DNA of 64,000 nucleotides from Rhizomicrobium sp. (GTDB lineage: Bacteria; Pseudomonadota; Alphaproteobacteria; Micropepsales; Micropepsaceae): NCBI GenBank assembly GCA_037200045.1, contig JBBCHM010000001.1, forward strand, positions 2,170,001-2,234,000, given 5' to 3'. The notes beneath the pieces were generated by a model. It made no database searches, was not told the origin of the DNA, and saw nothing but the letters and a program-made list of their open reading frames with translations. Positions 1 through 64,000 of this stretch are shown here, in pieces. The position numbers and the translations under genes are program-made. Position 1 is the stretch's first letter. Each line of letters opens with the position of its first letter.

Positions 1-2
1 AC

Positions 3-1958
3 ATGTCGCGCGACAAGCCCTGGATATTCCGCACCTATGCCGGCCATTCAAGCGCCAAGGCGTCGAATGCGCTTTATCGCACCAATCTGGCCAAGGGCCA
101 GACGGGCCTGTCGGTCGCTTTCGACCTGCCGACTCAGACCGGCTATGACAGCGACGATCCCATCGCCAAGGGCGAGGTCGGCAAGGTCGGCGTGCCGGTC
201 TCCCATATCGGCGACATGCGGGCGCTGTTCGACGGCCTGCCGCTCGCCGACATGAACACCTCCATGACGATCAACGCGCCGGCGGCGTGGATGCTGGCGC
301 TCTATGTCGCCGTGGCCGACGAGCAGGGCGCGCCCCGCGACAGCCTTGCCGGCACGACGCAAAACGACATCGTGAAGGAGTATCTGGCGCGCGGCACCTA
401 CATCTTCCCGCCCGGGCCGGCGCTGCGCCTGACGACGGACACCATCGCCTTCACGACGGCGCAGATGCCGAAGTGGAATCCGATCAATTTCTGCTCCTAT
501 CATCTGCAGGAAGCCGGCGCCGACGCGGTGGAGGAAGCGGCCTTCGCGCTGGCCACCGCCGTCTCGGTGCTCGACGCCGCCAAGGCGCGCGGCGCCATCC
601 CGCTTTCGGAATTCCCCAAGGCCGTCGGGCGGATGAGCTTCTTCGTCAATTCCGGCGTCAAATTCATCACCGAGATCTGCAAGCTGCGCGCGATGGCGGC
701 GCTGTGGGACGAGATCACGCTGGAACGCTATGGCGTGACCGATCCGAAGCAGCGGCTGTTCCGCTATGGCGTGCAGGTGAACTCGCTGGGCCTGACCGAG
801 CAGCAGCCGGAGAACAACGTCTATCGCGTGCTGTTCGGCATGCTGGGCGTGACGCTCAGCAAGAACGCGCGCGCCCGCGCGGTGCAATTGCCGGCGTGGA
901 ACGAGGCGCTCGGCCTGCCGCGGCCCTGGGACCAGCAATGGTCGCTGCGCCTGCAGCAGATCGGCGCCTTCGAGACCGACATGCTCGAATATGGCGACAT
1001 CTTCGACGGCTCCAAGGTGATCGGCGAGAAGGTCGAACAGCTCAAGCTGCAGATCCGCGAGGAGATGGCGCGGATCGCGCAATTCGGCGGCACCGGCACG
1101 CAGGCGGCGCTCGAATACATGAAGGAGCGGCTGGTCGCCTCCAACGCGGCGCGGGTGGAAGCCATCGAGCGCGGCGACGAAATCCGCGTCGGCGTCAACG
1201 CCTATAAGGAGACCGAAGTCTCGCCGCTGACCGCCGGCAACGGCTCCTTCATGACGGTCGACGAATCGGCCGAGGCCGAACAGATCGCGCGGCTGAAGGC
1301 CTGGCGCGCCGGCCGCGACGCCGGCAAGGCGGCGGCGGCGCTGGCCGCGCTGGAGCGCGCCGCGCGGGAAGACACCAATCTGATGGCGGTCTCCATCGAT
1401 TGCGCCAAGGCCGGCGTCACCACCGGCGAATGGGCGAGAGCGCTGCGCAAAGTGTTCGGCGAGTACCGGGCGCCGACCGGCGTGGCGGCCAGCGCCCCGG
1501 CGCGCAATGACGAGCGCATCGGCAAGCTCAAGGACGAGGTCGACGCTGCCTCGATCAAGCTCGGCCGGCGGCTGACCTTCCTGGTCGCCAAGCCCGGCCT
1601 GGACGGCCATTCCAACGGCGCCGAACAGATCGCGATCCGCGCCCGCGACGCCGGGATGGACGTGATCTACAACGGCATCCGCTATTCCCCCGACGATATC
1701 GTTGCGGAAGCCTTGGCGAAGCGGCCCCATCTGATCGGCCTGTCGGTGCTGTCGGGCAGCCATGTCAGCCTGGCCCGCGACGTGGTCGCCAAGCTGCGCG
1801 CGGCCGGACTTTCGGACATCAAGGTGGTCGCCGGCGGCATCATCCCGGAGGCGGACGAAGCGGCGCTGAAGGCCGCCGGCATTTCCGCCGTGTTTTCGCC
1901 CAAGGACTACGACCTCAACCAGATCATGCACGGCCTGGTCGAGCTGGTCCGGCAATAA
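3..1958 (+). CDS. ecm: ethylmalonyl-CoA mutase (coenzyme B12-dependent)
   Basis: A 651-residue acyl-CoA mutase. The N-terminal TIM-barrel part holds the motifs FRTYAGHSSAKASNALYR and GLSVAFDLPTQTGYDSD and later NPINFCSYHLQEAG and NSLGLTEQQPENNVYR. The C-terminal cobalamin-binding domain carries DGHSNG at residues 534-539, with His536 as the expected lower axial cobalt ligand. The segment after residue 30 resembles ethylmalonyl-CoA mutase (the MeaA branch) more closely than the two-chain methylmalonyl-CoA mutases. Family role: interconverts (2R)-ethylmalonyl-CoA and (2S)-methylsuccinyl-CoA in the ethylmalonyl-CoA route of acetyl-CoA assimilation. The ATG at base 3 fits the family's short N-terminus, so the gene is probably complete. 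No other gene of the pathway is visible in the window. Confidence 0.92.
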   Translation: MSRDKPWIFRTYAGHSSAKASNALYRTNLAKGQTGLSVAFDLPTQTGYDSDDPIAKGEVGKVGVPVSHIGDMRALFDGLPLADMNTSMTINAPAAWMLALYVAVADEQGAPRDSLAGTTQNDIVKEYLARGTYIFPPGPALRLTTDTIAFTTAQMPKWNPINFCSYHLQEAGADAVEEAAFALATAVSVLDAAKARGAIPLSEFPKAVGRMSFFVNSGVKFITEICKLRAMAALWDEITLERYGVTDPKQRLFRYGVQVNSLGLTEQQPENNVYRVLFGMLGVTLSKNARARAVQLPAWNEALGLPRPWDQQWSLRLQQIGAFETDMLEYGDIFDGSKVIGEKVEQLKLQIREEMARIAQFGGTGTQAALEYMKERLVASNAARVEAIERGDEIRVGVNAYKETEVSPLTAGNGSFMTVDESAEAEQIARLKAWRAGRDAGKAAAALAALERAAREDTNLMAVSIDCAKAGVTTGEWARALRKVFGEYRAPTGVAASAPARNDERIGKLKDEVDAASIKLGRRLTFLVAKPGLDGHSNGAEQIAIRARDAGMDVIYNGIRYSPDDIVAEALAKRPHLIGLSVLSGSHVSLARDVVAKLRAAGLSDIKVVAGGIIPEADEAALKAAGISAVFSPKDYDLNQIMHGLVELVRQ

Positions 1959-1967
1959 AAATAAAGG

Positions 1968-2058
1968 TGTCATCCGCCGCGAATGCGGCGGACCCAGGTG
2001 AAATCTGCGGCGCTGGCGCAGGCGTCAACTGGGTGGCCCGCATTCGCGGGCCATGACA
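1968..2058. repeat. REP-like palindromic repeat, copy 1
   Basis: Intergenic element bounded by TGTCAT and ATGACA. It holds two GC-rich hairpins: CCGCCGC/GCGGCGG (1974-1980 with 1985-1991) and GGCCCGC/GCGGGCC (2035-2041 with 2046-2052). The inner arms ACCCAG and CTGGGT can also pair, so the whole unit can fold into a cruciform. Related units lie at about 38.44, 40.58 and 54.08 kb. Confidence 0.7.
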
Positions 2059-2151
2059 GTTTTGTTTTGAATGCACGGATGCCCATGCGGCAAAGAGGTC
2101 ACAATCCCGCCAAAAGGTCGTACAATTGTAACCCTCTTGCGGGAGGGAGCG

Positions 2152-3312
2152 GTGATCCAGCGTTACGATGTCGTCATTGTCGGCGGTTCTTTCGCGGGGC
2201 TTGCCTGCGCGCGCACCGCCGCGCTCAAGGGCCTGAAGGTCGCCGTGATCGATTCCAAGCCGGAGCCGGGCGCGCGGGTACGCACCACCGGCATCGTGGT
2301 CAAGGAAGCGAGCGACGATTTCGACCTGCCGGCGCGGCTGATGCGCAAGGTTCGCGGCGTGCGGCTCTACGCGCCGAACGGCCGTTCGCTCGATCTTTCG
2401 GCACCGGGCTATTTCTTCCAGGCGACCGATACCGCCGGCGTGCTGCGCTGGATGGCCGGCGAGGCCGAACGCGCCGGCGCCGCCCTGCTCTATGGCCGCA
2501 AATTCGAGACTGCCATCGAGCACGAACGCGGCGTGGCGCTTCCCAGCCTCGGCCTGCATGCCGGTTTCCTGATCGGCGCCGACGGCGCGCGCTCCAGAGT
2601 CGCCGAGACCTTCGGCCTCAGCCGCAACACGCGGTTCGTCGCCGGCCTCGAAATAGAGTGCGATCCGCTCGCCGATCTCGACGGCCGCTTCCTGCACTGC
2701 TTCGCCGACAGCCGCATCGCGCCGGGCTATATCGCCTGGGCGGTGCCGGGCGTGGACGCGACCCAGATCGGCGTCGCGGCGCGCCGGCCCGACAAGCCGG
2801 ATCTCGGCGAATTGCTGCGGCGCCTCAAAGGCGTGTGCGACATCCGCAATATCCGCGTGCGCCAGCGCCGCAGCGGATTGATCCCGACCGGCGGCACGCT
2901 TTCGCATCTGGGCACCAACCGCGTGCTGCTGGTGGGCGACGCGGCCGGCATGGTGTCGCCGACCACCGGCGGCGGCATCCATTTGGCGCTCAATTTCGGC
3001 CGCCGCGCGGCGCAGCTTGTCTCGGACTATCTCAACGATCGCGGCCCCCATCCCGTGGCGCAGCTCGCGCGCGAGGCGCCGCGCTTCCGCAAGGCGCGCT
3101 TCCTGCGCCGGGTGCTCGACGGCGCGCCGCCAAACCCGTTGATCAACGCGCTCTTGATGACGGCGCCGATGAAGGCGCTGGCGCAGCGGCTCTATTTCCA
3201 CAGCCGCGGCGTGGGCGCCGGGTCCTTCGACGCATGGGCCGAGGAGTTCGAGCGCGGCGAGCTTGCCAAGGCCGCGCCGGAATTGCCGGCGCCGAAGCTG
3301 CGGCTGATCTAA
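2152..3312 (+). CDS. FAD-dependent oxidoreductase (geranylgeranyl reductase/monooxygenase-like)
   Basis: A 386-residue flavoprotein. A Rossmann dinucleotide-binding motif sits at the extreme N-terminus (VIVGGSFAG, residues 8-16). A second FAD motif, LLVGDAAGMVSPTTGGGIHLAL, lies in the C-terminal half. The arrangement matches the large NAD(P)/FAD family that includes geranylgeranyl reductases and aromatic hydroxylases; the substrate is unknown. I chose the GTG at 2152 because GGGAGGGAG ends four bases upstream and it places the Rossmann strand at the normal distance from the N-terminus. A longer reading from ATG 2071 would add a 27-residue tail with no family resemblance. The next gene starts 8 bases after the stop. 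Confidence 0.8.
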   Translation: MIQRYDVVIVGGSFAGLACARTAALKGLKVAVIDSKPEPGARVRTTGIVVKEASDDFDLPARLMRKVRGVRLYAPNGRSLDLSAPGYFFQATDTAGVLRWMAGEAERAGAALLYGRKFETAIEHERGVALPSLGLHAGFLIGADGARSRVAETFGLSRNTRFVAGLEIECDPLADLDGRFLHCFADSRIAPGYIAWAVPGVDATQIGVAARRPDKPDLGELLRRLKGVCDIRNIRVRQRRSGLIPTGGTLSHLGTNRVLLVGDAAGMVSPTTGGGIHLALNFGRRAAQLVSDYLNDRGPHPVAQLAREAPRFRKARFLRRVLDGAPPNPLINALLMTAPMKALAQRLYFHSRGVGAGSFDAWAEEFERGELAKAAPELPAPKLRLI

Positions 3313-3319
3313 CGGCCGC

Positions 3320-4544
3320 ATGGATCGCAGGACATTCCTCGCCGCGCTGATGGCAACAAGTCTTCCCTTCCCCTCCCGCGCCGACCAGTGCCGCGACAGC
3401 GCCGACAACGCGCGCGACATCGACTGGCTGACGACGCAGATCGCAGCGCGTTACGCCTATCTGGCGGATCGGCACATCGACATCGACAAGCTGCGCCGCC
3501 TCTATGTCGCCGGGGCCGGCGCGGTCTGCGAGCCGCATGCGTTCCTGAACGTGCTGGAGCGCTTCCTCGCGGAATTCCACGACCATCACATCGAAGCAAA
3601 AGTGAACAACGCGCATTCGCCGCAGCTCGTGCCGAGCGGGGACCGATCTGTGGGCGGGTATGCGGGACGGCAAGCCCGTCATCGAGCAGGTGCGACCCCG
3701 TTCCGAAGCGGCCAGGGCCGGTTTGCGGGCGGGCGACGAGATCGTCTCCATCGGCGGTGTCGCAGCGCGGACGGCGATAGCGGCGCAGGCGCCGCGCTGT
3801 CTCTCGGCGGACGATCCCGAAGCCGACGACTATACGCTGCGCGTCCTGCTGGCCGGCACGCATGACGCGCGCCGCAGCTTCGTCGCGCGGAACGGCGCGG
3901 AACGGAGCATCGACCTGCCGAGCTTCGTGCGGCCAGAAATCGACATGCCGCTGACGCAACGGACGATCGGCGCCGTCGGCTATATCCGGATCGAGAACAG
4001 CCTGGGCGATAGCGCGCTGGTGGCGGCCTTCGACGCGGCGCTGGCCGATTTGCGCGACGCCAAGGCGCTGATCCTCGATCTGCGCAACACGCCGAGCGGC
4101 GGCAACACCGCTGTCGCCGAACCGATCCTGGGGCGCTTTGTCTCCGAGCGGTCCGGCTATCAGCGCGTCTTCGATCCGGGGCCCGGCAAGGCGGCACCCG
4201 CGGGCTCCTGGGTGCGCAAGGTCGAGCCGCGCGGCATGACGGTCGCCCAGCCTCTCGCTGTGCTCGTCGACCGCTGGACCGGCAGCATGGGTGAAGGCAT
4301 GGCCGTCGGCTTCGACGGCCTGAAACGCGCGACAGTGGTCGGCACGCGCATGGCGGGGCTTTGCGGCGCCACCACGGATTTCACCTTGCCCAGGAGCGGC
4401 ATCGGCGTCGCCTTCCCGACCCAGCGCCTTTATCACCTTGATGGCACACCGCGCGAGGCATGGTCGCCGCCGGTTTTCGTCGACCCCGCAATGCCAGGCG
4501 ACGATCCGATCCTCGATCGCGCCCTGGTCGTGCTCGCCCGATAG
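3320..4544 (+). pseudogene. S41-family (Ctp/Tsp-like) PDZ peptidase, frameshifted
   Basis: Two open frames join into one protein of about 407 residues. The first (3320 to about 3640) begins with MDRRTFLAALMATSLPF, a twin-arginine-like signal peptide ending SRA. The second (from about 3642) has a PDZ domain (IEQVRPRSEAARAGLRAGDEIVSI) and an S41 core with LILDLRNTPSGG and the nucleophile region DRWTGSMGEGMAVGF. Around 3638-3641 a run of four G makes the reading frame jump; with three G the protein reads PSG-TDLWAGMRDG straight through. S41 enzymes are periplasmic or membrane-linked serine proteases. Whether this is a true one-base insertion or a sequencing error cannot be told here; both halves look otherwise undecayed. 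Confidence 0.8.
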
Positions 4545-4599
4545 ATCGGGTGCGATCAACGCTTGATCCCGGCCTCACCACCCGCGCATCTTGGCGCCC

Positions 4600-5772
4600 A
4601 TGGAACAGTTCGACCGCAAAAGCGCCCTCGCCTTCATCGTCGCCTTCGGCATCGTCAGCCTGTTCGCCGACATGGCCTATGAGGGCATGCGGGGCCTGAA
4701 CGGCGAGTACCTCGCCGCACTCGGCGCCAGCGGCGCGGCGGTCGGGATCATCGCCGGCGGCGGTGAGCTCGCCGGCTATGCCATCCGCCTCGTCTCCGGC
4801 CGCATCGCGCAAGCCTCCGGCGCCTATTGGCCGCTTGCCATCGGCGGCTATGGCCTGACCATGATCGCGGTGCCCGCGATGGCCTTCGCCTTCTCCTGGC
4901 AGGCCGCCGCCGTCTTCGTCGTGCTCGAGCGCACCGGCAAGGCGATCCGCAGCCCCGCCACCAACACGATGCAGGCCAAGGCCGGCGATCATATCGGCCA
5001 GGGCTGGGCGTTCGGCCTGCAGGAAGCGCTCGACCAGACCGGCGCCATCGCGGGCCCGCTGATCACCGCCTTCGTGTTGGCGCATCACGGCAGCTATCGC
5101 GCCGCCTATGCCTGGCTGGCGGTGCCGGCACTGCTAACGATGATCTCGGTCGGCATGATCGCGGTGCGCTACCGCTTTGCCGGGCGCATCGCGCCGGTGG
5201 ATACGACAGCCGCCCCGCCGCGCTTCACCCGCGCGTTCTGGTTTTACGTGGCGAGCGCCTCGCTGCTCGGCTTCGGTTTTGCCGATTTCTCGCTGATGGC
5301 ATTCCATTTCGGACGCAGCGGCATCATTTCCACCGCGCTTGTGCCGGTGTTCTACGCCGTCGCCATGGGAACCTCCGCGGTGAGCGCCGTGCTGTTCGGC
5401 CTCCTGTTCGACCGGCGCGGACTCATCGTGCTGGTTCCGGCGGTGCTCGCCGGCGTCTGCACCACGCCGCTGGTGTTCTTTGGCGGATTTTATGCCGCGC
5501 TCGCCGGCACGATCCTGTGGGGACTGGCGACCGGCACGCTGAACGCGCTGATGTCGGCCTCGGTCGCGAAACTCGTGCCCGAATCGATGCGCGCCCGCGC
5601 CTATGGATTGTTCTCGGCGATCTATGGCGTGTCGTGGTTCGCCGGCAGCGCGCTTCTGGGCGAGCTTTACGATATTTCGCTGCCGGCGCTGGTCGCGGCG
5701 GCCATCGCGGCGCAGCTCGCGGCGCTCGTTCCGCTGGCGCTGACGATCCGCGATTTCAATCGGAAAACGTAA
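4600..5772 (+). CDS. major facilitator superfamily transporter
   Basis: A 390-residue hydrophobic protein with two bundles of membrane segments and the usual central hydrophilic loop near FAGRIAPVDTTAAPPRFTRA. Loop motifs such as LFDRRG and LVPESMRARAYGLFSAIYG resemble the conserved cytoplasmic loops of MFS drug or metabolite transporters; the substrate cannot be predicted. The ATG at 4600 (MEQFDRKSALAF) is preferred over an in-frame TTG three codons earlier; neither has a clear ribosome binding site. The 3' end overlaps the convergent methyltransferase gene by 17 bases. Confidence 0.82.
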   Translation: MEQFDRKSALAFIVAFGIVSLFADMAYEGMRGLNGEYLAALGASGAAVGIIAGGGELAGYAIRLVSGRIAQASGAYWPLAIGGYGLTMIAVPAMAFAFSWQAAAVFVVLERTGKAIRSPATNTMQAKAGDHIGQGWAFGLQEALDQTGAIAGPLITAFVLAHHGSYRAAYAWLAVPALLTMISVGMIAVRYRFAGRIAPVDTTAAPPRFTRAFWFYVASASLLGFGFADFSLMAFHFGRSGIISTALVPVFYAVAMGTSAVSAVLFGLLFDRRGLIVLVPAVLAGVCTTPLVFFGGFYAALAGTILWGLATGTLNALMSASVAKLVPESMRARAYGLFSAIYGVSWFAGSALLGELYDISLPALVAAAIAAQLAALVPLALTIRDFNRKT

Positions 5773-6577
5773 GCAGCGACGGCGCCGCGCCGAACTGCGC
5801 TTTCAGCCGCTCGAACTCGGCCCGCGCCTGCGCATTGGCGCGCTGGTGCCGCTCGGCGAAGATGAACTCGTTCTTGAGCGTGTGTTCGAGGCCGACAAAT
5901 TCCGTCACCCGCACCTTGTAGCCCTGCGCTTCGAGATAGAGCCCGCGCAGCACATTGGTCAGATGGGCGCCGAATTCGCGGCGCTGGATCGGGTGGCGCC
6001 AGAGCTGGCGTTCCGGCTTCTTCGAGTTTTCGAGCATCGCCGCCACTTCCGCCTGGCAGCACGGCACCAGCGCGATGAACTTCGCCTCGTGGCGCAGCGC
6101 GAACAGGATCGCCTCGTCGGTCGCCGTGTCGCAGGCATGCAGCGCCGTCACGACGTCGGCGCCGCCCGGCACCTGCGCCTCCGCGATGGTGCTTTCGACA
6201 AAGTTCATGCGGGCAAAGCCGCTCTCGGCCGCGATGCGCTTGGAGGTCTCGATCAGATCGTGCCGCGCCTCGATGGCGACGACGCTGCCGCGTCCCTGTT
6301 TGGCGAAGAACAGATCGTAGAGCACGAAGCCGAGATAGGATTTGCCGGCGCCGAGATCGGCCAGCACCGGCTCGCTCTTTTCCGCGAAGGCGCCGTCCAG
6401 CGCCGGTTTGATGAGCTGCGCCAGGTGCAGCACCTGTTTCAGCTTGCGCCGCGAATCCGCGTTCAGCGCGCCGTCGCGCGTCAGGATATGCAGCGCCTTG
6501 AGCAGCGCCACCGACTGGCCCGGCCACAGTTCCGCCACCGGGTCGGGTCGGGTTTCCTTGCGCGCCTGTTTCGCCAT
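5756..6577 (-). CDS. class I SAM-dependent methyltransferase (Methyltransf_31/32 type)
   Basis: A 273-residue protein. The SAM-binding motif LADLGAGKSYLGF is followed by an acidic strand end (VVAIEAR), then ALHACDTATDEAI and LVPCCQAEV. The HACDTAT and PCC motifs are typical of the family related to the methyltransferase domain of GSTCD and to Trm13-like enzymes. The target (RNA, protein or small molecule) is not known. The N-terminal 60 residues are basic and helical (LKALHILTRDGALNADSRRKLKQ) and could bind RNA. Convergent with the MFS gene, overlapping it by 17 bases. Confidence 0.78.
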   Translation of the reverse strand: MAKQARKETRPDPVAELWPGQSVALLKALHILTRDGALNADSRRKLKQVLHLAQLIKPALDGAFAEKSEPVLADLGAGKSYLGFVLYDLFFAKQGRGSVVAIEARHDLIETSKRIAAESGFARMNFVESTIAEAQVPGGADVVTALHACDTATDEAILFALRHEAKFIALVPCCQAEVAAMLENSKKPERQLWRHPIQRREFGAHLTNVLRGLYLEAQGYKVRVTEFVGLEHTLKNEFIFAERHQRANAQARAEFERLKAQFGAAPSLLTFSD

Positions 6578-6599
6578 GCGGCCAGTCTATCGCGCGCCT

Positions 6600-7640
6600 C
6601 TATTGGGAAAGCCAGTATTGCAGCCCCGATTTCGGCGGGCCCGCAAAACATTGCCGGTTCAGCCTATAGGTTCGGATGACAGACGCGGCGCGCTCCGCCG
6701 CCTGCTCGTCGTCGCCGAAATCGAGCAGGGCCGCCATGCCGCTCATCACGCTCCAGCCGCCTTCGTTCTTCGCGGCCTTCGCGGCCGCCGGATCCAGGCC
6801 GATGCAGACTTCGCCATGGGCGCTTTCCTTCGGCACCAGCCCGGCGCGTTTCCAATAGAGCATGGTGGGCGCCTCGCGGGTCACGAAGCATTCCTCGTCG
6901 AAGTGGTAGAAATTCAGCACGGCGAGCGCCCGGAGCGCATCCTCGTGGCGCGGCCCGAAATTCGCCAGCCGGTGCGAGAAATCGCCGAGCCGCCAGGTGC
7001 CGTCGGTGTTGGACGCCCGCACCTGGGCCGGATTGAAGGGCGTGCAGTCCTCGCCGGAAGGCGGCTCATAGCCGGCGGGCAGGCGCGGCCCGATGCCGAT
7101 GAACCCCGAATTGCCGAACCAGGAATCATCGGAAGGCTTGGTTGGAGGCGGCGGAGTCTCGACGGGCGCGGCGGCGGCAACAGCGGCCGGCGGCGGCTCG
7201 GCGACCTGCGGCGCCTCGTTCCAGGCGCCGGAAAATTCGAGCGGCGTGCTGGTCGCGTAGTTCCCGCGGCCGGAGGCGTCGGGAAAATCGGTCTGCACCT
7301 CGGCGCGCAAGGCGCGGCCGACCGAGGGACGCAGCGTCAGGCGCTTATGCGCCGTGCCGGTGTCGAACTCCGCCGCGATGCTCGCGATCTCGGTGCTGTC
7401 CGGCCCGACGGAATAGAGCCGCGCCGGATGGAGGCCCCAATCGCACGCGCGCGGCTGGCAGCGGCCATAGACATGGATGTCGAGGCGGCCGCCCGTGCCG
7501 GGCGCGATCACCAAGCGCGCCAGACCGCCCGCATCCGGCGTCGCGGCGGTCCAGACACCGAGGAAATCGGCGCTCGCGGCCGAGGCCGGTCCCGCCGCCA
7601 AGACAAGCAGCATGGCGAAGGCGAACGCCCTGAATCGCAT
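6600..7640 (-). CDS. secreted protein of unknown function
   Basis: A 346-residue protein with a signal peptide (MRFRAFAFAMLLVLAAGPASA). An N-terminal domain has FLGVWTAATPDAGGLARLVI and the paired-cysteine motif GRCQPRACDWG, a small all-beta domain recurrent in exported bacterial proteins. A proline/alanine-rich linker follows (roughly residues 145-170, PPPAAVAAAAPVETPPPPTKP). The C-terminal domain has three well-spaced cysteines (EDCTPF, DEECFV, GEVCIG) and CFAGPPKSGLQYWLSQ at the end. I do not recognise a function. It probably acts in the periplasm or outside the cell and stands alone, upstream of the methyltransferase. Confidence 0.7.
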   Translation of the reverse strand: MRFRAFAFAMLLVLAAGPASAASADFLGVWTAATPDAGGLARLVIAPGTGGRLDIHVYGRCQPRACDWGLHPARLYSVGPDSTEIASIAAEFDTGTAHKRLTLRPSVGRALRAEVQTDFPDASGRGNYATSTPLEFSGAWNEAPQVAEPPPAAVAAAAPVETPPPPTKPSDDSWFGNSGFIGIGPRLPAGYEPPSGEDCTPFNPAQVRASNTDGTWRLGDFSHRLANFGPRHEDALRALAVLNFYHFDEECFVTREAPTMLYWKRAGLVPKESAHGEVCIGLDPAAAKAAKNEGGWSVMSGMAALLDFGDDEQAAERAASVIRTYRLNRQCFAGPPKSGLQYWLSQ

Positions 7641-7762
7641 CGATTATCTCTCCCGCCGCGGCGGCCCGTTCCGGTTCCTGCCCTATGTCATGGTAACGTT
7701 ATCCGGACTCGCGGGACAGGGTGTGGACCCGGCTCGCGGGCGCGGCTATACCCCCGCCTCCC

Positions 7763-9565
7763 ATGACCGACCTCGCGCACATCCGCAATTTCTCCATCGT
7801 CGCCCATATCGACCATGGCAAGTCGACGCTCGCCGACCGGCTGATCCAGTTCACCGGCGGGCTGACCAATCGCGAGATGAAGGACCAGGTGCTGGACTCG
7901 ATGGATATCGAGCGCGAGCGCGGCATCACCATCAAGGCGCAGACCGTGCGCCTGCAATACAAGGCGAAAGACGGCGAGACCTATACGCTGAACCTGATGG
8001 ACACGCCGGGCCATGTCGATTTCGGCTATGAGGTCAGCCGCTGTCTTGCCGCCTGCGAAGGCGCGCTTCTGGTGGTGGATGCGAGCCAGGGCGTGGAAGC
8101 GCAGACCCTCGCCAATGTCTACCAGGCGATGGACGCCAATCTCGAGATCGTGCCCGTCCTCAACAAGATCGACCTGCCCGCCGCCGAGCCCGAGCGCGTC
8201 CGCCAGCAGATCGAGGACGTGATCGGCATCGATGCGTCGGAAGCGGTTCCGATCTCGGCGAAGACCGGCCTCAATATCGACCAGGTGCTCGAGGCCGTCG
8301 TCACCCGCCTGCCGCCGCCCAAGGGCGACATCCATGCGCCACTGAAGGCCCTTCTGGTCGATAGCTGGTACGACGCCTATCTCGGCGTGGTCGTGCTGGT
8401 CCGCGTCATCGACGGCGAACTGCGCAAGGGCCAGAAGATCCGCATGATGAACGCCGACGCCTATTACCAGGTCGAGCAGATCGGCGTGTTCACGCCCAAG
8501 AAGGTCAATGTCGAGGTGCTCGGCCCCGGCGAGGTCGGCTTCCTCACGGCGCAGATCAAGCAGGTGGCCGACACCCAGGTCGGCGACACGATCACCGACG
8601 AGAAGCGCGGCACCGCGACGGCGCTTCCCGGCTTCAAGCCGGCGCAGCAGGTGGTGTTCTGCGGCCTGTTCCCGGTCGATGCGGCGCAGTTCGAAGATTT
8701 GCGCAGCGGCCTCGGCCGCCTGCACCTCAACGACGCCAGCTTCACCTACGAAATGGAGACCAGCGCCGCGCTGGGCTTCGGCTTCCGCTGCGGGTTCCTG
8801 GGCCTGCTGCATCTGGAGATCGTGCAGGAGCGGCTGGAGCGCGAGTTCAACCTCGACCTGATCGCGACGGCGCCGAGCGTCATCTACCAGATCCACCTGA
8901 CCGACGGCACGGTGATGGAGCTGCACAATCCGGCCGACATGCCCGACGTGATGAAGATCGCCAAGATCGAGGAGCCTTGGATCAAGGCGACGATCCTGGT
9001 GCCCGACGATTATCTCGGCGCGGTGCTGAAGCTGTGCGAGGACCGCCGCGGCCGCCAGGTCGAGCTCACCTATGCCGGCAACCGCGCCATGGTGGTCTAT
9101 CACCTGCCGCTCAACGAGGTGGTGTTCGATTTCTACGACCGGCTGAAATCGGTGAGCCGCGGCTATGCGTCGTTCGATTATCACATCGAAGGCTATGAGG
9201 AGGGCGACCTCGTCAAGATGTCGATCCTGGTCAATGGCGATCCGGTCGATGCGCTGTCGATGATCGTCAACAAGGGCCGCGCCGAAGGCCGCGGCCGGGC
9301 GATGTGCGAGAAGCTGAAGGAGCTGATCCCGCGCCACATGTTCGTGATTCCGATCCAGGCGGCGATCGGCGGCAAGATCATCGCGCGCGAGACGCTGAGC
9401 GCCCTGCGCAAGGACGTGACGGCGAAATGCTATGGCGGCGACATCTCCCGCAAGCGCAAGCTCCTCGACAAGCAGAAAGAGGGCAAGAAGAAGATGCGCC
9501 AGTTCGGCAAGGTCGATATCCCGCAGGAGGCGTTCATCGCCGCGCTGAAAATGGATCAGGATTGA
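7763..9565 (+). CDS. lepA: elongation factor 4 (LepA), ribosome back-translocase GTPase
   Basis: A 600-residue translational GTPase with G1 [14 protein letters not shown]2 region [13 protein letters not shown]3 [12 protein letters not shown] and G4 NKIDLP, followed by EF-G-like domains and the LepA-specific C-terminal end ([22 protein letters not shown]). LepA binds stalled or mistranslocated ribosomes. The start [11 protein letters not shown] at 7763 matches the family N-terminus; an in-frame start at 7721 would add 14 unrelated residues. No strong Shine-Dalgarno sequence precedes the ATG. The stop is one base from the convergent membrane-protein gene. Confidence 0.97.
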
Positions 9566-9566
9566 G

Positions 9567-10157
9567 CTAAGGCTTGCGCCGATACCCTTCGCGTATCCAC
9601 TTTGCTACGCTACCAGCAGTCCAGACCCCGTACAGAACAAGCACGATTGCAATAGGCAGGGCTATCGGCGGCAAAAGTGTGATGGCCGTCCATTCCAGTA
9701 ATTGGTCATCTCTCGCTTGGTCGACGACCCGATCTGCTTCGGGTTGGACCGCGTTTTGGGCCGGCCCCATTTTTGTGAGCATGCAATCGGTCTGGCGTGG
9801 GTCTTCTTGTGCTTGTGCGGCGACAGAGGCGTCAACCCTCGAAGAATTGCAGAGCGTCTCGATTTTGAGTTTTGTGGCAATTGACTCGAAATCTGTTGCT
9901 GTAGGAACAGGGCCTCTGTTTTTTAAGCACCGTTGATAAGCACCTTCACCTGCAGCATAAACATTCGCGCTTTCCTCGGCTTGGCATTGATCGGCAACCT
10001 GCGCCGAGACATCAACCGCTTGGTGCCGGGGCAGCGGTTTCCAAAAATGCCATCCAGATAATGCGATCCAAATCAACGCAAGAACGAGCCAGAGCCGTTG
10101 ATGGCCTCTGCTACGAAGTAATCCGACGATGGTGCCGTTTAGAGCAGTGAGGGTCAT
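9567..10157 (-). CDS. two-TM membrane protein coupled to higBA, unknown function
   Basis: A 196-residue protein. A first membrane helix lies at about residues 21-40 (LWLVLALIWIALSGWHFW). A hydrophilic loop of roughly 110 residues with four cysteines follows, then a second helix near the C-terminus (LPPIALPIAIVLVLYGVWTAG) and a basic tail. The loop is probably periplasmic, but topology is not certain. I recognise no family. Its ATG overlaps the higA stop as ATGA (10154-10157), so it is read last in a higB-higA-membrane protein operon. Its codons look more A/T-rich than those of the neighbouring housekeeping genes, suggesting it arrived with the toxin-antitoxin pair. Confidence 0.7.
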   Translation of the reverse strand: MTLTALNGTIVGLLRSRGHQRLWLVLALIWIALSGWHFWKPLPRHQAVDVSAQVADQCQAEESANVYAAGEGAYQRCLKNRGPVPTATDFESIATKLKIETLCNSSRVDASVAAQAQEDPRQTDCMLTKMGPAQNAVQPEADRVVDQARDDQLLEWTAITLLPPIALPIAIVLVLYGVWTAGSVAKWIREGYRRKP

Positions 10158-10441
10158 GCAGCTTGGCGTTTCGGCAATTTCTTAATCTCAGCGCCGACTT
10201 CCTGTTCGGCCAGCCGGAGTTCATAGAGCTTCTGCAAATTCAGCCAGAAATCTGCGCTCGTGCCGAACCAGTGGCCGAGCCGAAGCGCGGTGTCCGCCGT
10301 TATCGCGCGCTCCCCGTTCAGAATTCCCGTAATGCGGTTGGTCGGAATCCGCAATTGCCGCGCAAGCTCTGCCGCGCTCAATCCGAGTTCTTCCAGCGCC
10401 TCCTTGAGATGCTCGCCGGGGTGAATGGGTTGACGCGCCAT
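10154..10441 (-). CDS. higA: HigA-type antitoxin (XRE-family)
   Basis: A 95-residue protein beginning MARQPIHPGEHLKEALEELG, the signature opening of HigA/VapI antitoxins. A helix-turn-helix follows (LSAAELARQLRIPTNRITGILNGERAI) and then TALRLGHWFGTSADFWLNLQ. It should neutralise the HigB RNase and repress the operon. I start at the internal ATG 10441, because the upstream in-frame extension only reads through the end of higB. The toxin gene lies 11 bases upstream; the downstream membrane-protein gene overlaps by 4 bases. Confidence 0.9.
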   Translation of the reverse strand: MARQPIHPGEHLKEALEELGLSAAELARQLRIPTNRITGILNGERAITADTALRLGHWFGTSADFWLNLQKLYELRLAEQEVGAEIKKLPKRQAA

Positions 10442-10452
10442 ATCCAGTAACC

Positions 10453-10737
10453 TCAATGATAGTCTACGATTTCGACATCGCTCGGACCGGTAGAATTGCC
10501 GTCCCAACGAAAGCAGATGCGCCACTGATCGTTGATCCGGACGCTCCATTGGCCGCTGCGATCTCCCTTGAGCTTTTCGAGCCTGTGCCCGGGGAAGTTC
10601 GCGATATCGGCCAAACTTGTCGCTGCGCCAAGCCGATCCAGCACCCGTTCCGCCCTCTGCCGAAACGGCTCGAATTGCTTGACCCTTTCGCCTCCGGCGA
10701 ACCGCTCCGTGCGCGCATTCGCAAAATTCAGGATCAT
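10453..10737 (-). CDS. higB: HigB-type toxin (RelE/ParE superfamily mRNA interferase)
   Basis: A 94-residue toxin with the family core FPGHRLEKLKGDRSGQWSVRINDQWRICFRW and the terminal VEIVDYH. HigB toxins cut mRNA at the ribosome. As usual for this subfamily, the toxin gene comes first and the antitoxin second. The N-terminal part MILNFANARTERFAGG matches plasmid-maintenance killer proteins. The start codon lies only a few bases from a possible -10 element, so the transcript leader may be very short. Confidence 0.9.
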   Translation of the reverse strand: MILNFANARTERFAGGERVKQFEPFRQRAERVLDRLGAATSLADIANFPGHRLEKLKGDRSGQWSVRINDQWRICFRWDGNSTGPSDVEIVDYH

Positions 10738-10739
10738 GC

Positions 10740-10771
10740 TTGACGATAGTGGGAATTATGCGTTACGTCAA
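10740..10771. promoter_or_regulatory. divergent promoter/operator candidate of higBA
   Basis: The 6-base arms TTGACG (10740-10745) and CGTCAA (10766-10771) form an inverted repeat. Each arm reads as a -35 element on its own strand. On the minus strand TTGACG is followed after 17 bases by TATCGT; on the plus strand after 17 bases by TTACGT. The site sits exactly between higB and the rightward membrane-protein gene. It could be both promoter and HigA operator. Confidence 0.45.
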
Positions 10772-10776
10772 CCATA

Positions 10777-11223
10777 ATGACCGAACTTGACCTTCTCGCC
10801 TTGGCGCGGTCCACGACGGCCGACGAGATTTCCTATTTCGGCCAGATGATCACCATCAATTTCGCGATGATTGTCGCGATCTATTATTTTCTCAATCAGG
10901 CACAACTAGCGATGAAGCTGTTCGCCTTCGTCGCCTATATGGTCGGCATGCTGCTGTTCTTCGGACAGATGCTGTTCGAGGCGAACGTCAAATTCGAGGT
11001 CCTGACGTCTTTGCGCGCCTTGGCGCACCCATCCGCGGTGACCGCGTATTACGTTGCGCTTTACGACACCTGGCTCGGGACCGCGACCGCCATCCTGTTC
11101 AACGGCGCGATCTGGATCCTTTGCCTGGGGATTTTCTACTTGCTGTTTTTCTGGCGCAAATCGCCGGAAGAGCGCGATGTGCGTATCCTGGGGAGCCGAT
11201 CCAAAGGGCCGCCCGGCCAATAG
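10777..11223 (+). CDS. small integral membrane protein, unknown
   Basis: A 148-residue protein with three hydrophobic spans: ITINFAMIVAIYYFL, LFAFVAYMVGMLLFF and TAILFNGAIWILCLGIFYLLFF. The ends are charged. No family is recognised. It diverges from higBA and lies 57 bases before the DUF4153 gene, so it could be the first gene of a short membrane-protein operon. The ribosome binding site is weak. Confidence 0.65.
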   Translation: MTELDLLALARSTTADEISYFGQMITINFAMIVAIYYFLNQAQLAMKLFAFVAYMVGMLLFFGQMLFEANVKFEVLTSLRALAHPSAVTAYYVALYDTWLGTATAILFNGAIWILCLGIFYLLFFWRKSPEERDVRILGSRSKGPPGQ

Positions 11224-11280
11224 ACCTCCAATCCGCCGCAATCGGGTCTAGACTTCCCGCTATCGTGGCGAGGGGAATTC

Positions 11281-13089
11281 ATGTCGGATCATGGTGCCGT
11301 GCCGCTACGGCCGGAATCCGAGCACGCGCTCGCGCTGACCCGGCTTGCCGCCGGCGCGGTGCAGGGTTTGGCGCTCTATCTGCTGTATCGCTGGGCGGCG
11401 GACAAGATCTGGCCGGCGACCGATCCCTATTGGCTGGCGCCGCTCGGGCTGGTGTTCCTGTTCGTGCCGCTGCTCCTCGTCCAGGCGGCGGGCACCTTGC
11501 GGATACGGACGCTCGTGCCATGGCTCGTCGGCGTGACGGCGCTTCTGGCGGGGCTTGGCTGGTACGGCGTGTGGCGCAATTGGCCGTCGGCCAGCCCGGA
11601 CATCCCCGACGCCGGGATGACTTTCGCGCTGGTGGCGGCAAGCTTCGTCGGGCTGTTCATCGCCCAGTCGCTCGTTCTCGCCGGCGACGCCGAGCGCAAA
11701 TTCATCGCGCCCTATCCCGCCTATTTCGATGCCGCGACCAAGCTTGCGGTGCAGTTCGCGGCGACGATCGTCTTCGTCGCGGTGTTCTGGGGCGTGCTGT
11801 GGCTCGGCGCCGTCCTGTTCAACCTGATCAAGCTCGATTTCCTCGAGACGCTGCTCGAGAAGGAGTGGTTCGCGATACCGGCAACCACGCTGGCCTCGGC
11901 CGCGGCCATCCACGTCACCGATGTGCGCGCCAAATTGTGGACCGGCATCCGGACCGTCGCGCTGACCCTGCTCTCCTGGCTTTTGCCGCTGATGACGCTG
12001 ATTGCGGTCGGCTTCACCGCGAGCCTGGTTTTCACCGGCCTGGCGCCGCTTTGGGCGACCCGGTCCGCCGCCGGATTGCTGTTGAGCGCCGCCGGCGTGG
12101 TCGTCGTGCTGCTGAACACCGCGTTCCAGGACGGCGCGCCCGAGCACAGCCGGGCATGGATTTTCCGCTACGCACAATTCGCGGCCGGGCTGGTGCTCGT
12201 GCCGCTGGTGACGCTGGCGGCCTATGCCCTGTGGCTGCGGGTGGCGCAATATGGCTGGACGGTGGAGCGGATCGCGACCGCCGCGACCATCCTGATCGCG
12301 CTTTGCTATGCGTTCGGCTACGCGGCGGCGGCGCTGCTTTCGTTCTCCGGCGGCGCGTGGATGCGCCTGGTGGCGCCGGTCAATGTCGCGACGTCCTTCG
12401 TCATCCTCGCCGTGCTGCTGGCCCTGTTTACGCCGCTGGGCGATCCGGCGCGGCTTTCGGTGGCAAGCCAGATCGCGCGGCTGAAAAGCGGCACCGTTGC
12501 CGCGAAGGCGTTCGACTACGGCTATCTGCGGTCGGAAGGCGGCCGCTACGGTCACGACGCGCTGGTCGCGATCTCGAAGACCGATTTCGGCGTCGCCACC
12601 GTCGTGGTGCACGATCGAGCCAAGGCGGCATTGGCCGAAACGGTTCTGCCCGCAGCACCGATCAAGCTGGCGGGGCCGGCGGATCTGGCGGCCGATGTCG
12701 CGGTCTATCCCAAGGGCGCCAAGCTTCCGGACAGCTTTCTCAAGCAGGACTGGCATGCGGAAAATTTCATTCCGGGCACTTTCGTGCCCGACTGCCTGCG
12801 GCTGGCGGGCGCCAAATGCGACGCCATTCTCCTGGACCTGGACGGCGACGGCCGCGACGAGATTCTGATCGCGGACAATATCGAGCAAGGCGGAATCGCG
12901 GGGCTGTTTCGCGAGGGGCCGGACAGCCATTGGACGCGCGCGGGACAGGTCATCATTCCCGTTTGCGCCAAGGTCGCCGCCGCTTTGCGCGACGGACAGT
13001 TCACATTGGCCGCTCCGTTATACCGCGACATCGCGGTGGGCGGGATCGTGTTGCAGGTCGAGACGGCGCAAAGGCACGTCTGCGGCTAG
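11281..13089 (+). CDS. DUF4153-type multi-pass membrane protein
   Basis: A 602-residue protein. The first two thirds contain about ten membrane spans with the DUF4153 pattern of long hydrophobic helices and a conserved region around SRAWIFRYAQFAAGLVLVPL. The C-terminal third is soluble and includes the calcium-binding-like loop LLDLDGDGRDEILIAD at about residues 517-532. The role of DUF4153 proteins is unknown. The start at 11281 is backed by GAGGGGAA eight bases upstream. Confidence 0.75.
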   Translation: MSDHGAVPLRPESEHALALTRLAAGAVQGLALYLLYRWAADKIWPATDPYWLAPLGLVFLFVPLLLVQAAGTLRIRTLVPWLVGVTALLAGLGWYGVWRNWPSASPDIPDAGMTFALVAASFVGLFIAQSLVLAGDAERKFIAPYPAYFDAATKLAVQFAATIVFVAVFWGVLWLGAVLFNLIKLDFLETLLEKEWFAIPATTLASAAAIHVTDVRAKLWTGIRTVALTLLSWLLPLMTLIAVGFTASLVFTGLAPLWATRSAAGLLLSAAGVVVVLLNTAFQDGAPEHSRAWIFRYAQFAAGLVLVPLVTLAAYALWLRVAQYGWTVERIATAATILIALCYAFGYAAAALLSFSGGAWMRLVAPVNVATSFVILAVLLALFTPLGDPARLSVASQIARLKSGTVAAKAFDYGYLRSEGGRYGHDALVAISKTDFGVATVVVHDRAKAALAETVLPAAPIKLAGPADLAADVAVYPKGAKLPDSFLKQDWHAENFIPGTFVPDCLRLAGAKCDAILLDLDGDGRDEILIADNIEQGGIAGLFREGPDSHWTRAGQVIIPVCAKVAAALRDGQFTLAAPLYRDIAVGGIVLQVETAQRHVCG

Positions 13090-13150
13090 TCTCACGCTCG
13101 CCTCCGCGCGGGCTTGATGCTAGGACCGGCGCCTGTTCAAGGCGCGCGTC

Positions 13151-13798
13151 ATGTCCCCGCTTGTGGCTCTGATCGACTATGGCTCCGGCAATCTCCGCTC
13201 GGCGGAGAAGGCCTTGGCGCGCGTCGCGGCCGAGCGCGGGACGGGACAGGAGATCGTCGTGACGGCGGATGCCGCGGTGGTCGGGAGGGCCGAGCGGATC
13301 GTGCTGCCGGGCGTCGGCGCCTTCGCCGATTGCATGACCGGGCTGTCCGCCCTGCCCGGCATGGTGGCGATGCTGAACGAGCGCGTGATCGGCCGGGGCG
13401 TGCCGTTTCTCGGCATCTGTGTCGGCATGCAGCTCATGGCGAGCGTCGGTCGCGAATTCGGCGATCATCCGGGGCTTGGCTGGATCGCCGGCGAGGTCGT
13501 CCGCATGACGCCGTCCGATCCGGCGCTCAAGATCCCACAGATCGGGTGGAACGAGTTGTCGTTCGCCCGCGTCCATCCCGTCACCGACGGATTGCCGGCG
13601 CACGCCAACGCCTATTTCGTGCACTCCTACGTCTATTCCTGCGCGCGGGAGGCGGACGTGCTGGCGCGCACCGATTATGGCGGATCGGTCACCGCGGCGA
13701 TCGCGCGCGACAACCTCGTCGGCGTGCAATTCCATCCCGAGAAGAGCCAGGCCGTCGGCCTCGCTCTGCTCGGCAATTTCCTCGTCTGGACGCCATGA
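13151..13798 (+). CDS. hisH: imidazole glycerol phosphate synthase, glutaminase subunit HisH
   Basis: A 215-residue class I glutamine amidotransferase with nucleophile Cys90 in FLGICVGMQ and the His195/Glu197 pair in VQFHPEKSQ. With HisF it makes imidazole glycerol phosphate and AICAR in histidine biosynthesis. The N-terminus [16 protein letters not shown] and the oxyanion strand [11 protein letters not shown] are canonical. The stop overlaps the hisA start (ATGA at 13795-13798). The partner gene hisF does not follow hisA here. Confidence 0.95.
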
Positions 13799-14523
13799 TC
13801 CTGTTTCCCGCTATCGACCTGAAGGATGGGCGCTGCGTGCGGCTGAAGCGCGGGCTCATGGACCAGGCGACGGTGTTCAACGACGACCCGGCGGCGCAAG
13901 CGCGGCAGTTCCAGGCGGCCGGCTTCCAATGGCTGCATTGCGTCGATCTCAACGGCGCCTTCGACGGCCGTTCGGTGAACGCGCAGGCGATCCGCGCCAT
14001 CCGCGCGGCGATCGACCTGCCGATCCAGCTCGGCGGCGGCATCCGCGACATGGCGGCGGTGGAGGCCTGGCTGGCGGCCGGGATCACCCGGGTGATCCTG
14101 GGGACGGCGGCGCTGAAGAACCCCGCTTTCGTCCGCGAGGCGGCACGGGCCCATCCCGGACGGATCGTGGTCGGCGCCGACGCCAGGGGCGGCAAGGTCG
14201 CGACCGAGGGCTGGGCCGAGGTCTCCGATCTCACGCCGGCCGATCTTGGGCGCAAGTTCGAGGACGCCGGCGTGGCGGCGATCCTGTTCACCGACATCGA
14301 TGGCGACGGGCTGCTGCAGGGCGTCAATGTCGCGGCGACGGCGGCTTTGGCGCGGGCGGTTCGGATACCGGTCATCGCGTCCGGCGGGGTGGGCAGCCTG
14401 GCGGACATCGAGCGACTGCTGGCGGCGCGGGAACCGAATATCGCGGGCGTGGTGATCGGGCGAGCGCTCTATGACGGCCGGGTCGATCCGGCGGCAGCGC
14501 TCACTCTGGCGAACGCTGTTTAG
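13795..14523 (+). CDS. hisA: ProFAR isomerase HisA
   Basis: A 242-residue (beta/alpha)8 barrel that isomerises ProFAR to PRFAR in histidine biosynthesis. It carries the general acid/base pair region: Asp8 in FPAIDLKDG and the [12 protein letters not shown] strand at residues 165-176. Phosphate-binding glycines are seen in QLGGGIRD and ASGGVG. Its start overlaps hisH by four bases. After the stop there are only 40 bases before convergent parB, so the usual hisF-hisE tail is missing from this locus. Confidence 0.95.
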
Positions 14524-14563
14524 CGTTTTGCAAACATCCTTAATATCTCTGTGAATAAACCTG

Positions 14564-15427
14564 TTAGCGGCTTGCGCTGAGACGGCGGTTTATCTCGTCG
14601 AGCTGCTCCAGCGTCTTGTAGGCGATTCGTACCTCGCCGCCTTTGGAGCCCTTGTGCACTACTTGAACTCTCAGCCCTAAGGCATTGGAAATACGCTCTT
14701 CCAGGTCGCGGATATTCGGGTCCACAGGCGTGGGACGGCCTTTGGATGATTTCTGCGTCTTCGAACGCTGTTCGGCCTGCCGAACGTTCAACGACCCGGA
14801 GACGATCTGGAGCGCCCGTGTCTCGGCATCCGGCGCCCCGACCAGCGTACGGGCATGTCCGGCCGACAGCCTGCCGTCACGCACCATGGCCCGAACCGAC
14901 TCCGGCAGGGTCAGCAGCCGCAGCGTGTTGGCGATGTGGCTGCGGCTCTTGCCGACTTCCTTGGCGACCTGGTCCTGGGTGTATTTGAACCGGTCCATCA
15001 GCTCGTGATAGGCCGCCGCCTCCTCGATGGCGTTGAGATCGGCGCGCTGGACGTTCTCGATGATGGCGATTTCGAGCGACTCGGAATCGCCCATCTCGCG
15101 GACCACGACGGGCACGTCGTGGAGCTTGGCCATCTGCGCCGCGCGCCAGCGCCGCTCGCCGGCGACGATCTCATAGGCGTTGGTCTCGCCCTTGACCGGG
15201 CGGACCAGGATCGGCTGGAGCACGCCCTTCTCCTTCACCGACTCGGCGAGGTCGTTCAGATCCTCCGGGGCGAAGCGCTTGCGCGGCTGCAGTCTGTTGG
15301 GGCGCAGGAAGGCGACCGGTAGCTTGTGGGTCGCCCGCACCTCGCCGCGCGTCGGCACCGCCTCCTCGCCGATCAAAGCCGACAACCCGCGGCCGAGGCC
15401 GCGATGACGCTCTTCCGCCGCCATCAT
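14564..15427 (-). CDS. parB: chromosome partitioning protein ParB
   Basis: A 287-residue CTPase/DNA clamp. The N-terminal peptide RGLGRGLSALIGEE docks on ParA. The CTP-binding and spreading motifs VAGERRWRAA and ENVQRADLNAIEEA are followed by a helix-turn-helix (TQDQVAKEVGKSRSHIANTLRLL) that reads parS. The C-terminal dimerisation domain ends EQLDEINRRLSASR. The start ATG at 15427 overlaps the parA stop as ATGA, so the pair is translationally coupled. Two perfect parS sites lie upstream at 16.8 and 18.8 kb. Confidence 0.96.
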   Translation of the reverse strand: MMAAEERHRGLGRGLSALIGEEAVPTRGEVRATHKLPVAFLRPNRLQPRKRFAPEDLNDLAESVKEKGVLQPILVRPVKGETNAYEIVAGERRWRAAQMAKLHDVPVVVREMGDSESLEIAIIENVQRADLNAIEEAAAYHELMDRFKYTQDQVAKEVGKSRSHIANTLRLLTLPESVRAMVRDGRLSAGHARTLVGAPDAETRALQIVSGSLNVRQAEQRSKTQKSSKGRPTPVDPNIRDLEERISNALGLRVQVVHKGSKGGEVRIAYKTLEQLDEINRRLSASR

Positions 15428-16245
15428 GCCGCTGCTTTCAGCCGCTCGCGCTCGCGCGCGATGAGCTCGCCGGCGAGCTTGATATAGGCCTGGCTGCCGG
15501 GGCAGCGCAGGTCGTAGACGAGGGCCGGCAGGCCGTGGCTCGGCGCCTCGGAAATCCGCACGTTGCGGGGGATCGTGGTGCGATAGACCTTGTCGCCCAT
15601 ATTCTGGCGCACATCGGCCTCGACCTGCTCGGAGAGCTTGTTGCGCTTGTCGTACATGGTCAGGACGATGCCCTGGATGTCGAGCGACGGGTTCAGATTG
15701 GCCTTCACCAGGCCGATGGTCTTGAGCAGTTGCGACAGGCCTTCGAGGGCGAAGAACTCGCATTGCAGCGGCACGATCACCGCGTCCGCCGCCGCCATCG
15801 CGTTCACCGTCAACAGCGTCAGCGAGGGCGGGCAGTCGACCAGCACATAGGAAAACGGAGATGATCCGTGTGCGGAATATTCCTCCAGCGCATCCTTGAG
15901 GATGAAATTGCGGCGCTGGCGGTCGATCAGTTCGAGCTCGGCGCCGGAGAGGTCGACCGTCGACGGCACGATCGACAGGCGCGGAATGCGCGTCGGCGTC
16001 ACCGCCTCGGCGATCTTCGCCTCGCCCATCAGCACGTCATAGGTCGTGAGCTTGCGCTCGGCGCGCGGGATGCCGAGCCCGGTCGAGGCATTGCCCTGGG
16101 GATCGAGGTCGATCACCAGCGTCGGCTCGCCGACCGCGGCCAGCGCGGTGCCGAGATTGATCGCCGTCGTGGTCTTGCCGACGCCGCCCTTCTGGTTGGC
16201 GACGACCAGGACCCGCGGCCTACCGCCTGGACTTGGACTGGACAT
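15424..16245 (-). CDS. parA: chromosome partitioning ATPase ParA
   Basis: A 273-residue Walker-type ATPase with the deviant Walker A motif ANQKGGVGKTTT, switch region DLDPQGNAS and Walker B YVLVDCPPSL. It forms the DNA-bound ATP gradient that moves ParB-parS complexes, and so the replicated origins. I choose ATG 16245 ([15 protein letters not shown]), which has GGGAG eight bases upstream. An in-frame start at 16275 would lie deeper inside rsmG. Its start still overlaps the 3' end of rsmG by 26 bases. Confidence 0.95.
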   Translation of the reverse strand: MSSPSPGGRPRVLVVANQKGGVGKTTTAINLGTALAAVGEPTLVIDLDPQGNASTGLGIPRAERKLTTYDVLMGEAKIAEAVTPTRIPRLSIVPSTVDLSGAELELIDRQRRNFILKDALEEYSAHGSSPFSYVLVDCPPSLTLLTVNAMAAADAVIVPLQCEFFALEGLSQLLKTIGLVKANLNPSLDIQGIVLTMYDKRNKLSEQVEADVRQNMGDKVYRTTIPRNVRISEAPSHGLPALVYDLRCPGSQAYIKLAGELIARERERLKAAA

Positions 16246-16882
16246 GTTCGAGCTCCCGGACCTCCAGGATAACACCGGAAGGATCGGTGGCGCTCTGGTG
16301 CTGGAGGGCCTTCATCCTCCAAGATTTACGGGCTTCGGTCAATTCGGACGCTAGGGATTGACCCTTCAGGAACAGGCAAACGGTCCGTTTGCCCGCCAAA
16401 TGCTGTGCATAGCCGAGCAGCTTGCCCAGCGGCGCCAGCGCCCGCGCCGTCACGACATCGAACGGCGCGGCCTGGGCGGACTCGATCCGCTCGTTGCGGA
16501 CCTCGATGTCGAGGCCTATCCGGTCCGCCGCGGCCTTCAGGAATTCGGCTTTCTTGCCGGTGGATTCGAACAGGCTGACCTTGACCTTGCCGCGCAGGAG
16601 TTCGGCCAGGACCAGACCCGGAAACCCCGCACCGCTGCCGAGGTCGGCGAGCGTCTTCGCGGACGCCGGGATGTATGGGACGAGCTGCGCCGAATCCCAG
16701 ATGTGCCGGCGCCAGACGTCTTCCAGCGACCGGGCCGAGACCAAGTTATGCCGCGCGTTCCAGTCGCCCAGCAGCCCGACATAGGCCTTCAGCCGCGCCA
16801 GTGTTTCACGTGAAACACCGGTCTTCGCGGCGAAGTCCTCGGGGCCGAAGGGCTCAGCCGGATCGGGCGCGAGCATGGGCAA
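16220..16882 (-). CDS. rsmG: 16S rRNA m7G527 methyltransferase RsmG (GidB)
   Basis: A 220-residue SAM methyltransferase with [18 protein letters not shown] as motif I and [23 protein letters not shown] as the RsmG signature. It methylates N7 of G527 in 16S rRNA. Codons 23-27 (VSRET) are encoded by a perfect parS palindrome, so the gene carries a partition site within its reading frame. The 5' end overlaps mnmG by about 29 bases and the 3' end overlaps parA, giving a tight mnmG-rsmG-parA-parB operon. Confidence 0.95.
16802..16817. promoter_or_regulatory. parS centromere site 1
   Basis: Perfect 16-base palindrome TGTTTCACGTGAAACA, the consensus bacterial parS bound by ParB. It lies within the rsmG coding region. 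The parB gene is 1.4 kb downstream on the same strand. Confidence 0.95.
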
Positions 16883-18704
16883 GCACGAGGGTGAGGGCGG
16901 CGGGCGTCACGCCGTCGATGCGGGCGGCCTGTCCAAGGGTCGCCGGCCGGATGCGGCCGAGCTTGCTCGCCGCCTCGGTCGAGAGACCGCGGATGGCGGC
17001 ATAGTCCAACGCCTCGGGCAGGCGCAGGGCCTCGTCCCGGCGGAAGGCCAGGATGTCAGCTTCCTGACGGTCGAGATAGCCGGCATATTGGCTGTCGATT
17101 TCGAGCTGCTCGGCGATGTCCGGTTCGAACCCGCCGATCTCGGGCCAGATCCGCGCCAGCATGGGCACGTCCACGTCCTTCAGGCTCAGCAGGTCCATCG
17201 CCGTCCGGCGCACGCCATCGAGCTTCACGGCCAGGCCGTGCTTTTGCGCTTCGTTGGGCGTGAGATTCAGCGTCCGCATGGCAGACCGGGCCGCATCGAG
17301 CCGCGCCATCTTCGCCCCGAACACCTCGCTTCGCGCCGTCCCGACGCAGCCGGCGCGCTCCCCGACCGGGGTCAGGCGCTGGTCGGCGTTGTCGGCCCGC
17401 AGCGTCAGCCGATATTCGGCCCGGCTGGTGAACATCCGATAGGGCTCGCTGACGCCCTTGGTCACCAGATCGTCGATCAGCACCCCGATATAGGCCTGCG
17501 CCCGGTCGAGCACGATGGCGTCCGAACCGCCGGTCGCGCGCGCTGCATTCAGGCCGGCCATCAAGCCCTGAGCGGCGGCCTCCTCATACCCGGTCGTCCC
17601 GTTGATCTGGCCGGCCAAATACAGGCCGTCGACCCGCTTGGTCTCCAGCGACGGCTTGAGCTCGCGCGGATCGACATAGTCATATTCGATGGCATAGCCG
17701 GGTCGCCTTACGACAGCATTTTCCAGCCCCGGGATCGTTGCCAGCATCGCAAGCTGGACGTCCTCGGGCAGGGAGGTCGAGATGCCGTTCGGATAGACGG
17801 TGTCGTCGTCCAGACCTTCCGGCTCCAGAAAGACCTGGTGGCTCTCGCGGGCCGCGAAACGGACGATCTTGTCCTCGATGGACGGGCAATAGCGCGGACC
17901 GGTCGACTCGATCTGACCGGAATACATCGGGGCGCGGTGCAGATTGGCGCGGATGATCGCGTGGGTCTGGGGCGTCGTGCGGGTGATGTGGCAGACGATC
18001 TGCGGGTTGGTGATTGAGCCGCTCAGGAACGAGAACGGCGAGGGCGGGTCGTCGCCGCGCTGGATGGCGAGCTGGTCCCAGGCGATGGTCTTGCCATCCA
18101 GCCGGGGCGGGGTGCCGGTCTTGAGCCGGCCCATGCTCAGACCCAGCCCATACAGAGTCTTCGACAGACCTATTGAAGGCGCATCCCCCACCCGGCCCGC
18201 CGGGACGGTCTTCTCGCCGATGTGGATCAGCCCGCGCAGGAAAGTACCGGTGGTCAGCACCACGGCACCACAACGTATTGTTTTCGAGTCCGCATTGATG
18301 ACCCCGGCCACCCGGCCGTCTTCGATCAGAAGATCCTCGGCGGCGGCGGCCAGGACCGTCAGGTTGGGGGTCTCCGCCAACGCCTTCTGCATCGCCCGGC
18401 GATAGAGCTTGCGGTCGGCCTGGGCGCGCGGCCCACGCACGGCGGGACCCTTGCGTCGGTTGAGCACCAGGAACTGGATTCCGGCCGCATCCGCGACCCG
18501 GCCCATCACGCCGTCCATGCCGTCGATCTCGCGGACCAGATGACCCTTGCCGATCCCACCGATGGCGGGGTTGCAGGACATCTCACCGATGGTCTCGAGC
18601 TTGTGGGTCAGGAGCAGCGTCTGGGCGCCAAACCGCGCCGAGGCCGCCGCAGCCTCGCAGCCGGCATGGCCTCCGCCGATGACGATGACGTCGTACCGAT
18701 CCAT
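16854..18704 (-). CDS. mnmG: tRNA uridine-34 carboxymethylaminomethyl synthase MnmG (GidA)
   Basis: A 616-residue FAD protein with dinucleotide motif [19 protein letters not shown] at the N-terminus, the family motif [21 protein letters not shown] and the NADH-binding region further on. The C-terminal helical domain contacts MnmE. Together with MnmE it installs the cmnm5 group on U34 of tRNAs reading purine-ending codons. It lies between mnmE and rsmG on the minus strand; the two parS sites fall on either side of it. Confidence 0.97.
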
Positions 18705-18786
18705 GGCCGCTCAATAGGGTAGGGCGGCCCCGGCCTCAAGTAATGAAGCGATAGGCCGTCCAAGAATCGGCTCAAGGCCGGAGCAA

Positions 18787-18802
18787 TGTTTCACGTGAAA
18801 CA
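18787..18802. promoter_or_regulatory. parS centromere site 2
   Basis: A second perfect TGTTTCACGTGAAACA palindrome, placed in the short mnmE-mnmG gap and touching the mnmE stop codon at 18803. It is 1985 bases from site 1. Confidence 0.95.
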
Positions 18803-20113
18803 TCACTTGCCGATGCAGAAATCCCGGAACACCACGTCCAGCAGGTCCTCGACATCGACCTTCCCCGTAATCCGGCCGATCGCCCGGACGGCGAGGCGCA
18901 GATCCTCGGCAAACAGCTCGGCGTCCCTTGCCTCCAACGCTCGCCCGAGCGCCGCCGACGCGTCCTCCAGCGCCCGGCGGTGGCGGGCCCGCGTAACCAC
19001 GGGCGCCTCAGTCCGCAGTCCTAGCCGCTCCGATACAGCTTTACCTAGTATTTCCAATAGGTTAGTAATTCCCAGCCCAGTCTTTAGCGAGATGTGCAAC
19101 CCCTCGTGCCGGCGCGGAGCGGGCAGATCGGCCTTGTTCCAGACGACGAGATCGGCCGACTCCACCATGCCCTCCGGCAGGCCGGCCAACGGCTCGTCCT
19201 GGCTCCCATCGAGCAGCAGCAGCACCAGATCGGACTGCTCGGTCCGCTTCAGGGCGCGGCGCACGCCCTCGTTTTCGACCGCATCCCGGGTTTCGCGCAA
19301 TCCGGCCGTATCGGCGACCAGGACCAGGAAACCGCCGATATTCAGGCGTACCTCAATGATATCGCGCGTGGTGCCGGCGGTCTCCGCGACGATGGCCACG
19401 TCGCGCTTAGCCAAGACATTGATCAGCGAGCTCTTGCCGGCGTTCGGGGGACCGATCACCGTTAGAAAGAGACCGTCCCGGACGATCTCACCCTGCCGAC
19501 CGTCGGCCAGATGCAGTTCTATTTCACCCACTATATCAGTCACTTGCGCAATAACACGCGCGCGGACATCCGCCGGCAGCTCTTCGGTGGAGAAATCGAT
19601 TTCCGCTTCGGCCCAGGCCAGGGCCCGAACCAGACGCACCCGCCAGTCCTCGTAGATCGCGCTCAGCGCGCCGCCATATTGGCCGAGCGCCTGGCGCCGC
19701 TGCGCCTCGGTCTCCGCATCGATCAGGTCGATCACCGCCTCCGCCTGGGTCAGGTCGAGCTTGCCGTTTTCGACGGCGCGGCGCGTGAACTCGCCGGGCT
19801 CGGCGGGGCGGGTGTCCGCAATCTTCGAAATCTCCGCGAACAGGCGCTCGACGATCGCGCGCCCGCCATGGACATGGAATTCCACCACGTCCTCGCCGGT
19901 AAAGCTCGCCGGCCCCGCGAACCACAGCACCAGCGCCGCGTCGATCGCCGTGCCGTCGCTCCCCATGAGCGCCCGCAGCGCCGCCCGGCGCGGCACGGGC
20001 ACGATGCCACAGAGCCGCTCCGCGACGGCGCCCGCGGCCGGTCCCGACACGCGGACCACCGCCACGCCGGCGCGGCCCGGCGCCGAGGACAGCGCGTAGA
20101 TCGTGCCGTTCAT
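18803..20113 (-). CDS. mnmE: tRNA modification GTPase MnmE (TrmE)
   Basis: A 436-residue protein. The N-terminal folate-binding domain starts MNGTIYALSSAPGRAGVAVVRVSG. The inserted G domain has VIGPPNAGKSSL, TAGTTRDI, DTAGLRETRD and NKADLP. The C-terminus is CIGK with the catalytic Cys433. It works with MnmG in U34 modification. Only about 80 bases separate it from mnmG on the same strand. In many alphaproteobacteria rho is its upstream neighbour; here rho lies 10 kb away. Confidence 0.97.
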   Translation of the reverse strand: MNGTIYALSSAPGRAGVAVVRVSGPAAGAVAERLCGIVPVPRRAALRALMGSDGTAIDAALVLWFAGPASFTGEDVVEFHVHGGRAIVERLFAEISKIADTRPAEPGEFTRRAVENGKLDLTQAEAVIDLIDAETEAQRRQALGQYGGALSAIYEDWRVRLVRALAWAEAEIDFSTEELPADVRARVIAQVTDIVGEIELHLADGRQGEIVRDGLFLTVIGPPNAGKSSLINVLAKRDVAIVAETAGTTRDIIEVRLNIGGFLVLVADTAGLRETRDAVENEGVRRALKRTEQSDLVLLLLDGSQDEPLAGLPEGMVESADLVVWNKADLPAPRRHEGLHISLKTGLGITNLLEILGKAVSERLGLRTEAPVVTRARHRRALEDASAALGRALEARDAELFAEDLRLAVRAIGRITGKVDVEDLLDVVFRDFCIGK

Positions 20114-20120
20114 GCCGGGG

Positions 20121-20396
20121 CTATTTCGCGGATTTGTCCGCGTCTTTCTTGGGCGCCCCGCCGCCGGCGGCCCGCCGCGCGCTGTCGAACAGGAAGCGCT
20201 GGAATTGATCGAAGCCCTGGCCGCCCAGCGGCATCCAGGCCCGCATCATCGCCTCCGGATCGTTGACGTCGACCGCGGCCTTCATGCGCTTCTCGATCTC
20301 CGCCATCATGCGGTCCTGCGCCTTGGAGACGTCCGGCAGGCCGAGGAATTTGCGCGCCTCGTCGGGTGTCATGTCGAGCTGGATATTCATCTTCAT
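20121..20396 (-). CDS. small DUF6489-like protein
   Basis: A 91-residue acidic/helical protein starting MKMNIQLDMTPDEARKFLGLPDV, with a C-terminal disordered tail (GGGAPKKDADKSAK). The TPDEARxFLGLPDV opening is typical of a small alphaproteobacterial family of unknown function (DUF6489). It ends eight bases before mnmE and may share its transcript. I use the ATG at 20396; the open frame continues upstream only as the antisense shadow of the next gene. Confidence 0.65.
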   Translation of the reverse strand: MKMNIQLDMTPDEARKFLGLPDVSKAQDRMMAEIEKRMKAAVDVNDPEAMMRAWMPLGGQGFDQFQRFLFDSARRAAGGGAPKKDADKSAK

Positions 20397-20525
20397 CGCC
20401 TTAACCCCGTTTCGCGTGGCCCGCTTGTGAGCAGCCGCCGCCGCCGCTAGAAGCTTCCCCCGATCCCGCCTTCCATTGCAACGCCGCGACGCCCAAAGGC
20501 CCGCCGCCTTCACGGAAAAGAGCAC

Positions 20526-22586
20526 ATGAACCGCCTCGCCAACGAATCCAGCCCCTACCTGCGAGCCCACAAAGACAATCCGGTCGACTGGTATCCCTGG
20601 GGGCCCGAAGCGCTGGCGGCGGCGGCGGCGCAGAACAAGCCGATCTTCCTTTCCATCGGCTACAGCGCCTGCCTGTGGTGCACCGTGATGACCGAGGAGA
20701 CCTTCAGCGATCCCGAGGTCGCCAGCCTCCTCAACGAGAACTTCATCAACATCCTGGTCGACCGCGAAGAGCGCCCCGATGTCGACCAATGCTATCAGGC
20801 GGCCGCCAATCTGATGGGCCATGGCGGCGGCTGGCCGCTCTCCGCCTTCCTGACGCCGCAGAAAATCCCGTTCATCGTCGGCACCTATTTTCCCCAGGAA
20901 GAGCGCACCGGCCAGGCGCCGCCGTTCCGCACCATCATCGACAACGTGCTGCGCGCCCGGCGCGACGAGCCCGCGCAGATCGCCACGGTCGCCGAGGCCC
21001 TGATGACCCAGCTCACCAATCTCTGGCACCGCGACATGCGCGGACCGGTCGGTCCCGACATGCTCGACAGCGCCGCGGTCCGCATCGGCCAGCGCTTCGA
21101 CCTGTTCTTCGGCGGCCTCACCGCGCAGCTTCCGAAATTCCCCTCCGCTCCGCATGTCGACGTGCTGCTTCGCGCCTTCCTGCGCACCGGCATGCCGCAA
21201 TTCCTGCAGCTCGGCGCCCAGACCCTCGACGCCGTCCTGCTCGGCGGCCTGTGGGACCATGTCGGCGGCGGCTTCTTCCGCTATGCCCAGGACGAGCGCT
21301 GGATCGTGCCGCAATTCGAGAAGACGCTGGTCGACAACGCGCTCCTGCTCGACCTGACGACGAGCTTCTGGCAGCACAACCGCAACAAGCTGTGCGGCGA
21401 GCGGATTCCGGAGACCGTCGAATTCCTGCTGCGCGACATGCGCAGCGGGCCGGCCTTCGTCACCTCGATCCAGGCCGATGTCGACGGCCTCAACCAGGGC
21501 AATTACTATCTGTGGACCGAGCCGGAAATCGACGCCGCGCTGATGGGCACCTTCGCCGTCAAGTTCAAGACCGCCTATGGCGTGACGCGCGACGGCAATT
21601 ACAACGGCAAGACCGTGCTGCAGCGCCTGAAGTCGCCGGCGCCCTATCCGCAATCCGATGCCGACGAGGCGCTGTTCGCCAAGCAGCGCGAGCTCCTGCT
21701 CAAGGCACGCCGCCAGCGCCCGGCGCCGAGCCGCGACGAGAAGATCCTCGCCGACCAGAACGGGCTCGCCATCGCCGCCATCGCCTATGCCGGCGGCACC
21801 TTCCAGAACACCGCCTGGATCCAGGCCGCCATCGAAGCCTTCGAATACGTCGTCAAGGCGCTGGGCGACGGCGACCGGCTCTATCACAGCTGGATCGCCG
21901 GCACGCGCGGCGCCCCGGGCTTCGCCGACGACTACGCGAACATGGCGCGCGCCGCCATCGCGCTCTACGAGGTCGCGGGCGACAAGCGCTATCTGGAAAT
22001 CGCCAAGCGCTGGACGCGCGTCCTGAACGAGCATTTCTGGGACAATGACCGCGGCGGCTATTGCTACACCGCCGACGACGCCGACACGATGATCGTCCGT
22101 TCACGGATGGTTTTCGACCAGCCGGCGCCCAGCGCCAACGCCACGATGCTCAAGGTGCTCACCTGCCTGATGATGGCGACGGCCGACACCGCCTATGGCG
22201 ACCGGCTCAACGCCCTGGCCGGCGCCTTCGCCGGCGAGGCGCAGCGCGTCTTCGCCTCGATGCCGTCCTATTTCGCCGGCCTGGAATTCGCGATGTCGGG
22301 GCTGCAGCTCGTCGTGATCGGCCCGCCGACCTCGGCCAAGACCCATGAGCTGACCGACGCGATCCTCGGCCTCGCCTTGCCCAACCGCTTCCTCACCGTG
22401 ATGGCGCCGGGCGAAGCCTTCCCGTCGAACCATTCGATGTTCGGCCGCCAGATGCAGAACGGGCTGCCCACCGCCTATATCTGCCAGCGCGGCCAGGTTT
22501 CCTCGCCGGTGATCAACGCGGTGACGTTGACGCAGATGCTGCAACTGCCGGTGCAGCGCCAGCAGCCGGGCGCCCGACCGCAATAG
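20526..22586 (+). CDS. DUF255 thioredoxin-domain protein (YyaL/SPATA20-like)
   Basis: A 686-residue protein. An N-terminal thioredoxin-fold domain (about residues 1-170) begins MNRLANESSPYLRAHKDNPV and is followed by an (alpha/alpha)6-barrel domain related to N-acylglucosamine 2-epimerases. Family members usually have CHWCHVM at the active site; here it reads CLWCTVM (Cys49, Cys52), so both cysteines stay but both histidines are lost. The downstream VDREERPDVDQ and GGGWPLSAFLTP motifs are normal. Function is unknown across the family. The GGAAAAGAGC ribosome site supports the start. Confidence 0.85.
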   Translation: MNRLANESSPYLRAHKDNPVDWYPWGPEALAAAAAQNKPIFLSIGYSACLWCTVMTEETFSDPEVASLLNENFINILVDREERPDVDQCYQAAANLMGHGGGWPLSAFLTPQKIPFIVGTYFPQEERTGQAPPFRTIIDNVLRARRDEPAQIATVAEALMTQLTNLWHRDMRGPVGPDMLDSAAVRIGQRFDLFFGGLTAQLPKFPSAPHVDVLLRAFLRTGMPQFLQLGAQTLDAVLLGGLWDHVGGGFFRYAQDERWIVPQFEKTLVDNALLLDLTTSFWQHNRNKLCGERIPETVEFLLRDMRSGPAFVTSIQADVDGLNQGNYYLWTEPEIDAALMGTFAVKFKTAYGVTRDGNYNGKTVLQRLKSPAPYPQSDADEALFAKQRELLLKARRQRPAPSRDEKILADQNGLAIAAIAYAGGTFQNTAWIQAAIEAFEYVVKALGDGDRLYHSWIAGTRGAPGFADDYANMARAAIALYEVAGDKRYLEIAKRWTRVLNEHFWDNDRGGYCYTADDADTMIVRSRMVFDQPAPSANATMLKVLTCLMMATADTAYGDRLNALAGAFAGEAQRVFASMPSYFAGLEFAMSGLQLVVIGPPTSAKTHELTDAILGLALPNRFLTVMAPGEAFPSNHSMFGRQMQNGLPTAYICQRGQVSSPVINAVTLTQMLQLPVQRQQPGARPQ

Positions 22587-22662
22587 CCGCACCCCGCTGG
22601 CGGCGATTGTCCTGGGGGCCCCGATCCCGTTAACCTCTCCGGCAAAATCCGGGGAGACGGTC

Positions 22663-23367
22663 ATGGCCGGCCAGGACATCAGGATCAAGAGCAGCCCCGA
22701 CGGCGAGTTCGCCGCCTATCTCGCCGCGCCCGCCTCGGGCCGCGGCCCGGGCGTCGTCGTCATCCAGGAGATTTTCGGCGTCAACAAGGTGATGCGCACC
22801 ATCGCCGACGAATTCGCGGCGCGCGGCTATTTCGCGCTCTGCCCCGATCTGTTCTGGCGGCTCGAGCCGGGCGTGCAGCTCACCGACCGGACCGACGCGG
22901 AATGGCAGCGCGCCTTCGACCTGATGAACCGCTTCGATCAGGATGCCGGCATCAAGGACATCCAGGCCAGCATCGGCTATCTGCGCCATTCGGTGACCGG
23001 CTGCACCGGCAAGATCGGCGCCGTCGGCTATTGCCTGGGCGGGCTGCTCGCCTATCTCACGGCCGCGCGAACGGATGCCGATGCCTCGGTCGGCTATTAC
23101 GGCGTGAGCATCCAGGACAAGCTCGGCGAAGCCGCCAAGATCAAGAAGCCGCTGATGCTGCACATCGCGGCGAAGGACGAATACACCCCGCCGCCGGCGC
23201 AGAAACAGATCGTGGACGGCCTCAAGGGCAATCCGCTCGTCACCGTCCATACCTATGCCGAGATGAACCACGCTTTCGCGCGGCCGGGCGGAGCGCATTA
23301 CGACAAGGCCTGCGCCGACCTCGCCAATGGGCGCACATCGACGTTCTTCCGGCAGCATCTGAGCTAA
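22663..23367 (+). CDS. dienelactone hydrolase family protein
   Basis: A 234-residue alpha/beta hydrolase with the DLH nucleophile motif GYCLGG (Cys124), a later acid in AAKDEYTP and the histidine in YAEMNHAFARPGG. The opening VVVIQEIFGVN is the family hallmark. Dienelactone hydrolases open maleylacetate precursors in chloroaromatic breakdown, but many homologues act on other esters, and no aromatic pathway genes are nearby. It sits 76 bases after the thioredoxin-fold gene and converges with the next hydrolase. Confidence 0.88.
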   Translation: MAGQDIRIKSSPDGEFAAYLAAPASGRGPGVVVIQEIFGVNKVMRTIADEFAARGYFALCPDLFWRLEPGVQLTDRTDAEWQRAFDLMNRFDQDAGIKDIQASIGYLRHSVTGCTGKIGAVGYCLGGLLAYLTAARTDADASVGYYGVSIQDKLGEAAKIKKPLMLHIAAKDEYTPPPAQKQIVDGLKGNPLVTVHTYAEMNHAFARPGGAHYDKACADLANGRTSTFFRQHLS

Positions 23368-23386
23368 GGACGGGTTCCGGACGGAC

Positions 23387-24097
23387 CTAGACCGCCAAAG
23401 CGTGGATGTGCGCGGCGAATTCCTGCGGCGCGCTCAGGAAGGGCGAGTGGTCGGTGTCCATCACGATCACCGGATCGCAGGGCAGCGCCGCGCACATCGC
23501 GGCCTGGGCGTCGATCGGCACGGCGTTGTCGAACCTGGTCTGAATGAAGGCCCGTTTCACGCGTCCATAGCGCTCCGGTGTGATCCGCACCGGCTGGGTC
23601 ATCGGCGGGATAGGCTCGGCGCAGAGCTTCTCGATGGCGAGCGCCGCGTCTTCGTCGGAACTCGTATTGTAGAAGCGGCGCCGGATCAGGCCGTCCTCGG
23701 TCTTGACCGCGCTGGCGCCGTCCACCGCGAGCGCCGGATCCATCGGCGACTTGGTCACGAAGGCGGAGAAGATCGACTCGCCGTCCGGCAGGAGCATCGC
23801 CGCGACATAGACCAGCCGCGACACGCGCTCGGGCATGCGCTCGGCGATCTCGCTCAGCACCGTTCCGCCGGCCGAATGGCCGACCAGCACGACCGGCTCG
23901 TCCTGCGCCCGCACCACGCGTTCGGCCGCATCGACGAATTGCTGGAGCGAGGTGGCGCCGTGCGCCGTTTTGTCCGCGCCGCGCGCCGGCAGGTCGAACG
24001 CGACCACCTTGTGGCCCTTGGCTTCGAGCAGGGGCACGATCTTTTCCCAGCACCACGCACCGTGCATATGCCCATGGACAAGGACGATGGTCGCCAT
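23387..24097 (-). CDS. alpha/beta hydrolase (hydroxynitrile lyase/esterase-like)
   Basis: A 236-residue hydrolase starting MATIVLVHGHMHGAWCWEKIVP. The serine elbow is VGHSAGG, the acid-histidine end is VMDTDHSPFLSAPQEF. The HGxxHGAWCW opening is typical of the plant methylesterase/hydroxynitrile lyase subgroup and its bacterial relatives. The substrate is unknown. I use ATG 24097, which has GGGGAAG upstream, over an in-frame ATG 15 codons earlier. Convergent with the dienelactone hydrolase gene. Confidence 0.82.
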   Translation of the reverse strand: MATIVLVHGHMHGAWCWEKIVPLLEAKGHKVVAFDLPARGADKTAHGATSLQQFVDAAERVVRAQDEPVVLVGHSAGGTVLSEIAERMPERVSRLVYVAAMLLPDGESIFSAFVTKSPMDPALAVDGASAVKTEDGLIRRRFYNTSSDEDAALAIEKLCAEPIPPMTQPVRITPERYGRVKRAFIQTRFDNAVPIDAQAAMCAALPCDPVIVMDTDHSPFLSAPQEFAAHIHALAV

Positions 24098-24224
24098 ACT
24101 CTTCCCCCGAAGGAATGCGTGGTCGCGCAACCTAAGGCGCAAGTCTTGACGAAGGCTGAACTCATCCCGAAGTGAAGGTTCCCGGCGCGGTCCGGCAGGT
24201 GCGACGATATCCGGAGATCAGACG

Positions 24225-25193
24225 ATGAAAGCGATCCGTTTCGAGAAGACCGGCGGCCCCGAAGTCCTCCACTATGTCGATATCGACCTGCCGCCGCCCG
24301 GCCCGGGCGAGGCGCAGGTGAAGCACACCGTCATCGGCGTGAACTTCATCGACACCTATCAGCGCTCCGGCCACTACAAGCTGCCTCTGCCATCCGGCCT
24401 CGGCAGCGAGGCGGCCGGCATGGTGGAAAGCGTCGGCGCCGGCGTCACCACGCTCAAGCCGGGCGACCGCGTCGCCTATGCCGGCGCGCCGGGCGCCTAT
24501 GCCGAGGCGAACAACATCCCCGCCGACCGGCTGGTGAAGCTCCCGGACGGCATCGGCGACGAGATCGCCGCCGCCGCGATGCTCAAGGGCATGACGGTGC
24601 AATACCTGCTGAAGCGCACCCATAAGGTGAAGCGGGGCGACACCATCGTGTTCCATTCGGCGGCGGGCGGCGTCGGACTGATCGCCGGCCAATGGGCCAG
24701 GCATCTGGGCGCCACCGTGATCGGCACCGTCGGCCACGCCGACAAGACCGCCCTGGCGCTGCAAAACGGTTACGCGCATGTCCTGGATTCGCATGACCCC
24801 GACTGGCCCAGGAAGGTGCGCGGGCTGACCGGCGGGGCCGGCGTACCCGTGGTCTATGACTCGATCGGCAAGGATACATTCGCCGGCTCGCTGGACAGTC
24901 TCGCGGTGCGCGGAATCCTGGTGTCCTTCGGCAATTCCTCCGGCGCGGTGCCGCCCTTCGAGCCCGGGATCCTGGCCGCCAAGGGTTCGCTCTATCTGAC
25001 GCGGCCTTCGCTCGCGCATTACATCCGCACCGCCCAGGAGCTTCAGGAGACGGCCGACGATCTCTTCGCCGTCATCGCCTCGGGCGCGGTGAAGATCGCG
25101 GTGAACCAGCGCTTCAAGCTCGCCGACGCGGCCAAGGCGCATGAAGCGCTGCATTCGCGCCACACGACCGGCGCGACGGTGCTCATCCCGTAG
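24225..25193 (+). CDS. NADPH:quinone reductase (zinc-free MDR family)
   Basis: A 322-residue medium-chain reductase with GVNFIDTYQRSGHY near the N-terminus, where zinc-dependent relatives carry a cysteine, and the NADPH-binding loop FHSAAGGVGLIAGQWARHLGA. It resembles E. coli QorA, which reduces quinones by hydride transfer from NADPH. GGAG lies just upstream of the ATG. The IS630 element begins about 40 bases past its stop. Confidence 0.88.
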   Translation: MKAIRFEKTGGPEVLHYVDIDLPPPGPGEAQVKHTVIGVNFIDTYQRSGHYKLPLPSGLGSEAAGMVESVGAGVTTLKPGDRVAYAGAPGAYAEANNIPADRLVKLPDGIGDEIAAAAMLKGMTVQYLLKRTHKVKRGDTIVFHSAAGGVGLIAGQWARHLGATVIGTVGHADKTALALQNGYAHVLDSHDPDWPRKVRGLTGGAGVPVVYDSIGKDTFAGSLDSLAVRGILVSFGNSSGAVPPFEPGILAAKGSLYLTRPSLAHYIRTAQELQETADDLFAVIASGAVKIAVNQRFKLADAAKAHEALHSRHTTGATVLIP

Positions 25194-25232
25194 CGGCACG
25201 CGCGCGATCTGTTCTTTGCCGCACTGATTATA

Positions 25233-26394
25233 CCAACGGCCTTAGTTTCTGACTCGTGAGGATTCAACGGGGTCGCTGTCTGTGATTCGCTTTGCGAGGT
25301 GATTCGCGAAGGGGATCGGCGATGGCGATCAAGATTATGCGTCCGGAACACAGTGCTTCGGATTTGCGGCGGGAGGCGGCCAAGACGCGGCACGCCGATC
25401 AAGCTCGCCGGCTGTTGGCGCTGGCACTGGTGCTGGAAGGCACGTCTCGCACGGACGCGGCAACGGCGTGCGGCATGGATCGCCAGACGCTGCGCGACTG
25501 GGTGCATCGCTATAATGCGTCAGGCGTCGATGGTCTTGTCGACCGCAAGGCTCCAGGCCCAACGCCCCGGCTGACGGAGCAGCAGGAGGCTGAACTTGCC
25601 CAGATTGTGGAGCAAGGTCCCGATCTTGCGAACGACGGTATCGTGCGCTGGCGCCGCGTCGATCTTCGCGACGTGATCGCCGCGCGCTTTGGCGTTGCGC
25701 TTCACGAGCGCACCGTGGGCAAGGTGCTGGACCGGCTTGGCTTCAGTCATATGTCGGTTCGCCCGCGCCATCCCAAAGCAGACGCCGATGCCCAAGAGGC
25801 GTTCAAAAAAACTTCGCGTAGCTTGTCGATCGCGCCTTGCCGGATGCCGCCAAAACCAAGCCGATCGAGATCTGGTTCCAGGATGAAGCCCGGATCGGCC
25901 AGAAGGGAAGCTTGACCAGAATGTGGGCGCGGCGCGGGACACGCCCCACCGCGCCGCGCGATCAGCGCTACAAGTGGGCCTACCTCTTCGGCGCGGTCTG
26001 TCCCGAGCGCGCCTGTGCCGCCGGTCTGGTTCTTCCTTGCGCCAATACCAGGGCGATGACGGCACACATCAAGGAGATCAGCCGGGCCGTCACGCCAGGC
26101 GCCCACGCTGTCCTGGTCATGGATGGCGCTGGCTATCACGAGAAAGCCATCACCCACCTGCCGTCCAACATCTCGCTGCTGACGTTGCCGGCCTACGCCC
26201 CCGAACTCAACCCGGTCGAGAATGTCTGGCAGTTCCTGCGCCAGAACCATCTCGCAAACCGCGTCTTCAAGGACTACGACGCCATCCTCGATGCTTGTTG
26301 CAACGCTTGGCGAAGCTTGCTCAGCCACCCAGACAATATCGCCTCGATAACCCAAAGATCATGGGCCAAATGTGTCAACCACTGAGGCCGTTGG
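25233..26394 (+). mobile_element. IS630-family insertion sequence, about 1162 bp
   Basis: The terminal inverted repeats match at 17 of 21 positions; both ends start CCAACGGCCT when read inward. The element is flanked by TA at 25231-25232 and 26395-26396, the target duplication of IS630/Tc1-mariner elements. It holds one transposase split over two frames. It landed immediately beyond the stop codon of the HD-domain gene (TTA at 26397-26399 on the plus strand), so that gene is intact. Confidence 0.9.
25322..26385 (+). pseudogene. IS630 transposase, two frames with an in-frame stop at the junction
   Basis: The first frame (from ATG 25322) encodes helix-turn-helix domains (SRTDAATACGMDRQTLRDWVHRYN and a second winged helix). 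The second frame (coding from about 25822 to 26385) has the DDE catalytic core: WFQDEARIGQKG, VLVMDGAGYH and PAYAPELNPVENVWQFL. A run of seven A at 25805-25811 is the classic -1 slippage site of IS630 elements. In the -1 frame, however, a TAG follows at 25819-25821, where GAG would continue the family sequence. The slipped ribosome would therefore stop after about three codons, and this copy is probably inactive. Confidence 0.75.
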
Positions 26395-26396
26395 TA

Positions 26397-26999
26397 TTAC
26401 TCTGCCGCCGCCTGCTGCTCCGGCCGCAGGTAGATCGTGTTCCGGGGCCGCGCCATCACGCGCTGCACCATCGGCTCGAAAGCCTCCAGCGGCATCGCGT
26501 CATAGGCGGGATCGAAGGCGTTCTGGTCGTGCCGGGCGCAGAACCGCGCGGTGTACTCGAAATGGGGGTGGCCGCGGAACTGGTCGCGCATGTCGCGGTC
26601 GAGCCCCAGATAGTGGAAGAAATAGTAGCCCTGGAAGATGCCGTGATGCGCCATCATCCAGAAATTCGCCTCCGACACATACGGCTTCATGATGGTGGCG
26701 CCGAGATCGGCATGGCTGGCCGAGCACAGGATGTCGCCGATGTCGTGAACCAGGGCGCAGACCACGTATTCCTCGTCCATGCCGTCGCGATGGGCGAGCG
26801 TCGCCGATTGCAGCGAATGTTCCAGCCGGTCGACCGGGAACCCGCCGCAATCGCCGGCCAGCATCTTCAGATGCGCCAGCACGCGATCCGCCACGCCGCG
26901 ATTGAAGTCCGCGGTCGCGGCGACGATCTTCATCCAGTCGTCCCGAGTTCCATCGACCATCGCCTTGAACTGGGCACGGTCGGAAGCATCGTCGGTCAT
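26397..26999 (-). CDS. HD-domain protein (PhnZ/TmpB-like or phosphohydrolase)
   Basis: A 200-residue HD-domain protein with H61 in RLEHSLQSATLAHRDG and the His85-Asp86 pair in ALVHDIGDIL. Further histidines follow in SASHADLGA and MMAHHGIFQGYYFFHYLG. The sequence resembles HD proteins that cluster with the mixed-valent di-iron oxygenases TmpB and PhnZ, but also simple phosphohydrolases, so the chemistry is open. ATG 26999 has AGGGG upstream and is preferred to 27020. No phosphonate genes are seen nearby. Confidence 0.75.
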   Translation of the reverse strand: MTDDASDRAQFKAMVDGTRDDWMKIVAATADFNRGVADRVLAHLKMLAGDCGGFPVDRLEHSLQSATLAHRDGMDEEYVVCALVHDIGDILCSASHADLGATIMKPYVSEANFWMMAHHGIFQGYYFFHYLGLDRDMRDQFRGHPHFEYTARFCARHDQNAFDPAYDAMPLEAFEPMVQRVMARPRNTIYLRPEQQAAAE

Positions 27000-27152
27000 C
27001 GCCAAACCCCTATTTTCCACACTTTATTCAGTTTCCGCCCGCGCCGCCGCCTCGTCAACCGTTCCAAAAAAACACGCGCCGCGCACCTACTAACGCCGTG
27101 CATTGTCGAGTTTACTCTGGCCAGCGAATCACCGCGAAAATTGGGGGACGAA

Positions 27153-27725
27153 ATGGCCGGCAAGAGTTTCGAAGAGCTTTTCGAGCAGTCCTTGTTCCGC
27201 AGCCGCTGGCTGATGGCGCCGTTCTATGTCGGCCTCGTCATCGCGCTCATCGTGCTGCTGATCACCTTCGGCAAGGAAGTGGCCGAGGAGACGTCCAAGG
27301 TCCTCACCCTCGATCTGGAAGAGAACACGGTCGTCCTGTGGCTCCTGACCCTGATCGACATGTCGCTGGCCGGCAACCTGACCTTGATGGTCGTGTTCGC
27401 GGGCTACGAGAACTTCGTCTCCAAGCTCGACCTCGAAGGCAATCCCGACAAGCCGGTCTGGATGGGCAAGGTCGACTTCTCCAACATGAAGCTGAAGCTG
27501 ATCGCGTCGATCATCGCGATCTCGGTCATCCATCTGCTGCGCGCCTTCATGTCGATCGAGACGGTCGACAAAGGCAATCTGCTGTGGCTGATGGAGCTGC
27601 ACGGCATCTTCCTGGTCTCGGGCGTCGTCCTCGCCGCCATGGACTATCTGGGCGAAAAGGGCGCGGAGAACCAGGAGATCGAGGAAGGCGCCGAAGGCCA
27701 AGCCGCAGAGCCCCACCACCACTGA
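27153..27725 (+). CDS. UPF0114/YqhA-family membrane protein
   Basis: A 190-residue membrane protein with helices at WLMAPFYVGLVIALIVLLITF, VVLWLLTLIDMSLAGNLTLMVVF, LIASIIAISVIHLL and LMELHGIFLVSGVVLAAMDYL. This pattern and the opening FEELFEQSLFRSRWLMAPFY match the YqhA/TIGR00645 family, whose function is unknown. The C-terminus is acidic and ends in three histidines. GGGGGACG precedes the start and a strong hairpin follows the stop. Confidence 0.85.
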   Translation: MAGKSFEELFEQSLFRSRWLMAPFYVGLVIALIVLLITFGKEVAEETSKVLTLDLEENTVVLWLLTLIDMSLAGNLTLMVVFAGYENFVSKLDLEGNPDKPVWMGKVDFSNMKLKLIASIIAISVIHLLRAFMSIETVDKGNLLWLMELHGIFLVSGVVLAAMDYLGEKGAENQEIEEGAEGQAAEPHHH

Positions 27726-27749
27726 CCTTCCGGCCGACCAGTTCACGGC

Positions 27750-27788
27750 ACGGCGCCGGCCCCAGCGGTCGGCGCCGTTTGCTTTTCT
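27750..27788 (+). terminator. intrinsic terminator after the UPF0114 gene
   Basis: Nine-base stem ACGGCGCCG/CGGCGCCGT (27750-27758 with 27770-27778), extended inward by two or three pairs, followed by TTGCTTTTCT. It is 25 bases past the stop codon and just before the convergent hydrolase gene. Confidence 0.7.
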
Positions 27789-28458
27789 AAAGGCCGGCGG
27801 CCAGGCGTTCGATCTGCCCGGCGACCGCATCCGCATGGGTAAGGATCGCAAGATGGCTCAAGGCGAGCCGCGCGACCGGCCAGCCTTCCGCCTCGGCCGC
27901 GTCGGCGTCCTCCTTGTACGCACCGCTCAATTGCAGATAGGCGCTGGGCGTCGTCAGCCCAATCGCCGGCGCGACCTCTTCGAGAAAAGCGAGCGGCACC
28001 TCGCCCTGTTCGGCGATGAAGCCCGCGCCCTGCTTGCGATCCGGCAGCAGCGCCTCCATGGCGCCTTTCGGCCACCACGCATGCCAGGGCGGCAGCCTGC
28101 CGTCCTTGGCGAGCCCGCGCAGCTTTGCACCGAGCGGCTCGGGCACGCCGGCGAACCAGCTCGTATCGGGATGGGGCAGCAACGCATCGACGAAGATCGC
28201 CCCGCGCAAAGGCGCCAGCGCCGCGACGGCCGGCACCAGCGCGCCGGCGCCGCTATGGGCGACGAGAACGGGAGTGTCCGACGCCGCAGCGGCCACGGCC
28301 TCCGCCAGCGCCGGATAGTAGGGTCCATCGCCCGCCATCAGCGGCGTCAGGTCGGGCACCGCGACAGCATGGCCACGCGACCGCAGCAGCGGCGCCAAGC
28401 TCGCCCAGCTCGCCGGACCGACGAGCGGACTGTGAAGCAGGACGAGCCGCACCTTCAA
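27787..28458 (-). CDS. alpha/beta hydrolase family protein
   Basis: A 223-residue alpha/beta hydrolase with LVLLHSPLVGPASWASLAPLLRSRGH at the N-terminus and a serine elbow VLVAHSGAGALVP. The acid is probably in IFVDALLPH and the histidine in ALSHLAILTHADAVA. The first oxyanion loop lacks the usual HGxx form (HSPL instead). The substrate is unknown. The stop of the upstream pentapeptide-repeat gene is directly adjacent to its start, so both may be co-transcribed. Confidence 0.72.
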   Translation of the reverse strand: MKVRLVLLHSPLVGPASWASLAPLLRSRGHAVAVPDLTPLMAGDGPYYPALAEAVAAAASDTPVLVAHSGAGALVPAVAALAPLRGAIFVDALLPHPDTSWFAGVPEPLGAKLRGLAKDGRLPPWHAWWPKGAMEALLPDRKQGAGFIAEQGEVPLAFLEEVAPAIGLTTPSAYLQLSGAYKEDADAAEAEGWPVARLALSHLAILTHADAVAGQIERLAAGL

Positions 28459-30078
28459 TTACCTTCTAACCTGAAACCTGCGTCTCAACGCTATTAGAAA
28501 GACCGACACGCAGGCGATCAGCACGACGACCTGCGACATACCGATGCAAAACACCAGTATATCATAGGCATTGTTCGCGCATTTCAACCAACCATCTGGG
28601 TCTCCCCGATTTGCGGTTTCGAACAATGTCGGGACGAATTTCTCGCCGGCTCCAACAATGATCGCCGATTGACTTGGGACATCCGCGGCCTTGCATGCCG
28701 CATTTCGCAGCAGATAACTGTAGAACGCGATTGCAACAGCCCAAAAGACCAAAATCACAGCCAAGGGGCGAGCCATCGACTGCCCGTAGTCCGACAAGAT
28801 GCCATAAAGAAGGGACACAAGACGATCGAGAGAACGGGCGTTGGTGCGCGCCCTATGGCAACGCAATTCCAAGGCATGAAACATGCCTTCCGCTTGAATG
28901 TCTCCAATCTCCGAACTAAGCCGGCGCAAATGCCGGAACGAATTCTCGTAACGCACAGTCGCACGATCTCGATCGGCCCGAATCTTCCGCATCGGTGTCC
29001 ATCGCATCACCAGCAATGGCGGTATCCACCTCAGAATGTACAAAGCACGCCAGAATATTATCTGAGTCCGATAGAAGAGAATATCGAACCGGTCATGCCC
29101 GCTGAACCTCATAGGGTCTTCGAGCCTGGCCTCGATGATCGTATAAGGCCACCAATCTCGAGAAGGCGCTTCTCCTGCTCGGAACGACATTCCACTGAAG
29201 TCCGTATCCGAATGAAGGATGACCTGATTGAATTTGGCGACACCATCGAACGAGGCGCCCGAAAAGTCCGTGCTGTCCTGAAAAACGCAGTTCGTGAAGT
29301 CGACGGCATCACAGAACCGCGTTCGCGAAAAACTCGTCGTCCGCCGGAACGGCGCGGCACCATGAAAGGACGCGCGCGCTGAAAAGGCAGTGCCCCCGAA
29401 CTGGACATCGCCCAGGAAATTCGCCGAATCGAATATCGCGTCCGCACAAAACGTAGCATCGGTAAACAGAGCTTCGACTGGAAACTCCGCCCCTCTGAAT
29501 GCAACCCTGCCAGCGAATGTCGCGAATCGAAATCTCGATAGGACTTTTCCGTAGTAGGAGAAATCGCCGCAAAAGATAGCCGAGCCGAGGTTCGCGAGAA
29601 GCTCGGTCCCCGAATAAGCGAATGCCTCGGGAAACACCACACCGCGAAGATCAGCAAAGCTCGCCACGTCCTCCAAAGACCAACGCTGTCGCAGATCATC
29701 GTCCGGACGCATGGCGGCATCCAGCCGCTGGCGGAGTTCATCGATCGTCGATGCACCCTTGGCTTGATCCCATACATCTGACTGACATAGGAAAGGTGGA
29801 AAGCGATCTCGTACCAGTCTCTCGCGGGACGCGCGCAACTCGGGATAGAATAGAGGTGGAAGATGAAAGCGCGTCCACCGGCGACCCGCAAAATCGATCA
29901 GCCGGCCCTCCTCCTGCCGCCAGACGTCTTGCAACGTGCCCGCAGCCCCCACCGGGTCTAATCCCAGCGCTGCACGATTTGGTTTGCTCGCCAGACCGTC
30001 CCAGGACCAATCCTGCCACCACCAGCGCCTGAAAGAACCACGAAAATTTTGGTCCTTCCAAACCTCTCTCCAATCCAT
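28459..30078 (-). CDS. pentapeptide-repeat membrane protein
   Basis: A 539-residue protein. The middle (about residues 135-300) carries pentapeptide repeats of the A/C-x-F-x-x type, such as FRFATFAGRVAFRGAEFP and FTNCVFQDSTDFSGASF, which form a right-handed square beta helix. A C-terminal region has two membrane segments (PLAVILVFWAVAIAFYSYLL and IGMSQVVVLIACVSVFLIAL) separated by a loop with two cysteines. The N-terminus is rich in tryptophan (RRWWWQDWSWDG). Its DNA is visibly more A/T-rich than its surroundings, consistent with horizontal transfer. Function is unknown. Confidence 0.78.
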   Translation of the reverse strand: MDWREVWKDQNFRGSFRRWWWQDWSWDGLASKPNRAALGLDPVGAAGTLQDVWRQEEGRLIDFAGRRWTRFHLPPLFYPELRASRERLVRDRFPPFLCQSDVWDQAKGASTIDELRQRLDAAMRPDDDLRQRWSLEDVASFADLRGVVFPEAFAYSGTELLANLGSAIFCGDFSYYGKVLSRFRFATFAGRVAFRGAEFPVEALFTDATFCADAIFDSANFLGDVQFGGTAFSARASFHGAAPFRRTTSFSRTRFCDAVDFTNCVFQDSTDFSGASFDGVAKFNQVILHSDTDFSGMSFRAGEAPSRDWWPYTIIEARLEDPMRFSGHDRFDILFYRTQIIFWRALYILRWIPPLLVMRWTPMRKIRADRDRATVRYENSFRHLRRLSSEIGDIQAEGMFHALELRCHRARTNARSLDRLVSLLYGILSDYGQSMARPLAVILVFWAVAIAFYSYLLRNAACKAADVPSQSAIIVGAGEKFVPTLFETANRGDPDGWLKCANNAYDILVFCIGMSQVVVLIACVSVFLIALRRRFQVRR

Positions 30079-30165
30079 GACCGCAAGCCCCGCCCAGGCT
30101 CAACCATCACGTGCATTGGAGCACTGCCCAATCGCAAAACCAAGCTTGAAAAAAGCGTCGGCTCG

Positions 30166-31449
<1,284 letters not shown>

Positions 31450-31686
31450 TGTGAATTGCTACCTAGGGAAACATGGGAGGGAGGGGTGTCCGGCTGGCCT
31501 GACGAGCGGGACTGCACCGGTCGTCAGCGTATGATCGGAGTTTGTCGGCCCGCGCCCGGCTTCGTGCCGGTTCCGGCGCCGCGCCGTTTCAGGCGAGGGT
31601 GCCGATGCGTGCCAAGGGGAACAAAGCTCTTATAGCCTGATTTGGGGACGTTGCAAACGCCCGTCAAGCCTCGGTCCATTAAAACT
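31450..31686. other. rho upstream region, 237 bases
   Basis: The gap between hemJ and rho probably holds the rho leader. Only weak hairpins are visible. Rho is often autoregulated through its leader, but I see no decisive element here. Confidence 0.3.
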
Positions 31687-32130
31687 TCAAGCGAACGGCT
31701 TAACCACCGCCAGGATCACGATGAAGATCACCAGCACGAACGGCACCTCGTTGATGATCCGGTAGAACCGGGTGGACCGCATGTTGGCGTCACGCGCGAA
31801 GGTTTTCACCGTCGCGGCGAAAAATCCGTGCAGGCCGCTCAGCGCCAGCACCAGGACGAATTTGATCTGCAGCCAGGTGTCCTCATAGGCGCCGGTGACA
31901 TAGGCCAGGGTCAGGCCGAGGATCCACACCGCGATCATCGCCGGGTTCACGATGCGGCGCAGCAGGAGCCGCTCATGCGTCTTCAGCATCTCCGATTGCG
32001 GCGAGCCGGCGGGAACCTCCGAATGGTAGACGAACAGTCGCGGCAGATAGAGCATGCCCGCCATCCACGCGATGACCGCGATGACGTGCAGCGCCTTGAT
32101 CCAGTCGATGTGATTGGACAGCCACATCAT
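31687..32130 (-). CDS. hemJ: protoporphyrinogen IX oxidase HemJ
   Basis: A 147-residue membrane protein with about four helices. The opening WIKALHVIAVIAWMAGMLYLPRLFVYH contains the conserved histidine and arginine expected to bind haem, and later THERLLLRRIVNPAM and FRIINEVP-like motifs (here FYRIINEVP) fit HemJ. It oxidises protoporphyrinogen IX to protoporphyrin IX, the substrate of ferrochelatase. Its ATG overlaps the hemH stop (ATGA at 32127-32130 region), so the last two steps of haem synthesis are translationally coupled. Confidence 0.93.
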   Translation of the reverse strand: MMWLSNHIDWIKALHVIAVIAWMAGMLYLPRLFVYHSEVPAGSPQSEMLKTHERLLLRRIVNPAMIAVWILGLTLAYVTGAYEDTWLQIKFVLVLALSGLHGFFAATVKTFARDANMRSTRFYRIINEVPFVLVIFIVILAVVKPFA

Positions 32131-33161
32131 CACGTCATGTCCCCCCAACGCGGACAGGCCTTGGCTTCGCCCGCGCATCCGCCCGCTGCGCCGATGGTAC
32201 CGCGCGCCTTCGCGGCTTGCATCACCAGATCGGCGAGTGCGGCGATGAAGTCGGGATGCATTCCGACCGTCGGCACGCGCAGATAGTCCGCCACACCGCT
32301 CGCCGCCGCCAGATGCGCGTATTCGATATCGAGCTCGACCAAGGTTTCGGAATGTTCCGACACGAAAGCGATCGGCGCGATCACCAGACCCTTGCCCTTG
32401 GCGCCGGCGCGGCGGATCTCCGCATCGGTCGCCGGACCGATCCACTCCAACGGCCCAACACGGCTCTGATAACAGACCGACCAGTCGAGATTTTCCATCC
32501 CCAACCCATCCACAATCACCTTGGCCGTACGCTCGACTTGGCTCTGATAGGGATCGCCCTTCGCGATGGTGCGCTTGGGCAAGCCATGCGCGGACAGCAG
32601 CAACCGATAATTCACGCCGGACTTCGCTTTCGCGAAGGCCGCCCGGATAAGTTCTACCTCTGCCGAGACAAATCCTTGCGCTTCCGGGTAACAGCAGATT
32701 CGCGTGGTCGGCGCCGCGATACTGGCCTTCACCGACGCCCGCTGCCAGTCCAGGAAGGACGAGCCTGTCGTCGTCGTCGAGAATTGCGGATATAGCGGCA
32801 GCAGAACGATCCGATCCGCGCCCCACGCCTTGACCTGCGCCGCGGTCTCGTCGCTGAACGGATGCCAGCACCGCATCGCGATGAAGGCCTTCGCTTCGAC
32901 GCCTCGTGCCATCAACACTTTATCCAAAGCATCGGCCTGTGCCCGTGTCTCCACGAGAATCGGCGAAGCCCCGCCGATCTTGGCGTAGATATCTTGCGCA
33001 ACCAGCGCCCGCCGTCGCGCGATGAACCATGCCAATGGCCTGCGCAGAAACGCCGGAAGCGTTATGATCGCGGGGTCGCTGAAGAGATTGCGCAGGAACG
33101 GCTCGACGGCTTCCGGCGAATCCGGACCGCCCAGGTTGAACAGGACGATTGCGAGCTTCAC
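32130..33161 (-). CDS. hemH: ferrochelatase HemH
   Basis: A 343-residue enzyme that inserts iron into protoporphyrin IX. The opening IVLFNLGGPDSPEAVEPFLRNLF, the catalytic histidine in LLLSAHGLPKRT and the acid in FVSEHSETLVELDIEY are canonical. Cysteines at CAGEAKAC near the C-terminus could belong to a [2Fe-2S] cluster such as some ferrochelatases have, but this is inference. The start is GTG at 33161. In the origin regions of Caulobacter and Rickettsia the equivalent position is occupied by hemE. Confidence 0.95.
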   Translation of the reverse strand: MKLAIVLFNLGGPDSPEAVEPFLRNLFSDPAIITLPAFLRRPLAWFIARRRALVAQDIYAKIGGASPILVETRAQADALDKVLMARGVEAKAFIAMRCWHPFSDETAAQVKAWGADRIVLLPLYPQFSTTTTGSSFLDWQRASVKASIAAPTTRICCYPEAQGFVSAEVELIRAAFAKAKSGVNYRLLLSAHGLPKRTIAKGDPYQSQVERTAKVIVDGLGMENLDWSVCYQSRVGPLEWIGPATDAEIRRAGAKGKGLVIAPIAFVSEHSETLVELDIEYAHLAAASGVADYLRVPTVGMHPDFIAALADLVMQAAKARGTIGAAGGCAGEAKACPRWGDMT

Positions 33162-33445
33162 GCTTTATCCCGCACCTTCATCTTCTACTTCAAAATAGAA
33201 TCTTAGATTCTAAGATTCTGAAGATGGTGTAAGGCCTGTGATTTGTGGAAGAGTCGGTGAGTGGAAACTGCTCTAGGCCGGAAAGGCCTGGGACTCAAGT
33301 GTCGGAGCACAGACAGATGGCGGACGCGCCCTCGTGCTTCTGGTGACGGAAGCGGTATGCTTCGAGAGATACCCACGACGGTCGTCGCAGGTCCGCCAAA
33401 CCGGCGTCCGTCAACAAGCTGGGTGGACGAAAAAGGAATGGTTTT
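33162..33445. other. candidate chromosome replication origin (oriC) region
   Basis: A 284-base gap between divergent hemH and ppsR, with an A/T-rich left part. In Caulobacter crescentus and Rickettsia, oriC lies between hemE and the ppsR/RP001 homologue, and here the flanking order (mnmE, rho, hemJ, hemH | ppsR, maf, aroE, coaE, dnaQ, secB) matches. Five GANTC methylation sites fall between 33198 and 33296. One DnaA-box-like 9-mer (TGTGGAAGA, 33244-33252) matches the consensus at 7 of 9 bases; I see no perfect DnaA box and no CtrA TTAA-N7-TTAA site. The call rests mainly on gene order and divergence. Confidence 0.6.
33197..33219. promoter_or_regulatory. perfect 11-base inverted repeat with three GANTC sites
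   Basis: Arms AGAATCTTAGA and TCTAAGATTCT are exact complements around a single T. GANTC occurs at 33198-33202, 33206-33210 and 33214-33218, spaced 8 bases apart. The A/T richness stands out in this genome. Confidence 0.75.
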
Positions 33446-34267
33446 GTGAATCCGCAGTTCCACGTGCATCTGGTGTCGGACGCGACCGGCGAGACGCTGA
33501 ACGCCATCGCCCGCGCCGCCTTGGCGCAGTTCGAGGGCGTGGTGGTGAACGAGCATTTCTATGCCCTCGTGCGCAGCCAAAAACAGCTCCAGCGCGCCGT
33601 GGAGCACATCAAGGCCGAACCCGGGCTGGTGTTCTTCACCCTGGTCAATCTGCAATTGCGCCAGGAGCTGCAGCAGGCCTGTATCACGCTTTCGGTGCCG
33701 TCCTACGATGTGCTGGAAACGCCCATCGGGGTGCTGCGCGACTTCCTCGGCGGCGCCGCGGAAACCCACCGGCCGGGCGGGCAGCACGATGTCGATCAGA
33801 AATATCTCCACCGCATCGAGGCGCTGAATTTCACCATCGCCCATGACGATGGCCAGAATCTCGAAACCCTGGGCGAGGCCGAAATTATCTTGACGGGCGC
33901 CAGCCGCACCTCCAAGACGCCGACCTGCGTCTATCTCGCGATGCGCGGCTATCGCGCCGCGAACGTGCCGCTGGTTCCCGGCATGCCGCTGCCGGTGGAG
34001 CTGCTGGCCGTGAAAAAGCCGCTCATCGTCGGCCTGTGGGCGACGCCCGACCGGCTCATTCAGGTGCGCCGCAACCGGCTCGCGACCATGGGCGAGGCCC
34101 GCGATACCGACTATGTCGACCTCGAACTGGTCCGCGCCGAAGTCACCAACACCAAGCGCCTGTTCGAAAGCCAGGATTGGCCGTCGATCGACGTCTCGCG
34201 CCGCTCGGTGGAGGAAACCGCCGCCTCGATCGTCAATCTGCTCGCCGAGCGGCAGGAAGGCGCCTAG
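33446..34267 (+). CDS. ppsR: PEP synthase/PPDK regulatory protein (DUF299)
   Basis: A 273-residue bifunctional kinase/pyrophosphorylase of the DUF299 family, which controls phosphoenolpyruvate synthase or pyruvate, phosphate dikinase by phosphorylating a threonine with ADP. The opening FHVHLVSDATGETLNAIARA, the P-loop GASRTSKT at residues 151-158 and GLWATPDRLIQVRRNRL are diagnostic. The start is GTG at 33446 with AAAAGGA upstream. It is the first gene to the right of the candidate origin and its stop overlaps the maf start. Confidence 0.93.
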   Translation: MNPQFHVHLVSDATGETLNAIARAALAQFEGVVVNEHFYALVRSQKQLQRAVEHIKAEPGLVFFTLVNLQLRQELQQACITLSVPSYDVLETPIGVLRDFLGGAAETHRPGGQHDVDQKYLHRIEALNFTIAHDDGQNLETLGEAEIILTGASRTSKTPTCVYLAMRGYRAANVPLVPGMPLPVELLAVKKPLIVGLWATPDRLIQVRRNRLATMGEARDTDYVDLELVRAEVTNTKRLFESQDWPSIDVSRRSVEETAASIVNLLAERQEGA

Positions 34268-34860
34268 TGGATTTCATTCTCGCCTCCGGCAGCGAGTCCC
34301 GCAGGCGTCTCCTGGCCGCCGCCGGCGTGCCGTTCGAGGCGATCCCGGCGGATATCGACGAAGACGCGCTCAAAGCCAAATTGCTGCGCGCCGACACGCG
34401 GGCGCAAGACATCGCCGGTCATCTCGCCGAAGCCAAGGCGCTGCGGATATCCACGCTCCACCCACAGGCGCTAGTGCTGGGCGCCGACCAGACGCTGATC
34501 TTCGGCGCCGAGGTCGTCAGCAAGTGCCCCGATCTCGCGGCGGCCCGCCGCTTGCTGCTGCGCCTGCGCGGCCACGCGCACCGGCTCGTCGGCGGCTATG
34601 TCCTGGCCAGGGCGGGCGTGGTGGTCTGGCGTCATGGCGAGACGGCGAAGCTGACCATGCGGGAGTTCAGCGACGGCTTCCTGGACGGTTATCTGGCGGC
34701 GGAGGGTGAGGGCGTGTTGTCGGCGGTGGGGTGCTACAAGCTCGAAGGCCTGGGGGCGCAGCTTTTCGCCACCATCGAAGGCGACTATTTTTCCATCCTG
34801 GGCCTCGCGCTCCAGCCTTTGCTGGCCGAACTCAGAAGACAGGGCGTGTTGCGGACATGA
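34267..34860 (+). CDS. maf: Maf-family nucleotide pyrophosphatase
   Basis: A 197-residue Maf/YhdE-type protein that hydrolyses non-canonical nucleoside triphosphates. It has the motif LASGSESRRRLLAAAG, the acidic/glutamine region VLGADQTLIF and the C-terminal GCYKLEGLGAQLFATIEGDYFSI. The start is GTG at 34267, sharing its G with the TAG stop of ppsR. Its own stop overlaps aroE (ATGA). Confidence 0.93.
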   Translation: MDFILASGSESRRRLLAAAGVPFEAIPADIDEDALKAKLLRADTRAQDIAGHLAEAKALRISTLHPQALVLGADQTLIFGAEVVSKCPDLAAARRLLLRLRGHAHRLVGGYVLARAGVVVWRHGETAKLTMREFSDGFLDGYLAAEGEGVLSAVGCYKLEGLGAQLFATIEGDYFSILGLALQPLLAELRRQGVLRT

Positions 34861-35720
34861 CGATCACGGGCGCCGCCAAGCTCGCCGGCATCCTGGGCTG
34901 GCCGGTCGCGCAGGCCCTCTCGCCGCGCCTGCACGGCTTCTGGCTTCAGGAGATGACCATCGACGGCGCGCTGGTGCCGCTCGCCGTCAAGCCGGAGAAT
35001 TTTACGTTCGTCCTGCGCGGCATCATGGCGGCGGGCTTCAAGGGTTCGAGTGTTACTATTCCGCACAAGGAAGCCGCTTTCGCGCTCGCGCACGATTGCG
35101 ATCTGGCGGCCCGGGCAGCCGGCGCGGTCAATCTGCTGATATTCCATGAGAGCGGAAGGATCGAAGGCCGCAACACCGACGCGACGGGGCTCGCGGCATC
35201 GCTGCGCGAGGACCTCGGTCCCGATTGCGTGAGGGGCAAGATGGCCGTCCTGCTCGGCGCCGGCGGCGCGGCCCGGGCCGCCGCCGTGGCGCTGCACGAT
35301 CTGGGCGCCGCCGAAATCCGCATCCTCAACCGCGGCCGCGGCCGAGCCGACCAGCTTGCCGCGGCGCTGTCGCCGCAACTGACACCGAAACTTGTCGTCT
35401 ATGACATGGTGGATTGGTCCAAGGCCGCGCAGGGCGCCGCGCTGGTCGTCCACACCACCAGCGCCGGCATGAAGGGCGCGCCATCGCTGGAGATCGACCT
35501 CTCGGTCCTGCCGGCCGGCGCCGCGCTGTGCGACATCGTCTACAATCCGCTGGAAACGTCTCTGATCGCGCGCGCCCGAGCACGCGGCCTGCGCACTGTG
35601 GACGGTTTGGGGATGCTCATGCACCAGGGCGTGCCGGCCTTCGAAGCGTTCTTCGGTGTGCGGCCCGCCGTCACGCCGGCCTTGCGCCGATATCTCGAAG
35701 AGGCGCTGCGTGCCCGATAA
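34857..35720 (+). CDS. aroE: shikimate dehydrogenase AroE
   Basis: A 287-residue NADPH enzyme reducing 3-dehydroshikimate to shikimate. Substrate-binding residues lie in [17 protein letters not shown] and [11 protein letters not shown] (catalytic lysine), with Asn/Asp in GRNTDATG. The NADPH loop is [16 protein letters not shown]. It overlaps maf by four bases and coaE by 11, within the ppsR-to-dnaQ operon. Confidence 0.95.
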
Positions 35721-36330
35721 GCGTCCTCTGCATATCGGACTGACCGGCTCCATCGGCATGGGCAAGTCCGAGACGGCGAAGATGTTCGCGCGGCTCGGCG
35801 TGCCGGTCTATGACGCGGATGCCGCCGTGCACCGGCTCTACAGCAAGGGCGGCGCGGCGGTGGCGCCGATCGCGGCGCCGTTCCCCGGCACGGTGAAGGA
35901 CGGCGCCGTCGACCGCGCCGAGCTTTCCAAATACGTCACCGGTAATCCCGAGGCGACGGCGCGGCTGCAGGCCATCGTCTATCCCTTGATGGCCGGCGAG
36001 CGGAAGCGCTTCCTCGACGCGGCCCAGGGCGCCGACATGGTCGTGTTCGACATCCCGCTGCTGTTCGAGACCGGGGGCGAGGCCGCGATGGACGCGGTTG
36101 TCGTCGTCAGCGCGCCTTCCCATATCCAGCGCGAACGGGTTCTGGCGCGTCCGGGCATGACGGAGGAGAAATTCGCCTATCTGCATTCGCGACAGATGCC
36201 CGACGAAGAAAAGCGTGCAAAAGCCCATTTCGTGGTTGTGACCGACCAGGGCCTGGAGCATGCATTCGAGCAGGTGAAGAAGATCGTGGCGAGCCTTCGG
36301 GAACGCCGCAGCCAAGGGCAGTCGGGCTGA
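35710..36330 (+). CDS. coaE: dephospho-CoA kinase CoaE
   Basis: A 206-residue kinase carrying out the last step of coenzyme A synthesis. P-loop [18 protein letters not shown], substrate motif [12 protein letters not shown] and [12 protein letters not shown] are clear. I start at GTG 35710 ([13 protein letters not shown]), which overlaps the end of aroE; a longer reading lies wholly inside aroE. The stop overlaps the dnaQ start as TGATG. Confidence 0.94.
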
Positions 36331-37034
36331 TGCGCCAGGTGGTGCTGGATACGGAGACAACGGGGTTCGAGCCGGCGGAAGGCCACCGGATCGTCGAGAT
36401 CGGCTGCGTCGAGCTGTTCGACCATCTGCCGACCGGGCGGACTTACCGCGCCTATCTGAACCCGGAGCGGCTGGTGCCGCCGGAGACCACCCGCGTCCAC
36501 GGCCTGACCGACGAATTCCTCGCCGACAAGCCGAAATTCGCCGAAGTGGTCGAGGACTTCCTGGATTTCCTCGGCGACGCGGCGCTGGTCATCCACAATG
36601 CGAGCTTCGACCTCAAATTCGTCAATTCCGAGCTGCACCGCGTCGGCAAGCCGCCCATCCCGCATGCCCGCGCCATCGACACGATCGAGATCGCCAAGGC
36701 CAAGATCCCCGGGGCGCGCTATTCGCTGGATGAATTGTGCAAGCGCTTCGCCATCGACCTGTCGGCCCGCACCAAGCATGGCGCGCTGCTCGATGCCGAG
36801 CTGACGGCGCAGGTCTATCTCGAGCTTGTCGGCGGGCGGCAGCGCAAGCTGTCGCTCGATCCGGTGGAGGCCGTTGCCGCGTTCGGCGCCGCGCCCATGG
36901 GCGCCGCCCGCCAGCGCCCCGAGCCGCTCGGCTCCCGCCTCACCCTGGCCGAGGCCGAGGCCCACGCCACCTTCGTGGCAAAGGAGCTAGGCAAGGAACC
37001 GCTGTGGATGTCGCTGACCTCACCCTCCCCTTGA
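36330..37034 (+). CDS. dnaQ: DNA polymerase III epsilon subunit (proofreading exonuclease)
   Basis: A 234-residue DEDDh 3'-5' exonuclease. Exo I is VLDTETTGFEP, Exo II is VIHNASFDLKFV and Exo III is HGALLDAELTAQVY. The C-terminal tail should hold the alpha-subunit binding part, ending LWMSLTSPSP. It is the last gene of the ppsR-maf-aroE-coaE-dnaQ operon, all linked by overlaps, and converges with secB. Confidence 0.95.
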   Translation: MRQVVLDTETTGFEPAEGHRIVEIGCVELFDHLPTGRTYRAYLNPERLVPPETTRVHGLTDEFLADKPKFAEVVEDFLDFLGDAALVIHNASFDLKFVNSELHRVGKPPIPHARAIDTIEIAKAKIPGARYSLDELCKRFAIDLSARTKHGALLDAELTAQVYLELVGGRQRKLSLDPVEAVAAFGAAPMGAARQRPEPLGSRLTLAEAEAHATFVAKELGKEPLWMSLTSPSP

Positions 37035-37042
37035 GGGAGGGT
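37022..37042. terminator. hairpin between convergent dnaQ and secB
   Basis: ACCCTCCC/GGGAGGGT stem (37022-37029 with 37035-37042) with a 5-base loop that contains the dnaQ stop codon. There is no T run, so if it ends transcription it would need Rho or act as a roadblock. Confidence 0.4.
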
Positions 37043-37047
37043 GGATT

Positions 37048-37545
37048 CTACGCCAATCCGTTCGCTCCGCCGCCGCGGACCTGCTGCATCTGTTCGGTGC
37101 GGGAGCGGTAGAGGCCGGCGAAGTCGATCGGCTCGATCATCAGCGGCGGCATGCCGCCATCGCGCACCGCGTCCGAGATGATCCGCCGCGCGAAGGGGAA
37201 CAAAAGATGCGGACCCTCGATCAGCAGGACCTGCTGCAGCACCTCCTCGGGGACGTTGACGATCTGCAGCAGCCCCGCATAGGCCAGTTCCAGCAGGAAC
37301 ACCGGCTTGTCGTCCTGGGACTTGGCGTTGACGCGCAGCTTGAGCTCGACCTCGTACAGCTCGCCTTCCAGCCGCCTCGCCTGGAGGTCCACGCCGAGAT
37401 CGATCTGCGGCCGGACCGTCACGCTGGCCGGCGCGCCGGGATTCTCGAAGGACAGGTCCTTGACGTATTGCGCGATGATCTGGATGCGCGGCGCGCCGCC
37501 TGCGCCATAGTCTCCGCCTGGAAGGGCACCGGTTGCGCTCATCAT
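37048..37545 (-). CDS. secB: protein-export chaperone SecB
   Basis: A 165-residue chaperone that holds precursor proteins for SecA. It has PRIQIIAQYVKDLSFENPGAP, typical of the N-terminal strand, and the SecA-binding acidic and C-terminal helices (LLIEGPHLLFPFARRIISDAVRDGGMPPL). The start MMSATGALPGG at 37545 is preceded by CTTAAGGAACGC. Its position next to dnaQ is conserved in alphaproteobacterial origin regions. Confidence 0.95.
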   Translation of the reverse strand: MMSATGALPGGDYGAGGAPRIQIIAQYVKDLSFENPGAPASVTVRPQIDLGVDLQARRLEGELYEVELKLRVNAKSQDDKPVFLLELAYAGLLQIVNVPEEVLQQVLLIEGPHLLFPFARRIISDAVRDGGMPPLMIEPIDFAGLYRSRTEQMQQVRGGGANGLA

Positions 37546-37723
37546 GCGTTCCTTAAGAAGGTTTGGCGGGGGCCGCCGGTACCACGGATCGCGCAAGCGT
37601 GACAAGGCAAAGGGGCTGGTTTCCGTGGGCGGCATCGCCACATATCGAACTGCGATGCTGGACCCTCGCGGTTGCGGGGGGTAGGGTGGCAATTCGGCGG
37701 ATGGGCGGGCCGCCGCGAAGGTT

Positions 37724-38404
37724 ATGACGATGCCGAACGCGCAATATCTGGAAATCCTCGTCCTCGCCGTGGTCGCCGCGGTGATCCTGTTCCGCCTGTA
37801 CACGGTCCTGGGCCGGCGTACGGGAAACGAGCGGCCGCCGCAGGAGAGCTATCGCCTGTCGGGCAATCCGCCCGCCGACGCGCCGCCCAAGGACAATGTG
37901 GTGCCGCTGCCGAGCCGCTCGGAGCAGATCGCCGAGCGTCCCGCCGATCCGGTGGCGCGCGACCTGTTCGACATCAAGCTGGCCGACCGCACCTTCGAGA
38001 ACGAGCATTTCCTCTCCGGCGCGCGCGCCGCCTATGAGACGATCGTGACCGCCTTCGCGCGCGGCGACCGCGCCGTGCTCAAGCCGCTTTTGTCGGCCGA
38101 AGTGTTCGCCGCCTTCACCGGCGTGATCGCGGGGCGCGAACAGCGCAAGGAGACGGTCGATTTCACCTTTGTCGGCTTCAAGGACGTGAAGATCGTGCAC
38201 GCTTCGCTTAAGAACCGCGCGGCGGAGATCACGGTGGCGATCGGCGCGCAGTTCATCTCGGCGACCGTGGACGCCGACGGCAAGACGATCGAGGGCGACG
38301 CCAAATCGGTGCGCGACGTCACCGATGTGTGGACCTTCACCCGCGACGTGAAGGCCCGCGATCCCAATTGGCTGCTGGTCGCGACCTCCGGCGGAATGCC
38401 GTAA
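37724..38404 (+). CDS. Tim44-like domain protein (TimA)
   Basis: A 226-residue protein with one N-terminal membrane helix (YLEILVLAVVAAVILFRLYTVLG), a proline-rich linker and a C-terminal Tim44/MBA1 domain (DLFDIKLADRTFENEHFLSGARAAYE to DVWTFTRDVKARDPNWLLVAT). The mitochondrial relative anchors Hsp70 at the import channel; the bacterial TimA role is not settled. It diverges from secB, another protein-export gene, by 178 bases. Confidence 0.88.
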   Translation: MTMPNAQYLEILVLAVVAAVILFRLYTVLGRRTGNERPPQESYRLSGNPPADAPPKDNVVPLPSRSEQIAERPADPVARDLFDIKLADRTFENEHFLSGARAAYETIVTAFARGDRAVLKPLLSAEVFAAFTGVIAGREQRKETVDFTFVGFKDVKIVHASLKNRAAEITVAIGAQFISATVDADGKTIEGDAKSVRDVTDVWTFTRDVKARDPNWLLVATSGGMP

Positions 38405-38442
38405 CCCGACTGTCTATCGCGTCCCAGGGCACGAGGGATTCG

Positions 38443-38496
38443 TTCTCCGCGACTCCGCGTGAATCCCAGGTCGGTGGGTCAAGCCCGCCATGACGG
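38443..38496. repeat. REP-like repeat, copy 2 (partial)
   Basis: Ends GGGTCAAGCCCGCCATGACGGG, the right half of the repeat family seen at 1.97 and 54.1 kb; a further inverted pair (GGGATTC/GAATCCC, 38436-38466) lies on its left. It covers the region just before mltA and includes an in-frame ATG that should not be taken as the mltA start. Confidence 0.55.
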
Positions 38497-38534
38497 GATT
38501 AAGCTCGATCGGGAATCCCGTTAGTGTATCGCCA

Positions 38535-39668
38535 ATGCGTTCGCGGATTCTGCTTGCCCTTCTCGTTGTCCTGATCGCCGCCGCCGCGTTCGGCGTTTGG
38601 TGGTGGTATGTCCGCGCGCCCCGGCAGGAACATCTCAGCCTGCGCGCCGTCTCCTTCGCCGATCTTCCGGGTTGGCGCGAGACCGATGCGACGGCCGCCC
38701 TCGCCGCGTTCCGCCGCTCCTGCGCCAAGATCGCCGCGCTGCCGCCCGATGCGCCAATGGCCTACGCCGGAACGGCCCGCGACTGGCAGAAGGCTTGCGC
38801 CGAAGCCTCCGGCGACCCGCGCCGCTTTTTCGAAACCGCCTTCAAGCCCTACGCCGTGGACAATGGCGACGGGCTCGTCACCGGCTATTACGAGCCGCTG
38901 CTGAACGGCAGCACGACGCGGCACGGCGCCTATCGCGTCGCGGTCTATGGCGTGCCGGACGATCTGGTGATGATCGACCTCGGCCTGTTCCGTTCCGAAT
39001 GGAAGGGCGTGCGCATCGCCGGCACGGTCGCCGGCCACTACCTCAAGCCCTATCCGGCGCGGGCCGAGATCGACGCGCATCCGCCGCGCACCGCGCCGGT
39101 GCTGTTCTGGAGCGACGATCCGGTGTCGGTGTTCTTCCTGCACATCCAGGGCTCCGGCCGCGTGCGGCTGGACGACGGGCGGATGCTGCGCGTGACCTAT
39201 GCCGGCCAGAACGGCCATCCCTATACGCCGATCGGGCGCACGCTGATCGCCGACGGCGCGCTGAAGCGGGAAGAGGTCTCGATGCAATCGATCCGCGCCT
39301 GGCTGACCGCGCATCCCGTCGCGGCGCGGCGCGTGATGGAGACCGACGCGTCCTTCATCTTCTTCAAACAGGAAGCGGTCGGCGACCGCGCGCTCGGCCC
39401 GGCCGGCAGCGAGGGCGTGGCGCTGACGCCGCGCGCCAGCATCGCCGTCGATCCGACGATCCATCCTTTCGGCGTGCCCATGTTCATCGCGGGCGAAGGC
39501 GTCGCCGGCCTGTTCGTCGCGCAGGACACCGGCGGGGCGATCCGCGGGCCGGCGCGCGCCGACATCTTCTTCGGCTTCGGCTCCAGCGCCGAGGACAAAG
39601 CCGGCAAGATGAAGGCGCATGCGCGATTCTTCGTCCTGCTCCCCAGCGGCGTGGCGCCGACGCCATGA
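38535..39668 (+). CDS. mltA: membrane-bound lytic murein transglycosylase A
   Basis: A 377-residue peptidoglycan lytic transglycosylase. An N-terminal hydrophobic segment (ILLALLVVLIAAAAFGVWWWY) anchors or exports it. The MltA barrel contains VTGYYEPLLNGS and LHIQGSGRVRLDDGRMLRVTYAGQNGHPYTPIG, and the C-terminal 3D domain has the three aspartates around AQDTGGAIRGPARADIFFG. The start is ATG 38535 rather than 38490, which lies in the repeat. The stop overlaps the next gene by ATGA. Confidence 0.93.
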   Translation: MRSRILLALLVVLIAAAAFGVWWWYVRAPRQEHLSLRAVSFADLPGWRETDATAALAAFRRSCAKIAALPPDAPMAYAGTARDWQKACAEASGDPRRFFETAFKPYAVDNGDGLVTGYYEPLLNGSTTRHGAYRVAVYGVPDDLVMIDLGLFRSEWKGVRIAGTVAGHYLKPYPARAEIDAHPPRTAPVLFWSDDPVSVFFLHIQGSGRVRLDDGRMLRVTYAGQNGHPYTPIGRTLIADGALKREEVSMQSIRAWLTAHPVAARRVMETDASFIFFKQEAVGDRALGPAGSEGVALTPRASIAVDPTIHPFGVPMFIAGEGVAGLFVAQDTGGAIRGPARADIFFGFGSSAEDKAGKMKAHARFFVLLPSGVAPTP

Positions 39669-40162
39669 CCCGCCGCAAGACGACCGACGAGGAACGCCAG
39701 CTTTTCGCGCAGAGCTTCGCCGAGGCGCGCCCGCTGCATGCCGATGTCTTGAAGCCGCCGGCGCCGCCGAAGCGTCCCACGCACGTTGTCGAAGGCGGCA
39801 GCGGCGTCGACGGCCGCACCACGGAACGCCTGCGCCGGGGCCTGTTGGAGCCCGAGGCCAAGCTCGATCTCCACGGCCTGACCGAGAACGCCGCGCATCG
39901 CGCGCTGATCCTGTTCCTCAAGGGGGCGCAACAAAGGCGCCACAAGCTCGTTCTGGTGGTGACCGGCAAAGGCAAGAAGATGGACGTGGACGCGCCTTTC
40001 GACATGGAATTGCACGGACGCTCGCGCGGCGTGCTGAAGGCGGCGGTGCCGCGCTGGCTGCGCGAGCCGGAATTCGCCGGCCTGATCGCCGGCACGCGCG
40101 CCGCGCACCGCAAGCACGGCGGCGACGGCGCGATCTATGTCTATTTGCGGAAGGGCCGATGA
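39665..40162 (+). CDS. Smr-domain protein (putative nuclease)
   Basis: A 165-residue protein. A basic, proline-rich N-terminus is followed by an Smr domain with LDLHGLTENAAHRALILFL, VVTGKGKK and VLKAAVPRWLRE. Smr domains are RNA/DNA endonucleases related to MutS2 and YdaL/SmrB proteins. It is translationally coupled to mltA and yjbQ by ATGA overlaps. This mltA-smr pairing after tim44 is typical of alphaproteobacteria. Confidence 0.88.
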   Translation: MTRRKTTDEERQLFAQSFAEARPLHADVLKPPAPPKRPTHVVEGGSGVDGRTTERLRRGLLEPEAKLDLHGLTENAAHRALILFLKGAQQRRHKLVLVVTGKGKKMDVDAPFDMELHGRSRGVLKAAVPRWLREPEFAGLIAGTRAAHRKHGGDGAIYVYLRKGR

Positions 40163-40578
40163 AGCAGAACTCCGCTACGCTCGAAATCCACACACGCGGG
40201 CCTGGCCTCGTGGACATCACGGACGCGGTGTCGCGCTTCGTGGCGCAATCGGCGGTGCGCGAAGGTCTGTTGACGCTGTTCATCCGCCACACTTCGGCGT
40301 CGCTGCTGGTGCAGGAGAATGCCGATCCCGACGTTCTGGCGGATCTCGAAAGCTTCATGCGCCGCGCGGTTTCGCGCGACACCTCGCTCTATCGCCACGC
40401 GACGGAAGGCCCCGATGACATGCCGGCGCATATCAGAAGCGCGCTGACGCAGACCTCGCTGTCGATTCCGATTCTGGGCGGCCGGATGGTGCTGGGCACC
40501 TGGCAGGCGATCTATGTGTTCGAACACCGCGACCGCGGACATGCGCGAGAGGTGGCGGCGCATGTGATCGGGATGTAA
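40159..40578 (+). CDS. YjbQ/UPF0047 family protein
   Basis: A 139-residue protein with the family signature LFIRHTSASLLVQENADPDVLADLE and HATEGPDDMPAHIRSALTQTSLSIPI. Its histidines lie in a ring that binds metal in known structures. Some members have weak thiamine phosphate synthase activity; the real role is unknown. Last gene of the mltA-smr-yjbQ operon. Confidence 0.9.
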   Translation: MKQNSATLEIHTRGPGLVDITDAVSRFVAQSAVREGLLTLFIRHTSASLLVQENADPDVLADLESFMRRAVSRDTSLYRHATEGPDDMPAHIRSALTQTSLSIPILGGRMVLGTWQAIYVFEHRDRGHAREVAAHVIGM

Positions 40579-40583
40579 CCCCA

Positions 40584-40636
40584 CTGTCATCCCCTTCCCT
40601 TCGCGTTGCTACGCAACGCCCTCGCGGGGATGACAG
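40584..40636. repeat. REP-like repeat/hairpin, copy 3
   Basis: An 11-base inverted repeat CTGTCATCCCC / GGGGATGACAG frames a second stem GCGTTGC/GCAACGC. It fills the gap between convergent yjbQ and the adenosine kinase gene and could act as a two-way terminator. Confidence 0.65.
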
Positions 40637-40641
40637 CGATG

Positions 40642-41631
40642 CTAAATCAATCCCGCATCCGCCGCGAGCTTGTGCAGCGAGACTTCCGGCCGCGCGCCGT
40701 AATGCGAGATCACTTCCGCCGCGCACAGCCCCGCGATCCTGCCGCAATCGGCCAGGTGCTTCTTGTGCGTCAGCCCATAGAGGAACCCGGCGGCGAACTG
40801 GTCGCCGGCGCCGGTGGTGTCGAGCACGCGCGCGACCGGCGCGGCGTCGACCACATGCACCTCCTCGCCCCTGGCGATCACGCAGCCCTTCTCGGAGCGC
40901 GTCAGCGCCTTGATGCCCTTGTGGCGGCGCGCCGCCTGCAGCACCTCGTCGAACGTGTCCACTTCGAACAGCGCCTTCGCTTCGTCCTCGTTGGCGAAGA
41001 TGATGTCGAAACTGTCGAGCCGGGCGCGGAACTCGTCGCCATAGCGGCCGATCAGGAACGGGTCCGACATCGTGAAGGCGACCTTGTTGCCGGCCTTGTG
41101 CGCGATGTCCATCGCCGCGATGCAGGCCTCGCGCGCGCTCGGCGGGTCCCACAGATAGCCCTCGATATAGAGGATCGCGGAGGACGCGATCTCCTCCTCG
41201 TTGAGGTCGGCGACCGAGAATTTCTGCGCCGCGCCGAGATAGGTGCTCATGCTGCGCTGCTCGTCCGGCGTCACCGCGACGACGCACAGGGCGGTGGCCG
41301 GTCCGTCCTCCGCCGACGGCGTGGTGAAGTGCACGCCGGTGTCCTTCATGCTGGCGCGGAAGGCTTCGCCCAGCCGATCCTGCTTGACCTTGCCCTGGAA
41401 GACGCCGTTGCCGCCCAGCGAGGCGAAGCCCGCCATGGTGTTGGCGCCCGAGCCGCCGGCGATCTCGCGCGTGTTCTTCAGCGCGCCGTGCAGATGGACC
41501 GCCCGGTGCTCGTCGATCAGCGTCATCACGCCCTTGGCGATGGAATGATCCAGCAGGAATTGCTCGTCGACGGGCGCCAGCACGTCCACGATCGCGTTGC
41601 CCATTCCCGTCACGTCGAATTTGTGCGCCAT
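40642..41631 (-). CDS. adenosine kinase (PfkB family)
   Basis: A 329-residue ribokinase-type sugar kinase. It opens FDVTGMGNAIVDVLAPVDEQFL, has the GGSGANTMAGFASLGG motif and ends with the anion hole/catalytic base motif LDTTGAGDQFAAGFLYGL. The NAIVDVLA start and the YLWDPP segment are typical of alphaproteobacterial adenosine kinases, which salvage adenosine to AMP. ATG 41631 is preferred over 41688. Confidence 0.88.
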   Translation of the reverse strand: MAHKFDVTGMGNAIVDVLAPVDEQFLLDHSIAKGVMTLIDEHRAVHLHGALKNTREIAGGSGANTMAGFASLGGNGVFQGKVKQDRLGEAFRASMKDTGVHFTTPSAEDGPATALCVVAVTPDEQRSMSTYLGAAQKFSVADLNEEEIASSAILYIEGYLWDPPSAREACIAAMDIAHKAGNKVAFTMSDPFLIGRYGDEFRARLDSFDIIFANEDEAKALFEVDTFDEVLQAARRHKGIKALTRSEKGCVIARGEEVHVVDAAPVARVLDTTGAGDQFAAGFLYGLTHKKHLADCGRIAGLCAAEVISHYGARPEVSLHKLAADAGLI

Positions 41632-41678
41632 GCGCCCGTTCCCCGCTATAACCGCTAGTGAGTTAGAGGACGCCGGAC

Positions 41679-42353
41679 ATGTTCGCAAGCGTGCGCAAGG
41701 CGGTCGCGACGCTGTTCGGCCGCGACTTCGTGGGCCTGCTGTTCTGGGTGCTGGTGGCGTCCGCCATCGCGTTCGTCGCGCTGATCGCCGGCCTCGAATA
41801 CGCGATCGTCCACCTGCCCGCGACGGTGCCGGCCTGGCTCAAGGCCCTGCTCGAAGTCGCGGCGCCGATTGCCTTGCTCCTGGTCGTCTTCGCGCTGGGC
41901 GCGCCGGTGGCGGCGCTGGTCGGCTCGCTGTTCCTGGACCGCATCGCCGCCAAGGTGGACGCGCGGTTCTATCCGAACGATCCCAAGGCGCCCGGCGCGC
42001 CCTGGATCGGCGGCACCGGCGAGCGCCTGAAGCTCGTCGTGCTGGCGGTGCTGATCAACGGCGCGGCGCTGGCCCTGGACGCCGAGATCCCGTTCGTGCC
42101 CGAGGCCGTCGCGCTGCTCGCCAATGGCTGGCTGCTGGGGCGCGAATTCTTCGAGCTGGCGGCCCTGCGCCATCTGCCGCGCCAGCAGAGCGACGCGCTG
42201 CGCCGCCGCCATGCCGGCAAGGTCTATATTGGCGGGCTGCTGATCGCGGTCTTGACCGTCATTCCCGGCATCGACCTGATCGCGCCTTTTTTCGGCGCCG
42301 CTTTGATGGCACATCTGTTCAAACGTGTGACGCTTCTGGAAGGCAAGTCATGA
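41679..42353 (+). CDS. EI24/CysZ-like membrane protein
   Basis: A 224-residue membrane protein. Hydrophobic helices occur at LLFWVLVASAIAFVALIAGL, AAPIALLLVVFALGAPVAALVG, LVVLAVLINGAALAL and GGLLIAVLTVIPGIDLIAPFFGAALMAH. The IPGIDLIAPFFGAALMAHLFKR motif marks the EI24/CysZ superfamily; sulfate transport is known for CysZ, but this member's role is open. It overlaps the next gene by ATGA. Confidence 0.8.
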   Translation: MFASVRKAVATLFGRDFVGLLFWVLVASAIAFVALIAGLEYAIVHLPATVPAWLKALLEVAAPIALLLVVFALGAPVAALVGSLFLDRIAAKVDARFYPNDPKAPGAPWIGGTGERLKLVVLAVLINGAALALDAEIPFVPEAVALLANGWLLGREFFELAALRHLPRQQSDALRRRHAGKVYIGGLLIAVLTVIPGIDLIAPFFGAALMAHLFKRVTLLEGKS

Positions 42354-42721
42354 ACAGGCTGGTTCCCGTTCTCATCCTCTGCGCCCTGCTCGGCGCCTGC
42401 GCCGCGCCACGCGCCGCCGGGCCGGCCCATGTCGAGCTTCCCTCCGCCCCGCCGGAAGGCGAGCCGGTGGGAACCACGGGCCTGCACGAAGCGGAACTGA
42501 AGGCGCAATACGGCCAGCCCGCTTTCGTGCGCCATGACGGCAATGCGCAGATCTGGCGGTTCGACGGCGCCGCCTGCAAGGCGTTCTTCTTCCTCTATTC
42601 GCGCGGCGGCGACACGGCGGTTTGGCATGTCGAGACCGCGCCGCGCGGCCAGAGCATCGCCGCCGACGAGACTTGCCTCAGCGGGTTGCGCGCCCGCGTC
42701 GCGCCGCAGCCGGTTTCCTGA
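42350..42721 (+). CDS. small lipoprotein, unknown function
   Basis: A 123-residue lipoprotein. The signal peptide MNRLVPVLILCALLGAC ends in a lipobox with Cys17. The mature part contains AELKAQYGQPAFVRHDGNAQIWRFDGAACKAFFFLY, a small SmpA/OmlA-like beta fold is possible. Function is unknown. It is coupled to the EI24-like gene; its 3' end overlaps convergent nth by 44 bases. Confidence 0.75.
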   Translation: MNRLVPVLILCALLGACAAPRAAGPAHVELPSAPPEGEPVGTTGLHEAELKAQYGQPAFVRHDGNAQIWRFDGAACKAFFFLYSRGGDTAVWHVETAPRGQSIAADETCLSGLRARVAPQPVS

Positions 42722-43376
42722 CGACCTCATCCTCTTTCGTCTTGTCCTTGTAGCGGCACAGATCGCGCACCACGCAGGTCGGGCACAGCGGCTTCCTCGC
42801 AATGCAGGTATAGCGCCCGTGCAGGATCAGCCAGTGATGGGCGTGCAGCTTGTATTTGTCGGGCACCTTCTTTTCGAGCTTCAGCTCGACCTCGAGCACG
42901 TTCTTGCCGGGCGCCAGGTTGGTGCGGTTGCAGACGCGGAAGATATGCGTGTCGACCGCGATGGTCTTCTGGCCGAAGGCGACGTTGAGCACGACATTGG
43001 CGGTCTTGCGGCCGGCGCCGGGTAAGGCTTCGAGTTCTTCGCGGGTATGCGGCACCTGTCCGCCATGGCGCTCGATCAGGAGCTTCGACAGGGCGATGAC
43101 GTTCTTCGCCTTGCCGCGATAGAGCCCGATGGTCTTGATGTAGTCCGTCAGCCGCGCTTCGCCCAGCGCCACCATCTTCTCGGGGGTATCGGCGATCTTG
43201 AACAGCGGCTCGGTCGCCTTGTTGACGCCCTTGTCGGTCGCCTGGGCCGACAGCACCACCGCCACCAGCAGCGTATAGGGGTTCACCGATTTCAGTTCGG
43301 TCTTGGGCTCGGGGATGGTTTTCTTCAGCCGCGCGAAGAACTCCTCGACTTCGGCGGGCGTGAACGCGCGTGCCAT
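42678..43376 (-). CDS. nth: endonuclease III (base-excision repair)
   Basis: A 232-residue bifunctional DNA glycosylase/AP lyase that removes oxidised pyrimidines. The helix-hairpin-helix LEALPGAGRKTANVVLN contains the catalytic lysine, and the catalytic aspartate is in VDTHIFRVCNR. The iron-sulfur ligands follow C-x6-C-x2-C-x5-C in CIARKPLCPTCVVRDLC. A basic tail (RKPAAARRGRATR) ends the protein. Start ATG 43376. Confidence 0.96.
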   Translation of the reverse strand: MARAFTPAEVEEFFARLKKTIPEPKTELKSVNPYTLLVAVVLSAQATDKGVNKATEPLFKIADTPEKMVALGEARLTDYIKTIGLYRGKAKNVIALSKLLIERHGGQVPHTREELEALPGAGRKTANVVLNVAFGQKTIAVDTHIFRVCNRTNLAPGKNVLEVELKLEKKVPDKYKLHAHHWLILHGRYTCIARKPLCPTCVVRDLCRYKDKTKEDEVVRKPAAARRGRATR

Positions 43377-43445
43377 TGCGGGCCTGATGTGAATGCGCGC
43401 GGACTGTTGCGGGAACGGATTTGCCGCGCAAGTATTGCCGTCGCC

Positions 43446-43934
43446 ATGCATCCGGAAGACGACATCCTGCTCGACGAGGTCCTGCGGCCGAGCCCGCCGC
43501 TGCGGCCGCGGACGCTGCTCGCGATCCTGGCGGCCGTCGCTCTCGTCAATATCGCCTTCGCGCTCAGCTTCATCCTGAAGGGCGCCTGGCCGATCGCGCC
43601 GTTCCTGGGGCTCGACGTCGCCCTGCTCGCCTGGGCCTTTCGCGCCAGCAGCCGCGCCGCCAAGCGGCAGGAGCGGGTGACGCTCACCCCGGCGCGCCTC
43701 CTCGTCGCCCGCACGCCGCCGAACGGCCCGCCGCGCGAATGGGCGTTCAATCCCTATTGGGTGCGGGTCGAGATGGACGATCCGCCCGAGCACGCCAGCC
43801 AGCTCACCCTGTGGAGCCATGGCCGGTTCCTGCGCATCGGCCAGTTCCTGGCGCCGGAGGAGCGGGCCCGCTTCGCCCGGACCCTGAAATCGGCGCTGCG
43901 CGACGCCCGCGCGACCTTCGTCCCGGCCGGCTGA
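43446..43934 (+). CDS. DUF2244 membrane protein
   Basis: A 162-residue protein with two adjacent membrane helices (TLLAILAAVALVNIAFALSFI and WPIAPFLGLDVALLAWAF) and a C-terminal soluble domain with WVRVEMDDPPEHASQLTLWSHGR and LAPEERARFARTL. This is the DUF2244 pattern, often found beside nth in alphaproteobacteria. Function unknown. It diverges from nth. Confidence 0.88.
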   Translation: MHPEDDILLDEVLRPSPPLRPRTLLAILAAVALVNIAFALSFILKGAWPIAPFLGLDVALLAWAFRASSRAAKRQERVTLTPARLLVARTPPNGPPREWAFNPYWVRVEMDDPPEHASQLTLWSHGRFLRIGQFLAPEERARFARTLKSALRDARATFVPAG

Positions 43935-43962
43935 CCGCTCCATTTCCGCACCCATCTTTCCC

Positions 43963-43991
43963 TTGCCGCAAATGCCAGGTTTTGGTATGAA
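43963..43991 (+). promoter_or_regulatory. promoter of the TetR-SDR operon
   Basis: TTGCCG (43963-43968), a 17-base spacer, then TATGAA (43986-43991). The -10 box overlaps the operator palindrome. Transcription would start near 43998, upstream of GTG 44020. Confidence 0.55.
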
Positions 43992-44004
43992 TGAACGTTC
44001 ATTC
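43989..44004. promoter_or_regulatory. TetR operator palindrome
   Basis: Perfect 16-base palindrome GAATGAACGTTCATTC. This shape is typical of TetR/AcrR-family operators. It lies on the -10/start region of the tetR gene, so the regulator probably represses itself and the SDR gene. Confidence 0.75.
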
Positions 44005-44019
44005 TCAACTAGGCGCGCC

Positions 44020-44622
44020 GTGTCTACGACGGAAGCTATTGATAATACGAAGAAACCCAATGGCGACAAACGCGCCCGGCTGCTGGATGCCGCCCTCGAT
44101 CTTTTCGAGACCCGCGGCTTCGATGGCGTCGCGGTGCCGGAAATCGCGGCAAGAGCGGGCGTCGCCACCGGCACGGTCTACCGCTATTTCGCCAGCAAGG
44201 AGGCGTTGGTCAACGCGATCTACCGGCAGTGGAAGGACATCTACAACGCCTTCGTCCTCGCCCCCTTGCCGCCGTCGCTTTCGGTACGGGAGAAGTTCTC
44301 CGCCACTTGGCAGCGCATGATGGTCTTCGCCCGGACCTATCCGCGCGCCGCAAGGTTCATGGACCTGCATCATCATGGCGCCTATCTCGACGCGGACTCG
44401 CGTGCCCTGAGCCGGACCTATGGCGAAACCGCCCGCGCCTTCGTGGCCGAGGCGCGGGCCGCCGGCGCGATCCGCGACATCGACCCGGCCCTGGTCGTCG
44501 CCCTGATGTGGGGTGCCGCCGCCGGCCTCACGAAATTCGCCAGCCAGGGCGCGCTCGCCTTCGACGCCCGTACCGCATCCGATCTGGAAGAGGCGCTATG
44601 GCGCGCCATCGCCAAGGACTGA
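44020..44622 (+). CDS. TetR/AcrR-family transcriptional regulator
   Basis: A 200-residue repressor with an N-terminal HTH (KRARLLDAALDLFETRGFDGVAVPEIAARAGVATGTVYRYFASKEAL in summary: helix pair ending GTVYRYFASKEAL) and a ligand-binding domain with LHHHGAYLDADSR. In-frame ATGs at 43972 and 43987 lie inside the promoter and operator, so I prefer GTG 44020, which has AGGCG just upstream. It is followed 14 bases later by the SDR gene, its likely target. Confidence 0.82.
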   Translation: MSTTEAIDNTKKPNGDKRARLLDAALDLFETRGFDGVAVPEIAARAGVATGTVYRYFASKEALVNAIYRQWKDIYNAFVLAPLPPSLSVREKFSATWQRMMVFARTYPRAARFMDLHHHGAYLDADSRALSRTYGETARAFVAEARAAGAIRDIDPALVVALMWGAAAGLTKFASQGALAFDARTASDLEEALWRAIAKD

Positions 44623-44636
44623 AGGAGGACGACATC

Positions 44637-45437
44637 ATGGCCCGCAAACGCAAGGGTGAAGGACAGACCGCGCTCATCACCGGCGCCAGCATGGGGATCG
44701 GCCTCGAACTGGCGCGCTGCTTCGCGGAGGGCGGCTACGACCTCGTCCTCACCGCCCGCTCGGCCGAGGCGCTCGACAGGATCGCCCAGGACTTCGCCGG
44801 CAAGTACAAGGTCAGCGTCGCGGCGATGCCCGCCGATCTCGGCGAGATCGGCGCCGGCGCCAAGCTGGCCAAGGCGCTCGACGGACGCGGCCTGAAGGTC
44901 GATGTGCTGGTCAACAATGCCGGCTATGGCGTCGCCGGCGCCTATGGCGGCTCCGATCTCGCAGCAGAGATGGGCATGATCGATCTCAACATCCGCGCGC
45001 TGGCGGAGCTCACCCACATCTACTGGCCGCGCATGCTCGCCGCGCGGCGCGGCGGCGTGCTCAACGTCGCTTCCACCGCCGCCTTCCAGCCGGGTCCCTT
45101 GATGGCGGTCTATTACGCGTCCAAGGCATTCGTCCTGTCGTTCTCCGAGGCGCTGTGGAAGGAGGCCGAGGGCACCGGCGTGCATGTGAGCTGCCTCTGC
45201 CCCGGACCGACCGAGAGCAATTTCCGCGAGCGCGCCGGCACCGGCAAGACCAAGCTGACCAATCTGGGAACGCCGATGACCTCGGCCGTCGTGGCGCGGC
45301 TGGGCTATCGCGGCTTTCAGAAGAACCGCCGCGTCGTCGTCACCGGCGCGCGCAACAAGATGCTCGCGACGCTGGCGCCCTTCCTGCCGCGCGCGACTCT
45401 TCTCGGCATCGTGCACAATATGCAAAGCCCGGCATAA
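44637..45437 (+). CDS. short-chain dehydrogenase/reductase
   Basis: A 266-residue SDR oxidoreductase with cofactor motif ITGASMGIGLELARCFAEGG, structural NNAG, and catalytic Ser-Tyr-Lys in NVASTAAFQPGPLMAVYYASK. LTARSAEALDRIA suggests NADPH preference. GGAGG lies upstream of the ATG. It belongs to the DltE/YqjQ-like group of SDRs; the substrate is unknown. Co-transcribed with the TetR gene. Confidence 0.88.
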   Translation: MARKRKGEGQTALITGASMGIGLELARCFAEGGYDLVLTARSAEALDRIAQDFAGKYKVSVAAMPADLGEIGAGAKLAKALDGRGLKVDVLVNNAGYGVAGAYGGSDLAAEMGMIDLNIRALAELTHIYWPRMLAARRGGVLNVASTAAFQPGPLMAVYYASKAFVLSFSEALWKEAEGTGVHVSCLCPGPTESNFRERAGTGKTKLTNLGTPMTSAVVARLGYRGFQKNRRVVVTGARNKMLATLAPFLPRATLLGIVHNMQSPA

Positions 45438-45487
45438 ATCCGCCGCAAATCGGATCGAAGCTGCGCGCACCGCCTCGGGGGAGTATT

Positions 45488-46375
45488 GTGCGCGGTTGGC
45501 TTTCATCCGTCATCGTTATCGCCCTGCTCGCGCTGGCGCCGGCCGCGCGCGCCGCCGATTGCCCGCAGGCCGAGATCAGCAGCACCGCGTCGCGGCTCCA
45601 GGATGCGCGCAATGCGCTGATGCTGCTGGCGCCCGGCAAGGACCAGGAAACGGCGATCCCGCGCCAGACCCAATCGGCCATCGCGGACCTGAAAGCACGC
45701 TTGGCGGAATTCATCCTCGCCTATATGCGCTGCCAGTCCGAAAACGCGGACGTGGAGGGGATCGAAGTCGATCTCTCCCGTCTCGGCTGGGCGCGATCCC
45801 TCGAGCCCGGCAGGGTCTATCGCAACGACGAAATGCCGCCGCACGCGCTCGACCCCGGCTGGTCACTGAGCTTCGAGACCAGGCCGCTCGGCCAGGGACT
45901 GATCGGTATCACCGCGACCTTCGGCATCCCCTGCGGCGGCGACACGATGCTGATGATCTTCCAGCACAGCGACGAGGGCTGGAGCGAGATCATGCGCGTG
46001 TCGAGCCCGCCCTATCGCGACGTCGCGGGCTCTTATCAGGCGTTCGACTATGCCATCTCGCCGCCCGACAGCGATGGCGACTGGTTCCTGGTCGAAAAGC
46101 ATCTGCCGACGAGCTGCATCTCGACCCTGTCGGGCATCGCTTATTCGGTGCTGCGCCCGGCGGCCAATCCGCTCCGGCCCAAGGTCTTGTTCACCGGCCA
46201 TGGCAGCCTGTCCTGGGCCGATGAGGATTTCGGCCGGCTCTCGGTCGGCGCCGATTACTTTGAGATCCGCTTCCACGATTTCGACAGCGACACCAATCTC
46301 GTCGAGATCGTCCGCCGCTATTCCGTCGCCGGGCAGACCGTTGCGCCGGTGAGGAATCCGGGCTGGCCTCGCTGA
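45488..46375 (+). CDS. secreted protein of unknown function
   Basis: A 295-residue exported protein. The signal peptide VRGWLSSVIVIALLALAPAARA starts at GTG 45488, which follows a GGGGGAG ribosome site. The mature part has a coiled region (QTQSAIADLKARLAEFILAYMRCQ) and a C-terminal beta-rich domain with cysteines at IPCGGD and TSCIST. I recognise no family. It is probably periplasmic and stands alone. Confidence 0.68.
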   Translation: MRGWLSSVIVIALLALAPAARAADCPQAEISSTASRLQDARNALMLLAPGKDQETAIPRQTQSAIADLKARLAEFILAYMRCQSENADVEGIEVDLSRLGWARSLEPGRVYRNDEMPPHALDPGWSLSFETRPLGQGLIGITATFGIPCGGDTMLMIFQHSDEGWSEIMRVSSPPYRDVAGSYQAFDYAISPPDSDGDWFLVEKHLPTSCISTLSGIAYSVLRPAANPLRPKVLFTGHGSLSWADEDFGRLSVGADYFEIRFHDFDSDTNLVEIVRRYSVAGQTVAPVRNPGWPR

Positions 46376-46466
46376 TCGGCGTGTCGTGCCGGGGCGCGAA
46401 TTGCCCGGCAGGTCTTGCCGCCGCGCGGCAGATTCTCCCGGCTTTGTCGCGCCGCTGTCGCGGGTA

Positions 46467-46488
46467 AGACTTTCCTAAGTCTGTTTTT
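46467..46488 (+). terminator. weak intrinsic terminator
   Basis: AGACTT/AAGTCT stem with TCCT loop followed by GTTTTT, 92 bases after the stop of the secreted-protein gene. Confidence 0.5.
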
Positions 46489-46556
46489 GGCGCTCCCGTG
46501 TCGGCGGCAAACGGCACGCCTTTCGCAACCTCGAAGGCGAACAGGGAGTTCGCCCC

Positions 46557-47342
46557 ATGTCATTCGCCATCGGCGCCGCCACCTACGCCACCCAGCGTCT
46601 CGCATCGCTCTTCGCGCAGTTTTCCCCCTCGCCCAGCACGCCCAGCGACACGCCGGCCGCGCCAGCCGAGCCGGCGTCCGCCCCCGCCGCGTCCAGCAAC
46701 GCGCTGACCGGGACCGCGCAGCCCTCGCTCAGCAACCAGATCCTGTCGGCCCTGATGGGCCTGCAGAACGCGATCGGCGGCACGACGTCCGCCGATCCGG
46801 CCCAGAACCTCTTCAACGCCATGGACTCCGACGGCGACGGCAGCGTCTCGCAAGGCGAGATGGAGACCTATGTCGAAAAGGCCGGCGGAACGCAGGGCCA
46901 GGCGGACGCGCTCTACACGGCGCTGAACCCGAACGACGGTTCGAGCGGCGTCACGGAAAGCCAGATGGCGAGCGCCGCTCCGCAGGCCGGCGGTGTGCCG
47001 CATCACCATCATCATCACCACGCCGGTGGCGCGAGCGGAAGCGGCAGCCCGGTCGACTCGCTGATGTCGCTGCTCGACGGCAACCAGGACGGCTCGGTCA
47101 GCCAGGACGAGTTCTCGAGCGCCGTCACGGCCAATGGCGGCACCGCCGCCGAGGCCACCAGCGATTTCACCGCGCTCGATTCGGACAAGTCGGGCACGCT
47201 GAGCTCGGCCGATTTCGCCACCGCGTGGCAGAACATCCAGAGCCAGCAGGGCGGCGGCTCGTTCGTGAACACGATCCTGGATGCGTTCGCCAAGGCCAAC
47301 AACGCCACCGCGACGGCGGCCGGGACCAGCGTTACGGCGTAA
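46557..47342 (+). CDS. EF-hand protein with a natural seven-histidine tract
   Basis: A 261-residue low-complexity, Ala/Ser/Gly-rich protein. Canonical EF-hand loops lie at residues 90-101 (DSDGDGSVSQGE), 174-185 (DGNQDGSVSQDE) and 208-219 (DSDKSGTLSSAD, last position Asp instead of Glu); a degenerate loop is at about 124-135. Seven consecutive histidines occupy residues 149-155, between the EF-hand pairs. No signal peptide is obvious. It should bind calcium and perhaps other metals. GGGAG precedes the start. Converges with the next gene, 3 bases away. Confidence 0.82.
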   Translation: MSFAIGAATYATQRLASLFAQFSPSPSTPSDTPAAPAEPASAPAASSNALTGTAQPSLSNQILSALMGLQNAIGGTTSADPAQNLFNAMDSDGDGSVSQGEMETYVEKAGGTQGQADALYTALNPNDGSSGVTESQMASAAPQAGGVPHHHHHHHAGGASGSGSPVDSLMSLLDGNQDGSVSQDEFSSAVTANGGTAAEATSDFTALDSDKSGTLSSADFATAWQNIQSQQGGGSFVNTILDAFAKANNATATAAGTSVTA

Positions 47343-47345
47343 CGT

Positions 47346-47774
47346 CTATTTCGACACCCGCATCGCGATCTGGGCGAGCAGCAGCTTGGCGCCCTTGCGG
47401 CGCAGGACGCGGTCGGTCACGCCTTGCAGGCGGTCGGCGATCATCCCCACATCGGGCTGGCGCCAGGTCCTGACCGAGGTTGTGCTGAAGTTCATCAGGT
47501 TGCGCACGAAGCCGTCGCGCAGGATCGGCATCGCGCGCTCCGCCTCGGCGCGCAGCCTGGGGTCCAGGATATCGATGCCCACGCCGATCATCAGCATGCC
47601 GACCGGCCGGTCGCCCTCGAAGATCGGCAGGTACAGCGGATCGACCATCAGGTAGGAATCCGCCTGGGTCACCTTGTGCTTGGGCGCCTTGCCGTCGCCA
47701 TCGTCATCGGCGCGCGCCGGCGCGCCCAGTAGGGCGACGGACAGCAGCAGGGCGGCAAGCGGGGCGGATCGCAT
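47346..47774 (-). CDS. exported protein, possibly FliL-like
   Basis: A 142-residue protein with a signal peptide (MRSAPLAALLLSVALLGAPARA), then an acidic/basic stretch and a domain with YLMVDPLYLPIFEGDRPVGMLMIGVGIDI and RAMPILRDGFVRNLMNFS. The pattern of a conserved xPLxxPI strand followed by long helices recalls FliL-like domains and small exported proteins of related bacteria, but the match is weak. No flagellar genes are nearby. Confidence 0.6.
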   Translation of the reverse strand: MRSAPLAALLLSVALLGAPARADDDGDGKAPKHKVTQADSYLMVDPLYLPIFEGDRPVGMLMIGVGIDILDPRLRAEAERAMPILRDGFVRNLMNFSTTSVRTWRQPDVGMIADRLQGVTDRVLRRKGAKLLLAQIAMRVSK

Positions 47775-47852
47775 GGCAGGGCTCGAATGTTCTTGCCCAA
47801 GCTTTACGCTAAGCTCGTAAAGCCTTCCTTGCCGCTTCCTTTGAGAGACGCC

Positions 47853-49064
47853 ATGACCCGCCCGCTCGTCCTTGCCGCCGGCCTTTTGCTGAGCACCGGT
47901 CTGGCCCTCGCCGCCGACCAGCCGGGGCAGAAATTCGATATTCAGGTCAAGGACTTGCCCAAGCCCTTCGCGACGCCGGGCCTCGCCAATCCGTCCACCG
48001 TGGTGCCGCGCCCGGCCGGCGTCGTGCCGGCGGTGCCGCCCGGCTTCGAGATCGAGGTCTATGCCTCGGGCTTCGTCAATCCGCGCTGGATGGCGGTGGC
48101 GCCGAACGGCGATGTCTTCCTGGCCGAGCCGGCGGCCGGCCGCGTCGACCTGCTCCACGCGGCGGGCGGCAGGGTTGCCGTCTCGACCTTCGTCGACGGC
48201 CTCAGCCGGCCGCATGGCCTGGCGATGGCGAAGGGCGCGCTCTATGTCAGCGATGACAAGGCGGTGTGGCGCCTCGCCTATGCCGACGGCGCGACCAAGG
48301 CGGGCAAGCGGGACCGCGTCACCACCGCGCCGGATCTGTCGCCCGGCGGCTTTCACTGGACGCGCGATCTGGCGATCGATTCCAAGGGCGCGATCTATGT
48401 CGGGATCGGCAGCTCCAACAATGTCGGGCCGGACGCGCCGACGCGCGCCAGCGTGCAGATCGTGGCGCCCGACGGCTCGCTGAAACCTTTCGCGACCGGC
48501 ACGCGCAATCCGGTGGGCTTGGCGTTCTATCCGGGTACGGACGATCTCTTCGTCACGGTCAACGAGCGCGACGGCTATGGCGACGCGATGGTGCCCGATT
48601 ATCTCACCCATGTGCGGCCGGGCGGCTTCTATGGCTGGCCCTATGCCTGGCTGGGCCCCCATCCCGACCCCGATTGGGGCGTCAAGCGGCCGGACCTGGT
48701 GGCCAAGGCGATTCCGCCGGACCTTCTGTTCCACGCCCATTCCGCGCCTTTGGGGCTGGTGTTCTACGAGGGCGCGCAGTTCCCCGCGTCCTACAAGGGC
48801 GATGCGTTCGTCGCGCTGCACGGTTCGTGGAACGCGGGCGCGCCCACTGGCTACAAGGTGGTGCGCGTGCCGTTCAGGAACGGCCGGCCGTCGGGCGGCT
48901 ATGAGAACTTCGTCACCGGCTTCTGGAACGGCGCCGACAGACCGGGCGAGCCGGCGCGGGTCTGGGGCCGCCCCGCCGGCCTCGCCGTCGCCGGGGACGG
49001 CAGCCTGTTGATCGCCGACGATGCCGGTAAGGTGGTGTGGCGGGTGAGCTATACGGGGAAGTAG
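47853..49064 (+). CDS. PQQ-type sugar dehydrogenase family protein (sorbosone dehydrogenase-like)
   Basis: A 403-residue secreted beta-propeller protein. The signal peptide is MTRPLVLAAGLLLSTGLALA. The propeller has repeated NPRWMAVAPNGDVFLAEP, SRPHGLAMAKGALYVSDD, TRDLAIDSKGAIYVGIGSSNN, TRNPVGLAFYPGTDDLFVTVNERDG and HGSWNAGAPTGYKVVRVPF motifs of glucose/sorbosone dehydrogenases. Such enzymes oxidise sugars with PQQ in the periplasm; the substrate here is unknown. Start ATG 47853 rather than 47787. Confidence 0.85.
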   Translation: MTRPLVLAAGLLLSTGLALAADQPGQKFDIQVKDLPKPFATPGLANPSTVVPRPAGVVPAVPPGFEIEVYASGFVNPRWMAVAPNGDVFLAEPAAGRVDLLHAAGGRVAVSTFVDGLSRPHGLAMAKGALYVSDDKAVWRLAYADGATKAGKRDRVTTAPDLSPGGFHWTRDLAIDSKGAIYVGIGSSNNVGPDAPTRASVQIVAPDGSLKPFATGTRNPVGLAFYPGTDDLFVTVNERDGYGDAMVPDYLTHVRPGGFYGWPYAWLGPHPDPDWGVKRPDLVAKAIPPDLLFHAHSAPLGLVFYEGAQFPASYKGDAFVALHGSWNAGAPTGYKVVRVPFRNGRPSGGYENFVTGFWNGADRPGEPARVWGRPAGLAVAGDGSLLIADDAGKVVWRVSYTGK

Positions 49065-49106
49065 CGCGTGGTCGGGCTTGCCAAGCCGAAGCCCGCAGGC
49101 GAAGGC

Positions 49107-49182
49107 TGGTGGAGCTGAGCGGAATCGAACCGCTGGCCTCCTCATTGCGAACGAGGCGCTCTCCCAACTGAGCTACAGCCCC
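49107..49182 (-). tRNA. tRNA-Ala (anticodon CGC)
   Basis: A full 76-base cloverleaf on the minus strand including an encoded CCA end. The 5' end reads GGGGCTGTAGCTCAG; the anticodon loop TTCGCAA on stem CCTCG/TGAGG gives anticodon CGC, decoding GCG. The T arm reads GGTTCGATTCC. The G-T pair closing the anticodon loop is acceptable. CGC-anticodon tRNA-Ala suits a GC-rich genome. Confidence 0.93.
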
Positions 49183-49219
49183 GAACCACGCTTTGGCGCC
49201 GGTCGCCCGGCGCGGCGGG

Positions 49220-49249
49220 TATGTAGGGAGCGGGCCCTTCATGTGTCAA
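49220..49249 (-). promoter_or_regulatory. promoter of tRNA-Ala
   Basis: On the minus strand: TTGACA (49249-49244), 18-base spacer, TACATA (49225-49220). The tRNA 5' end is about 31 bases beyond the expected start site. It is the best sigma-70-like promoter noticed in the window. Confidence 0.75.
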
Positions 49250-49374
49250 GGCTGGCGAAAACGCCGGCAAATCAGCGCACCGGACGCCGCCGCCCGGTTC
49301 CCGCGCGCTTGGAATGCGGCGGGCCAGCCAGTACAAGGGCGCTCCCGCGACTAGCGAAAGGCCTCCCGTCTTCG

Positions 49375-49686
49375 ATGGCAAACGTCTTCCTGTCCCCGCT
49401 GCTGTGGCTCGTGAACACGGTCGCGGACCTCTACATCATGATCATCATCGTCGCGGTGATCGCGAGCTGGCTGGTCGCGTTCGGGATTCTCAACCTTCGC
49501 AATCCGCTGGCGCGCCAGCTCTTCCAAATCCTGGACGCGCTGACCGAGCCGGTGTTTCGCCAGGTGCGCCGGGTCATCCCGCCGATCCGGGGCCTCGACC
49601 TGTCGCCCATCATCGTGTGGATCTGCATCGAGCTGCTGCGGATCTTCCTCGACAATCTTCTCGTCTATCTGATGTATCCGCACTGA
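49375..49686 (+). CDS. YggT family membrane protein
   Basis: A 103-residue protein with two membrane helices: VADLYIMIIIVAVIASWLVAF and LSPIIVWICIELLRIFLDNLLVYLM. Between them are the YggT motifs NPLARQLFQILDALTEPVFRQVRRVIPPIRGLDLSP. YggT proteins are linked to membrane stress and cell division but have no proven reaction. It heads the yggT-DUF167-folD unit. Confidence 0.92.
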   Translation: MANVFLSPLLWLVNTVADLYIMIIIVAVIASWLVAFGILNLRNPLARQLFQILDALTEPVFRQVRRVIPPIRGLDLSPIIVWICIELLRIFLDNLLVYLMYPH

Positions 49687-49691
49687 CGGTC

Positions 49692-50006
49692 ATGGCGCGC
49701 CTGCGGTCCGCCAAGGGCGGCGTCGTCTTCGCGCTGCGCCTGACGCCCAAGGGCGGGCGCGATGCCGTCGAGGGCTGGAGCGTGGGCGCCGATGGGAGCG
49801 AGCATCTGAAGGCCCGCGTCGCTTCGCCGCCGGAAGACGGCAAGGCCAATGCGGCTCTGATTGCGCTGCTGGCAAAGACGCTCGGCGTGCGCAAGACCAC
49901 AATCGAGATCATCGCGGGGGAGACCTCGCGCCTGAAGACCATCGCTATCGCCGCGCCGGATCCGGACACGATCCGCCGGCTCGAAACGCTCGGAGCCGCC
50001 AAGTGA
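49692..50006 (+). CDS. DUF167/YggU family protein
   Basis: A 104-residue small alpha/beta protein with LRLTPKGGRDAVEGW and LKARVASPPEDGKANAALIALLAKTLGV, the full DUF167 signature. Function unknown. It follows yggT by 5 bases, and its stop overlaps the GTG start of folD (GTGA), a common order in alphaproteobacteria. Confidence 0.92.
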   Translation: MARLRSAKGGVVFALRLTPKGGRDAVEGWSVGADGSEHLKARVASPPEDGKANAALIALLAKTLGVRKTTIEIIAGETSRLKTIAIAAPDPDTIRRLETLGAAK

Positions 50007-50887
50007 CCGCCAAGATCATCGACGGAAAAGCCGCCGCCGCGAAACTGCGCGAGCGCCTGGTGGCGCAGACCGCCGCCCTCAAGAGCGCCCATGGCATCGT
50101 GCCGGGCCTGGCGACCGTTCTGGTCGGCAACGATCCGGCGAGCGAGGTCTATGTCCGCAACAAGGGCAAGACGGCCGAGGCCATCGGCTTCAAGTCGCTG
50201 CATTTCTCGCTGCCGGCCGACGCCTCGGAGGCCGAGGTGCTGGCGCGCGTCAAGGCGCTCAACGACGACAAGTCCGTACACGGAATTCTGGTCCAGATGC
50301 CGCTGCCCGCCCAGGTGCGCGAGGCCGCGGTGCTCGACGCGCTCGATCCGGCCAAGGATGTCGACGCGCTGACGCCGACCAATGCCGGCCTGCTGCTGAG
50401 CGGTCGCGCCGCGCTGGTGTCCTGCACCCCGGCCGGCGTGATGATGCTGCTCAAGGACACTATCGGCGATGTCGCCGGCAAGGACGCCATCGTGATCGGC
50501 CGCTCGCTGTTGTTCGGCAAGCCGGCGGCCCAGCTCCTGCTTGCCGCCAACGCCACCGTCACCATGGCGCATTCGCGCTCGCGCGACCTGCCGGCGTTGG
50601 CGCGCCGCGCCGACATCCTGGTCGCCGCCATCGGCAAGCCCGGCCTGGTGACGGCCGATTGGGTCAAGCCCGGCGCGGTTGTCATCGATGTCGGCATCAA
50701 CCGGATCGATCTGGGCGGCGGCAAGACGAAGATCGTCGGCGATGTCGACTATGAGCCGGCGGCGCAGGTCGCGTCTTATATTACGCCGGTGCCGGGCGGC
50801 GTCGGCGCCATGACCATCGTCTGCCTGATGCGCAACACCTTGATCGCCGCCAGCGTTCAGGCAGGATTGGGCGTGCCGAACGTCTGA
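50003..50887 (+). CDS. folD: methylenetetrahydrofolate dehydrogenase/cyclohydrolase FolD
   Basis: A 294-residue bifunctional enzyme of one-carbon metabolism that converts 5,10-methylene-THF to 10-formyl-THF. Catalytic region LVGNDPASEVYVRNKGKTAEAIG (lysine in YVRNKGK), QMPLPAQV and the NADP-binding VIGRSLLFGKPAAQLLL are present, as is the C-terminal TPVPGGVGAMTI. The start is GTG 50003. Note that RSLLFGKP replaces the more common RSNIVGKP. Confidence 0.95.
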   Translation: MTAKIIDGKAAAAKLRERLVAQTAALKSAHGIVPGLATVLVGNDPASEVYVRNKGKTAEAIGFKSLHFSLPADASEAEVLARVKALNDDKSVHGILVQMPLPAQVREAAVLDALDPAKDVDALTPTNAGLLLSGRAALVSCTPAGVMMLLKDTIGDVAGKDAIVIGRSLLFGKPAAQLLLAANATVTMAHSRSRDLPALARRADILVAAIGKPGLVTADWVKPGAVVIDVGINRIDLGGGKTKIVGDVDYEPAAQVASYITPVPGGVGAMTIVCLMRNTLIAASVQAGLGVPNV

Positions 50888-50902
50888 CGCCGGGGTAAAA
50901 CG

Positions 50903-51322
50903 ATGCGCAAGGCCTTGCTCGCCGTCCTTGTCCTCCTGGCGCCGGTCGCGGCGCGCGCCGCCGATCTGAAGGGAACGCCCGTGCCCGCCGCCCCCATCGT
51001 CTTCTTCGACATCGCCGGCCCCGACCAGGACAAGCAGCGCGCTTTCTATGCCGGCGTGTTCGGCTGGACCATCGACGCCGGCGGCGCGATCAAGAATGCC
51101 GGGCTGGACGGCACGCTGCGCAAGGATCCCACGGACAAGATTATCTATCTCGGCGTGCCCGATGTCGCGGCGGCGCTGGCGCAGGTCACGGCCGCCGGCG
51201 GCACCGTGATCATGCCGCGCTTCGAGGTGAAGGGCGTCGTGGTGATCGGCCTGTTCAAGGACCCGGCGGGCAACAGCATGGGGCTCGTCGAGACGAAGGA
51301 CGGCAAGCCCGTCGTCCCCTAA
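50903..51322 (+). CDS. exported VOC/glyoxalase-like protein
   Basis: A 139-residue protein with a signal peptide (MRKALLAVLVLLAPVAARA) and a single glyoxalase/bleomycin-resistance fold: IVFFDIAGPDQDKQRAFYAGVFGWTI to GLFKDPAGNSMGLVE. VOC proteins are usually cytoplasmic; an exported one is uncommon. Metal ligands of glyoxalase I are only partly present, so the role is unclear. It follows folD by 15 bases and converges with the SCO gene. Confidence 0.75.
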   Translation: MRKALLAVLVLLAPVAARAADLKGTPVPAAPIVFFDIAGPDQDKQRAFYAGVFGWTIDAGGAIKNAGLDGTLRKDPTDKIIYLGVPDVAAALAQVTAAGGTVIMPRFEVKGVVVIGLFKDPAGNSMGLVETKDGKPVVP

Positions 51323-51921
51323 AGCCGCGCGCGCAATTCCTCGGCGAGCTTGTCGGGGCCGATCGCGGTGTCGTCCCAATAGGCGACGAAGCGCCCGTCC
51401 GGGCCCATCAGATAGATCACGTTGGAATGATCCATGCCGTAGCCGCCGCCCGGCAGCGGCTGCTTCTTAAAATAAACGCGATAGTCGCCCGCGACCTTCG
51501 CGATGGCCTTCGCGTGGCCGGTCAGCCCCACGAAGCCTGGCCCGAACGCCTTCAGATAAGATCTGAGCTGCGCCGGCGTATCGCGCGCGGGATCGACGGT
51601 GATGAAGATCGGAACGATGCGGCTCCGGCGCGGCCCGAGCTTTTCGAGCGCGTCGCCGATCATCGCCAGCGTCGTCGGGCACACATCGGGGCAGAACGAG
51701 TAGCCGAAATAGATCAGCATGTAGCGGCCGCGGAACTCCGCCGAGGTCCGTGTCCTGCCGTCCTGGTCGGTCAGCGTGAACGGTCCGCCGATGGCGGGCG
51801 CGCCGGTTCCCACGATGCGGCCGAGTCCCGGCAGCGCGTCGCTCACCCGCCACAGCGTCACGCCCAGGACGAGCGCCAGCACCAGCAGGACCGGAATGAG
51901 GATGACCGAAATGCGCCGCAT
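51319..51921 (-). CDS. SCO1/SenC family copper-binding protein
   Basis: A 200-residue membrane-anchored thioredoxin-fold protein. An N-terminal helix (ISVILIPVLLVLALVLGVTLW) is followed by the copper site: Cys77 and Cys81 in YSFCPDVCP and His165 in YGMDHSN. SCO proteins deliver copper to cytochrome oxidase CuA or CuB. It diverges from regB, as senC does near reg genes in Rhodobacter. The 3' end overlaps the VOC gene by 4 bases. Confidence 0.93.
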   Translation of the reverse strand: MRRISVILIPVLLVLALVLGVTLWRVSDALPGLGRIVGTGAPAIGGPFTLTDQDGRTRTSAEFRGRYMLIYFGYSFCPDVCPTTLAMIGDALEKLGPRRSRIVPIFITVDPARDTPAQLRSYLKAFGPGFVGLTGHAKAIAKVAGDYRVYFKKQPLPGGGYGMDHSNVIYLMGPDGRFVAYWDDTAIGPDKLAEELRARL

Positions 51922-51975
51922 GGGACCGTCTTGGCGCCCGATTGAACCGCGCGCCCGGCGTTTGATAATGGCAGG

Positions 51976-53388
51976 ATGAGCCAAGCGAAAGAGGCGAATC
52001 GGCGCGTGAGCGACACGGACGCGGCCAGGATACGAAGCTTCACCCCGACGCCCGCCTCGGCGGCGCGCGGCCGGGTGCGGCTGCGCACGCTGTCCAATCT
52101 GCGCTGGATGGCGGTGGGCGGCCAGTCGGCGGCGCTGTTCATCGTCTATTTCGGCTTCGGCTATTCGCTGCCCCTTCTGCAATGCGCCGGCGCCATCGCG
52201 GCCAGCGTGGTGGTCAATGTCGTGCTCGCCTTGCGCTATCCGGCGAGCCACCGGCTCACCAATCGCGAGGCGACGGGCTATCTCGGCTTCGACGTGCTGC
52301 AGCTCGCGGCGCTGCTCTACCTGACCGGCGGGATCATGAACCCCTTCGCGCTGATGTTCCTGGCGCCGGTGGTGATCGCGGCGGCGACGCTCAATCTCGG
52401 CAACACGCTGATCCTGGCGGGCACCGCCTTCCTTTCGGTCTGCGTGATCTCGGTGTTCCACAAGCCGCTGCCCTGGGCGGCGGGCGAGGCGCTGGTCCTG
52501 CCGACCCTGTACCTCGCCGGTATCTGGGCCTCGCTGGTGATCGGCATCGGATTCACCTCGATCTATTCCTGGCGCATCGCGAGCGAAGGCGCGCGCATGT
52601 CGGCCGGCCTGGCCGCGACGCAGCTTGCGCTGTCGCGCGAGCATCGCCTGGCCTCGATCGGCGCGCTGGCGACGGCGGCGGCGCATGAGCTCGGCACCCC
52701 GCTCGGCACCATCGCGGTGGTGGCGCGCGAGCTCGAACGCGCCTTGCCGCCCGGCTCGTCCGAGGCCGAGGACGCGGCGCTGCTGCGCGAACAGGCCGAA
52801 CGCTGCCGCGCCATCCTCGCCCGTCTTGCCAACCCCGAGGAAACCCTGCTCGGCGAGACCGCGCGGCTGCCGCTCGGCGCCTTCCTGGAGGATCTCGCCG
52901 ATCCCTATCGCGGCGAGGATCTGGAGATCGCCATCGAGCTCAAGCCCGATATCGGCGGCGATGCCATGCCGCAAGTGTGGCGCGCGCCGGAGCTGCTGCA
53001 CGGGCTGGGCAACATCATCGAGAACGCCGCCGATTTCGCGCAGAGCCGGGTGTGCATCCAGGCGCAGTGGAACGCCAGCCAGCTGCGCATCGCGGTGGAG
53101 GATGACGGCCCCGGCTTCGCGCCGGAGATCTTCGAGCGCATCGGCGAGCCCTATATCACCTCGCGCCCCGGCCATTTCGCGCTGGGCGAGACCGAGATCG
53201 GCCCCACCGGCACGCTCGACAAGCATGAAGGCATGGGGCTGGGCTTCTTCATCGCCAAGACCCTGCTGGAACAGACCGGCGCGACCGTCACCGCCATCAA
53301 TCCCGATTCCGGCGGCGCGCGGGTCAGCGCGGTGTGGCCGCGCAACGTGATCGACGGCGAAGGCCCGCCCGGACGCGGCGAGGGCTAG
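51976..53388 (+). CDS. regB: redox-sensing histidine kinase RegB/PrrB/ActS
   Basis: A 470-residue membrane kinase. Six membrane spans occupy about residues 45-195. The quinone-binding box GGIMNPF is at 118-124. The H box is AAAHELGTPLG with His237, and the redox cysteine Cys277 in QAERCRAIL lies exactly 40 residues after it, as in RegB (His225/Cys265). The ATPase part has N box IIENAADFA and G boxes DDGPGFAP and GMGLGFFIA. The system senses aerobic redox state and controls energy and respiration genes. Confidence 0.95.
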   Translation: MSQAKEANRRVSDTDAARIRSFTPTPASAARGRVRLRTLSNLRWMAVGGQSAALFIVYFGFGYSLPLLQCAGAIAASVVVNVVLALRYPASHRLTNREATGYLGFDVLQLAALLYLTGGIMNPFALMFLAPVVIAAATLNLGNTLILAGTAFLSVCVISVFHKPLPWAAGEALVLPTLYLAGIWASLVIGIGFTSIYSWRIASEGARMSAGLAATQLALSREHRLASIGALATAAAHELGTPLGTIAVVARELERALPPGSSEAEDAALLREQAERCRAILARLANPEETLLGETARLPLGAFLEDLADPYRGEDLEIAIELKPDIGGDAMPQVWRAPELLHGLGNIIENAADFAQSRVCIQAQWNASQLRIAVEDDGPGFAPEIFERIGEPYITSRPGHFALGETEIGPTGTLDKHEGMGLGFFIAKTLLEQTGATVTAINPDSGGARVSAVWPRNVIDGEGPPGRGEG

Positions 53389-53509
53389 AGAAGCCCGGCC
53401 GGGCGAATCCCTAGGTATAAGAACGAGTTATCGTTTCCGAAGTTTCGGTTGTCGCAGGGGGGTGCGCGGTATATGACACCCGGACAGGCACCCCCCCAAA
53501 AGGCAAGAA

Positions 53510-54043
53510 ATGAGCGGCGACGATAAAACCCTGCTTCTGGTCGAGGATGACCGCCCCCTGCGCGAGCGGCTGGCCCGCGCCATGGAAGCGCGCGGCTTCA
53601 CCGTGACCATCGCGGAGGGTGTCGCCGAGGGCAAGGCGCGCGCCAAGGAAGCGCCGCCGGCCTATGCGGTGGTGGACCTGAAGCTCGACGACGGCAACGG
53701 GCTGGACGTGGTGGAGACGCTGCATGTCGTGCGTCCGGAGAGCCGCGTCGTGGTGCTGACCGGCTTCGGCAATATCGCGACCGCGGTCGCGGCGGTGAAG
53801 TACGGCGCCATCGACTATCTGCCCAAGCCGGCCGATGCCGACGACATCCTGGCGGCGCTGCTGGCGCAGCCCGGCTCCAAGCCCAAGCCGCCGGAGAATC
53901 CGATGTCGGCGGACCGCGTGCGCTGGGAACACATCCAGCGGGTCTATGAGCTGTGCGGCCACAACGTGTCCGAGACGGCGCGCCGCCTCAACATGCACCG
54001 CCGCACCCTGCAGCGGATCCTGGCGAAGCGCAGCCCGCGGTAG
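53510..54043 (+). CDS. regA: response regulator RegA/PrrA/ActR
   Basis: A 177-residue two-domain regulator. The receiver has acidic pocket VEDDRP, phosphoacceptor Asp56 in VVDLKLDDG, Thr in VVLTGFG and Lys in YLPKPAD. A proline-rich linker leads to a Fis-type HTH, NVSETARRLNMHRRTLQRIL, which is almost invariant among RegA proteins. It is the partner of the upstream RegB, 121 bases away. Confidence 0.96.
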   Translation: MSGDDKTLLLVEDDRPLRERLARAMEARGFTVTIAEGVAEGKARAKEAPPAYAVVDLKLDDGNGLDVVETLHVVRPESRVVVLTGFGNIATAVAAVKYGAIDYLPKPADADDILAALLAQPGSKPKPPENPMSADRVRWEHIQRVYELCGHNVSETARRLNMHRRTLQRILAKRSPR

Positions 54044-54082
54044 AGCCGTTTCGGTTCGGATTGGATCATTCAAAGAGTAATC

Positions 54083-54174
54083 GTCATCGCCCGCTTCATG
54101 CGGGCGATCCAATTTGGCCGCGAGCAAGATGGATTGCCCGGACGGGCCTAGCGACAGCGTGGGCCGGCAATGAC
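54083..54174. repeat. REP-like palindromic repeat, copy 4
   Basis: GTCAT...ATGAC unit with a left hairpin CGCCCGC/GCGGGCG (54088-54094 with 54100-54106) and a right GC-rich arm set. Same design as copy 1 (length about 92). It fills the gap between regA and the convergent MmcQ/YjbR-type gene. Confidence 0.68.
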
Positions 54175-54206
54175 GGCTTTGTGGGTAAATCGAACCCGAA
54201 ACGCTC

Positions 54207-54590
54207 CTACCGCGTGGCATTTTTCTTCGGCGCGGGCTTCGCGGCCGCGCCTTCATCGACCGCCTTGATCAGCTTCTTGGGCGCGATGGCGCGCCAGCGC
54301 CGCTCCAGCATCTTGCGCAGCATCGTTTCGTTCAGGCGCGATATCCGCACCAGCACGCTCGGATAGTCTTTATAGTGGTCGGTGATGAAATAGGTTTTCG
54401 GGTCCATCTCGATGAGGTTGTCGCGCTCGTCGATCGAACCCACGACCCACACGATCGAGGCGTCCTCGGCGCGCAGCCGGGTAAAGAACTTCTTCTCGAT
54501 CTTGAACGCCGGCTTGCCGTAGGACGGCTCCTCCGTCGCCCCGGGGAACGACAAGGCGATTTTGCGCAAGGCCCGTTCAGTGATCGGCAT
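54207..54590 (-). CDS. MmcQ/YjbR family protein
   Basis: A 127-residue protein with ITERALRKIALSFPGATEEPSYGKPAFKIEKKFF and a double-wing fold typical of YjbR/MmcQ proteins, plus a basic Lys/Ala C-terminal tail. DNA binding is suggested for the family, not proven. Its start overlaps the 3' end of mmcB by 14 bases. Confidence 0.85.
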   Translation of the reverse strand: MPITERALRKIALSFPGATEEPSYGKPAFKIEKKFFTRLRAEDASIVWVVGSIDERDNLIEMDPKTYFITDHYKDYPSVLVRISRLNETMLRKMLERRWRAIAPKKLIKAVDEGAAAKPAPKKNATR

Positions 54591-55050
54591 CGGGCAGCAC
54601 CGTGGCCTGGCGCGGGTCCGGCGCGATTTCGAGCAGCGAGGCCAGCCGGTCGGCCGCGACCTTGGCGAAGCGCAGCGTCACCGCCTTGCGTCGGCTGGCA
54701 TGCACCGGCGCCGGTGTCGCCGGCCGCACGATGGCGCCGCCATATTTGTCGGCGACGATCAGCCCGGTGCCCGGCGGCACATGCTCATCGGGAAAGTCCG
54801 GCGGGATGGCGAAATAGAAATGCTCGCAGAAGTCGAGATAGTCCGGCCATTTGGTATCGCCGCGCAGATCGGCCAGCGCGACCTTGATCTCCACGCCGAG
54901 AAGCGTGCCGTCGGCGCCGAGCGCGGCGACGTCGAGCCGCCGCCCATTGGCCAGGGTGAATTCCAGGATCGGGCTGAAGCCCTGTTGCAGCAGGAGCCGG
55001 CTGACGCCGCGCGCCACCTCCGCCGCATTTGCCGTCGAAACGAGTGCCAT
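54577..55050 (-). CDS. mmcB: MmcB-family DNA repair protein (putative endonuclease)
   Basis: A 157-residue PD-(D/E)xK nuclease-fold protein. Motifs: RRLDVAALGADGTLLGVEIKVALADLR (D...E-x-K active site) and the C-terminal KAVTLRFAKVAADRLASL. In Caulobacter, mmcB is a DNA-damage gene needed for mitomycin C resistance. I use ATG 55050 (MALVSTANAAE). No LexA box was identified with confidence upstream. Confidence 0.85.
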   Translation of the reverse strand: MALVSTANAAEVARGVSRLLLQQGFSPILEFTLANGRRLDVAALGADGTLLGVEIKVALADLRGDTKWPDYLDFCEHFYFAIPPDFPDEHVPPGTGLIVADKYGGAIVRPATPAPVHASRRKAVTLRFAKVAADRLASLLEIAPDPRQATVLPDADH

Positions 55051-55091
55051 GCCCGATTGGAACACTTCGGGAACGGGAGAGTCAATCGGGC

Positions 55092-55775
55092 TTACAAGAG
55101 CCGCTCATAGAACCCGCCGAAGGTCCGCGCCTTGTCGACAAGGTGGATCTCCAATATCCAGTGCCTTTCGTCGCCGGCCGCGTCGGGGTCGCGCATCCGG
55201 CTGGCGTTGCCGGGCGCGATCAGCCTTCCGGCGCGCGGCACCGGGGCGTGCGGAAAGCGGCCCTGGATCGTGTGGCCGGCGATCTCGCCGCCGAACAGCC
55301 AGCCGGCCGCCTCGGCCGTCTTCTGCGCGAAGGCGTAGAGCTGCTCGCAGGTGATGTCGGGCGCGGCGTGGTAGTGCGCGGCCACGATGTCGAACAGACG
55401 CGGCAGGTCGGCGACCAGCGCCTTCTTCCTTGCATCGCCGCCGAACACATAGGTGCGGCCGAGATCGGCCTCCCAATCTCCGATCACCGGGCCGAGATCG
55501 AGATAGACCAGGTCGTCTTCCTCTATCGTGTGCACCGGCGGATCGTCGGAGAAGACGCACACCGTGTTCGGGCCGGCCCGCACGATGCGCTTGTGCCAAT
55601 GCGCCTTGACGCCGAAACGGTCGCGCGCCAAGGCGTGGATCTCCTCGCTCAGCGCGTCCTCGCGCTTGCCGGGCACGATCAGGCCTTCGCGTTCGATGGC
55701 GTCGAACAGCGCCAGTCCCCTGGCCTCGGCCTCTTCCAGCTTCGCGCGGCGCCCACTCTCATTTCCAATGCTCAT
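55092..55775 (-). CDS. M24-family metallopeptidase (Xaa-Pro aminopeptidase-like)
   Basis: A 227-residue pita-bread-fold protein. Metal ligands are expected in LDLGPVIGDWEADLGRTYVFG (two Asp), AGHTIQG (His) and WILEIHLVD (Glu). Only the catalytic domain is present; no N-terminal creatinase domain is seen. Family members cleave N-terminal residues before proline or demethylate sulfur compounds. The ATG overlaps the preceding methyltransferase stop by ATGA. Confidence 0.82.
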   Translation of the reverse strand: MSIGNESGRRAKLEEAEARGLALFDAIEREGLIVPGKREDALSEEIHALARDRFGVKAHWHKRIVRAGPNTVCVFSDDPPVHTIEEDDLVYLDLGPVIGDWEADLGRTYVFGGDARKKALVADLPRLFDIVAAHYHAAPDITCEQLYAFAQKTAEAAGWLFGGEIAGHTIQGRFPHAPVPRAGRLIAPGNASRMRDPDAAGDERHWILEIHLVDKARTFGGFYERLL

Positions 55776-56545
55776 GGCCGCGATACTATCAACAGCAGCG
55801 ACCCGTGGAAAACCGGCGTGGACCGCAGCGCGCCGTGCTTCGCGTCCCAGGCGCCGCTCGCAAGGTCGCGCGCCAGCTCGCGTTCGAACCGTGCCGCCGC
55901 CTCGGGCGCGACGAAGCTCCAGGCCGAGCAGGCGCGCCGCGCCTTCGGATCGAGCAGCATCTCGGGACGTCCGTAATAGGCTTCGTTGAAGCCGTCGCTG
56001 CAATCGAGCGGAATGGGGATAGGCGTCGCTTCGATGTCGCCTCCGAGCGGCGCGAAGGCCGCGACCGGCGGATAGCGCCGCGCTTCGGTCGCGATCGCCT
56101 CCGGCGCGTATTCGGCCAGCCAGAAGCGGTCCAATCGATCCGGATCGCCCGTCATCACGACGACGGGCCCGCGCGTCACACGCCGCATTTCCTTCAAGCC
56201 GGCGGCGAGGTCCGGCCATTGATGCACCGAGAACGTCGTCATCGCGGCATCGAACGAGCCGTCGGCAAAGGGCAGCTTCTGCGCGACCGCATCGATGGCG
56301 CGCGGCAGATGCGCCGGGCGCTCGGCCCGCATCGCGGCGGAAGGCTCCACCGCCGTCACGGCGCGGTCGGACGGCTCGTAGGAGCCGGCGCCGGCGCCGA
56401 TATTCAGCACCGTCTTCGCATCACCCAGCGCCGCATGGATGAACGCCGCGATACGCGGCTCGGGACGGCGGAACCCGGCATAACCGGGCCCGAGGACGCC
56501 GTAATCCGCGTCGCCCGCGCTGCCGTCGGCGTGTCGCTTGTCCAT
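55772..56545 (-). CDS. class I SAM-dependent methyltransferase
   Basis: A 257-residue methyltransferase with SAM motif TVLNIGAGAGSYEP, acidic end VTAVEPS and DGSFDAAMTTFSVHQWPDLAAGLKEMRRV. It belongs to the UbiE/Methyltransf_11 group; the substrate is unknown. ATG 56545 (MDKRHADGSAGD) or 56557 are possible starts. Coupled to the M24 peptidase gene. Confidence 0.85.
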   Translation of the reverse strand: MDKRHADGSAGDADYGVLGPGYAGFRRPEPRIAAFIHAALGDAKTVLNIGAGAGSYEPSDRAVTAVEPSAAMRAERPAHLPRAIDAVAQKLPFADGSFDAAMTTFSVHQWPDLAAGLKEMRRVTRGPVVVMTGDPDRLDRFWLAEYAPEAIATEARRYPPVAAFAPLGGDIEATPIPIPLDCSDGFNEAYYGRPEMLLDPKARRACSAWSFVAPEAAARFERELARDLASGAWDAKHGALRSTPVFHGSLLLIVSRP

Positions 56546-56559
56546 GGCGCCGACCATAA

Positions 56560-56591
56560 AGCAAAAGGGCGGCTCTGTTGAACCGCCCTTT
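56560..56591 (-). terminator. terminator after the ferritin-like gene
   Basis: Stem AAAGGGCGG/CCGCCCTTT (56583-56591 with 56564-56572) read on the minus strand and followed by TTTTGCTTT. It lies 23 bases past the stop of the di-iron protein gene. Confidence 0.7.
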
Positions 56592-56613
56592 CGCGCGTCC
56601 GGTGGCGGCCGGT

Positions 56614-57729
56614 CTATTCCGCCGCGAGCAGCTCGCCGCTCTTGCCGCGGTCGGCGAAGTTGATGGTCTGGAGGTAGCGGATGCCCTCCTCGGCAATGTC
56701 GTCGCCGACCATGCGGTCGCCTTCTTTCTTCAGCTCGTCCATGTCGACATACATGCCGTAGAACGCCTTGGTGCGCTCGGTGATGATGCCGGCGTTCAGC
56801 AGCGTCTTGATCAGCACGCGGAAGATGTTGGCCGACTGCTTCATGCCCTCGCGGCGGTCGTCGTCGGTGAAGGCTTCCATGATCGCGGCGCGCGCGTCCT
56901 GCCAGTCGATGCCGACGCTGTCATAGACCGTCTGCATCTGCTCGGCGTTGATGAGGTTGAACAGCAGCGTCTGGAAGCATTGCGCCGCCCAGTCCTCGAC
57001 CAGGTTCTGCTCGTCCTTGCTGAGCTTGGGGATCGTGCGGTCGGCCCAGATCTTGCCGAATTTGTGATGGAACGCCTCGTCGGTCATCACGAGCTGGCAG
57101 AGCTTCACCAACAACGGGTCCTGCGCGTTCTGGTACAGCGTCGCGAAGGCGCCCATGGCGAGGCCCTCGACCAGCATCTGCATGCCGACGATCTTCTTGT
57201 AGACCTCCGGCGCGCCGACCATCTCGGTCAAGAGCGATTGCAGCGTGGGGCCGCAGGGCAGCGGCGAGCCCCAGCGCGCCTTGATATAGGCGGCGAAGGC
57301 GGTGACGTGGCGGGCTTCCTCGCGCGTCTGGTTGGCGGCGTATTCCTGGGCGCCCGGATCGCGCAGGATGTGGCAGAGCGAGGCGGAGAGCGCGAGCGCG
57401 CCCTGCTCGCCATGCAGGATGGCGGAAAGCTGCCAGCGCGTCGCCTCGTTGGCGAATTTGATCTTCTGCTCGCGCGTCATCGTATCGCCGATGCGGGTGT
57501 GGAAGATCGGGAAGAAATTCTCCGGCATGATCATCTTCTCCGTCGCGTCATAGGGCGCGGCGAAGTCGATGTATTTCTTGTCGAGCGGATCCCAGAAATG
57601 GTCGTGGGTCGCGCTGATGATCTTGTCGAAGGCGGTCGAGCGCACATTGTAGCGCGCGGGATCCAGCATCGCGGGAAAGTCGTCCGGCGCCACCGCGTCA
57701 TAGGCATTGTCTTTGGTGATCTGAACCAT
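56614..57729 (-). CDS. ferritin-like di-iron carboxylate protein
   Basis: A 371-residue helical protein. The metal site is recognisable as Glu in ILHGEQGALALSA, ExxH in TREEARHVTAF, Glu in MLVEGLAMGAF and ExxH in MTDEAFHHKFG, the two-fold pattern of ribonucleotide reductase-like and N-oxygenase-like di-iron proteins. Whether it is an oxygenase, an oxidase or a scaffold is unknown. Two TGAC-N6-GTCA dyads lie just upstream of its start. Confidence 0.82.
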   Translation of the reverse strand: MVQITKDNAYDAVAPDDFPAMLDPARYNVRSTAFDKIISATHDHFWDPLDKKYIDFAAPYDATEKMIMPENFFPIFHTRIGDTMTREQKIKFANEATRWQLSAILHGEQGALALSASLCHILRDPGAQEYAANQTREEARHVTAFAAYIKARWGSPLPCGPTLQSLLTEMVGAPEVYKKIVGMQMLVEGLAMGAFATLYQNAQDPLLVKLCQLVMTDEAFHHKFGKIWADRTIPKLSKDEQNLVEDWAAQCFQTLLFNLINAEQMQTVYDSVGIDWQDARAAIMEAFTDDDRREGMKQSANIFRVLIKTLLNAGIITERTKAFYGMYVDMDELKKEGDRMVGDDIAEEGIRYLQTINFADRGKSGELLAAE

Positions 57730-57761
57730 GGCGATCTCCGGCTGCTGCGCGACTGAAATGG

Positions 57762-57823
57762 TGACGGTATCGTCAGTGTGAAGACGGAGGCGTTAAAAGT
57801 CAAGAAAGATGACGCCGGTGTCA
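57762..57823. promoter_or_regulatory. two TGAC-N6-GTCA operator dyads
   Basis: TGACGGTATCGTCA (57762-57775) and TGACGCCGGTGTCA (57810-57823) share arms and spacing and sit 33 and 81 bases upstream of the ferritin-like ATG. The regulator is not known. Confidence 0.55.
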
Positions 57824-57850
57824 TCGATCTGACGTGCCGGGACGGCTCGG

Positions 57851-58630
57851 CTAGTCCCGGGCTTCGGTATAGATCACCAGCTTCAGGCTCGGGTCGTCAT
57901 TGGCCTGGAAGCTGGTGTACTGCAGGCGCAACGCGCCCTTGCGCGGATGGGTCAGCCGCTTCTGCCCGGCGATGGTCTCGCGAAGATCGTGGGTGTCCCA
58001 CCAAACGGCGAATTCGGCGCAGCCGGAGCGCAGACGTTCCAGCAGATCCGTGAACGCGGGATCCTGTGCCCAGAGGTCGTGGGTGGCGCGGAATTGGGCC
58101 ACCATCCGCCGGGCTTCCCGCTCCCAATCCGCGCCGAACAGCGCGCGGGTCTTGGGATTGGTGAGCACCAGGATCAGCGTGTTGCGGTCCGCCTCGGCAA
58201 TGCGGTCGAACGCGAAGAGCTCGGCGGCTGCGGCGTTCCAGGCCAGCACATCCCAGCGCCGGCCCGTCACATAGGCCGGAAGGTTCAAGGCCTCGACGGT
58301 CTGCCGCAAGCTGTCGGGCACGACCTCCCGCCCCAACGGACGGCGCTCGGCGTTGCGGGTCAAGGCCCGCAAATGCGCCTGTTCCACCGGATCGAGGCGC
58401 AAGGCGCGCGCCAGGGACTCCACGGTGGTCACCGATGGACTGACGGCGCGGCCCTGTTCCAGGCGGATGTACCAGTCGGTGCCAATGCCGGCGAGTTGCG
58501 CCACTTCCTCGCGGCGCAATCCCGGGGTCCGGCGCCGGCGACCGCCGGGCAGGCCCACGGCCTCCGGCGACAGCCGGCTGCGGCGCGAGCGGAGGAAATC
58601 GCCCAGTTCACGGTTGACGGCCTGATCCAC
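57851..58630 (-). CDS. XRE-type regulator with MmyB-like ligand-binding domain
   Basis: A 259-residue regulator. The N-terminal HTH carries RTPGLRREEVAQLAGIGTDWYIRLEQGR; the C-terminal MmyB-like domain has the typical RRWDVLAWNAAAAELF and WDTHDLRETIAGQKRLTHPRKG motifs. Many such proteins control divergent oxidoreductases, and a divergent MDR gene begins 101 bases away. An extended palindrome lies between them. Confidence 0.9.
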   Translation of the reverse strand: MDQAVNRELGDFLRSRRSRLSPEAVGLPGGRRRRTPGLRREEVAQLAGIGTDWYIRLEQGRAVSPSVTTVESLARALRLDPVEQAHLRALTRNAERRPLGREVVPDSLRQTVEALNLPAYVTGRRWDVLAWNAAAAELFAFDRIAEADRNTLILVLTNPKTRALFGADWEREARRMVAQFRATHDLWAQDPAFTDLLERLRSGCAEFAVWWDTHDLRETIAGQKRLTHPRKGALRLQYTSFQANDDPSLKLVIYTEARD

Positions 58631-58648
58631 GAAACCCTCGGAAGCAGT

Positions 58649-58668
58649 CTACAATCCTAGGATAATAG
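58649..58668. promoter_or_regulatory. operator for the MmyB-type regulator
   Basis: A 20-base dyad: CTA, two free bases, ATCCTAGGAT, two free bases, TAG. The inner ten bases are a perfect palindrome (58654-58663). Placed between the divergent regulator and MDR oxidoreductase. Confidence 0.65.
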
Positions 58669-58730
58669 CAGGTCTGCATCCGGTTTTCCAGACATGCGAC
58701 GGAGGGGCGTCATACCAACGGAAACCGACC

Positions 58731-59810
58731 ATGAAAGCCGCCGTCCTCAAGGAATTCGGAACCCCCCTCGTCATCGAAGACCTGCCCGATCCCGTGCCCG
58801 GCACCGGAGACGTCATCGTCGATGTCGTGGCGGCCGGCGTGCTGCCCTACATGGCCGAGGTTTTGAGCGGGAAGCGGAAATACCTGATGGCGTTGCCGAT
58901 GGCGCCCGGCGCTGGCGCGGTCGGCCGCGTTCGCGCCATCGGCCCCGATTCCACAAGGCTCAGGATCGGCGAATGGGTGATCTGCGATCCGACGGTGCGC
59001 TCGCGCGACGACGCCAGAACGCCCGACATCACGCTGCAGGGCCTAAGCGCGCGCGGCGAGGGCGGCCTGAAACTGCAGCAGCACTATCACCACGGTTCCT
59101 GGGCGGAGCGGATGCTGGTCCCGACCGAGAACGTCTTTCCCCTCGGCCCGATCGATGCGGCCGATGCGGGGATGTGGTGCGTCCTCGGCCTCTACCTCGT
59201 GCCCTATGGCGGCCTCCTCGCCATCGATCTCAAACCGGGCGAGACGCTGCTGGTGAGCGGCGCGACGGGGAATTTCGGCAGCGCGGGCGTGGCGGTGGCA
59301 TTGGCCATGGGCGCCGGCTGCGTCGTGGCGCCGGGCCGCAACGAAGCGATGCTCGAAAGCCTGAAGCGCCGGTTCGGCGCGCGCGTTCGAACCGTGAAAC
59401 TGACCGGCGACGAAGCGGAAGACATCCGGCGCATGAAAGCCGCGGCGCCGGGCCCCATCGATGGCGTGCTCGATCTGCTGCCGCCCTGGGCGCCCGCCTC
59501 GGCCGTCCGCGCCGCCGCGATGACGGTGCGCGAATATGGCCGCGTCGTCCTGATGGGCGGCGTCGGCATGCTGGGCGGCGGCGACCTCGCGCTCCCTTAT
59601 CCGTGGATCATGCGCAACAACATCACGGTCAAAGGCCAGTGGATGTATCCACCCGCCGCCAACACGCTGATGATAAACTTGGTGCGCGCCGGGCTGCTGG
59701 ACATCGCGACCGTGGAGACCACGGCGTTCCCGCTGGATCAGGCCAACGCGGCGGTGGCGAACGCGGCCGCGAAAGGCGGCAGGTTCAAGCGCACGGTGAT
59801 CTGTCCCTAA
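58731..59810 (+). CDS. MDR-family oxidoreductase without catalytic zinc ligand
   Basis: A 359-residue alcohol dehydrogenase-like protein. The normal cysteine after AAGV is replaced (AAGVLPYMAEVLSG), and the structural zinc lobe is absent. The cofactor loop is LLVSGATGNFGSAGVAVALAMGA. It is therefore a zinc-free reductase, probably NADPH-dependent. It diverges from the MmyB-type regulator, its likely controller. Confidence 0.82.
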   Translation: MKAAVLKEFGTPLVIEDLPDPVPGTGDVIVDVVAAGVLPYMAEVLSGKRKYLMALPMAPGAGAVGRVRAIGPDSTRLRIGEWVICDPTVRSRDDARTPDITLQGLSARGEGGLKLQQHYHHGSWAERMLVPTENVFPLGPIDAADAGMWCVLGLYLVPYGGLLAIDLKPGETLLVSGATGNFGSAGVAVALAMGAGCVVAPGRNEAMLESLKRRFGARVRTVKLTGDEAEDIRRMKAAAPGPIDGVLDLLPPWAPASAVRAAAMTVREYGRVVLMGGVGMLGGGDLALPYPWIMRNNITVKGQWMYPPAANTLMINLVRAGLLDIATVETTAFPLDQANAAVANAAAKGGRFKRTVICP

Positions 59811-59826
59811 GCCGCTCGCGTGGCGC

Positions 59827-60426
59827 TCAGCCCTTCTCGCTGAGCGTTCCCTTGGTCGAGGCGACGCCCCCCTCGAGCCGCTCATCGGGCTCGATCGCCT
59901 GGCGCAGCGCCCGCGCCGTGGCCTTGAAACAGGTCTCCACGATGTGGTGGCTGTTCTCGCCATAGAGGTTCTCGATGTGCAAGCAGATGCCGGCGTTCTG
60001 CGCGAAGGCCTGGAACCACTCCTTGAACAGCTCGGTGTCCATCTCGCCCAGCTTGGGCTTGGGGATGTCGACCCGCCAGATCAGATAGGGCCGGTTCGAC
60101 ACGTCGATGGCGACGCGGGTCAGCGTCTCGTCCATCGGGATGGTGGCGGCGCCGAAGCGGGTGATGCCGGCGAAATCGCCCAGCGCCTTCTTCACCGCCT
60201 GGCCGATGACGATGCCGGTGTCCTCGGTGGTGTGATGGAAATCGACATGCAGATCGCCCTGGGCGCGCACCTTCAGGTCGATCATCGAATGGCGGCCGAA
60301 GCTGTCCAGCATGTGGTCGAGGAAACCGATGCCGGTGTCGATATCAGTGAGGCCCGAGCCGTCGAGGTCGAGCGAAACGGAAATCTCCGTCTCGCGAGTC
60401 TTTCTTTCCACCGTGGCGGTACGCAT
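59827..60426 (-). CDS. hisB: imidazoleglycerol-phosphate dehydratase HisB
   Basis: A 199-residue enzyme that dehydrates imidazole glycerol phosphate. Both metal-binding histidine repeats are present: [17 protein letters not shown] and [14 protein letters not shown], and later [21 protein letters not shown]. It is the stand-alone form without the phosphatase domain. It sits near hslVU, as in many alphaproteobacteria, but far from hisH and hisA at 13-14 kb. Confidence 0.96.
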
Positions 60427-60492
60427 GGCGCGGCATTCCCGATTCTGTGACGGTTTCTTATCCCAATCGTCCCGCGCTGTCGAAACGCCGGC

Positions 60493-61515
60493 TCAGGCGG
60501 CGCGGGGCAGCCGGAATACGCCGGTCGAGGGCTGCAGGCCGTCGGTCCCCATCAGCGCGAGCGATCCCGTCGCCGCATTGGCCTCGAAGGCGAGCCGGCT
60601 GTTGACGTTGGCGATGGGCGGCTGGAACCAGGCGAAGTCGTCGTCGCAGGGCGGCAGCGCCCGCGCCGCCGCGGCGCGGCCCAGGCTGTCGATCGGCCGC
60701 GCGCGCCAGCCGGCGCCCTGCCGCTCGATCGGGGTCTCGAAATGATTGGCGACGCACACCGCGTGCCCTTCGACGTTTCGGCACGCCGCCGCCGTCTCCG
60801 TGCGCTCGATGATGCAGCCTTCGCCGTCCCGCACGCCCGACAGAAGGAAGATCGCCGGCACGGCAAGCCGCGTCTCGCTCAGCATCGTTTTGGCCGCGCC
60901 ATAGTCGGCGGCGCTCTCCAGCACCAGGCGCAGCAGATGCGCCGGCGGCATGCCGGTCTCGCCCCTGACCCGGACACGGTTCCTCACCCAGTCGCCGGCA
61001 TAACCCGCGTTCCGCTTGCGCATCGGCGCCTGGTTGATCGCGGCGGCGAAGCGTCCCGGCGCCAGCCCCTGGAAGCTGCCGCTCAGCCCCGGCCAGGTGA
61101 TGTTGTAGAAATCGCCGGCGCGTCCCGATTGATGCGCCACCACCATGGACGTGCCGAGATCGGGAAACGGCCAGTCGAGCACGCGGCGCATCACCGGACC
61201 GTCTTCGCCGCGCCACACCCCCCCGGTGCAGCCCCATTCGAAACACAGATTGAGGAAATAGACGCCGCGGATCTGCAGCAGCTCCGCCAGCGCGTCGATC
61301 TCCGACAGGAACGGATTGTCGGCGCGCCGCAGCCAGTTGCGCGAGGCGCGGTCGCCGAGCGGCAGCGCCAGCGCGCCCGCCGCGCGCGAGGCGAAGCCGA
61401 ACGTGCCGGTCGCGGCCCGCGCCAAAGCGCGCGCCTTGTCGGGATAGAGCCTGAGCAGGTCGAGCGAGGTACCGCCGCGAATGTCCGCGTAAGGAATATT
61501 CGGCAGTTCGCCCAT
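60493..61515 (-). CDS. putative Ntn-hydrolase (linear amide hydrolase/acid ceramidase-like)
   Basis: A 340-residue protein. A likely nucleophile is Cys96 in FEWGCTGGVW, followed by PVMRRVLDWPFPDLGTSMVV, which resembles the Cys...Arg-x-Leu-Asp-Trp signature of C45/penicillin acylase-type Ntn-hydrolases. PGLSGSFQGLAPGRFAAAINQAP fits the next strand pair. Such enzymes cleave amide bonds and may need self-cleavage before the cysteine. Assignment is tentative. It starts two bases after the HAD phosphatase stop. Confidence 0.55.
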   Translation of the reverse strand: MGELPNIPYADIRGGTSLDLLRLYPDKARALARAATGTFGFASRAAGALALPLGDRASRNWLRRADNPFLSEIDALAELLQIRGVYFLNLCFEWGCTGGVWRGEDGPVMRRVLDWPFPDLGTSMVVAHQSGRAGDFYNITWPGLSGSFQGLAPGRFAAAINQAPMRKRNAGYAGDWVRNRVRVRGETGMPPAHLLRLVLESAADYGAAKTMLSETRLAVPAIFLLSGVRDGEGCIIERTETAAACRNVEGHAVCVANHFETPIERQGAGWRARPIDSLGRAAAARALPPCDDDFAWFQPPIANVNSRLAFEANAATGSLALMGTDGLQPSTGVFRLPRAA

Positions 61516-61517
61516 GG

Positions 61518-62339
61518 TCACCGGTCCGGATTGCCCTGCCAGCCGCCATACATCGGATTGGGCAGCAGGAAGAGATGGTCGCCGATGCCGTCGCCGGCGT
61601 CGCTCTCGCTCATCGCGCGCAGCAGCCTGCCGCGCCGGTCGAGGATGGCGAGATCGGTGACCTGGTCGCCAAGCCACATCACCGCGATGGGCCGGCCATG
61701 GGCTTTCGTCGTGAGCGCCGTTTCGGCGCCGCGCCAGCGTTCGGTCTTGTCGGAATGATCGCCCGTCATGCCGATCTCATAGTCGAACCAGATTCCGGCT
61801 TTTTTGAGGGTCGCCTTGGTCAGCGCGTCGTCCTCGCCCGCGCGGTTCGTCACGATGCCCACCAGCCCGCCGAGCTTGTGCACCGCGTTGGTGAAAGCGG
61901 CGGCGCCCGGCACGTCCGCCGCCATCTCGGCCTTCACCCAGCTTCGCCATTGCCCGTCCTTGAATTCGCCGCCGCAGATCTGGCGCTCGCGCTCGAACAG
62001 CGAATTGTCGATCACCGTCTCGTCGGCATCCATCAGCACCAGCCAGGTGCGCGGCTTGTGCGTCCTGGCCAGGCGCTGGGCGGCCGCCAGCGCCTCGTCA
62101 TAGAGGTTCACGCTCAGCCGGCAATATTCCAGCGAATTGCGCTGCCAATGCACGCCGTCCGGCGGCTTCCTGGCCGGCGCGGTGCACTGCCAGGGATCGG
62201 TTTCGCCGGCCACCGGCGGCGGGACCGTCCAAACCCTTGTCATGCGCGCCTGGCAGTCATAGGTGAGGGGTGCGGCAAGGGCCGGTTGCGCCAGCCAGAG
62301 CAGGGCGCCTAGGCTTGCCGCTACAGCGAAATTCCTCAT
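61518..62339 (-). CDS. secreted HAD-family acid phosphatase (class B/e(P4)-like)
   Basis: A 273-residue exported protein. The signal peptide is [25 protein letters not shown] motif I is [14 protein letters not shown] (Asp104, Asp106), motif II is [11 protein letters not shown] and motif III/IV lies in [11 protein letters not shown]. Relatives (e(P4), AphA) hydrolyse nucleotides in the periplasm. It is upstream of, and tightly linked to, the Ntn-hydrolase candidate; it diverges from hslV by 46 bases. Confidence 0.85.
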
Positions 62340-62385
62340 TTGCGCTAGCCCCTTAAACGGTTCGTGCGACACAGGTGACACTTTT

Positions 62386-62946
62386 ATGACAACCAAGGAA
62401 AGATGGCGCTCCACCACCATCCTGTCGGTGCGCAAGGGCGGCCGCGTGGTGGTCGCCGGCGACGGCCAGGTTACGGCGGGCGCCACGGTGATGAAATCGA
62501 ACGCGCGCAAGGTGCGCCGCATCGGCAAAGGTGCGAACGGGGGCGACGTACTGGTCGGCTTCGCCGGCGCCACGGCGGACGCCTTCGCCCTGTCGGAGCG
62601 GCTGGAGGCCAAGATCGAGCAGCATCCCGGCAATCTGGCGCGCGCCTGTGTCGAACTCGCGAAGGATTGGCGCACCGACCGCTATCTGCGCCGGCTGGAG
62701 GCGATGATGGCGGTGGCCGACGCCAAGACCTCGTTGATCCTTTCGGGCACCGGCGACGTGGTCGAGCCGGAGGACAGCCTGATCGGCATCGGCTCCGGCG
62801 GGCCCTACGCGCTCGCCGCGGCGCGGGCGCTGATCGGCCTCGATTTGTCGGCGGAGGAGATCGCGCGCCGCGCCATGAAGATCGCCGCCGACATCTGCAT
62901 CTACACCAACGACAACGTCGTCATCGAAAGTCTCGAGAGTAAATGA
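62386..62946 (+). CDS. hslV: ATP-dependent protease peptidase subunit HslV
   Basis: A 186-residue proteasome-like peptidase. The mature N-terminus is the first Thr of [11 protein letters not shown] (Thr10), so a nine-residue propeptide is removed. [26 protein letters not shown] and [16 protein letters not shown] are canonical, as is [16 protein letters not shown]. It assembles with HslU. Its stop overlaps the hslU start as ATGA. Confidence 0.96.
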
Positions 62947-64000
62947 GTTCCTCCTTCACCCCCCGCGAGATCGTTTCCGAGCTCGACCGCTACATCGTCG
63001 GCCAGCACGACGCCAAGCGCGCCGTCGCCATCGCCCTGCGCAACCGCTGGCGCCGCCAGCAACTCGGCCCCGAGCTGCGCGAAGAGGTCCTGCCCAAGAA
63101 CATCCTGATGATCGGCCCGACCGGCGTCGGCAAGACCGAGATTTCGCGCCGGCTGGCCAAACTGGCGCAAGCGCCCTTCCTGAAGGTCGAGGCGACCAAG
63201 TTCACCGAGGTCGGCTATGTCGGCCGCGACGTCGACCAGATCGTGCGCGACCTGCTCGAAGTCGGCATCGCCCAGGTGCGCGGCCAGCGCCGCCGCGAGG
63301 TCGAGGCCCAGGCGGAAGCCCGCGCCGAGGAACGGCTGCTGGACGCCCTGGTCGGCTCGTCCTCGGGCAACACGCGCGAAAGCTTCCGCAAATCGCTGCG
63401 CGCCGGCGAGCTCGACGGCAAGGAGGTCGAACTGGAGATGAAGGATGCCGGCGGCATGCCGAGCTTCGAGATTCCCGGCATGCCGAACGCGCAGATTTCG
63501 ATGCTCAATCTCTCCGACATGTTCGGCAAGGCGTTCGGCCAGAAGGGCAAGAAGCGCCGCATGACGGTGGCCGAGGCGCATGAGCCGCTGGTGGCGGAAG
63601 AGGCCGACAAGCTGCTCGACGAGGACCGCATCGTGCGCGACGCGATCGAGACGGTGGAGAACCACGGCATCGTGTTCCTGGACGAGATCGACAAGATCTG
63701 CGCCAGGAGCGAGATGCGCGGCGGCGGGGATGTGTCGCGCGAAGGCGTGCAGCGCGATCTCCTGCCGCTGATCGAAGGCACCACGGTCGCGACCAAATAC
63801 GGCCAGGTGAAGACCGATCATATCCTCTTCATCGCCTCGGGCGCGTTCCACATCGCCAAGCCCTCGGACCTTCTGCCCGAATTGCAGGGCCGGCTGCCGA
63901 TCCGCGTCGAGCTCAAGGCGCTGACGCGCGAGGATTTCCGCCGCATCCTGACCGAGCCGGAAGCCAGCCTGATCAAGCAATATGTGGCGCTGCTGAAGAC
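62943..64000 (+). CDS. hslU: HslU ATPase of the HslVU protease (3' end beyond window)
   Basis: The first 352 residues of an AAA+ unfoldase. P-loop [16 protein letters not shown], the pore motif [12 protein letters not shown], the I domain (about residues 110-220) and Walker [11 protein letters not shown] followed by [17 protein letters not shown] are all clear. The gene is open at the right edge and is not truncated by mutation. Coupled to hslV. Confidence 0.96.

Follow-up and report, generated by a model that had tools for sequence, protein, structure and literature searches.

According to previous studies, the chromosome origins of Caulobacter crescentus and Rickettsia prowazekii are located between hemE and a COG1806 gene, which corresponds to ppsR (PMC1914354). 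The Caulobacter origin works with low-affinity DnaA sites (PMC4468827, PMC4285127), and several GANTC sites are reported in it (PMC3973325). Outside Caulobacter, most origins of alphaproteobacteria were described as lacking CtrA sites, although Rickettsia prowazekii may be an exception (PMC4468827). In Bacillus subtilis and others, the BUS arrangement consists of tandem DnaA boxes, a short GC-rich spacer, a triplet tract and AT-rich DNA (PMC8287927).

We analyzed a 64,000-nucleotide stretch of a Rhizomicrobium sp. genome (the window, positions 2,170,001-2,234,000 of contig 1 in a 4.73-Mb genome of 3 contigs), in which the gap between hemH and ppsR very probably is the oriC of the chromosome. 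A sequence-only reading had placed an origin here from synteny, and this placement is now backed by motif polarity, a core found in 58 of 60 genomes of the genus, duplex instability and the proximity of parS, all of them features of the sequence that bear on the location. An origin is thereby placed for a little-known lineage whose six closest named loci by ppsR (61-71% identity) are metagenome-assembled Alphaproteobacteria.

Gene setting of the hemH-ppsR gap

The gap, its flanking genes and the partition loci of the window are:

33162-33445, no strand: intergenic region presumed to contain oriC, based on gene families, duplex instability, motif polarity and the conserved core
32130-33161, minus strand: hemH, ferrochelatase (PF00762, E 1.5e-109)
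33446-34267, plus strand: ppsR, COG1806-type kinase/pyrophosphorylase (PF03618, E 5.8e-88; NF003742 over cut-off)
14564-15763, minus strand: parB (PF02195, PF17762, PF23552)
15424-16275, minus strand: parA-type ATPase (ParA/MinD-type NCBIfam matches, all below cut-off; open reading frame as listed, start provisional)
16802-16817, no strand: parS, perfect 16-mer
18787-18802, no strand: parS, perfect 16-mer

The genes diverge at the gap as had been described, with hemH at 32130-33161 on the minus strand and ppsR at 33446-34267 on the plus strand. Behind hemH are hemJ (PF03653, within 31687-32280) and rho, and behind ppsR are aroE, coaE, a DnaQ-type exonuclease, SecB and a Tim44-like protein. The earlier gene list holds for rho, hemJ, hemH, ppsR, aroE, coaE, dnaQ and secB, but its maf was not confirmed: the single open reading frame tried at the expected place (34113-34709) matched no family. 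The two perfect parS sites are the only perfect copies in the genome and lie 14-16 kb from the candidate, and parB and the gene of a ParA/MinD-type ATPase (all matches below cut-off) agree with the earlier placing of parS and parAB near the gap.

The flanks had also been said to mirror those of the Caulobacter and Rickettsia origins, which applies to the ppsR side, while the other flank of those origins is hemE and not hemH (PMC1914354). The window therefore shares with them the ppsR flank of a hemE-ppsR type oriC and differs in that hemE is displaced and hemH takes its place. Among the genus set (our own genome and 24 of the same genus, n = 25), tblastn located hemE between hemH and ppsR in 20 genomes; it was missing there from the window and from L002, L004, L012 and L013 (5/25), and the hemE of our own genome lies on contig 2 (1264868-1265881).

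The GC content is 0.53 in the gap and 0.33 in 33180-33236, compared with 0.66 in the window, in agreement with the A/T-rich patch reported before; the origins of Caulobacter crescentus and Rickettsia prowazekii likewise have AT above the genome average (PMC1914354), with window GC standing in for the genome value in our case. Unlike the Caulobacter origin, the gap contains no CtrA site of the form TTAA-N7-TTAA, as the sequence-only reading had stated, and full sites of this form occur in 0 of the 25 gaps.

Motif polarity and the extent of the chromosome

KOPS, the sequence that orients FtsK, is directed in E. coli from the origin towards the terminus (PMC2680272), and GGGCAGGG is one of its forms. 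This form occurs 342 times in the genome (183 + 159) compared with 146 (79 + 67) for the reversed control, a 2.3-fold excess. The search covered three of the four 9-mers that extend the motif, with the C class listed to 2.987 Mb. On contig 1, these three classes gave 113 forward and 4 reverse motifs in 0-1.545 Mb, 3 forward and 13 reverse from 1.545 Mb to the candidate, and 17 forward and 3 reverse among the matches listed beyond it, so that the motifs point away from the candidate on both sides. When one reverse-to-forward switch is fitted to 1.545-3.10 Mb, its best position is 2.024-2.187 Mb (31/36 motifs), an interval that ends 16 kb left of the candidate. A switch at the candidate itself (2.2033 Mb) fits 30/36 motifs, a value reached in 0 of 20,000 permutations; the 6/36 motifs oriented the wrong way for an origin there include some on each side. 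KOPS grow sparser towards the origin, and the C class likewise thins out from 17 per 250 kb to zero in the vicinity of the candidate.

The same polarity was examined in three relatives assembled as single contigs (G290, G266 and G283), each sampled as 20 stretches of 20 kb, with the predicted origin fixed beforehand at the match of a sequence model of the core (R1, described below) and the terminus opposite. An origin at the core fits 43/46 motifs in G290 (p 5e-10), 26/30 in G266 (p 6e-5) and only 28/42 in G283 (p 0.04). The best free fit lies left of the core by 0.12 Mb in G290, 0.30-0.74 Mb in G266 and 0.03-0.85 Mb in G283, at a sampling step of ~0.2 Mb and with few motifs near the core. As a sequence proxy in our own genome and three sampled relatives, the GGGCAGGG polarity is consistent with replication leaving the gap in both directions.

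GC skew, which had been proposed as a check on the origin, proved uninformative, being weak and inconsistent in our own genome and the relatives. GC skew and TA skew over 44 sampled stretches of our own genome gave no usable signal and no GC-skew switch, and k-mer singular vectors over 43 sampled stretches gave no usable signal either. At the core, the sign of the mean GC skew switches in G290 and switches the other way in G283, whereas G266 shows no change, and because of this disagreement GC skew could not be used.

Contig 1 alone would give very unequal arms of ~0.66 and 2.4 Mb. Its motif polarity flips within ~16 kb near 1.54 Mb, and the motifs of contig 2 are nearly one-way reverse (4 forward, 37 reverse in two 9-mer classes) and show no lasting switch. 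In G266, matches to stretches of contig 2 occur at 2.07 and 2.30 Mb in the left arm, the match of contig 1 position 1.56 Mb is at 2.99 Mb, also in the left arm, and that of position 1.68 Mb is inverted at 3.91 Mb in the right arm. Most simply, contig 1 would be misjoined or rearranged near 1.54 Mb and contig 2 would be part of the left arm; the presumed misjoin or rearrangement leaves the window untouched.

Alternatively, contig 2 (1.5 Mb) could be a separate replicon with its own origin, the origin in the window serving contig 1 only. Such a replicon might be suggested by two 2-mismatch parS-like sites on contig 2 (1,453,547 and 1,453,590), but these lie beside genes that are phage-like by eye, its motifs are one-way except for four and show no sustained switch, and stretches of contigs 1 and 2 share the left arm of the single-contig G266, which makes a second replicon unlikely. 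An apparent motif convergence on contig 2 near 0.49 Mb was rejected, as a further motif class did not support it. The two parS-like sites are 43 bp apart (L069 13547-13605; contig 2, 1453547-1453605), and tape-measure-sized, capsid-like and integrase-like open reading frames were seen nearby by eye; the one open reading frame scanned there matched no Pfam family.

Origins linked to dnaA are common in other bacteria, and an origin beside dnaA (contig 1, 1.14 Mb) was considered as well. Upstream of the dnaA neighbourhood (L071 3000-3400), visual inspection shows DNA richer in AT with several GANTC sites. Against this location, dnaA is 1.06 Mb from the candidate and inside a one-way run of GGGCAGGG motifs passing through 1.14 Mb (the 113 forward and 4 reverse motifs of 0-1.545 Mb), and there is neither a parS nor a match of model R1, which leaves an origin at dnaA almost no probability. 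Clusters of canonical DnaA boxes were also rejected as a guide, perfect TTATCCACA numbering 12 genome-wide (28 for the reversed control) and being absent from the window.

A conserved core upstream of ppsR

A core of ~120 bp upstream of ppsR aligns in 25/25 genomes of the genus set, whose PpsR proteins are 61-74% identical to that of the window. Model R1, a sequence-only model of this core with the window in its training set, matches contig 1 at 2203183-2203300 and, at E<=0.01, nothing else in the 4.73 Mb of the genome. The core and its parts in the window are:

33183-33300, plus strand: conserved putative origin core (model R1 match, E 1.1e-20)
33176-33226, no strand: least stable 50-step stretch in the stability scan, presumed unwinding region
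33198-33218, no strand: 21-bp palindrome (20/21) GAATCTTAGATTCTAAGATTC with three GANTC sites (CcrM-type), identical letters in G266
33214-33229, plus strand: degenerate triplet tract GATTCTGAAGATGGTG (G at 33214, 33220, 33223, 33226 and 33229; T at 33217)
33237-33245, minus strand: weak DnaA-like box 1 (TGTGATTTG on the plus strand), putative DnaA site
33244-33252, minus strand: weak DnaA-like box 2 (TCTTCCACA, 7/9), 7 bp from box 1, putative DnaA site
33251-33255, no strand: GANTC site (GAGTC)
33290-33299, plus strand: conserved GGGACTCAAG, with GANTC at 33292-33296

The order of the core is GANTC, AT-rich DNA, triplet tract, GC spacer, two weak DnaA-like boxes and GANTC, and the genus consensus reads rightward as AAGANTCYTA; ATG-ATG-AAG-ATG-ATG; TTAGGGC; TGTGANT-TGTGGA; TAGGC; GGACTCAAG. 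A nearest-neighbour stability scan of the 64-kb window located its least stable 30-, 50- and 100-bp stretches in the gap.

Model R1 matches 58/60 genus genomes, including 33 of the 35 that were not used in building it, and G277 and G287 gave no match; it thus provides a sequence model for locating the core across the genus. The match is single in 57 of the 58 matched genomes, one genome having a second weak match. The locus contains ppsR plus hemE or hemH in 17 of 18 unseen genus genomes checked, and in four unseen genomes (G041, G263, G266 and G283) hemH is at the core and hemE is not.

In a search of the class, 14 of 240 genomes match R1 at E<=0.01, including 4 of the genus and 10 others. 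The best 3 matches outside the genus (E 3e-4 to 8e-4) adjoin hemE, and the other 7 (E 0.002-0.01), with no hemE, hemH or ppsR nearby, were taken as chance. Searched with R1 up to E 10, 80 named ppsR loci (508 kb) gave 10 matches, each in the gap upstream of ppsR and in the expected orientation. Three of these loci appear to be training-set genomes (L086, L087, L091), and three matched loci (L157, L093, L161) have more divergent PpsR proteins (50-57% identity). No match was found in the remaining named loci searched, including Caulobacter, Brevundimonas and Phenylobacterium, so the modelled core is not shared by the whole class. A pattern of triplets plus GANTC found 10 matches in the 80 named gaps, compared with 0.15 in mononucleotide shuffles and 1 on the reverse strand; roughly half of these 10 come from near relatives as judged by PpsR identity, and the pattern is absent from most named gaps.

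The core could instead be a divergent GANTC-dependent promoter or regulatory region for hemE or hemH and ppsR, with the true origin elsewhere nearby. Its left end near the start codon of hemE or hemH would suit such a role, and the motif polarity resolves at best to tens of kb in our own genome and to the sampling step of ~0.2 Mb in the relatives. However, the core is still beside ppsR in the 5/25 genomes without hemE there, spans ~120 bp with conserved blocks, contains the least stable duplex of the window and has the gene setting of known origins. A solely regulatory core is therefore considered very unlikely, the preferred reading being that the gap is oriC, and promoter and origin functions may coexist in the core.

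In Azospirillum, Nitrospirillum and Sneathiella (L112, L124, L126, L133, L144, L151, L153), AT-rich DNA, an NNG tract and CTGTGGATAACGG were observed upstream of ppsR; CTGTGGATAACGG holds a perfect DnaA box, and the parts are ordered as in the core of the window.

DnaA-like boxes, triplet phase and GANTC sites

The sequence-only reading had found one 7/9 DnaA-like box and no perfect box in the gap. Both statements are correct: the box is TCTTCCACA at 33244-33252 on the minus strand, and the gap contains no TTATCCACA even within 1 mismatch. The 320 bp preceding ppsR yielded no TTATCCACA within 1 mismatch in any of the 25 genomes of the genus set. With 2 mismatches allowed, 50 sites were found in 23/25 gaps, one of them in the window (last 260 bp; shuffles 14.0 +/- 4.6). 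In box 1, TGT is invariant and TGTG is present in 24/25 genomes, and TCCACA occurs 22 times in the last 260 bp of the 25 gaps compared with 4.7 +/- 1.4 in shuffles. Elsewhere in the window there are 6 one-mismatch boxes, a number close to chance expectation (mean 2.96, sd 1.50; reached in 7 of 100 shuffles).

The earlier guess of unusual or sparse signals was right in that near-consensus boxes are absent from the 25 gaps, but a conserved core, which had gone unseen, is present. The genus would share an origin core that has no near-consensus DnaA box. The genome encodes DnaA (TIGR00362, 386 bits, over cut-off), in which the GRDHTTVLHA stretch near the C-terminus is presumably ordinary, so that weak sites are a likelier reason than an odd DnaA.

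With its weak DnaA-like boxes, the core would resemble the Caulobacter Cori and its low-affinity DnaA sites. The Caulobacter-type TGATCCACA within 1 mismatch was found in the 320 bp before ppsR in 5/25 gaps (shuffles 2.0 +/- 1.3 sites), none of them that of the window, and TCCCCA, the Caulobacter W-box (PMC4285127), occurs 21 times in 18/25 gaps (last 260 bp; shuffles 6.7 +/- 3.4). Unlike Caulobacter, the gap of the window has no exact G-box or W-box, and W-boxes were therefore not used to explain it.

The core also resembles the BUS of Bacillus subtilis and others, with tandem boxes, short GC-rich spacer, triplet tract and AT-rich DNA in the same order and spacing (PMC8287927); the BUS-type arrangement of boxes and GC-rich spacer is present, although the boxes are weak and match the consensus poorly, and the tract of this genus keeps a G at every third base. 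The BUS rule, a run of three or more NAN trios no further than 16 bp from box 2, was followed in 9/25 genomes compared with 6.2 +/- 2.0 in shuffles, and the window, with 1, is not among them. We therefore describe the core as laid out like a BUS and do not classify it as one, because the middle-A trio rule does not hold.

Counted from the first TGTG, G is present at -8 and -11 in 25/25 genomes and at -14, -17, -20 and -23 in 76, 84, 56 and 68% of them, respectively. The mean best-phase G count is 5.12/7 compared with 3.22 +/- 0.13 in shuffles, a value reached in 0 of 1000 (25 genomes). All of the 16 unseen cores have G at -8, -11, -14 and -17, which correspond to 33229, 33226, 33223 and 33220 of the window. 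The sequences of both genus tests were selected by GANTC, A+T content and TGTG and not by NNG, and 2 of 18 unseen genomes were left out, having no core that fits this pattern. The same test on 17 sequences outside the genus is partly circular, as 11 of them were chosen by a pattern requiring NNG and 6 by R1. The genus-wide core and its triplet phase appear to be new; titles on the DnaA-trio with alphaproteobacteria or Caulobacter, and on GANTC with oriC and DnaA box, showed no G-phased tract among the matches listed.

GANTC sites are present in this gap as in the Caulobacter origin (PMC3973325). The densest 110-bp GANTC cluster of the window lies in the gap, with 5 sites compared with 1.5 per kb overall. 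GANTC is found in the left part of the core in 24/25 genomes, where the middle base is A, C or G while GANTC is kept, and on the right side in 18/25, where CAA is invariant. The genome encodes a CcrM relative of 361 aa with a RAMA domain over cut-off, which NF050803 matches over its full length at 644 bits, below the 830 cut-off of that model. Conserved GANTC sites and an encoded CcrM relative, as expected of a CcrM-marked origin, are both found. CTNAG, another motif reported to be biased in these genomes (PMC3973325), is present in 16/25 cores and is not especially dense in the gap of the window.

Judged by the layout of the core, a BUS-like module is a plausible opening mechanism, although the trio rule does not hold for it. 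DnaA would bind the two weak boxes at 33237-33252 and extend leftward over the GC spacer onto the triplet tract, where the triplets may serve as its contacts; the AT-rich stretch at 33176-33226 would then melt, unwinding in this presumed direction, and two forks would leave the melted stretch in opposite directions. We regard the DnaA-box and unwinding steps as somewhat likely. With GANTC sites placed both inside the presumed unwinding stretch and immediately past the boxes, CcrM methylation may mark new versus old origins or tune the flanking promoters, a step proposed only tentatively. According to a previous study, Caulobacter without ccrM kept a wild-type-like DNA content profile in minimal medium (PMC3973325), which counts against a role of methylation, and a gating role of CcrM is for this reason offered as a hypothesis.

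For the genus, and loosely for other alphaproteobacterial lineages, a variant of the module could be imagined in which DnaA reads a G at every third base (3'-GWW-5') and not a middle A, the adjoining boxes are so weak that a consensus box is dispensable, and CcrM gates opening via the GANTC sites in the melting stretch. We consider this variant rather doubtful; if DnaA does read G-phased triplets, the DnaA-trio rule would need to be widened.

Three further features of the window were observed. An insertion sequence at 25227-26397, with helix-turn-helix and DDE_3 transposase pieces, is 97.4-97.5% identical to 2 copies in sampled stretches of G266. A pentapeptide-repeat protein of 539 aa (28459-30078) is encoded in a lower-GC stretch adjoining rho, and a weak stretch of it resembles the anti-phage effector HalA, far below cut-off. 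Finally, an AurF-like protein (PF11583) is encoded at 56614-57729, and a 77% identical match to its stretch occurs in the same 20-kb sample of G266 as the match of the hemE region.
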